33,498 nucleotides of DNA, taken from Candidatus Jorgensenbacteria bacterium CG03_land_8_20_14_0_80_38_39. GTDB taxonomy: Bacteria > Patescibacteriota > Minisyncoccia > UBA6257 > GWB1-50-10. The number at the start of each line of letters is the position of its first letter. Position 1 is the stretch's first letter. The position numbers were made by a program, and so were the translations under genes. Below, one piece after another: positions 1 to 33,498 of this stretch. The DNA is taken from positions 1 to 33,498 of the forward strand of contig PEUU01000011.1 of assembly GCA_002781185.1 (NCBI GenBank), given 5' to 3'. The notes beneath the pieces are model-generated. The model was not told where the DNA came from. It saw only the letters and a program-made list of their open reading frames with translations, and ran no database searches.

Positions 1-55
1 TGGAAAGACCGTATACCGCAAGGTATCGCGAGTTCGAATCTCGCCCCTTCCGCCA
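1..55 (+). tRNA. tRNA-Ser(GGA), 3' part only (window starts in the anticodon loop)
   Basis: T-GGA-AA anticodon loop remnant, long variable arm GATACCGCAAGGTATC, T arm GCGAGTTCGAATCTCGC, acceptor CCCTTCC, discriminator G, then CCA. Confidence 0.85.
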
Positions 56-82
56 ATTTATACACGACGAGTTTTCTGTTTC

Positions 83-124
83 GTCCCGCCTCTGGCGGGG
101 CGAGGCAATCCCGCTTAGCGGGAC
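83..124. repeat. Nested palindromic repeat (two GC hairpins)
   Basis: CCCGCC-TCT-GGCGGG (85-99) and TCCCGC-TTA-GCGGGA (109-123); outer GTCCCGC/GCGGGAC also pair. Confidence 0.7.
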
Positions 125-241
125 CCAAAATCCTAATTCTGAAAAATGGCGGTGCCTTTGGCGGAAATGGTTGTTTAGCTATGAGGATAAAATTATTGTA
201 TAATTAAACAAAGGTCGAGTAATTAAAACTTGGGTTGTTTT

Positions 242-1018
242 ATGAAAAAGATTGCTGTTTCTTTAATTGTTTTGGCAATGATGGCATTTGGGACAGTTGG
301 TTTATTAGCGGCGCAGAAGCCGACTATTTTGCCTGTTAAGCCTGGACAGAATATTTTAGATGAGGTTAAGCAAAAAGCCGGAATGACAAAAGAGGAATTT
401 GGGGCTAAAAGAGCAGAATTAAAAAATTTAATGGAACAGAAACAGACCGAATTGCGCAGTCAGATTGAAACCAAGAGAGAACAGTTGAAATCTCAAATTG
501 AGGCCAAAAGAGCAGAATTAAAAACTCGTTTGGCAAAAATTAAAGATGAGAATAAAAGGCAGATTGTTGAAAGAATTCATAATCAGGTTATTGAGTTGAA
601 TAAACGAATGACCGACCACTTTTTAAATGTTCTGGAAAAATTAGAGAAAATTTTGGAAAGAATTTCCAGCCGGACTGCTAAAGCTGAAGCCAATGGCCAA
701 GATATTAACGCGGTAAAAGCCGCGATTACTGAAGCCACTAATGCTATTGTTGCTAGCAGGACCGCGATTCAGAACCAAGCCACTAAAATCTATGTGCCAA
801 CTATTAATACTGAAAATACCTTAAAGACCGATGTGGGGAAAATTCGACAAGCGCTTTATAATGATTTAATGGCGGTTCAAAAAACCGTCAAAGCTGTTCA
901 AGAGGCAGTTAGAAAAGCGGCGACGACTTTGGCTCAGATTCCGAAAGTTGATGAATTAGAAATTGCCACTTCAACAGCGCCGGCCTCAGAAGGAACAACG
1001 ACCCAGCCAATCCAATAA
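242..1018 (+). CDS. Secreted/anchored coiled-coil hypothetical protein
   Basis: ORF; N-terminal signal-like MKKIAVSLIVLAMMAFGTVGLLA and long E/K/R heptad region; ATG at 242 preferred over TTG 230. Confidence 0.7.
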   Translation: MKKIAVSLIVLAMMAFGTVGLLAAQKPTILPVKPGQNILDEVKQKAGMTKEEFGAKRAELKNLMEQKQTELRSQIETKREQLKSQIEAKRAELKTRLAKIKDENKRQIVERIHNQVIELNKRMTDHFLNVLEKLEKILERISSRTAKAEANGQDINAVKAAITEATNAIVASRTAIQNQATKIYVPTINTENTLKTDVGKIRQALYNDLMAVQKTVKAVQEAVRKAATTLAQIPKVDELEIATSTAPASEGTTTQPIQ

Positions 1019-1024
1019 TAAAAT

Positions 1025-1345
1025 ATGGATCAAAACATTGAACCAAAAATTGAACCAGAGAAAAAAATTAATACAAAAAATATCATTATTTCAGTTATTG
1101 TTGGCCTGATAGTTATTTTGATTCTTTTGGGCATTTGGTATTGGTTGAGTCAGAGGAGTGTTGCTCCGGTCGTAGCGCCAATTTTTCAGCCAACGAAAAC
1201 ACCAGTCCAGCCGCCAGCGGCTGTTCAGCCAATTTCACCAAAAGAGGATTCTGTTTCCGCGATTAATCAGGAATTGAATAGTATTGATACTGGTAATTTA
1301 GACCAAGAATTTCAAGCCATTAATGCTGATTTGAATTCTCTGTAA
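1025..1345 (+). CDS. Small single-TM hypothetical protein
   Basis: ORF with one TM segment (IIISVIVGLIVILILLGIWYWL) and Pro-rich linker. Confidence 0.6.
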   Translation: MDQNIEPKIEPEKKINTKNIIISVIVGLIVILILLGIWYWLSQRSVAPVVAPIFQPTKTPVQPPAAVQPISPKEDSVSAINQELNSIDTGNLDQEFQAINADLNSL

Positions 1346-1368
1346 ACGGCATTGCGATTGTGAAAAAT

Positions 1369-1397
1369 AGAAAAGCCCCAGGAATTGGGGCTTTTCT
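1369..1397. terminator. Bidirectional intrinsic terminator
   Basis: AGAAAAGCCCC-aggaatt-GGGGCTTTTCT. Confidence 0.85.
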
Positions 1398-1455
1398 AAA
1401 ACCGGTTTTTGATATACGCTTGTTTATGAAGGGATGATAATAAATAAAGATAATT

Positions 1456-2013
1456 ATGCGAAAATTAAAACCCGTTAGAAGTAATCCAGCCGAGGTGAAT
1501 GCCGGTCTACAAGCAGACCGGACTTCTAACGGGTTAAATCGGGAAGAATTTGAGAAAATTGTCGTGGAAGGAATAGAAGCGATTCCGAAAAAGTTTTTGC
1601 GGAAATTGGATAATGTGGCGATTGTTATTGAGGATAAACCGACGCCAGTCCAAAAAAAGAAACTAAACCCCTACACCAATACCATTGGTGTGGGGGTAAA
1701 CATTCATCCGGGCTGGACGCTTTTCGGTTTATACGAAGGCGTGCCGCAGTTGGAACGGGGAGCGAACTACAGCGCGGCGCTTTCAGACAAAATAACTATC
1801 TTCCAAAAGCCGATTGAGGAAGAAGCGGCTAATGAAAAAGATTTGAAAGAAATAGTAAAAAATACCATCTGGCACGAAATTGCCCACCATTTCGGGATGG
1901 ACGAAGCCCGGGTGCGTCAGGCCGAAATCAAAAGGCGGAAAATTTTGCGGCAACGGGAGAAAATCATCCACCGCGACCCGAAGGAGACTGAGGTAAAATC
2001 CATTGTTTTCTGA
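1456..2013 (+). CDS. Zincin-like metallopeptidase (Zincin_1 / PF06262-like)
   Basis: HEIAHHFGMDEARVR metal-binding motif; LDNVAIVIED...NTIWHEIAHHFG architecture. Confidence 0.75.
   Translation: MRKLKPVRSNPAEVNAGLQADRTSNGLNREEFEKIVVEGIEAIPKKFLRKLDNVAIVIEDKPTPVQKKKLNPYTNTIGVGVNIHPGWTLFGLYEGVPQLERGANYSAALSDKITIFQKPIEEEAANEKDLKEIVKNTIWHEIAHHFGMDEARVRQAEIKRRKILRQREKIIHRDPKETEVKSIVF
1469..1535. repeat. Nested palindromic element inside the zincin CDS N-terminus
   Basis: AACCCGTTAGAAGT (1469-1482) / ACTTCTAACGGGTT (1522-1535) perfect 14-bp arms; inner CCGGTCT/AGACCGG. Confidence 0.85.
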
Positions 2014-2051
2014 TATAATCATTTAAAGGTTGCCTAATAAAAAATATCAAT

Positions 2052-2603
2052 ATGGGAAATAATAAAATTCTTTACGTTGTCATTGTGCTCTTAATTGCTG
2101 TGATTGTCGGCGGTGGAATCTATTTTATTTTGAATAAACAAGGGGCAAAAACAGAACCTACAAGTCAGCCGCCAACAGCTCCTGCTCCACAGCCGCCAGT
2201 TGCCGGTCAAACGCCGGTCGCGCCAATAAACCAAACCCTTTCAGAGCAACCGAATCAGGCAAAATTTAACGAGTATCTGACTAAAGCCAACTTGGGGAAA
2301 CTTCCGGCAAACGAGAAATTTAATCCTTTTAAAGTCGTAGCGACAACGGTGTTTACGAGCGCTGACCAATTCTGTACCTCGCTGGAGATAAAAAAGACAA
2401 TACCTTCTGGTAGTTTTAGCGTGGCTATCTATGATACTGTTAAAAAAGATTATCTTCAGTCTAAAACTGTTTTTCCGGTAGAGTTGAAAAAAGGAGGTAG
2501 TACTGGTTGTAGCGGCGTCGTAGATCAACCGGCGGGAAAATACGAATACAAAATTTACATTGACGATGTTTTGGCTGTAGTTTTGCCGTACGAGATAAAA
2601 TAG
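2052..2603 (+). CDS. Membrane-anchored hypothetical protein
   Basis: ORF with N-terminal TM, Pro-rich linker and globular C-terminal part. Confidence 0.65.
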   Translation: MGNNKILYVVIVLLIAVIVGGGIYFILNKQGAKTEPTSQPPTAPAPQPPVAGQTPVAPINQTLSEQPNQAKFNEYLTKANLGKLPANEKFNPFKVVATTVFTSADQFCTSLEIKKTIPSGSFSVAIYDTVKKDYLQSKTVFPVELKKGGSTGCSGVVDQPAGKYEYKIYIDDVLAVVLPYEIK

Positions 2604-2651
2604 CAACAAGACCAGGTTCTTTAAACCCGTCTCTCTGTGTTTAGGAATTCA

Positions 2652-2679
2652 AACAGCCGCGCCAAATCGGCTGTTTTTT
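2652..2679 (+). terminator. Intrinsic terminator
   Basis: AACAGCCG-cgccaaat-CGGCTGTT followed by TTTT. Confidence 0.8.
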
Positions 2680-2775
2680 GCGGAAAAATTTCGATTGGTT
2701 AACTTTGGCGGGATTTTTATTCGTCAAAGCCGTTAAAAAAAGATAATGGAGGTATAAAATGTGGGGTTGATATAT

Positions 2776-2800
2776 GTCAACCATTGACTTATTGGTTGAC
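2776..2800. promoter_or_regulatory. Operator-like inverted repeat upstream of the HTH gene
   Basis: GTCAACCA...TGGTTGAC; GTCAAC-N13-GTTGAC, same geometry as 3090-3114. Confidence 0.6.
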
Positions 2801-2829
2801 GAAAATTATCATTTAAATATATTAAATGT

Positions 2830-3084
2830 ATGGATAAAAAGTTTCTTTCTACAACTGAGGTGGCGTTGCTCTTGGGCATCAGCCGGCAGGCAGTTTTCAA
2901 AAAAATAAAGTCCGGCCAAATTAAAGCCCGAAAATCTGGCCGCCATTTTGCAATTAGCAGAAAAGATTTGGCCGAAACCTTAAGCGGTACCATAGCCAAG
3001 GCCATGAAAAAGGAAATGGAAAGAGCTGCTTTGAGGGTGGTAGAAAAATATAGCGATATCGTAAAATCATTAGGAGAAGAATAA
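2830..3084 (+). CDS. Excisionase/MerR-like helix-turn-helix DNA-binding protein
   Basis: STTEVALLLGISRQAVFKKIKSGQIKARKSGRHFAISRKDLAE HTH signature. Confidence 0.75.
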   Translation: MDKKFLSTTEVALLLGISRQAVFKKIKSGQIKARKSGRHFAISRKDLAETLSGTIAKAMKKEMERAALRVVEKYSDIVKSLGEE

Positions 3085-3089
3085 CTCTC

Positions 3090-3114
3090 GTCAACTATTT
3101 TAAATTTGGTTGAC
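3090..3114. promoter_or_regulatory. Second operator-like inverted repeat, downstream of the HTH gene
   Basis: GTCAAC-N13-GTTGAC. Confidence 0.5.
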
Positions 3115-3357
3115 AAGAAAAAAACAAGGGAGAGAAGAAAAATAGATTAAATAGTTATGACGAAAATCAAAGATTTACTATCCCACCGGAAAGTGAAACA
3201 ATGGATGGAAATAAATCGGCTACCCCCCGCGACCCGAAGGAGATTTTGAAGGGGATTCAAATAAAAAATGAAAAAATCGGCTAATTTCTTTATTTTTTGG
3301 CTATTTTCCTCAGCCTTTGGGTTGAGGATTTTTTGTGGTAGGATTATAATATAGAAT

Positions 3358-4578
3358 ATGCCAATTACAAAAATAGCCACATTCGTAGCACCACAAATTA
3401 AAATCTCTAAACCCTTTGAAACATCTCTTAATGGCGTTGATTTATCTTTTGCAAATATTAAGGAATACGAACGAACAAAACATGTTCACAGATTACATCC
3501 TTATCTTGGGAAATTTATTCCTCAATTGGTAGAAGTATTTTTACGCAGTTATTTTAAAAAAGGCGATTCAATTCTTGACCCCTTTATGGGGTCGGGGACA
3601 ACTTTAATTGAGGCAAATGTGTTGGGCATGCATTCTGCCGGCGTTGAAATTTCGCTATTTAATTGTTTAATAGCTGATATTAAAACCAAAAAATATGATA
3701 TACCCTTAGTTGAAAAAGAAATAAAAGATATTCTTTTTAAGACAAAGGAATATAGTAATTGGTTGGCACAGGGGCAAAAACAGGCCACTTTTTTGCAAAA
3801 ATCTTTTAAAAAATATAAAACTGACAGCGAATATCTTAATAAATGGTTATCAAACAGAGCCTTACAGGAAATATTATTTTATAATGGTCAGATTGAAAAT
3901 TATCAGAATCAAGACATTCTTAAAATTATTTTAAGTCGGGCAACAAGGAGTGCTCGTTTAATACCGCATTATGATCTGGCTAGACCATCAAAGCCGGTTC
4001 GCGGGAAATATTATTGCATAAAACACAGACGGTACTGCGAGCCAATTAATGAAGCAATAAAATTTATAAATAGATATAGTTGGGATACCATCAGAAGAAT
4101 TAAAGAATTTGAAAACATAAGGACAAATGCTCATATAAAAATAATTCAGGGAGATTCGAGAGAGATTGATTTTAACAGGATCGAAGGGTACAAAGGCGGG
4201 AAATTTGATGGGATTTTTACCTCACCGCCGTATGTTGGCCTGATAGATTATCACGACCAACATCGCTATGCTTACGAACTTTTTGGATTTAATGACAACG
4301 GCCTTAAAGAAATCGGCCCAGCTTCAAGAGGTAGAAGTCGTGAAGCCAAAAAAGAATATAAAAATGACATTATTGCCGTATTTCAAAATATGAACCGGTT
4401 TTTAAAACCGAAAGCAAAAATTTTTGTTGTAGTTAACGATAGAGATAATCTTTATCCGGAAGTTGCCTCAGCCTGCGGTTATGAAATTGAAAAAGTTTTT
4501 CACAGGCCCGTTTTAATGAGAACAGAACGTGATAACACGCGTTTTTCAGAAAGTATTTATTATTTTATAAAACGATAA
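3358..4578 (+). CDS. Site-specific DNA methyltransferase (amino-MTase type, TSPPY motif)
   Basis: DPFMGSGTTLIEA (motif I) and TSPPYVGLIDYHDQHRYAYELF (motif IV). Confidence 0.85.
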   Translation: MPITKIATFVAPQIKISKPFETSLNGVDLSFANIKEYERTKHVHRLHPYLGKFIPQLVEVFLRSYFKKGDSILDPFMGSGTTLIEANVLGMHSAGVEISLFNCLIADIKTKKYDIPLVEKEIKDILFKTKEYSNWLAQGQKQATFLQKSFKKYKTDSEYLNKWLSNRALQEILFYNGQIENYQNQDILKIILSRATRSARLIPHYDLARPSKPVRGKYYCIKHRRYCEPINEAIKFINRYSWDTIRRIKEFENIRTNAHIKIIQGDSREIDFNRIEGYKGGKFDGIFTSPPYVGLIDYHDQHRYAYELFGFNDNGLKEIGPASRGRSREAKKEYKNDIIAVFQNMNRFLKPKAKIFVVVNDRDNLYPEVASACGYEIEKVFHRPVLMRTERDNTRFSESIYYFIKR

Positions 4579-4579
4579 T

Positions 4580-5362
4580 ATGGCATTATCTTTAAAAACA
4601 AAAAATGAAATTAGCCAGCTCCTTATCGAAGCAGTTGAGAATAAATTAAAAGAGTACAAACCAGAAACTGCTTATGCTCCTTTTCACCATCGATTACTTG
4701 GTAAAGACAGATATGCCATGTTTTCTTTTATTCAATCAATGAATACTACTTTCGGAATGTCTATTTGGGAGCAGGTTGCAGTGATATTATCCAGGGGAGC
4801 TAATTATAAAGCCGATAGACAATATAAATTACTCGGTGAAATAGATAATGATACTGACGCATTTATTAGAGATACTCATCATAAATTAAGAGAAGGGAAA
4901 ATAACGGTCAATAAAGAAAAAGAAATTGAGCAAATTAGAAAAAGAATAAAGAAAGGCAAAGCAAATGAAGATCCCGATTCAATTGTGGATTTATTTATAA
5001 ATATTAAAGGCGTAGAGAATTACTTCGATATTACCAGTGTTAAATCCAACATAAAAGAATTTGTCGCATTGAAGCTTAAATTACTAAGATGGACTGCATT
5101 AAGATTGAGTCAAGATAATAATGCCACTGTCTTTACTAGACTTGCAATAGCATATAACCCTTATTATCCCGAACCATATGAACGTTGGACATTAAAAGGA
5201 TTATATGACTTAGCAAGAGGAGAAATTTTGGTAGGCGAGGAATTTTGGAATTTTGTTGCTGGCGATGATATTTATAAAGATTTGCTTGATGTTTTTCAGG
5301 AAGCGGGTGAAAAATTAAGGCCGAAAATTGATAAAAGATTTACCAAGTTCAGAAAAGTTTAG
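4580..5362 (+). CDS. Putative TdeIII-family type II restriction endonuclease (GGNCC-type family)
   Basis: 1-nt gap after the MTase; PFHHRLLGKDRYAMFSFIQSMNTTFGMSIWE and GLYDLARGEILVGEEFWNFVAGDD match my memory of the TdeIII family. Confidence 0.65.
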   Translation: MALSLKTKNEISQLLIEAVENKLKEYKPETAYAPFHHRLLGKDRYAMFSFIQSMNTTFGMSIWEQVAVILSRGANYKADRQYKLLGEIDNDTDAFIRDTHHKLREGKITVNKEKEIEQIRKRIKKGKANEDPDSIVDLFINIKGVENYFDITSVKSNIKEFVALKLKLLRWTALRLSQDNNATVFTRLAIAYNPYYPEPYERWTLKGLYDLARGEILVGEEFWNFVAGDDIYKDLLDVFQEAGEKLRPKIDKRFTKFRKV

Positions 5363-5377
5363 TTTTTTATTTTTAAA

Positions 5378-5402
5378 ATTTCTCCGCAGACTGCCGGAGG
5401 AA
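5378..5402. terminator. Hairpin downstream of the R-M operon
   Basis: TTTCTCCG-cagactgc-CGGAGGAAA. Confidence 0.5.
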
Positions 5403-5479
5403 ATAAAAATTGTGAAAGATAAAAAAACCACCCTCCGCGACCCGAAGGAGATTTTATAAATTTCAAAATATTTTAAAAA

Positions 5480-5842
5480 ATGACTAATACTATCAAAGAT
5501 GGTCCATTTTGTGTAGATTGTAGAGCAAGAAAAGAATCTAGATTTTGTGTGAATTGTCAAAAGGAGACATCTAATTTATTTCAAGTTCAGATAATAGAGA
5601 CCATGAGGGCCCGAGAATCTATTGGAATAAAACAAAAGCGCCAAGGGTTTAAAGGTTTTATTAAGAAAATTTTTCAAGGATTTAAACCAAGTGGCGATCC
5701 ACAACTATCCCAAGGCGTTGATGTTCAAATGATAGTTGATAAAGAAAAAAATGAATATCACCACATAGTTAAAAATAATTTAACAGGTAAAATATTACAC
5801 GAAGAACACGAAAAGCTGACCGAACATAAACCTAAAAAATAG
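5480..5842 (+). CDS. Small zinc-ribbon-like protein
   Basis: N-terminal CVDCRARKESRFCVNC (CxxC-x10-CxxC). Confidence 0.55.
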   Translation: MTNTIKDGPFCVDCRARKESRFCVNCQKETSNLFQVQIIETMRARESIGIKQKRQGFKGFIKKIFQGFKPSGDPQLSQGVDVQMIVDKEKNEYHHIVKNNLTGKILHEEHEKLTEHKPKK

Positions 5843-5851
5843 AAACTACGA

Positions 5852-5881
5852 CTTAGCCAACAAAAAATTAGGCCGATAAAT
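5852..5881 (+). repeat. Module-bordering direct repeat, copy R1
   Basis: CTTAGCCAACAAAAAATTAGGCCGATAAAT; near-identical to 6251-6281 and 8851-8887. Confidence 0.8.
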
Positions 5882-5882
5882 A

Positions 5883-5916
5883 AACATTCCAACATTCTAT
5901 AGAATGTTAGAATGTT
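5883..5916. promoter_or_regulatory. Palindromic operator copy 1
   Basis: AACATTCCAACATTCTATAGAATGTTAGAATGTT: 34 bp palindrome with one mismatched pair. Confidence 0.8.
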
Positions 5917-5951
5917 GTAATATGATACGGAAAGGATTATAATTTTTTAAC

Positions 5952-6218
5952 GTGAAAACACCAAAACAGTTAGAACGATATTTTAAGGGTGCGGCAAATC
6001 ATTGGCGAATCGCCATTTTACTTGCCGTTGAGAAAAACGAAGGAATCACAGTAGAAGGGATTGCCGAGGAACTTGATGCCGACTTTAAAAATATTTCTCA
6101 GCACACTCGCCGACTGGTTCAAGCCGGTCTTTTGAATAAAAAGTACCGAGGCCGCCAGGTAGCCCACTCTCTTTCACCCTACGGCAAATCCTTCCTCAGG
6201 TTCATGAGAACATTCTAA
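5952..6218 (+). CDS. ArsR-like winged-helix transcriptional regulator (no Cys)
   Basis: HWRIAILLAVEKNEGITVEGIAEELDADFKNISQHTRRLVQAGLLNKKYRGRQVAHSLSPYG wHTH; GTG start. Confidence 0.75.
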   Translation: MKTPKQLERYFKGAANHWRIAILLAVEKNEGITVEGIAEELDADFKNISQHTRRLVQAGLLNKKYRGRQVAHSLSPYGKSFLRFMRTF

Positions 6219-6239
6219 CATTCTATAGAATGTTAGAAT
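6212..6239. promoter_or_regulatory. Palindromic operator copy 2, overlapping the 3' end of the regulator CDS
   Basis: ATTCTAACATTCTATAGAATGTTAGAAT: 28 bp perfect palindrome. Confidence 0.85.
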
Positions 6240-6250
6240 ATATATGAGGT

Positions 6251-6281
6251 GGCCAACAAAAAATTAGGCGAATAAATTTAT
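6251..6281 (+). repeat. Module direct repeat, copy R2
   Basis: GGCCAACAAAAAATTAGGCGAATAAATTTAT. Confidence 0.8.
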
Positions 6282-6290
6282 GACTATTTT

Positions 6291-7796
6291 ATGACTCAGG
6301 AAGAAGCATTAGAAATATTGAAAGCCGGGCACAATGTGTATTTGACCGGAGCAGCGGGAACAGGGAAAACATATTTGCTTAACGAGTATATCCAATTTTT
6401 AAAAGCAGAAAAAATCGGCGTGGCTGTAACCGCTTCTACCGGCATTGCTGCAACTCATCTGGCTGGACTTACGATTCATTCTTGGGCAGGGATCGGAGTT
6501 GAACGTTTTGCCTCGGACGTGGATATAAAAATGATGGCTGCTAATCGCAGAGTGGCTAAGCGATTTGCAGAAACCGATGTGCTTATTATCGATGAAATTT
6601 CCATGCTTGACGCCGACCGCCTAAATTTAGTTGAAAGGGTAGCGAGGATAGCTAAAGGAAATTGGAAACCTTTTGGCGGGATACAAATAGTGCTCTGCGG
6701 AGATTTTTTTCAACTTCCACCGGTGGCTAAGGAAGGCGAGCCTCCGCCGCGGTTTGCCTATCATTCCTCGGCTTGGAAAGAATTAGATTTAAAAATTTGT
6801 TATTTACATGAACAGTATCGGCAAGGGGACCAAAAATTTTTCAATATTCTCAATGCAATTAGGCAAGCCAGAGTAGATAATTTTGTGATATCAAACCTTC
6901 AGGCGCGACGGAATGCAAAACTCGCCAATAAGGAAGTCACCAAACTTTACTCGCACAATGTGGATGTGGATGCAGAGAATATCAAAGAACTTAACCGACT
7001 TCCCGGAAAAGAAATGCATTATAAAATGGAAGCATCAGGCGTTCCCGCAATTGTAAAATTACTTAAAGGCGGATGTCTGGCGCCGGAAATTTTAACGGTT
7101 AAAAAAGGCGCTAAAGTAATGTTTGTAAAAAATAATTTTGAGAAGGGATATGTGAATGGAACACTCGGCAGCGTAGTCGGTTTTAATGATTGGGGATATC
7201 CAATAGTCGCTACCTTTAATGGCCAAGAGATTAGCGCTTCGCCGGAGACATGGAATGTTGAGGAAAACGGCAAGGTGCTTGCCAAAATTACCCAAGTCCC
7301 TTTGAGACTTGCCTGGGCTATTACTATTCACAAAAGCCAGGGGATGACGCTTGACGCGGCAGAAATCAATCTCGCGGAGGCGTTTGAAAAAGGCATGGGA
7401 TATGTGGCTCTTTCGCGGGTCCGCTCCCTTAATGGCATAAAATTGATTGACTTTAATGAAATGGCGTTGCAAGTGCATCCGGAAATTTTAGCCTACGATA
7501 AAGAATTGCAACAGCGTTCAGAGGAAGCGAGACTAAAGTTTTATTCTTTACCAAGTAAGTACAAAAAATTCAAAACAGAAGGAAATGTAAAGGCCTACTC
7601 TGTGAATGAAATCAGAAAATTCTACCCAGCGGCTTATCAGAAATGGTCCTTAGAAGAAGAGAGAAATCTTGTTGATAGTTTTAAAGAAGGTGCGAAGATA
7701 AAAGTAATTGCTAAGAATCTGGGGAGAAAAAGCGGCGCTATCCGCTCGCGTCTAAAAAAGTTGGGATTAATAAAAAATCAGCGGTTCGAAAAATAA
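6291..7796 (+). CDS. PIF1-like SF1 DNA helicase with C-terminal HTH-like domain
   Basis: Walker A GAAGTGKT, Walker B LIIDEISML, GDFFQLPPV, AITIHKSQGMTLD, GYVALSRVRS; C-terminal WSLEEERNLVDSFKEGAKIKVIAKNLGRKSGAIRSRLKKLGL. Confidence 0.9.
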   Translation: MTQEEALEILKAGHNVYLTGAAGTGKTYLLNEYIQFLKAEKIGVAVTASTGIAATHLAGLTIHSWAGIGVERFASDVDIKMMAANRRVAKRFAETDVLIIDEISMLDADRLNLVERVARIAKGNWKPFGGIQIVLCGDFFQLPPVAKEGEPPPRFAYHSSAWKELDLKICYLHEQYRQGDQKFFNILNAIRQARVDNFVISNLQARRNAKLANKEVTKLYSHNVDVDAENIKELNRLPGKEMHYKMEASGVPAIVKLLKGGCLAPEILTVKKGAKVMFVKNNFEKGYVNGTLGSVVGFNDWGYPIVATFNGQEISASPETWNVEENGKVLAKITQVPLRLAWAITIHKSQGMTLDAAEINLAEAFEKGMGYVALSRVRSLNGIKLIDFNEMALQVHPEILAYDKELQQRSEEARLKFYSLPSKYKKFKTEGNVKAYSVNEIRKFYPAAYQKWSLEEERNLVDSFKEGAKIKVIAKNLGRKSGAIRSRLKKLGLIKNQRFEK

Positions 7797-7824
7797 AACA
7801 TCTAACACCTTTAATATTTAATAA

Positions 7825-7856
7825 ACATTCTAACATTCTATAGAATGTTAGAATGT
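7825..7856. promoter_or_regulatory. Palindromic operator copy 3
   Basis: ACATTCTAACATTCTATAGAATGTTAGAATGT: 32 bp perfect palindrome. Confidence 0.85.
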
Positions 7857-7871
7857 CATTGTAAGAAAATT

Positions 7872-8849
7872 ATGGCAAAGAAAAAGTTGATTAGAATTAA
7901 AGCAACCTATCTCAGTAAAGACCTTCAGCAAATATTAGGAAAAAAGAAAGAGGTATTTCAAGTTCCCCAAGGTTTTAGATCGGGTGATTTTTTTGATTTT
8001 CTTCAAGAACGCTATCAGGAGATATTTAAAAAGTTTGGCCCGGGTTATTTGGGATTTGTTTTAAATGGACAAAAGCCTCATGTTCTTACTTTATTAAAAG
8101 ATGGCGATCATTATAAGTTTATTACCTGGACCGCTAAAGAAATTTTAGAAGATGAATTTGCTAAACATCTTAAAGAAAAAGGGGCGATTATAGAACTGCC
8201 AAAAGGAAAATTTAAAATGCCGAAGTGGATGGGATGTACTTGGCGCCGGGTTGCTTGTGGTAAAGACGATTGTCTAATCTGTGGCCGGATTAAGAGAGAT
8301 CGACAAAAACATATTGAGCAAGGAGAAGACCCTGATGATATGAAATCGGTTTTTGAGGATGTAGATAGAAATTTTAAAGAAGTTTTAAAAATGATAAAGA
8401 AGGATTGTGAAACTTATGGAATTGAATTAACTAATATTGAAAATATTAAAGAGCCGCCAGAACCAGAAGAATTTCCTCTTTATAGAGAAATTGACGATTG
8501 GCGTGATAAAGTGATAGCGTTATTGGGGGAGGCGTATGAAACTGAAGAACTTTGGGTAGAAACCGAAGCGGCGGCTGATTTATCTTGGTATAAAGATACG
8601 ATAGCCGCCAAAATCTATAGACAACTTATCAATAAATGGCATATCGAGCAGGGAGATGAATACGGCGACTTTGATTATAAATACACAAAATATGTTCTTG
8701 GCGAATGTTTAAAAATTCTAAAAAAATCTCTCAATGAATTGATTTTGCTTCAATCTCTTCAAAAAGCGGATTTAATAGTGACTTTAGCGCGTCTTTTAGA
8801 AATTGAGAAAAAGATTTTAAAGACATTAGATAGCCAAAATTTAGGCTGA
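7872..8849 (+). CDS. Uncharacterised protein: MoaD/ThiS-like N-terminus + Cys4 cluster + helical C-terminus
   Basis: ORF; track start 7845 lies inside the palindrome, so ATG 7872 preferred; LGKKKEVFQVPQGF...GFVLNGQ...LLKDGD resembles the MoaD pattern; CTWRRVACGKDDCLIC. Confidence 0.7.
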   Translation: MAKKKLIRIKATYLSKDLQQILGKKKEVFQVPQGFRSGDFFDFLQERYQEIFKKFGPGYLGFVLNGQKPHVLTLLKDGDHYKFITWTAKEILEDEFAKHLKEKGAIIELPKGKFKMPKWMGCTWRRVACGKDDCLICGRIKRDRQKHIEQGEDPDDMKSVFEDVDRNFKEVLKMIKKDCETYGIELTNIENIKEPPEPEEFPLYREIDDWRDKVIALLGEAYETEELWVETEAAADLSWYKDTIAAKIYRQLINKWHIEQGDEYGDFDYKYTKYVLGECLKILKKSLNELILLQSLQKADLIVTLARLLEIEKKILKTLDSQNLG

Positions 8850-8850
8850 A

Positions 8851-8887
8851 CTTAGCCACCAAAAAATTAGGCGATTAAATTTATAAG
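8851..8887 (+). repeat. Module direct repeat, copy R3
   Basis: CTTAGCCACCAAAAAATTAGGCGATTAAATTTATAAG. Confidence 0.8.
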
Positions 8888-8975
8888 TCAAAAAAGAGTT
8901 TTTATAATTCACGGTTGGGGCGGTTTTCTTGACGAGCCTTTACAATATGAAAATTTTTATCAAGGCGAAACCGAA
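8883..8975 (+). pseudogene. N-terminal remnant of an RBBP9/YdeN-like alpha/beta hydrolase
   Basis: Frame from 8883: ISQKRVFIIHGWGGFLDEP then unrelated sequence; no usable start, overlaps the DUF167 start. Confidence 0.5.
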
Positions 8976-9177
8976 TTCTAAAAAAGGATTTGTGGTAAAA
9001 GTCAGTGAGACGAATTTAATAGTCGCGGTAAAAGAACCGCCGGTCAAGGGCCGCGCTAATGCCGCTATTCAAAAAGCGTTAGCGGAATATTTTAAAGTTT
9101 CGTTATCGCGGATTGTTCTTGTTTCTGGATTTTCTTCAAAAAATAAAATATTTGAAATTAAAGAAATTAAAGAATAA
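8947..9177 (+). CDS. DUF167 / YggU-family protein
   Basis: MKIFIKAKPNSKKGF...VKEPPVKGRANAAIQKALAEYF...VSGFSSKNKIFEI. Confidence 0.85.
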   Translation: MKIFIKAKPNSKKGFVVKVSETNLIVAVKEPPVKGRANAAIQKALAEYFKVSLSRIVLVSGFSSKNKIFEIKEIKE

Positions 9178-9186
9178 AATAAAAAA

Positions 9187-9957
9187 ATGAATATTTTCCA
9201 AAAAATCATCATATTTATTATTGGATTTTCCGGGGTTTTTTATTTTGTACGGACGAGCGATTATTATAATAGTAAAATCCTGCTTGCGGATTTAGGCGGA
9301 ATACCGTGGCTTTATTCCACCATCGGCGTGATTTTTTCAATTATTGCCGCCTTTGCAATTCAGAAAGAATGGGACAATTGGAATAATCTTGTTGAGGCGG
9401 TTAAAAATGAAGTTGATTCGCTGGAAGAACTTTGGATTTGGGCAGAACGTCTGCCGGAAAATATCGGCAAAAAAATAAAAGAATTAATTATTGAGTATAT
9501 TAAAGTTGTCATAAACGAAGGATGGCAGAAAAGCGAGAGGGGGGAAAGAAGCGAAGCGGCTGAGCGAACAATTTTATCACTCCGTTATACCTTTCTTGAT
9601 GTTTCACAAAGTAATTCCCAGCTGCTTCGCGGTTCTTCATTACCTCTCGCCGGTCTTTTAAGATGCAGGAAGAGACGTCTTCATTTCAGCGCTCGTTATA
9701 TGCCGAATATTTTGCGATATACTTTGGTTTTTTCAATGTGTCTTCTTATTTTTCTTTCGCTTCTTGTCGGCATCAAAAATATATGGCTTGATTATATCTT
9801 TACCTTGAGCATCGCAATGCTTGTTTATATCATTTATACAGTCGTCATTGATCTTAACTATCCTCTTCGGCCCGGCGGATGGCACCTTACCACCAAAGAT
9901 TATAAAGAATTATTAAAGAGAACTGAAAAGTTTGCGTCACGCCACTATGAAAATTAA
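9187..9957 (+). CDS. DUF4239-like membrane protein
   Basis: Four hydrophobic segments; LLRCRKRRLHFSARYMPNILRYTLVF...DLNYPLRPGGW layout as in bestrophin-like DUF4239. Confidence 0.6.
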   Translation: MNIFQKIIIFIIGFSGVFYFVRTSDYYNSKILLADLGGIPWLYSTIGVIFSIIAAFAIQKEWDNWNNLVEAVKNEVDSLEELWIWAERLPENIGKKIKELIIEYIKVVINEGWQKSERGERSEAAERTILSLRYTFLDVSQSNSQLLRGSSLPLAGLLRCRKRRLHFSARYMPNILRYTLVFSMCLLIFLSLLVGIKNIWLDYIFTLSIAMLVYIIYTVVIDLNYPLRPGGWHLTTKDYKELLKRTEKFASRHYEN

Positions 9958-10225
9958 AAATCAATTTGAAAAAATTGAAAAAGAATCGGAGAAAATAAAA
10001 ACGGAAGCCAAGCAAAGAACGACCGGATATATTATGGCGGCTTTTGGTTTGGTGGCCGGTTTGGCATGGAACGAGGCGATTAAATCTCTGATAGAATATA
10101 TTTTTCCCTTAAGTCGCAATACCCTCTTGTTAAAATTCGTTTATGCTATTTTAATAACTTTAATTTTGGTTTTTATCTCAATTTATTTGGTGAAATTATT
10201 AAAAGCTGAAGAAAAAAATAAATAA
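9947..10225 (+). CDS. DUF5654-like small membrane protein
   Basis: TTGYIMAAFGLVAGLAWNEAIKSLIEYIFP...FVYAILITLILVFISIYLVKLL; ATG 9947 preferred. Confidence 0.7.
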   Translation: MKIKNQFEKIEKESEKIKTEAKQRTTGYIMAAFGLVAGLAWNEAIKSLIEYIFPLSRNTLLLKFVYAILITLILVFISIYLVKLLKAEEKNK

Positions 10226-10246
10226 AAGAAATTTTTACACGCTTTA

Positions 10247-11458
10247 TTATTTCATTGCTTCCCAAAGTAGGGGGTCTTGGTCGCCGTCCCATTTAAAAAA
10301 GACGACGCCGTGTAAGCCAAATTTTTTAGCCAGCGCTATCTTTTGTTTAGCTGATTCCGCGTCACTGAAAGAGACAAAGCGCGTTACTCCGTTGTTTAGA
10401 GTTGTAGAAGCAAGTGTTGAAGGAAGAGTTGAAGAAGCAGTCCAGGTAAGATTAGGCGATATATTGTCAACTGCTGTGCTTGTTGCGTAAATAAAACTGA
10501 GTTCGCCGGCGCTGTTCCGGCTCGGCGCCACACCAACGGAATCCGCTCGGTTCATTGCCTGAAAAAAGGTGTGGCTTCGCAAACGTTTATAAGTTGTTAA
10601 GCTGCTTGCCCAGGCAACCTCGTATTCATAGCCGTAGGTTGGGACGCCAAGCATTATTTTTTTAGGGCTTATTGATTTTAACGTTTCTTTTAAAATTTTT
10701 TTAACCCAGTCAGGGTCAGCGACCGGCGCGTACAATTCGCCGTTTCCTTTTTGGCTGTTAAGTTTTATATCAATTAATCCCTGGTCATAAGCCAATATTC
10801 GTACTTCATCACAATATTTATTCAAAACTTTATAGTCGTTTGCGTAGGCAATCTCAGAAGAATCTGGCAGCTTTATATATTTTGAAGAAAGGGAAGTGCG
10901 CGGCTCAATTGTGCAGGATAAAGTTTTACCTAAGGGATGAAGCCGTATCGCCAGACCTTTGATGAAAAGTGAAAAATACGAATTGGTCTCGGCCAATTTC
11001 GCTTCGTAGTCAATGTCAATGCCGTCAAATTTATTATCCTTAACGAGTTTTGCAATTGTGTCTTCGTGGTCGAGGCGTTTCTCTTTATCGGAAAGCAAAG
11101 CGTGAATCGCCGGACCGTCAAACCAGGCAATGGTGGGGATAATTTTTATTTTCATGTCCCGCACGGCGGAAAGCCAGACGGGCCAAAATCCCTCGGTGAT
11201 TTTCAATATGTCCACGAGTGTTCCGTCCGGCTTTACTTCGTAAGAGAATGGACTAATCTCGTGAAATTTCTCTAAGTTTAAAGAAATGTCTTGGCTACCG
11301 GATTGTTTTTTCCAAAAAGGAAACCAGCCGGCGTAATAAAATGGCGTCTTCGCTCTTTTCACTTTTTTCGCGGCAGCCAAACTCTGAACTGGCAGAAAAA
11401 TATTGAGGACAAGTCCGATAAGAATAAACCCAGAAATGAATTTCGGTATTTTTTTCAT
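10247..11458 (-). CDS. Glycoside hydrolase family 18-like secreted protein (SleL/YaaH type)
   Basis: FDGIDIDYE catalytic motif, TIEPRTS, RILAYDQG; signal peptide MKKIPKFISGFILIGLVLNIFLPVQSLAAA. Confidence 0.85.
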   Translation of the reverse strand: MKKIPKFISGFILIGLVLNIFLPVQSLAAAKKVKRAKTPFYYAGWFPFWKKQSGSQDISLNLEKFHEISPFSYEVKPDGTLVDILKITEGFWPVWLSAVRDMKIKIIPTIAWFDGPAIHALLSDKEKRLDHEDTIAKLVKDNKFDGIDIDYEAKLAETNSYFSLFIKGLAIRLHPLGKTLSCTIEPRTSLSSKYIKLPDSSEIAYANDYKVLNKYCDEVRILAYDQGLIDIKLNSQKGNGELYAPVADPDWVKKILKETLKSISPKKIMLGVPTYGYEYEVAWASSLTTYKRLRSHTFFQAMNRADSVGVAPSRNSAGELSFIYATSTAVDNISPNLTWTASSTLPSTLASTTLNNGVTRFVSFSDAESAKQKIALAKKFGLHGVVFFKWDGDQDPLLWEAMK

Positions 11459-11604
11459 ATCTATCGCATTATTCGCTTCTTGCGCTGAAAAATCAAGAGG
11501 AATGAGGAATGACGCCAATATTTGCAGTAAATCAGAAGCCCGGCCCGCCGGCTGGTGCGAGGAAATTTTAAAGGAAAGTCAATCTTGGTACTGGGTAAGA
11601 AAAG

Positions 11605-11700
11605 TTAATGGTTCGACCTCGCTCACCATTAATCTTGAGCGCAGTCGAAGGATTAATGGTTCAACCTCGCTCACCATTAATCCTGAGCGCAGTCGAAGGA
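11605..11700. repeat. Two tandem copies of a 48-bp palindromic repeat
   Basis: TTAATGGTTCRACCTCGCTCACCATTAATCYTGAGCGCAGTCGAAGGA x2; each unit also self-complementary. Confidence 0.9.
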
Positions 11701-11756
11701 TTAATTTTTAACCTCTTGACATTTGTGTTATACTAAAAAGAAATTCTTTTTGATTT

Positions 11757-12695
11757 ATGATTTACGATGTTATTATTGTTGGTTTGGGACCAGCTGGTGT
11801 GGCCGCGGGGATATATGCTAGCCGAAAAAAATTAAACACCTTAATAGTGGGCGAAGAATTTGGCGGTCAATCAGTTGTTTCGGCCGATATCCAAAATTGG
11901 ATTGGCACTTCTTCTCTTTCCGGCGTGGAAATGGCGGAACGACTTGAAAAGCATTTAAAAGCCGGAGAAAATATAAAAATCGTTTCGGGAGAAAAGATTG
12001 AAGTCATTGAAAAAGTTAAGGTTGATGCCGGTTTTTTCTTTCGTTTAAAAAGCAATAAAAATAATATTTTTGAAGCCAAAACTTTGCTGATAGCCAGCGG
12101 CAGCCGGCGCCGGCCTTTAAATGTGCCCGGCGAAAAAGAATTTAGCGGCAAGGGAGTTTTTTATTGCTCAATTTGCGATGCCCCCTTAATGAAAGATAAA
12201 AAAGTCGCGGTCATTGGCGGCGGCAATGCCGGTTTGGAAGCAGTTGGTGATCTTTTGCCTTACGCTTCCTTTATTTATCTTTTGGAATTTACTAAAATTC
12301 TTCGCGCCGACCCTCTTACTCAAGAAAGATTTTTAAAAAATGAAAAAGTAAAAGTTATTTTTAATGTTCAAGTCAAGGAAGTTTTCGGCGAGCAATTTGT
12401 TCAGGGACTTACTTATGAAGATTTGAATACCGGCGAAGAAAAAAAATTGGAACTCAGCGGTATTTTCGTGGAAATTGGTTCTCTGCCTAACAGCGAATTT
12501 GTAAAAAATTTAGTTCAGATAGATAAAACTGAGGTGATTATTGTTGAACCATTGAGCGGGAAAACCAGTCAAGAGGGGATTTGGGCGGCCGGCGATGTCA
12601 CTAACTTGCCCTACAAACAAAATAATATTGCTATGGGTGACGCCATTCGGGCAATTTTAAATATTTACGACTATTTAAATCAAAAGAATTCATAA
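11757..12695 (+). CDS. trxB: Thioredoxin/AhpF-type disulfide reductase (FAD)
   Basis: GLGPAGVAAGIYASRK, CSICDAPLMKDKKVAVIGGGNAGLEA, GIWAAGDVTNLPYKQ. Confidence 0.88.
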   Translation: MIYDVIIVGLGPAGVAAGIYASRKKLNTLIVGEEFGGQSVVSADIQNWIGTSSLSGVEMAERLEKHLKAGENIKIVSGEKIEVIEKVKVDAGFFFRLKSNKNNIFEAKTLLIASGSRRRPLNVPGEKEFSGKGVFYCSICDAPLMKDKKVAVIGGGNAGLEAVGDLLPYASFIYLLEFTKILRADPLTQERFLKNEKVKVIFNVQVKEVFGEQFVQGLTYEDLNTGEEKKLELSGIFVEIGSLPNSEFVKNLVQIDKTEVIIVEPLSGKTSQEGIWAAGDVTNLPYKQNNIAMGDAIRAILNIYDYLNQKNS

Positions 12696-12753
12696 AAAAA
12701 TTTATTTTTTTATTTTTTAAAGTTATCCACAGGTAAAATGATTGGCAATATGA

Positions 12754-12759
12754 TATAAT
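12754..12759 (+). promoter_or_regulatory. -10-like TATAAT
   Basis: tgaTATAATtaaag, upstream of the small transcription unit. Confidence 0.45.
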
Positions 12760-12780
12760 TAAAGTAAGAAAAAATTAAAA

Positions 12781-12833
12781 GGCCATAGAAGATAGGTTTA
12801 AAAAAAAGAAAAGGCCGGCTATCTCAAATGGTC
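12781..12833 (+). ncRNA. Candidate structured RNA / leader hairpin
   Basis: GGCCAT-AGAA-GATAG...CTATC-TCAA-ATGGTC, two helices around a symmetric internal loop. Confidence 0.4.
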
Positions 12834-12854
12834 AAAAATTAAATAAGAAAACAA

Positions 12855-12890
12855 ATGGCTAAGAAAAAAGGAAAGGGTAAGAAGAAATAA
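12855..12890 (+). CDS. Micro-ORF MAKKKGKGKKK (11 aa)
   Basis: ATGGCTAAGAAAAAAGGAAAGGGTAAGAAGAAATAA, between a -10-like box and a strong terminator. Confidence 0.4.
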   Translation: MAKKKGKGKKK

Positions 12891-12898
12891 CCCTTAAG

Positions 12899-12927
12899 TG
12901 TTCCCGCTCCAGCGGGAACATTTTTTT
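12899..12927 (+). terminator. Intrinsic terminator
   Basis: TGTTCCCGCT-cc-AGCGGGAACA followed by T7. Confidence 0.92.
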
Positions 12928-13004
12928 CAATCAAAAAGTTAGAAAAATCCTTTTTTTTGGAGCTTTTTTAATTTTTTTTGAGTGCTATACTAAAAAAGAA
13001 TCTT

Positions 13005-13367
13005 ATGGGAGTAAATAAATTTACAGCCGCTGAAATTCTTCTGGGCTCATGTTTGACGCTCCTCGTTGAATTTGCAAATTGGTTGTTAGACCTTATTGGT
13101 GTAGGGTTTGTTATTATGCCCGTACTTAAAGCAATGGTTTGGATTATGTTTACAATGTGGTTTATAGCCAAGGGAGATAAATTTATTACTAAACCTGCTC
13201 GGGCAATAACCAGCTATGTCAGTCAAGCCTTGCCTATAGTGCCCGCCCTTTTATTAGCTTTTTTGATTAATGTTTATATGCATAATCATCCAAAAATTGC
13301 TAAAATGGCCGGAGGTCTAGGAAAAGGAACGGTCAGCGGCGCCGTTACTAAAACCGCCATTAAGTAA
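13005..13367 (+). CDS. Small membrane protein, hypothetical
   Basis: ORF with three hydrophobic segments; ATG 13005 preferred because TTG 12978 lies in promoter-like sequence. Confidence 0.65.
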   Translation: MGVNKFTAAEILLGSCLTLLVEFANWLLDLIGVGFVIMPVLKAMVWIMFTMWFIAKGDKFITKPARAITSYVSQALPIVPALLLAFLINVYMHNHPKIAKMAGGLGKGTVSGAVTKTAIK

Positions 13368-13376
13368 TAAAATTTT

Positions 13377-15074
13377 ATGAGCAAAGAAGTTGAACGCATT
13401 AAAGAAAAATTAGACATTGTTGATTTTATTAGCTCTTATCTTCCGCTTCAAAAAGCGGGCAAGAATTTTAAAGCCCTTTGTCCTTTTCATCAGGAAAAAA
13501 CCCCTTCTTTTGTTGTTTCGCCGGAAAGACAAATGTGGTATTGCTTTGGAGCCTGCGGCGAAGGCGGGGACATTATTAAGTTTTTGATGAAATATGAAAA
13601 TCTGGAATTTTATGAAGCTTTAAAGTTTTTAGCCGAAAGAGCCGGCATTGAATTGGCGGCTTTGAACCCCGCTGCCCAAAGAGAAATCGGAGGACTTTAC
13701 GATATTCATGAAAAAGCTAAAGAATTTTTCCGGAAAGAGTTATTTCAAAATCCGGCGGCTTTGGAATATTTAAAAAATCGGGGGCTGGGAGAACAAACAA
13801 TTGAAGAATTTGAACTAGGTTTTTCTCCGGGCGGGGAAACACTTACCCTCCATCTTTTAAATATGGGTTATGACATTGATGACTTGGTTAAAAGCGGTTT
13901 GGTTTTTAAAAGTCAAAAAGGAATGCATCGCGATAAATTTGAGAAGAGAATCATTTTCCCAATTTATAATCATTTAGGAAAGGTAGTGGCTTTTACCGGT
14001 CGCCTTTTTTTAGATGAATCAAATGTTTTAGATTTGCCGAAGTATTTAAACAGTCCGGAAACGCCGATTTTTAACAAATCAAAAATTTTATACGGTTTTC
14101 ATAAATCAAAAAATAGCATTGCTCAATCAAAAAGCGTTCTTTTAGTTGAGGGGCAGATGGATTTTTTAATGGGCTGGCAGGCCGGCATTAAAAATATCGC
14201 GGCTGTTTCCGGCACGGCTTTAAGTCAAGCTCATTTAGAAACCTTAAGGCGATTAGCCGACACGGTAATTATTAGTTTTGATAATGATGAGGCCGGCTTA
14301 AAAGCTTTGGAGAGAAGTTTGGATGTTTTTGGTAATTTTGATTTTTTCTTAAAGGCTTTAAATCTTTCCGGTTTTAAAGACCCGGCCGAAGCCATTTTAA
14401 AAAATCAAGAATATTTTTTGGAAGCCGTTAATAATGCTCAACCGGTATTTTCTTACCTTTTTAAACATTATTTGCCCACCTTAGGTGGTTTGGATAATAT
14501 TTCCAAAAAACGAGCGCTGCGACACCTGCTTTCAAAAATTAAAAAAATTCCCAGCGCGGTGGAAAGAGATTCTTGGATTAAAGAACTGGTTGGCTATTCA
14601 GGGGTCTCCGAGGTTTCTTTAAATCTTGAAATGGCTGCTTTAGAATCGCTGCCGAAAAAAGAAAATCAAACCGTCACGGATGACTTTATTAAAGCCAGCC
14701 GGCTAGATTTAATTTCCCAACGTTTAATTACTTTAATCTTTGCCCGGGAAGATTTGTTGCCTCATTTACATCAGTATCGTCAATATTTGCCCTTAACTTT
14801 TCAGGAAATCCTTGATAATTTAAATAGTGAAAAAGCCGCCTTTTTTAAAATGAGAGCCAGTTATGAATTTGACGACCTTAAAGCCGAAGTTTTGGAAAAA
14901 GAATTTCAAGATTTAATTAAAAACTTGCAAATTGAATTTTTAAAGCAGGAAGGTTTAAGATTAAAGAAAGAAATTAAAGAAGCCGAAAAAAGAAATGATA
15001 ACGAAGAATTAGATGAAAAGAGCTCAACTTTTTCTCGCCTAAGCCAAGAACTTCACAGGCTTCTGAAAATTTAA
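13377..15074 (+). CDS. dnaG: DNA primase
   Basis: CHC2-type Zn finger [11 protein letters not shown]...[32 protein letters not shown]. Confidence 0.97.
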
Positions 15075-15093
15075 AAAAATTACTATTTATAAG

Positions 15094-16287
15094 ATGAAGA
15101 AAAAAAATAAAAAAAATCTTAAAGGAAAGAAGAAATTAAGCAAAAAGAAATTCACCCCCCGTTTTAGAAAGAAAAAACATCCGCTTAAACTTTCCCCTCA
15201 CCGCGAAGAACATTTGGAAATTTTAGGAGATTTGGTTCGCCGCGGCCGCAGTCGGGGGTTTGTGACCGAGGCGGAAATTTTGAATTATTTCCCATATTTG
15301 GAAAAAGATTTGCCTTTCTTGGAAAAAATTTATAGCCGTTTGGAAAAAGAAGGCATTGCTGTTCATGAATCCGGTTCTTTAATAAAATCAGCCGGCAATC
15401 TTGACTTGGAAGAAATTAGTCCCGATGAATTAAAACGAGCGACCAGTATTGAACAGGGCTTGCCGGATGCCGTTCAGATGTATCTAAAGGAAATCGGCAA
15501 AACTCCGCTTTTGGTATTTAAGGAAGAAAAAGAACTGGCCAAGAAAATTGAAAAGGGCGACGAAGCGGCAAGGAAGAAATTAATCCTTTCTAATTTGCGG
15601 CTGGTGGTTTCTTTAGCTAAACGGTATGTTAATCGCACTCCCCATTTGGGCATTTTGGATTTAATTCAGGAGGGCAATATCGGTCTTTCCCGGGCCGTGG
15701 AAAAATTTGATTATCGCCGGGGGTTTAAGTTTTCCACCTATGCCACTTGGTGGATTCGGCAAGCCGTAAGTCGGGCTTTGGCTGATTATTCACGGACCAT
15801 CCGCATCCCCGTTCATATGGTTGAAATTCTTACTAAATATTCTCAAACTAAACGCCGCCTGATGCAGGAATTAGGCAGAGAACCTTTGGCCGAAGAAATT
15901 GCCGGCGAGATGGGGGTGAATGTTGAAAAAATCCGTTATCTTCAAAAAATTTCCCAAGAAGTTATTTCTTTAGAAGCGCCCATTGGCGATGACAGCGATG
16001 ATTCTACCCTTTCCGATTTTATAAAAGATGAGCAAAGCCTTTCGCCTGACCAGTTGGCCAACCAAGCTTTGCTTAAAGACCAAATCAGGGAAATTTTGGT
16101 TGATTTAAGCGAGCGAGAGCAGAAAATTCTTTCCATGCGATTCGGTTTGGAAGACAATATTTTCCATACTTTGGAAGAAGTGGGCAGAGTTTTTGGAGTA
16201 ACCCGGGAAAGAATCAGGCAAATTGAAGCCAAAGCGTTGGAAAAAATCAGAAAGCACAAAAAATCAAAATTTTTGGAAGGGTATTAA
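15094..16287 (+). CDS. rpoD: Primary RNA polymerase sigma factor
   Basis: [13 protein letters not shown]...[53 protein letters not shown]. Confidence 0.97.
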
Positions 16288-16289
16288 AA

Positions 16290-18095
16290 ATGGCGCCCGG
16301 TCAACTTCGTAAAAATTTTTTTGATTTTTTTGAAAAACGAGAACACCAAATTGTGCCGTTTTCTTCTTTAATTCCCGACGACCCTTCGGTTCTTTTTACC
16401 ACGGCCGGCATGCAGCAATTTAAGCTTTATTATTTGGGTTTGGCCGATGCTTTTAAAACCGTTCATCCGGCATTAGGAAGAGCCATCGGTTCGCAAAGAG
16501 CAACTTCCATTCAGAAATGTTTAAGAACTTCTGATATTGACGAAGTAGGCGATGAAACTCATCTGACTTTTTTTGAGATGTTGGGTCATTTTTCTTTCGG
16601 GCCAAGAGGAAAAGATGAGCCGGATGATTTTGGCGTCGGCGGTTATTTTAAAAAGGCTTCAATTTATTGGGGTTATGAATTCATCAAAGAGGTTTTGGGT
16701 TTAAAAATTGATTATGTTTCAATTTTTGGCGGAGAAGATAATTTGTTGACTGATGAGGAATCGGAAAAATTTTGGCAGGAAATTAAAAAGAAAAAAGGCG
16801 AAAATTTTGAGATTAAAAAATTCGGCAAGAAAGATAATTTTTGGGGACCGGCTGGCGAAAGCGGTCCTTGCGGTCCCAACACGGAAATTTATGTGAAAGG
16901 CGTGGAAATTTGGAATGCGGTTTTTAATCAATACGAGCAAAAAAAGGACGGTTCTTTAGTTTTGTTGAAAAACCCGGGAGTGGATATGGGCGCGGGTTTT
17001 GAAAGAATTTTAGCGGTTTTAAAAGGAACGACCGATGTTTATCAAACCGATGTTTTTAAGCCGATTCTTGATATTTTGCCTGATTTTAATCTTCGGGACC
17101 GCCGGATTATTGCCGACCATTTAAAAGCCTCGGTTTTTTTAATCGCCGAAGGCATTTTACCTTCAAATCTTGAAAGGGGTTATGTTTTAAGAAGGCTGTT
17201 AAGGAGGGCAATACTGAAAATTAAGCGATTTGATTTAGATGACGAGATTTACCATCAATTAATCAGCCGCATCATTGAAATTTATAAAGATGTTTATCCG
17301 GAAATTAATCATCAAGAAGTGATTTTAAATGTTATTAATGAGGAGAAAATCAAATTTTTTTCCACTCTTAATAAAGGGCTGAAACAAATAGAAAAGTTGA
17401 AAACCATTAACGGCAAATTGGCTTTTGATATTTTTCAAAGTTTTGGTTTTCCTTTGGAATTAATTATTGAAGAAACCAAAAATTATTTTTCATTAACCGA
17501 TGAGCAAAAGAAAAAAATCACCGAAGAATTTGAAGAAGAATTAAAAAAGCACAAAGAAATTTCCCGAGCCGGGGCGGAAAAGAAATTTGGCGGCCACGGG
17601 CTTATTTTAAATACCGGCGAAATTAAAGCCGCCAGCCAAGAAGAAATCCAAAAGGTCATCCGTCTTCATACAGCCACCCATTTGCTTCAGCAAGCCCTCC
17701 GGGATGTTTTGGGCAACGAAGTAGAACAGCGCGGTTCGGATATTACTGTTGAAAGAACGCGTTTTGATTTTTCCTTTTCTCGAAAAATGACAGTTGAAGA
17801 AATTAAAAAGGCGGAAGATATTGTCAATCAAAAAATTAAAGAGGATTTGCCAATAAATTTCCAAGAAATGTCCGAGTCCGAAGCGGAAAAAACCGGCGCT
17901 TTGTATTTCTTTAAAGCAAAATATCCGGGAATCGTAAAGGTTTATTATATTGGAAGTTCGTTGGCGAGCGCTTACAGCAAGGAGTTTTGCGCCGGGCCGC
18001 ATGTCAAACACACAGGCGAAATAGGGAAATTTAAAATTTTAAAAGAAGAAGCCGTGGCTCTTGGCATTCGCCGGATTCGGGCAAAGGTAGAATAA
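16290..18095 (+). CDS. alaS: Alanine--tRNA ligase, short form lacking the C-terminal region
   Basis: MAPGQLRKNFFDFFEKREH...FTTAGMQQFKLYYLG; HTATHLLQQALR; FCAGPHVKHTGEIG; 601 aa. Confidence 0.95.
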   Translation: MAPGQLRKNFFDFFEKREHQIVPFSSLIPDDPSVLFTTAGMQQFKLYYLGLADAFKTVHPALGRAIGSQRATSIQKCLRTSDIDEVGDETHLTFFEMLGHFSFGPRGKDEPDDFGVGGYFKKASIYWGYEFIKEVLGLKIDYVSIFGGEDNLLTDEESEKFWQEIKKKKGENFEIKKFGKKDNFWGPAGESGPCGPNTEIYVKGVEIWNAVFNQYEQKKDGSLVLLKNPGVDMGAGFERILAVLKGTTDVYQTDVFKPILDILPDFNLRDRRIIADHLKASVFLIAEGILPSNLERGYVLRRLLRRAILKIKRFDLDDEIYHQLISRIIEIYKDVYPEINHQEVILNVINEEKIKFFSTLNKGLKQIEKLKTINGKLAFDIFQSFGFPLELIIEETKNYFSLTDEQKKKITEEFEEELKKHKEISRAGAEKKFGGHGLILNTGEIKAASQEEIQKVIRLHTATHLLQQALRDVLGNEVEQRGSDITVERTRFDFSFSRKMTVEEIKKAEDIVNQKIKEDLPINFQEMSESEAEKTGALYFFKAKYPGIVKVYYIGSSLASAYSKEFCAGPHVKHTGEIGKFKILKEEAVALGIRRIRAKVE

Positions 18096-18098
18096 TAA

Positions 18099-18646
18099 AC
18101 CCCGTAATACAACGGCGATTGCAATTTCTGGCTGACTCGTAGTTAGATTCATACTTCTTTAATTTTATTATGATTCTAAATGATTCTTCTTTGCGTGGAG
18201 AAATTGAGTCAGACCTATTGCAGTTGTTATACGGGGTAAACCCCATTTCTAATTTAGTCACGTTTCTAGCGATCGCAGTTTACGCGACCTTTTCCATTAG
18301 TCATATTTTCTACGATCGCAGAAAAGATAAAAGATGACTATTGAGGTTCAACCTCAATAGAAAATTGCTGCCTCAGATATCCCACATATGTGGAACATCT
18401 GAGGACTCGGAAATTAGAAAATTAGAAAGATGTTCTTGAATTGAAATAATGAAAATAATGAATTTGAATTAAAATTGAGTTGAAACAATGAACTAGCTTT
18501 TATCAGCGATAGCAAATAAAAGCTAGTTTCAATAGTTCCAATAAGAAGCCCAGTGTCAGAGGATATAAAGGATGAAGAAAAAAATTTCTTACGAGGCTTA
18601 TAAAGTCGTATTAGTCATGTTTTCAGCGATCGCAGAATACGTGACT
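18099..18646. repeat. Hairpin-rich intergenic cluster (at least seven inverted repeats)
   Basis: Stems at 18099-18237, 18257-18288, 18299-18339, 18338-18360, 18371-18404, 18491-18528, 18613-18646. Confidence 0.85.
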
Positions 18647-18692
18647 TTTTAGGTAGACTTAGACACTAATTTCTTTTATATTTTCTCTGGGG

Positions 18693-18698
18693 TATAAT
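18693..18698 (+). promoter_or_regulatory. -10-like TATAAT close to the GTG start at 18706
   Basis: ggggTATAATaaagacGGTGGCAG. Confidence 0.5.
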
Positions 18699-18705
18699 AA
18701 AGACG

Positions 18706-19863
18706 GTGGCAGATAAAATAGCAACTTATTTTCAAAATTGGTTGGGAAGAAGGGGGAAAAATCGTTATCTTATAATTGAAAGCTTGGGTAAAAAAATTCA
18801 AGTTGCCCTGGCTGATATCAATTTTGGAGAAAAACAAATTAAGGTTTTAAGATATTATATTGTTGAAAAAATTCAGCAAGTAAGACGGACTCCGTTTCTT
18901 AATACCTTAATTTTGGCTTTAAATTCCGAGGAAGCCACTACTGTTGAAAGTGTTATTCATTTAAAGCGAGTCCAACCACAGGCGATAATTACTGAAAGCG
19001 AATTAGATGATTTGGCCTTTCGGGCATTGTGGGAATTTTTAAACCTCTATCGCAGTTGGGCAGCCAAGAAAATGTATGTTACCGATTTAAATTTGGTTTT
19101 AGTTGGCATTGAGGCAAAAGATATCTGGTTGGGGCCGCATAAAGTTTTTAATCCTTTGGGGTTTAAAGGGGAAAATTTTTCTCTTAAGCTTAAAGGAACA
19201 TTCATTCCTCAATTTTTAGCGCCAACAATTAAAAATTTTAAAAGTTGGACTAAAAATTTGGTTATTGTTGAATCTTCAAGTATTTTAACTTCCGCTTTGG
19301 ACCAGCGTTTCCATTTGGTTGTCCATTCAACCGATGAACAAACAATAGTTTTTTCTTTAAGCAAAAATGAATTGGTTTATTTCAAACAATTTTCTTGGGG
19401 CAAAAATAACTTAATAGCCATCTTAAGGAAACTCTTATTAATTGATGAAGAAACTGCTAAAATTATCTTTGACCGCTACCAGAATAATCAAGTTTCAGAC
19501 ACTTTTAAAAAACTTATTAATAAGTTAATGCTTCAAGAATTGAATATTTTTAAAGGGAAGTTTAATTTGCTTCTCAAAAATTACAAGGAATTAAACAAAG
19601 CCGCTCCGGCTTTTGATTTTCGGTTTGCCTTCCCCGATTTTTTTCCTTGGCCTAAATATTTTCAAGGGAAATTGTTTGATTTTAATGATTGGTTAAAAAA
19701 ACAAGGTTTTAAAGTTTATTTTCCCGGGCAAGAAGGAAGTTCTCTTTCAGGCATTCAAAGCAGTCTTTTGGCTTTAGCAGTTCATTCTTATCTTAGCCCC
19801 TCTTACAAAATCCTTAACCAATTTTTGCGGCGTCGCGCTAAATGGTTGATTTCCACTTTATGA
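18706..19863 (+). CDS. Hypothetical protein, possibly PilM/FtsA-like fold
   Basis: 385-aa ORF, GTG start; weak resemblance (RYLIIESLGKKIQVALADINFGEKQIKV). Confidence 0.5.
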   Translation: MADKIATYFQNWLGRRGKNRYLIIESLGKKIQVALADINFGEKQIKVLRYYIVEKIQQVRRTPFLNTLILALNSEEATTVESVIHLKRVQPQAIITESELDDLAFRALWEFLNLYRSWAAKKMYVTDLNLVLVGIEAKDIWLGPHKVFNPLGFKGENFSLKLKGTFIPQFLAPTIKNFKSWTKNLVIVESSSILTSALDQRFHLVVHSTDEQTIVFSLSKNELVYFKQFSWGKNNLIAILRKLLLIDEETAKIIFDRYQNNQVSDTFKKLINKLMLQELNIFKGKFNLLLKNYKELNKAAPAFDFRFAFPDFFPWPKYFQGKLFDFNDWLKKQGFKVYFPGQEGSSLSGIQSSLLALAVHSYLSPSYKILNQFLRRRAKWLISTL

Positions 19864-21473
19864 TTTTTTCAAGCCAAGAAAAAAAGATTTCTCTTAATAA
19901 GAATGACAGATTGGCCAATGTCATTGAATGTTTAGTCGGCGTCAAGGCCAAGAAGGTTATTTTAGAAGTTCCCCAAAATTCAAAACTCGGCTTAAATATT
20001 GAAAATTTTGAAATTTTAAAAAAAGAAGCTAACACTAAGAAATTAGAATTAGTCATTGAGTCGGCAGACGACCGTATTCTTGAACTGGCAACTTCAGCCG
20101 GCCTTAAGGCTTATCACCCTATTTTTGGAACTCAAGAAAAAGTTGTCGTTGATATTCTTCCCCGACAACCCTTTCCCTTAAAAAGGGCCGAGGGAAAAGA
20201 AATAAAATTAAAAGAAGAAAAGAAAGAAGAAAAAAAGATAAAGAAAGAAGTGGGGGAAAAAGAAAAACCAGTCGCCCTAGAACGTTTAGAAGCAAAAAAA
20301 GAAAGACCAAAACAGCGTCTCCGCTTTAAATGGCGCTGGCTTTTAATTATTGTCAGCATTGCTGGTTTGATTTTTTGGGGATATGAATTGGTGGTTAATA
20401 TTTTACCGAAAGTAAATATTACTCTTCAATTTCAAAAGACGCCAGTGGATTTTGAAAAAAATATTACTGTGGCTAGCCAATTTTTTAAAATCAATGTGGC
20501 CGGCGCCGACATTGAGGTTCCGGGAGAACTCCTTATTTTTAAACAAAATACTCAATTAACCCAGCCGGCTAGCGGTAAAGAAGAAGTGGTTGTTAAAGCC
20601 AGCGGTCGCTTGGTAATTTTTAACGCTTACAGTTCTCAGCCGCAGGTTTTGGTCGCCGGCACCAGATTTCAATCGCCGGAGGGCAAAATTTTTAAATTGA
20701 CTGACCGGATGACAATTCCCGGGGCAGAAATTATAAATGGTGAAATTAAGCCTTCGCAAATTGAAGTTTCGGTCATCGCTGACCAGGCCGGCGCTGATTA
20801 TAATTTATCACCAACTTCTTGGCGTATCATTGGTTTTAAAGGAACACCCAAGTATGAAAAAATTTATGCTCAGTCAACAAAATCAATGAGTGGCGGCTTT
20901 ACTGGCGAAAAACCAGTCCCAACTTCGGCGGATATTGATAAAATCAAAACTAATCTTGAAGAAACGTTAAAGACCAGCCTCCAAAATCAAATGATTATGA
21001 CTTCCGCTGACAAATTTAAAATTCTTGAAGGAGCGAGTGATTTTAAGATGCCTAAAGAAGAAGTCAGCTCTCAAGCGGATGAGCAGGGCAATTTCAGTAT
21101 TTTCGGTGAAGCCCAGCAACGTTATTTGGTTTTTGAAGAGTCAACTTTGAAAGAAGCTTTGGTTCAAAAAATAAAAAGCGAAAATATAAACGGTATTGAT
21201 GTCAAAATATTAGAATTTAATTTTGACTACCGGGAGATAAAAGCCGATTTTGAGCAAAAGAAAATGGATTTTAAAGTGAAGGGTCGAATTGTTTTTGCCC
21301 CGGTTTTTGAACCGCAAATTTTTAAGAACCAAATCGCTAATTTAGACGAAAAATCTTTAAGAAGCCTTTTATCTTCCTTGTCTCAATTGGAAAATGCTAA
21401 AATTTCCTTTTGGCCTTTTTGGGTTAATCACGTTCCCCAAAATTCCGGAAATATTGAGATTAATGTTGAATAA
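19860..21473 (+). CDS. Baseplate J-like / membrane-anchored beta-rich protein
   Basis: TM segment WLLIIVSIAGLIFWGYELVV; SGRLVIFNAYSSQPQVLVAGTRFQSPEGKIFKLTDRMTIPG; ATG 19860 overlaps the previous stop. Confidence 0.6.
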   Translation: MIFSSQEKKISLNKNDRLANVIECLVGVKAKKVILEVPQNSKLGLNIENFEILKKEANTKKLELVIESADDRILELATSAGLKAYHPIFGTQEKVVVDILPRQPFPLKRAEGKEIKLKEEKKEEKKIKKEVGEKEKPVALERLEAKKERPKQRLRFKWRWLLIIVSIAGLIFWGYELVVNILPKVNITLQFQKTPVDFEKNITVASQFFKINVAGADIEVPGELLIFKQNTQLTQPASGKEEVVVKASGRLVIFNAYSSQPQVLVAGTRFQSPEGKIFKLTDRMTIPGAEIINGEIKPSQIEVSVIADQAGADYNLSPTSWRIIGFKGTPKYEKIYAQSTKSMSGGFTGEKPVPTSADIDKIKTNLEETLKTSLQNQMIMTSADKFKILEGASDFKMPKEEVSSQADEQGNFSIFGEAQQRYLVFEESTLKEALVQKIKSENINGIDVKILEFNFDYREIKADFEQKKMDFKVKGRIVFAPVFEPQIFKNQIANLDEKSLRSLLSSLSQLENAKISFWPFWVNHVPQNSGNIEINVE

Positions 21474-21546
21474 ACAAAAGCAATTTTATTTCCTTAGAAG
21501 CTCTTCTTAAGAAGATAGCTGTTTTAATTATTTAATTAATAAATTT

Positions 21547-22664
21547 ATGCCAGAGAAATTTGAGTTTCAGAATTTCAAAGAATCTTTAGAAAAAAAGGGA
21601 ACTTTGGAAATAGAAAAAAAGAGAGATATGATAACTGATAAACAAAGAACAGAAAGTAAAAAAAGAGAGAAGTGATAACTGATAAACAAAGAACAGAAAG
21701 TAAAAAAAGAGAGAAGATACTGAAAGGATACCAGAGAATTGTGGCCGAAGAATTGAAAAAAAATCCCATTGAATTATTACCACTCTTTCCGAGCATAACT
21801 ATTCAGGAGTTAAAAGAACAGTTTCCGGATAAAAGAAGGATAATTGCCTGCGATTTTTATATTGAAAATATTGAATTAGGGAAAGAAAATGTTGGGGGAT
21901 ATAGCGTTGAAAATGTAATCCAGATTGATCATCATGCTCCTACACTCAGAATGCTGAAACCAATTTCCAGCACGAATTTAGCAATGGCATATGTTAAGGA
22001 GGAGGGAATAGCATCACCAGCAGATTGTGTGGTCATTAATCATACTGATTGTGATAGTGTTCTTTCTAGCGCAATTATACGCGGCATATTACCTCCGGAA
22101 AAAAGATTTGGAGATGCCGCCATTGCCGCTGATCATACCGGTGAAAAAAATGAAATAGCAGATTTATTGACGGCCCTTGAAGAAGAAAGAAATCTTGAAT
22201 ATTCTTTAATTCATTTAAAATTATTATTGGACCATAAAGATTTATTGGACCATAAAGATTTAGATGAAAAAGCAAAAATTCTTTTAGAAAGGTGGCTTAA
22301 TGAACGAAAACGCGCTGAAGAATTGACGCGGTCAGTTGAAGGCGGTTTTAAACAGACGGGAAATGTTTGGTATGCGAAAGTAGATAAAAAAATAGAAAGT
22401 GTTTTTTTCCCTGCGTTTTTGCCAGAGACAATGGTAATAATTATTGCTAGTCCTTTAAAAAACTCTGATAAACTTGATATTAAAGTTCGTTTAGGAATAA
22501 AGGCTCCTGAGGGGTTGATGCTAAATAAATTAGATCTTCCTGATTTTGGCGGGCGTTGGAATGCGGGAAGTACAAAAAGACACGCCGGCACAAGTATACC
22601 GCTGGAAGAATACGCTCGTATTGTAAACGATAAAATAAAACAATATTTAGCCAAGAAGAATTAA
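21547..22664 (+). CDS. DHH-like phosphoesterase-family protein, 5' end split by a 44-bp tandem duplication
   Basis: IDHHAPT, NHTDCDS, AADHTG, GGRWNAGSTKRHAG; 5' ORF 21547-21675 ends TGA, main ORF resumes at GTG 21672. Confidence 0.6.
21629..21716 (+). repeat. 44-bp perfect tandem duplication
   Basis: TGATAACTGATAAACAAAGAACAGAAAGTAAAAAAAGAGAGAAG x2. Confidence 0.95.
22224..22259 (+). repeat. 18-bp in-frame tandem duplication
   Basis: TTATTGGACCATAAAGAT x2 (LLDHKD LLDHKD). Confidence 0.95.
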
Positions 22665-22782
22665 ATGAAAAAAAAGAGATTCGCCTCAAAAATCCGTCCT
22701 TCTGTAACAAGGCGGGACAAAACCTTAAAAGGTGCGGTGTTGACTTTTTTAAAATGATGGTTAAAATAAGTTTATTAACTAA

Positions 22783-23001
22783 ATGGCATTGAATCTTCGG
22801 CCGATTATTGTGGAAGGAATGATTGAGGAAACCTTGCCGGGATTGTTGTTTCGGGTAAGACTGGAAAATCAAAAACAGGTTTTGGCTCATTTGGCCGGCA
22901 AGATGAAATTAAACCGAATTAGGGTTATTGCCGGCGACCGAGTTTTGGTGGAAATGTCTTCCTTGGAAGAAAAGAGAGGCCGGATAGTGAGGAGATTATA
23001 A
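22783..23001 (+). CDS. infA: Translation initiation factor IF-1
   Basis: VEGMIEETLPGLLFRVRLENQKQVLAHLAGKMKLNRIRVIAGDRVLVE. Confidence 0.92.
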   Translation: MALNLRPIIVEGMIEETLPGLLFRVRLENQKQVLAHLAGKMKLNRIRVIAGDRVLVEMSSLEEKRGRIVRRL

Positions 23002-23106
23002 AATCTCTAATCAATCGCGAATATTATCTCTAGTAATCTCCAATTAAAAAATAAAAATTTGAGATAATTCGGGATAGAATTAGAGAATGATTAGCGATTA
23101 TTATTT

Positions 23107-23220
23107 ATGAAGGTTCGCTCTTCGGTTAAAAAAATTTGTAAAAGTTGTAAAACCGTCCGTCGCCAAGGACGGCTTTATGTGGTTTGTAAAAATCCGAAGC
23201 ACAAACAAAGACAAGGGTAA
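23107..23220 (+). CDS. rpmJ: 50S ribosomal protein L36 (absent from the ORF track)
   Basis: [37 protein letters not shown]. Confidence 0.95.
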
Positions 23221-23265
23221 ATTGAGAATACAGGATTTAGAATATAGAATTTAGGGATTAATTTT

Positions 23266-23299
23266 CCTAAATCCTAAATCCTAAATCCTAAATCCTAAA
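23266..23299 (+). repeat. Heptamer tandem repeat (CCTAAAT)n abutting the rpsM start
   Basis: Four full copies plus CCTAAA, directly followed by ATG 23300. Confidence 0.9.
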
Positions 23300-23683
23300 A
23301 TGAGACTTATAGGCATAAATATCCCCGATAATAAGCGTATTGAAATTGCGCTGGGTTATATTTACGGAATTGGCCAAAGCTCGGCCGGCAAAATTTTAAA
23401 AGAAGCCAGCATTGATGTTAATAAGCGAACTCGGGATTTAAACGCCGAGGAGGTTAATAAAATTCAGTCTATCTTAGAACGTACTTATAAAGTTGAAGGG
23501 GAACTAAGGCAGAAAATCAGACAAAATATCAATAGGTTGAAAGAAATAAAATGTTACCGCGGTCTTCGGCATCTTAGGCGCTTGCCGGTTAGAGGTCAAA
23601 GAACCAGGACTAATTCTCGGACGGTACGCGGTAATGTCCGAAAAACCATTGGCAGCGGTCGAAGAAAGGTCGGGCTGAAATAA
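23300..23683 (+). CDS. rpsM: 30S ribosomal protein S13
   Basis: MRLIGINIPDNKRIEIALGYIYGIG...CYRGLRHLRRLPVRGQRTRTNSRT. Confidence 0.97.
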   Translation: MRLIGINIPDNKRIEIALGYIYGIGQSSAGKILKEASIDVNKRTRDLNAEEVNKIQSILERTYKVEGELRQKIRQNINRLKEIKCYRGLRHLRRLPVRGQRTRTNSRTVRGNVRKTIGSGRRKVGLK

Positions 23684-23686
23684 AAT

Positions 23687-24139
23687 ATGGGCAAGAAAAA
23701 AGTTGTTCAAAAAACCAAAGAGGAGCTTTTGAAAGAAACTGAATCCATTGAAAGTACCCTAGTTAAAAAAGCCGTTCAATCAACCAAGCAAAAAATTGAG
23801 CAAGGCCGGATTTACATTAATGTCTCTTATAATAATACGGTTATTACCGTGACTGACCTCAAAGGGAATGTTATTGTTTGGATGTCTGCTGGCTCTTTGG
23901 GTTTTTCCGGACCCAAGAAAGCAACGCCTTTTGCGGCGTCTAAAGTGGCGGAAACAGTATTTGAAAAAATCCAAAAATCCGGTCCGACCAGCGTTGAGGT
24001 GTTGGTAAAAGGCGTCGGCGGCGGCCGGGACGCGGCTATTAGAGCCTTGGTGGCTAAAGGGTTAAATATTCTTTCTTTAAAAGATATCACTCCCATTCCT
24101 CATAACGGTCCCCGGCCTAAAAAAGTGAGAAGAGTTTAA
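23687..24139 (+). CDS. rpsK: 30S ribosomal protein S11
   Basis: INVSYNNTVITVTDLKGNVIVWMSAGSLGFSGPKKATPFAA...DITPIPHNGPRPKKVRRV. Confidence 0.97.
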   Translation: MGKKKVVQKTKEELLKETESIESTLVKKAVQSTKQKIEQGRIYINVSYNNTVITVTDLKGNVIVWMSAGSLGFSGPKKATPFAASKVAETVFEKIQKSGPTSVEVLVKGVGGGRDAAIRALVAKGLNILSLKDITPIPHNGPRPKKVRRV

Positions 24140-24143
24140 AAAA

Positions 24144-24752
24144 ATGGTAAAAATTAAAGCCATTGAAAAAAAGGAAAGAGCTTTGGGCGCTAAATTATTT
24201 TTAAAAGCCGAACGTTGCAATTCGCCTAAATGCGTTATGGTCCGTCGGGCTTATAAACCGGGAATTCACGGTAGAAAATCTCACTCTTCTTTAAGCGATT
24301 ACGGCCGTCAATTACAGGAAAAACAAAAACTGCAAATAATTTACGGTTTAAACAATCGTCAAATGAATAATCTTTTTAAGAAAGAATCTCATGATAAAAT
24401 CAGGGTTATTTTAGAACAGCGTTTGGATAGGGTAATTTCTCTTTTGGGGTTGGCGGCTTCAACAAGAATTGCCCGCCAACTTGTTTCTCATGGTCATATT
24501 TTGGTTGATGGTCACAAAGTAACAATCTCCTCCTATCAAGTTAAAAAAGGTGATATAATAATAGTTAAGCCTTCATCCAAGGCTTTAAAAATATTTGAGG
24601 ATGTTCCTTTGAGATTAAAGAATTACTTGCCGCCTCCGTGGTTAAAATTAGAAGTGGAAGAACTGAAAGGCGAGTGTTTAAGGGAACCGACTACCAAAGA
24701 AATAAAAATGCCCATTGATATAAATTTAGTCGCTGAATTTTATTCAAGATAA
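24144..24752 (+). CDS. rpsD: 30S ribosomal protein S4
   Basis: KPGIHGRKSHSSLSDYGRQLQEKQKLQIIYGL; S4 domain LDRVISLLGLAASTRIARQLVSHGHILVDG. Confidence 0.97.
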   Translation: MVKIKAIEKKERALGAKLFLKAERCNSPKCVMVRRAYKPGIHGRKSHSSLSDYGRQLQEKQKLQIIYGLNNRQMNNLFKKESHDKIRVILEQRLDRVISLLGLAASTRIARQLVSHGHILVDGHKVTISSYQVKKGDIIIVKPSSKALKIFEDVPLRLKNYLPPPWLKLEVEELKGECLREPTTKEIKMPIDINLVAEFYSR

Positions 24753-24754
24753 TT

Positions 24755-25534
24755 ATGAAATACTCTCATTTAAGCGAAACGGTTAAAATTAAAAAAATTT
24801 CTGAAAAAGACAATGTTGGTCTTTTTTATGTGGAAGGTCTTTACACCGGCTACGGCGTTACTTTAGGTAATGCCTTGCGCCGGACTCTTCTTTCTTCTTT
24901 GCCCGGAGCCGCCATCACTCAAGTTAAAATTAAGGGTATCAGCCATGAGTTTTCTACTTTGCCCGGAATAGTTGAAGACATCATTGAACTTACTTTAAAT
25001 TTAAAAAAAGTCCGTTTTCATTTTTTTGCCGAAGAGCCCCAAATTTTAAAATTGCACGTTAAAGGAGAAAAAGAAATGACTGCCGCTGATATTGAATCTA
25101 CAACTTTTGTCCAAGTGGTCAATCCTTCCCTTCATTTAGCCACTTTAACCAAAAAGCAATCAGAATTGGAAATGGAATTAATAGTAGAAAAGGGACTGGG
25201 TTATCTGACGGTTGAGGCTAAACACTTGGAACGGCTTTCCATCGGCACCATTGTTTTGGATGCCATTTTTTCGCCGATAGTCCGGGTAGAATTTAAAGTT
25301 GAAAACATGCGGGTTGGAGAAAGAACAGATTATAACCGTCTGATTATAGAAGTTGAGACCGATGGCTCAATAACGCCTTCCGAGGCTTTGCACAAAACCG
25401 CCAATATTTTAAAAGACCACTTTGATAAATTTTCGGCTCTGGAAATTATCAAAACCGTCGTTGCTCCGTTGAAAATTTCCAAAGAAGTTAAAAAGAAAGG
25501 AGGTCAAGGGAGTCGAAAGAAAAAGGCAAAGTAA
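24755..25534 (+). CDS. rpoA: RNA polymerase alpha subunit, apparently lacking the C-terminal domain
   Basis: GLYTGYGVTLGNALRRTLLSSLPGAAITQVKIKG; 259 aa ending in a Lys-rich tail. Confidence 0.96.
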   Translation: MKYSHLSETVKIKKISEKDNVGLFYVEGLYTGYGVTLGNALRRTLLSSLPGAAITQVKIKGISHEFSTLPGIVEDIIELTLNLKKVRFHFFAEEPQILKLHVKGEKEMTAADIESTTFVQVVNPSLHLATLTKKQSELEMELIVEKGLGYLTVEAKHLERLSIGTIVLDAIFSPIVRVEFKVENMRVGERTDYNRLIIEVETDGSITPSEALHKTANILKDHFDKFSALEIIKTVVAPLKISKEVKKKGGQGSRKKKAK

Positions 25535-25536
25535 AT

Positions 25537-25887
25537 ATGAGGCATTTAAAAAAGGGCAGGAAATTGAGCCGAAAAAGAGGTCAGCGCCGGGCTCTTTTAA
25601 AAATCTTAGCCGGTCAACTCGTTGAAAAAGAGAAAATAATTACTACCGAGGCCAAAGCTAAAGAGCTTCGGTCTTTTGTGGAACGGTTAATTAGTTGTGG
25701 CAAAAAACAAAATTTAGCCGCTTTGCGGCTTCTTCTTCGGCGCTTGCCCAAATTAGCCGCTTATAAGATTTTTCACGAACTGTCGCCGCGCTATCTCTCG
25801 CGAAAAGGCGGTTATCTTCAAATTATTAAACAAACCAAAAGGCGTAAGCACGACGCCTCAAAAATGGCGATGATTAAATTTGTTTAA
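25537..25887 (+). CDS. rplQ: 50S ribosomal protein L17
   Basis: MRHLKKGRKLSRKRGQRRALLKILAGQLVEKEKIITTEAKAKELRSFVERLI. Confidence 0.97.
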   Translation: MRHLKKGRKLSRKRGQRRALLKILAGQLVEKEKIITTEAKAKELRSFVERLISCGKKQNLAALRLLLRRLPKLAAYKIFHELSPRYLSRKGGYLQIIKQTKRRKHDASKMAMIKFV

Positions 25888-25893
25888 CCCTTT

Positions 25894-26235
25894 ATGGATT
25901 ATGTAATTGATGCTAAAAATAAGAATTTAGGCAGACTAGCTTCGGAAATTGCCGTCATTCTTCAAGGTAAAAAAAGCCCCAAATACGAGCCGAGATTAAA
26001 AGGTAGCGACAAAGTAATAGTTAGAAATTTAAGTCAAATGAAAATCAGCGGCAAAAAATATTTTCAAAAAGTTTATTACAAACATACCGGTCCCTTGGGG
26101 CATTTAAAAACCAGAAAATATCGGGAAGTTTTTTCTAAAAACCCGGTTTGGATTTTGCGTCATGCGGTTAATTTAATGCTTCCGAAAAACAAACTTCGAG
26201 CTAAAAGAATAAAAAATTTAATTATTGAAAAATAA
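25894..26235 (+). CDS. rplM: 50S ribosomal protein L13
   Basis: MDYVIDAKNKNLGRLASEIAVILQGKKSPKYEPRLKGSDKVIVRN. Confidence 0.96.
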   Translation: MDYVIDAKNKNLGRLASEIAVILQGKKSPKYEPRLKGSDKVIVRNLSQMKISGKKYFQKVYYKHTGPLGHLKTRKYREVFSKNPVWILRHAVNLMLPKNKLRAKRIKNLIIEK

Positions 26236-26325
26236 ATGAACCTGTTGAATTATTCAACAGTCCCATCCCGAGCATCAGCGAGGGATAAGATTGTTGAGCA
26301 GTTATTAAACACTTTAAAAATATGA
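26236..26325 (+). CDS. Putative 29-aa leader ORF overlapping the rpsI start
   Basis: MNLLNYSTVPSRASARDKIVEQLLNTLKI; TGA overlaps rpsI ATG; same opening as the 32476 ORF. Confidence 0.35.
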   Translation: MNLLNYSTVPSRASARDKIVEQLLNTLKI

Positions 26326-26816
26326 AGGAAAAAGTAAAAAAGATAAAAAAAACCAAAAAAGAAACTCCGAAGGTGGTTAAAAAGAAATCAAAAAAAATAG
26401 AAGCAGTTGAAAAGAAGAGAGAAAAATACATTGAAGCTTTGGGTCGGCGCAAAACTGCCGTTGCCAGGGTAAGGATTTTTCCGGTTTCTCAATCAGCCAA
26501 AGCCAGGCCCATTATTGTTAACGGGAAAAATTGGCCGGATTATTTTCTCACTCCCCAGCAAAAGAAAATTGTTGTTTCTCCTTTTGAAACAGTTTCTTCC
26601 TGGTGGGAAACCTCAATTAAGGTTAGGGGCGGCGGATTGCAAGCTCAAGCCGAAGCTGTGCGTTTGGGTCTGTCCCGCGCTTTGGTTTTAATTAACCTAA
26701 ATTGGCGAAAAGTTCTTAAAGCTAAAGGCTTTTTAAAACGCGACCCTCGAATGGTAGAGAGAAAAAAATTCGGTCTTCGCAAAGCTCGTCGAGCTCAACA
26801 ATGGCGGAAGAGATAG
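26322..26816 (+). CDS. rpsI: 30S ribosomal protein S9 with Lys-rich N-terminal extension
   Basis: YIEALGRRKTAVARVRIFP...RGGGLQAQAEAVRLGLSRAL...RDPRMVERKKFGLRKARRAQQWRKR. Confidence 0.96.
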   Translation: MKEKVKKIKKTKKETPKVVKKKSKKIEAVEKKREKYIEALGRRKTAVARVRIFPVSQSAKARPIIVNGKNWPDYFLTPQQKKIVVSPFETVSSWWETSIKVRGGGLQAQAEAVRLGLSRALVLINLNWRKVLKAKGFLKRDPRMVERKKFGLRKARRAQQWRKR

Positions 26817-26897
26817 TGATTTATTGGTTTTATTTTGTTTTCTCCATCTTCTTTTGACTTACTTCTTTTGACTTCTTTTGACTTACTTCTTTTTCTT

Positions 26898-26945
26898 TTG
26901 ACTTATTTTTCACTTGACTTATTTTTCACTTGACTTATTTTTCAC
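26898..26945 (+). repeat. Three tandem 16-bp units
   Basis: TTGACTTATTTTTCAC x3. Confidence 0.9.
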
Positions 26946-26969
26946 TTATTTTTCTTTATTTTTTCCCTT

Positions 26970-27003
26970 CCTCAATCTTGTATCATATGATACAAGATTG
27001 AGG
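26970..27003. repeat. 34-bp perfect palindrome between convergent genes
   Basis: CCTCAATCTTGTATCAT|ATGATACAAGATTGAGG. Confidence 0.95.
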
Positions 27004-27100
27004 ACTTGAGGTTTCTTTATAAAAACTCTTTCTTTACAATTTTCTCTTTATAGAAATTTTCCTTTATAGAAATCTTCCTTTATAAAAATTTTCTCATCTC

Positions 27101-28465
27101 TTAAAAGAAAATTTCATTTCCTTGTAAAAATTTACCTTCTTCCTTTAAGAGATAAATTTTGCCGTCAGCAAAACTATATTTTTTAACGCCGCTCTCTAAA
27201 ACTTGCCAATTAAGAGGCGGTCGGGGGTCGGTTTCGCTGACAATTAATTTGTTATCCGCCAAAATCAAGAAATTGTTAGGATAGTCGGACAGCCAATTAA
27301 ATTGACCGAAGGTTTGTTCTTGGAGGAAATCAATCGTTAAAATATCACCAGCTGAATTTTTATAATTATCAGTTTCATAATTATCCAGGTAGAAAATAAA
27401 TGTTTTATTATTCAAAGAAATTAAAAAGACTCTTTTTCCTTCGGGAGAAAAGTAAAAATCCTTAATTTCTTTAGTCAAACTTTTTAATTCGTTATTCAGC
27501 CGGTTAAAAATTAAAAATTCTCCCTCGGAAGTCAAAAATCCAATTTCCGTTCCGTCAGGAGCAATTTTAAGAAAGCTGATATTCTGTAAATGAAGCGCTT
27601 TAATGTCGGCAGTTTTAAGAACAAGGTTAAAGATATTCAAATCTCCTTTCTTATTGATAAAAAAGAGCTCGCTGGAGGAAATTGAAGCAGTTTTAAATTG
27701 GGCCGCGCGGGTTAAAAATTCCAACTTAATTTTTTCAACGTCAAGGGCGTAGAAAGCATTAGTCGTAGCAATGATAATTTTAGTCGGGCTAAAAGGATGA
27801 AAATAGGTTTTTTTGATAAGCGAGGAGTCAGCGCTCTTTAATTGTTCTCTGAGGGATGTGAAAAGCTCGTTAAAATTAATGGCGGTGGCCGGCTTTTCTA
27901 AATTGGTCAAAAAATAATTGTCAAAAGTATCGGCGGTAATTATTAATTTAGATTGAGAACTGCTTAAAATAACTTTATTTCCTTTAAGATAAAACTGGTT
28001 GAATTTTAACTCATCTTTTTTTGTTTGATAAACCAATCCTTCCCCGGTCAGCCAAAAATCTTTAATTTTTTCGGATAAAGGCGATTGCCAAGAAGGAGAA
28101 GAAGTGAAAAGTCTAATATGGGTGGCGCTGGTTACTTCCGCGGGTTTAACTTTTAAAGTTTTTTGCCAGGATTGATAACCTTCCTTAACAATTTCTATTT
28201 GGTAATCGCCGGGAGTTAATTTAGAAATAAGAATGTCACCCGGGAAAAGACCCCTGTTGACATGGTAAGGTTTTTGGTTAATTTTTATTTGGGCCTCAGC
28301 CGGAGAAAATTTAAGAGCAATATCGCCGGTCTTGGTAATTGATAAATGAGGCCAATTTTTCCAGTTTACCACCAAGCCGCTGGCAGTTAAAAAAAGGTAG
28401 GCGCCAACTACCACAAAAATAACTGTTAAAACAAACAAGAAGAGTTTTCTAAGTTTTTTAGGCAT
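27101..28465 (-). CDS. Membrane-anchored PEGA-domain protein
   Basis: N-terminal TM; AQIKINQKPYHVNRGLFPGDILISKLTPGDYQIEIVKEGYQSWQKTLKVKPAE. Confidence 0.75.
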   Translation of the reverse strand: MPKKLRKLFLFVLTVIFVVVGAYLFLTASGLVVNWKNWPHLSITKTGDIALKFSPAEAQIKINQKPYHVNRGLFPGDILISKLTPGDYQIEIVKEGYQSWQKTLKVKPAEVTSATHIRLFTSSPSWQSPLSEKIKDFWLTGEGLVYQTKKDELKFNQFYLKGNKVILSSSQSKLIITADTFDNYFLTNLEKPATAINFNELFTSLREQLKSADSSLIKKTYFHPFSPTKIIIATTNAFYALDVEKIKLEFLTRAAQFKTASISSSELFFINKKGDLNIFNLVLKTADIKALHLQNISFLKIAPDGTEIGFLTSEGEFLIFNRLNNELKSLTKEIKDFYFSPEGKRVFLISLNNKTFIFYLDNYETDNYKNSAGDILTIDFLQEQTFGQFNWLSDYPNNFLILADNKLIVSETDPRPPLNWQVLESGVKKYSFADGKIYLLKEEGKFLQGNEIFF

Positions 28466-28473
28466 TTTATTGC

Positions 28474-28566
28474 ATAGGAATTTCTAAATTCCTATACGCG
28501 GAATAACGCTGACTCAACGCTGATTGACGCAGAAATTTTTCTGCGTAGTTCTGCGTCTTTTCCGCG
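28474..28566. repeat. Complex palindromic repeat in the divergent intergenic region
   Basis: ATAGGAATTT-CT-AAATTCCTAT (28474-28495); CGCGGAA (28497)...TTCCGCG (28566); GACGCAGAA pairs with TTTCTGCGT or TTCTGCGTC. Confidence 0.85.
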
Positions 28567-28682
28567 TTAGTCTGCGATAGTGCGCGAGCGGAGAGAGCGC
28601 CTATATACTGGGCTAGACCAAAGACTTTTAAAATTATATGATTACTTTAGGAATAAAGGAAGCCCGATAACATTTTAAATTT

Positions 28683-30053
28683 ATGAAAATTAAAAATAGT
28701 TCGGTTAAAGCAAAAACTGCCAACTTAAAAAATCCTTCAATCACTCAAAGGGGAAAATTTATTGTTCAAGGAGGTCAGCCCTTGGCCGGGGAAATTCAGT
28801 TAGCCGGTTCCAAGAATGCCGCCACTAAAATGCTGGTTGCTTCGCTTTTAACCGAGGAAGAATGCGTTTTAGAAAATTTTCCCGAAATCGGCGATACCGA
28901 AACTGTTAAAGAACTTTGTCGGTCTTTAGGCAGCCAAATCAATGAAAAAGGTTCGTTTTTAAAAATTAAAACTCCCAAAATTGAAAATGTGGAAAGTTTT
29001 GCCCTTCGGTACCGAAATCGAATTCCCATTTTGACTTTAGGACCGCTTTTAGCCAGAGTGGGAGAGGCGAAAGTGCCGATTGTCGGCGGCGATAAAATTG
29101 GCTCCCGACCGGTTGACTTCCACTTAAAAGCTTTAGAATCATTAGGAGCAGTTATCACCATTGAAAAAGATTATTACCGAGCTACTGCTCCTTACGGCCT
29201 TCACGGCGCCAATATTATTTTTGCTTATCCCAGCGTTGGCGCCACGGAAAATGCCGTCCTCGCCGCGGTTTTAGCCAAAGGAAAGACTTTTATCCGGGGA
29301 GCGGCGGTTGAACCGGAACTCATTGATTTAATAAAAATGCTCCAAAAAATGGGGGCTATTATTGAACTGGGAGCCAACCGTCAAATTTATATTTCCGGAG
29401 TGGAAAAGCTTTCCGGCGTTCATCATTGGGTTATTCCCGACCGGAATGAAGCCGTTTCTTTTGCCTGCTTGGCTTTAGCCAGCGGTGGCAATATCTTGAT
29501 AAAAGACGCAATCCAAGATCACTTAATTACTTTTTTAAATGCGGTAAGACGTTGCGGCGGCAATTATGAAGTTAAGGAAGAAGGGATTAGATTTTGGCGT
29601 TCAAAGGAACTTGCGGGTTTGGAATTGGAAACTGATACTCATCCCGGATTTATGACTGACTGGCAGCAGCCGATGACAATTGTTTTAACTCAAGCTCAAG
29701 GAATTTCGGTAATTCACGAAACGGTTTACGAAGACCGCTTTGGCTATACCAAGGACTTGAATTTAATGGGCGCGAGGATTACAGTATTTTCAAAGTGTCT
29801 GGGAGAATTGCCCTGCCGTTTTAAAAATCGCGGTTTTCCTCACAGCGCGGTTGTTGACGGAAAAACGCCGCTTAAAGGAACAAAAATCAAGGTGCCTGAT
29901 TTGCGAGCCGGCATCGCCCATCTCATTGCCGCCTTGATAGCTGAAGGCGAGTCAATCATTGAAGGCATTGAGGAAATTGACCGGGGCTACGAAAAAATTG
30001 ATGAGAGATTAAAAAATTTAGGGGCGGACATTTTAAGAATAAAGGGAAATTAG
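28683..30053 (+). CDS. murA: UDP-N-acetylglucosamine 1-carboxyvinyltransferase
   Basis: LAGSKNAATKMLVASLLTEEE; VGGDKIGSRPVDFHLKALESLGA; Asp at the usual catalytic Cys. Confidence 0.95.
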   Translation: MKIKNSSVKAKTANLKNPSITQRGKFIVQGGQPLAGEIQLAGSKNAATKMLVASLLTEEECVLENFPEIGDTETVKELCRSLGSQINEKGSFLKIKTPKIENVESFALRYRNRIPILTLGPLLARVGEAKVPIVGGDKIGSRPVDFHLKALESLGAVITIEKDYYRATAPYGLHGANIIFAYPSVGATENAVLAAVLAKGKTFIRGAAVEPELIDLIKMLQKMGAIIELGANRQIYISGVEKLSGVHHWVIPDRNEAVSFACLALASGGNILIKDAIQDHLITFLNAVRRCGGNYEVKEEGIRFWRSKELAGLELETDTHPGFMTDWQQPMTIVLTQAQGISVIHETVYEDRFGYTKDLNLMGARITVFSKCLGELPCRFKNRGFPHSAVVDGKTPLKGTKIKVPDLRAGIAHLIAALIAEGESIIEGIEEIDRGYEKIDERLKNLGADILRIKGN

Positions 30054-30117
30054 TAATTAGTAATTAGTAATTAGTAATTAGAAGTTAGAAGTTAGAAGTT
30101 AGAAATTAGAAATTAGA
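30053..30117 (+). repeat. Heptamer tandem repeats with block-wise variants
   Basis: TTAGTAA, then TTAGAAG, then TTAGAAA blocks just upstream of mreB. Confidence 0.9.
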
Positions 30118-30130
30118 AATTTTTTTAACT

Positions 30131-31132
30131 ATGTTTATTCGTAAAATCGGCATTGACTTGGGAACGACCAATACTTTGGTTTTTTTGCCTGACAAGGGAA
30201 TTGTTATTAATGAACCAACGGCCGTGGCTATTCGCCGGCCGGACAATACGGTTTTAGCTGTTGGCGCCGAAGCCAAAGAAATGGTTGGTCGAACGCCGGA
30301 TAACATTGTTACTTACAAACCATTAAAAGACGGCGTCATTGCCGAATATTACATTACTCAAATGATGCTTCGTTATTTTATTTCCAAAGCCGTCGGACCT
30401 TTTAATTTATTTAAGCCAGAAGTTGTCATTTCTATACCGGCGGGCATTACTTCTACCGAATACCGGGCAGTTTATAAGGCGGCCAAGGAAGCCGGAGCCA
30501 AGGAAGTTTATCTGGTTCGGGAGCCAATTTTGGCGGCTTTGGGAGCCGGCATTCCCATTCATTCGGCAGAAGGCAATATGGTTGTTAATATTGGCGGCGG
30601 CACCACGGAAGTGGCAGTGATTTCTTTAGGAGGGATTGTCACTTGGTCAAGTTTGCGGGTAGCGGGTAATCGTTTTGACCAATCAATTGCCGATTACATT
30701 AAGAAGAAATACGCTTTAGCCATTGGCGAAGCAACGGCTGAAAATATTAAAATTACCATTGGTTCGGCAATTTCTAATAAAAATAAAATGGAAATGAAAA
30801 TCCGGGGTCGGGATTTAATTTCCGGCCTGCCCAAAGATTTAATCGTTAATTCCAATGAAGTCGTTGAAGCTGTCAATACTCATTTAATTGATATTATGAA
30901 TGCCACCCAAGCAGTTTTTAACGTCACGCCGCCGGAACTGGCCGCTGATATTATGAGTAAAGGAATAATTTTATCCGGCGGCAGCGCTCAACTTCGGGAT
31001 ATTGATGAGTTTTTTAAACGTTCATTGGGCGTTACCTCTTATGTGGCTGAAGAACCGATTTTTTGTGTGGCTAAAGGAACAGCCATTATTTTAAACCACT
31101 TGGATGTCTATAAACGGACTCTTTTAAAATAA
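30131..31132 (+). CDS. mreB: Rod shape-determining protein MreB
   Basis: IGIDLGTTNTLVFLPDKGIVINEPTAVAI...VVNIGGGTTEVAVISLGGIV...ILSGGSAQLRDIDEFF. Confidence 0.97.
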   Translation: MFIRKIGIDLGTTNTLVFLPDKGIVINEPTAVAIRRPDNTVLAVGAEAKEMVGRTPDNIVTYKPLKDGVIAEYYITQMMLRYFISKAVGPFNLFKPEVVISIPAGITSTEYRAVYKAAKEAGAKEVYLVREPILAALGAGIPIHSAEGNMVVNIGGGTTEVAVISLGGIVTWSSLRVAGNRFDQSIADYIKKKYALAIGEATAENIKITIGSAISNKNKMEMKIRGRDLISGLPKDLIVNSNEVVEAVNTHLIDIMNATQAVFNVTPPELAADIMSKGIILSGGSAQLRDIDEFFKRSLGVTSYVAEEPIFCVAKGTAIILNHLDVYKRTLLK

Positions 31133-31135
31133 TTA

Positions 31136-31897
31136 ATGTTTTTCGGCAACGAACATCTGGTGAAAATTTTTAAAAACTTAGCCGCCAATAACGAACTCGG
31201 CCAAGCTTACCTTTTTTTTGGCGACGCTCAAATAGGTAAATTTCTTTTTACTCAACATTTGGCTTATTTTTTGGAATATAACGAGTGGCAAATTCTGCCC
31301 CGTCTTTTAATTGATGCTCAAATTATTTTACCTGACGAAAAGGGAATTATCGGCATTGATACGGCTATTGCCATAAGACAATTTCTTTTTCAAAAACCCC
31401 TGCGTTCAAAAAGAAGATTGGCGGTTATCAATGAAGCCGCTCAACTAACACCCGAAGCCCAAGCTAGTTTGCTGAAAATTGTTGAAGAGCCGCCGACTCA
31501 AGCCCTCTTAATTTTTATTATTCAAGAACCTTCTCTTCTTCTGCCGCCGCTCTTATCAAGATTAACCAAAGTTTATTTTTCTCGTTTATCTCAAAAAACC
31601 ATTGAGGAAATTCTTCAAAAACATTACCATTTGAATGAATCGCGAGTTCAAAAAATAGCGGAAAAGTCTTTTGGCCGAATAGGCCGGGCTTTGGCATTAT
31701 TGTCGGAAACAGAAAATCAAACCGGCAATTTAAGTCAAGAAGTAGAAGAAAAAATTTTGTTTTTCTGGGAAAATAAGTTTAAAAATTATAAAATTTTAAA
31801 AGAACTTTTAGAAAGAAATTCCTTAATTAAACGCTATAATCTTAATGAAAATCTTCAAAGAAAAGCCATTGAATATCTTCTTAAAAAAAGCCCTTAA
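31136..31897 (+). CDS. holB: DNA polymerase III delta'-like subunit
   Basis: QAYLFFGDAQIGKFLFTQHLA...INEAAQLTPEAQASLLKIVEEPPTQALLIFI...LLSRLTKVYF. Confidence 0.8.
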   Translation: MFFGNEHLVKIFKNLAANNELGQAYLFFGDAQIGKFLFTQHLAYFLEYNEWQILPRLLIDAQIILPDEKGIIGIDTAIAIRQFLFQKPLRSKRRLAVINEAAQLTPEAQASLLKIVEEPPTQALLIFIIQEPSLLLPPLLSRLTKVYFSRLSQKTIEEILQKHYHLNESRVQKIAEKSFGRIGRALALLSETENQTGNLSQEVEEKILFFWENKFKNYKILKELLERNSLIKRYNLNENLQRKAIEYLLKKSP

Positions 31898-31905
31898 CTT
31901 TTGTT

Positions 31906-32463
31906 ATGAACGAGAAAGAATTTTTAGATAATTTAGGAAAGCAGTTTGACGAATTCATCGGCCTTTTAAAAAATGAATTTAACGTCATTCGCGTCAATAG
32001 GCCAAGCCCGGCATTGGTGGAAAACATTAAAGTTGATTGTTACGGACAAAGTTTGACCATTAAGCAGTTGGGGAGTATTAATACTTTTCTGCCCCGAGAA
32101 ATAAGAATTCAACTTTGGGATAAGGAAATTATCAAAAATGTCTTAAAATCCTTAGAAACGAGCAAACGGGGATTTTCTGCCAGCGCCGAAGGGAATTTAA
32201 TAAAAGTATTTTTGCCGGAACTAAGTCAGGAACGGCGCCAGGAATTGAAAAAAATCGTTAAACGAATCAGCGAAGATTTTAAAATTAAGATTCGTCATCT
32301 GCGAGACGAAGCTAATAAACGCATTCAGGATTTTTTTGAAAAAAATGAAATAAGCGAAGACCAAAAATTTAAGTTAAAAGAAAAAATTCAAAAGAAAGTT
32401 GAGGAAGTAAATAAAGATTTAGATGAACTTTTAAACTCTAAAATCAAAGAAATTGATGTTTAA
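31906..32463 (+). CDS. frr: Ribosome recycling factor
   Basis: NVIRVNRPSPALVENIKVDCYGQ...LPELSQERRQELKKIVKRISEDFKIKIRHLRDEANKRI. Confidence 0.96.
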   Translation: MNEKEFLDNLGKQFDEFIGLLKNEFNVIRVNRPSPALVENIKVDCYGQSLTIKQLGSINTFLPREIRIQLWDKEIIKNVLKSLETSKRGFSASAEGNLIKVFLPELSQERRQELKKIVKRISEDFKIKIRHLRDEANKRIQDFFEKNEISEDQKFKLKEKIQKKVEEVNKDLDELLNSKIKEIDV

Positions 32464-32475
32464 TTGTTTCTAAAA

Positions 32476-32505
32476 ATGAAACTGTTGAATTATTCAACAC
32501 TTTAA
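32476..32505 (+). CDS. Putative 9-aa leader peptide MKLLNYSTL upstream of rseP
   Basis: ATGAAACTGTTGAATTATTCAACACTTTAA; shares CTGTTGAATTATTCAACA with 26242-26259. Confidence 0.35.
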   Translation: MKLLNYSTL

Positions 32506-32509
32506 AAGT

Positions 32510-33498
32510 ATGGTCTTTTTGATTATCATTTTCCTTGCGTTTTTGATTTTAATCCATGAACTTGGTCATTTTTTGATGGCTAAGCTTTTTGGCGTCCGGG
32601 TGGAAGAGTTTGGTTTTGGTTTCCCGCCGCGCCTTTTGGCTAAAAAATTCGGAAAAACCGTTTACAGTTTTAATATTTTGCCTTTCGGCGGGTTTGTCAG
32701 GATTTTCGGTTTGGAAAAAGAACCGGAAAAACTTGGTGATAAACTAAATCCGCCGAAAGACAGCTTTTTGGCTCAGCCGGTTTGGCGGCGCTCCTTAATC
32801 CTTTTGGCCGGTATCTCAATGAATGTCTTTTTGGGCTGGCTGCTCTTTAGTTTTATTTTTATGCTCGGCAATCCTTATCGGCTGCTAATTTCGGAAGTGT
32901 TTCTCAATTCGCCGGCAAAAATTGCCGACCTAAAGCCGGGCGATGCCGTTTTAAAAATCAATCGGGGCGAGCAGACTCTTCAAGCGCCTCTCACCGCCGA
33001 AGAATTTTCTAAATTTATTCAGGAGGACCCCGGCGGCATCTTTGATTTGACTATTAAGCGTCAGGAAAAAGTTCTTAATTTTCAAATTCAAGGCCGAAGC
33101 AAACCGCCGGCTGGGCAAGGACCTATGGGCATTGCTTTAGCTGACGTGGGTTCAGCCAAACAACCATTTTTTCAAGCTTTTTTAAAAGGGGGAGCAATGA
33201 CATTTTCGGTTCTTAAAGAAGTGGCAGTCGGACTTTTTAAATTTTTTAGTCAAGTTTTTGTTAATTCCGAAATTTTAAAAAGCGTGGCCGGGCCAGTGGG
33301 AATTTTTTCTTTGGCTTTTCAATTCGGCAGTTTTGGCTTGTTTTATTTTTTGCAGTTCATTGCCATTCTTTCCCTTAATTTGGCGGTCTTAAATATTTTG
33401 CCTTTCCCGGCTTTAGATGGCGGTCAAATTATATTTTTCTTAATTGAAAAAATTAAAGGTTCGCCAGTTTCCTTTCGGGTTCAAAAATTAATTAATGG
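32510..33498 (+). CDS. rseP: Site-2 protease RseP-like M50 metalloprotease (3' truncated by the window)
   Basis: HELGHFLMAKLFGVRVEEFGFGFPPRL; NLAVLNILPFPALDGGQ; not in the ORF track because it is open-ended. Confidence 0.93.
   Translation, partial: MVFLIIIFLAFLILIHELGHFLMAKLFGVRVEEFGFGFPPRLLAKKFGKTVYSFNILPFGGFVRIFGLEKEPEKLGDKLNPPKDSFLAQPVWRRSLILLAGISMNVFLGWLLFSFIFMLGNPYRLLISEVFLNSPAKIADLKPGDAVLKINRGEQTLQAPLTAEEFSKFIQEDPGGIFDLTIKRQEKVLNFQIQGRSKPPAGQGPMGIALADVGSAKQPFFQAFLKGGAMTFSVLKEVAVGLFKFFSQVFVNSEILKSVAGPVGIFSLAFQFGSFGLFYFLQFIAILSLNLAVLNILPFPALDGGQIIFFLIEKIKGSPVSFRVQKLIN

What the first reader, a model, noticed from the sequence alone, without database searches (positions are those of the whole stretch)
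5852..8887. Palindrome-linked three-gene module: Cys-free ArsR-like regulator, PIF1-like helicase, MoaD-like + Cys4 protein
The same palindrome, built from two head-to-tail ACATTCTA half-sites then their inverse, lies at the 5' end of all three genes: 5883-5916 (one mismatch), 6212-6239 (28 bp perfect) and 7825-7856 (32 bp perfect). I did not see it elsewhere in the window. Inference: the small wHTH protein binds it and co-controls a helicase and an unknown protein next to an R-M pair, so this may be an inducible defence or DNA-repair module.
Basis: partly seen in the sequence, partly recalled or inferred. Interest (0 to 1): 0.85.

Follow-up and report, generated by a model that had tools for sequence, protein, structure and literature searches.

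The report
Dispersed palindrome with its own regulator
The palindrome is real, but it is not a private switch for three genes: it belongs to a family of short palindromic DNA repeats scattered through many tiny-genome Patescibacteria, often in frame inside essential genes, and it travels with a small DNA-binding-protein gene that is nearly always bracketed by a copy on each side.

Summary
The three palindromes are present as described and are not chance. The 32-bp unit ACATTCYNACATTCT-NN-AGAATGTNRGAATGT is a dispersed palindromic repeat of Patescibacteria. The host genome has six copies: three in the module, one upstream of xseA, one inside mnmA, and one heading a decayed copy of gene 3. I collected 172 distinct exact copies. 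They sit mostly just after stop codons, between convergent genes, or in frame inside housekeeping genes (24 of 26 in one frame, reading HSNILENVGM). They avoid divergent promoter regions.

The 88-aa ArsR-fold protein is the repeat's partner gene. Of 52 homologues, 45 have a palindrome upstream, often beside a TATAAT box, and 37 have one at the stop codon. Repeats and homologues co-occur across genomes, and variants match within a genome. I infer that the protein binds the repeat and represses itself. No Y1/RAYT transposase is needed: the window's genome has none.

Helicase linkage is partly real: PIF1 lies beside this gene in four genomes. Gene 3 is not a conserved partner, and the 'MoaD-like' label is unsupported. 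I rate this a new variant of the REP/RPE kind, with an ArsR-like partner in place of a transposase. How the repeat moves is unknown.

The parts
5884..5915 (.). Palindrome 1 (ACATTCCAACATTCTATAGAATGTTAGAATGT), upstream copy of the wHTH unit; probable autoregulatory operator
   Evidence: Its last base is the first base of a -35-like TTGTAA, 17 bp before TATAAT
5915..5943 (+). Promoter-like TTGTAA-17-TATAAT abutting palindrome 1; GTG start at 5952 (transcript probably leaderless)
   Evidence: The same palindrome/TATAAT arrangement recurs in 16 of 45 homologous genes against 3 of 218 flanks of dispersed copies
5952..6218 (+). 88-aa Cys-free ArsR-fold winged-helix protein, the repeat's partner gene (GTG start)
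   Evidence: confident AlphaFold model (pLDDT 92); best PDB folds CzrA, CadC, SmtB, HlyU
6210..6241 (.). Palindrome 2, downstream copy of the wHTH unit; contains the wHTH stop codon; 50 bp upstream of PIF1
   Evidence: a copy at or near the stop codon is found for 37 of 52 homologues
6291..7796 (+). PIF1-family (Dda-like) helicase
   Evidence: Pfam PF05970 E=1.5e-41; PHROG Dda-like helicase E=1e-68
7825..7856 (.). Palindrome 3, between PIF1 and gene 3
   Evidence: the duplicated and decayed palindrome-gene 3 segment at G000:C7:4179 begins at this palindrome
7872..8849 (+). Gene 3, 325 aa, with a CX6CX4CX2C motif; function unknown
   Evidence: no Pfam, NCBIfam or PHROG family above cut-off; partial relatives only in G159 and G285; unusable model (pLDDT 41)
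5847..5881 (+). D2 direct repeat, copy 1
6243..6277 (+). D2 direct repeat, copy 2
8846..8880 (+). D2 direct repeat, copy 3
   Evidence: D2-like repeats also space the sister array in G293

Best explanation
The palindrome is a short dispersed repeat, REP-like in location and RPE-like in its in-frame insertions, whose partner is the 88-aa ArsR-fold protein. The unit 'palindrome - wHTH gene - palindrome' (358 bp here) is self-contained. A dimer, or a pair of dimers on the four 8-bp half-sites, binds the upstream copy over the -35 region of the wHTH promoter and represses its own transcription. The same protein should bind the scattered copies. These accumulate where they do least harm: just after stop codons, between convergent genes, and in frame in surface loops as the peptide xHSNILENVGMx. 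In the window, palindromes 1 and 2 are the flanks of the wHTH unit and palindrome 3 is a dispersed copy between PIF1 and gene 3; whether it also controls gene 3 is open. Shown by sequence: dispersal, in-frame occupancy with net insertion in four proteins, the wHTH bracket, promoter overlap, co-occurrence and matching of variants. Inferred: DNA binding, autorepression and past mobility. Unknown: the enzyme or process that moves the copies.
For: (2) Location of 172 distinct exact copies: 41 beside a wHTH gene, 26 inside ORFs, 22 convergent, 6 divergent (p=0.004), 55 tandem with median 41 bp from the upstream stop and 110 bp to the next start (p=0.0005). (3) Inside genes 24 of 26 read one frame, p=1e-6 against the frame mix expected from stop codons alone. 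Against PDB homologues the site lies in a net insertion in TrmD (11 aa), MurD (13), PGK (about 14) and TsaD (inside a 50-aa insert). (4) Partner gene: 52 homologues, 45 with a palindrome upstream, 37 downstream, 33 both; TATAAT within 30 bp of 16 of 45 upstream copies against 3 of 218 flanks of dispersed copies, p=3e-11. (5) Co-occurrence of sites and wHTH: p=9e-5 in 30 relatives, 3e-9 in 290 genomes. (6) Dispersed copies resemble the wHTH-flanking palindromes of their own genome more than those of other genomes, p=0.0002; for example ACGTTCT-type copies in G291. (7) The decayed second copy of gene 3 begins at its palindrome, with no homology to the left. (8) No Y1 transposase in the 100%-complete host genome or in G312; Y1 presence does not track the sites (p=0.15).
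Against: Binding and repression were not measured. No empty site was found at nucleotide level and no clean target-site duplication is seen, so past insertion rests on protein gaps. At MnmA, MurC, YchF and MurG the copy lies in a loop of variable length or one with no clear net insertion, and could in part have arisen by mutation. 15 of 25 genomes with sites in the phylum sample lack a strong wHTH hit, so copies may outlive the gene or belong to diverged relatives. Palindrome 3 could still be a functional operator for gene 3.
Confidence: 0.72

Rival explanations
1. Classical regulon: the wHTH represses a set of target genes (PIF1, gene 3, xseA and others), an inducible DNA-repair or defence response.
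For: The upstream copy overlaps a promoter at the wHTH gene. PIF1 neighbours wHTH in four genomes, a Vsr/MTES_1575-type nuclease gene (ORFx) in at least three, and an HhH-GPD glycosylase in L134. In the host genome one copy lies 59 bp before xseA.
Against: Copies avoid divergent intergenic regions and cluster after stop codons, between convergent genes and inside genes. Neighbouring genes are generic housekeeping genes. TATAAT adjacency is absent at dispersed copies.
Confidence: 0.12
2. Chromosome-organising sites: the protein is a ParB-, Noc- or AspA-like binder and the copies are selected anchor or partition sites that may lie inside genes.
For: A few copies per genome, some in genes, and a strictly palindromic arm pattern. 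The wHTH profile also matches the wHTH centromere-binding protein AspA weakly (E=6e-5).
Against: Patchy distribution (18 of 290 genomes have the gene) is odd for a segregation system. No ParA-like neighbour was seen. Clustering at 3' ends and one fixed reading frame are not predicted. Net insertions in TrmD, MurD and PGK are not predicted.
Confidence: 0.07
3. REP/RAYT system: the copies are non-autonomous REPs moved by a Y1 (RAYT) transposase.
For: Same size class and same location bias as REPs (PMC3733652); gene bracketed by repeats as in REPtrons; Y1 genes occur in 14 of 30 relatives.
Against: No GTAG or CGTC tag is conserved in the flanks. The host genome and G312 (18 copies) have no PF01797 hit. 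No association between sites and Y1 (p=0.15). The bracketed gene encodes an ArsR-fold protein.
Confidence: 0.04
4. RNA-level elements: hairpin terminators or mRNA-stabilising structures copied by selection.
For: The transcripts fold into perfect hairpins, -12 to -19 kcal/mol; location after stop codons.
Against: No conserved U-tract. Does not explain in-frame intragenic copies, promoter overlap at the wHTH gene, or matching of variants to the wHTH. May be a secondary effect.
Confidence: 0.05

Closest known systems
REP elements and RAYT (REPtrons), PMC3733652
   Same: 20-40 bp palindromes, scattered, mostly between unidirectional or convergent ORFs close to stop codons, some intragenic; a partner gene bracketed by the repeats; several families with matching partner genes
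   Different: No GTAG/CGTC tag; few copies per genome (1-18 here); partner is an ArsR-fold DNA-binding protein, not a Y1 transposase; no RAYT in the host genome
Rickettsia palindromic elements (RPE), described in PMC10969869
   Same: Palindromic units in frame inside unrelated conserved genes of reduced genomes, adding a similar peptide each time
   Different: About 32-40 bp instead of about 150 bp; a dedicated partner gene is identified here; different lineage
ArsR/SmtB family repressors (CzrA, CadC, SmtB, HlyU)
   Same: Fold (TM-score up to 0.89) and sequence profile; palindromic operator over its own promoter
   Different: 88 aa, no cysteine, no effector domain; below NCBIfam's ArsR/SmtB cut-off (41.6 vs 55 bits); the operator is also a dispersed repeat

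Membership tests
REP (GTAG/CGTC) with RAYT | Short palindromic repeat dispersed in intergenic regions, near stop codons | tested here: met
   comparison PMC3733652
REP (GTAG/CGTC) with RAYT | GTAG or CGTC tetranucleotide at one end | tested here: not met
   Flanking columns carry only an A-rich bias (A at -1 and -3), no tag
REP (GTAG/CGTC) with RAYT | RAYT (Y1 transposase) partner | tested here: not met
   No PF01797 in the 100%-complete host genome or in G312; no association with sites
Rickettsia palindromic elements | In-frame insertion in conserved protein genes | tested here: met
   24 of 26 in one frame; net insertions in TrmD, MurD, PGK, TsaD
Rickettsia palindromic elements | Length of about 150 bp | tested here: not met
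   32-bp core; dyad symmetry fades within about 4 bp outside it
ArsR/SmtB family | ArsR winged-helix fold | tested here: met
   HTH_5 above Pfam cut-off; PDB fold matches CzrA and CadC
ArsR/SmtB family | Cysteine-based metal-sensing site | tested here: not met
   No Cys in the 88 aa; non-metal ArsR members such as HlyU and PagR exist among the matches. Non-Cys metal sites were not examined
ArsR/SmtB family | Binds a palindromic operator and represses its own promoter | not testable with these tools
   Only the sequence arrangement is shown
Anti-phage defence system | Core genes match a known defence family | tested here: not met
   PADLOC hits for the three proteins are generic or weak; the adjacent R-M pair is a separate known Type II system

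The most novel reading that the evidence does not exclude
The 'palindrome - ArsR-fold gene - palindrome' unit is a minimal selfish element without a transposase of its own: a DNA-binding protein promotes copying of its own binding site (with borrowed nucleases or helicases such as the neighbouring MTES_1575-type nuclease or PIF1), spreading a short peptide through essential proteins of reduced genomes.
Probability: 0.22. Interest if true: 0.92.

Novelty: new variant of a known kind. Interest (0 to 1): 0.7.

Why it matters
Short palindromic repeats are known in larger genomes with a tyrosine transposase as partner, and in Rickettsia with no known partner. Here such a repeat in some of the smallest free genomes has an identifiable partner gene of an unexpected family. 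The partner's variants match the repeat's variants, and the repeat adds a near-constant 12-residue peptide to essential enzymes. That makes the old question of how RPE-like repeats spread directly testable with one small protein and one 32-bp site. For annotation it warns that palindromes next to CPR genes need not be operators of those genes.

Tried and rejected
SOS-like regulon (suggested by the xseA site): rejected as the general rule because most copies are not at promoters. RAYT/REP membership: rejected. DNA-uptake sequences: not pursued, copy number far too low. Target-site duplications: only weak 2- and 4-bp signals, no consistent TSD; the 9-bp repeat beside the TrmD copy lies in low-complexity sequence and its frame does not fit a simple 41-bp insertion. 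Phage or plasmid origin: 0 pattern hits in IMG/VR, one wHTH on the edge of one viral contig, none in phage or plasmid records. Rfam: no match in the window. Structure of gene 3: single-sequence model unusable, so 'MoaD-like' could not be confirmed. Literature: nothing on such repeats in Patescibacteria in the held library; subscription journals are not held. Gene calls were mechanical, so location classes carry some error.

Full report
Observation. Palindrome 1 (5884-5915) lies 36 bp before the GTG start of the 88-aa gene. Palindrome 2 (6210-6241) contains that gene's stop codon. Palindrome 3 (7825-7856) lies between the helicase and gene 3.

Genome and relatives. The window is contig C31 of a 550-kb genome, 37 contigs, estimated 100% complete. 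With the consensus ATTCYNACATTCTNNAGAATGTNRGAAT and up to three mismatches there are six copies in it; the reversed pattern gives none. The extra three are upstream of xseA, inside mnmA, and at the head of a decayed gene-3 copy. The homology of that decayed copy begins at the palindrome, with nothing recognisable to its left. Across 290 genomes of the phylum 25 have copies, and among 30 near relatives 13 have them, up to 18 per genome; controls are zero throughout. IMG/VR gave none.

Where copies sit. Of 172 distinct exact copies, 41 are beside a wHTH gene, 26 inside ORFs of at least 150 codons, 22 between convergent genes, 6 between divergent genes and 55 between genes in tandem; the rest are near contig ends. 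Tandem copies are closer to the upstream stop (median 41 bp) than to the downstream start (110 bp; p=0.0005), and convergent exceed divergent (p=0.004). This is the distribution reported for REP elements (PMC3733652), not that of operators. Neighbouring genes are ordinary housekeeping genes.

Copies inside genes. Twenty-four of 26 are read in the same frame, giving xHSNILENVGMx. Stop codons alone would predict 47% in that frame (p=1e-6). Hosts include MnmA (several genomes), MurC, MurD, MurG, TrmD, PGK, YchF and TsaD. Against PDB homologues the TrmD copy coincides with a clean 11-residue insertion, MurD with 13 and PGK with about 14; TsaD has it inside a 50-residue insertion. In MnmA, MurC, YchF and MurG the copy lies in a loop of variable length or without clear net insertion, so insertion is not proven there.

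The partner gene. The 88-aa protein is an ArsR-fold winged-helix protein: HTH_5 above cut-off, model pLDDT 92, nearest folds CzrA, CadC, SmtB and HlyU, no cysteine. Of 52 distinct homologues, 45 have a palindrome upstream and 37 at or just after the stop codon, 33 both; several misses are truncated contigs. An exact TATAAT lies within 30 bp of 16 of 45 upstream copies but only 3 of 218 flanks of dispersed copies (p=3e-11). In the window TTGTAA-17-TATAAT starts at the last base of palindrome 1. The gene and the copies co-occur (p=9e-5 in relatives, 3e-9 in the phylum sample). Dispersed copies are closer to the wHTH-flanking palindromes of their own genome than to those of others (mean 3.0 against 4.3 mismatches, p=0.0002). 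I infer that the protein binds the palindrome and represses itself; neither was measured.

The helicase and gene 3. PIF1 lies beside a wHTH gene in the window, in G293 of the same family (palindrome - wHTH - palindrome - nuclease-like ORFx - palindrome - PIF1), in L151 and in G312/L102. ORFx has an MTES_1575/DUF559 nuclease domain. In 30 relatives 4 of 5 PIF1 genomes have the wHTH (p=0.047), a weak but real link. Gene 3 has only partial relatives in two of 290 genomes, neither with the wHTH, no family match and no usable model. So a three-gene module is not conserved.

Mechanism and standing. The best reading is a dispersed palindromic repeat with a DNA-binding partner gene that represses itself through the copy at its promoter. 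It works like a REP/REPtron and like RPEs in reading in frame, but is a member of neither: no GTAG/CGTC tag, no Y1 transposase in the host genome, and a third of the RPE length or less. No target-site duplication was resolved, no empty site was found, and what moves the copies is unknown. A regulon, chromosome-anchor sites and RNA hairpins are the rivals; the first two would regain ground if binding or expression data showed effects at scattered copies.

Noticed in passing
window 5847-5881, 6243-6277, 8846-8880; G293:C2:160.9-168.5 kb (L286, L316): A 35-bp direct repeat (core CCAMCAAAAAATTAGG) follows each unit of the module. In sister genome G293 at least seven D2-like copies, all on one strand and nowhere else in 308 kb, separate small accessory genes (phosphatase, SDR, HicBA-like pair, PIF1-nuclease-wHTH, thioesterase, TfoX-like). 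It looks like an array of gene cassettes with a short boundary repeat and no obvious attC features.
   Followed up: partly
window 3211-3247 and 5419-5455 (third partial copy 1971-1991): A second direct repeat (CCGCGACCCGAAGGAGATTTT core) brackets the Type II R-M pair.
   Followed up: no
window 3358-5362: Type II R-M pair with a TdeIII-type endonuclease; homologues of both genes lie next to copies of the palindrome in G035 (L085).
   Followed up: partly
mnmA of G000 (C21:790), G293 (L283), G307 (L284), G250 (L041:9888), L142: The same tRNA-thiolation gene carries a copy in at least five genomes, in or near the same loop; L142 shows a second, degenerate copy in tandem.
   Followed up: partly
MnmA and MurC loops of relatives (L219, L221, L236): Other repeat-like peptides (RNSKFEIP type, SRHPERSAEYGVEGSHTLPSA type) fill the same loops in genomes without the palindrome, so several unrelated repeat families may use these loops.
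   Followed up: no
L088 (G233:C2:78000-86500): Four near-identical palindromes (ATTCTATCATTCTATAGAATGATAGAAT type), three of them about 80 bp after the stop of a short gene, with similar A-rich flanks.
   Followed up: no
L124, L149, L131, L154, L155, L174: Exact copies in contigs binned as Kiritimatiellaeota and Phycisphaerae, some inside apparently genuine genes of those groups; spread beyond Patescibacteria or mis-binning was not checked.
   Followed up: no
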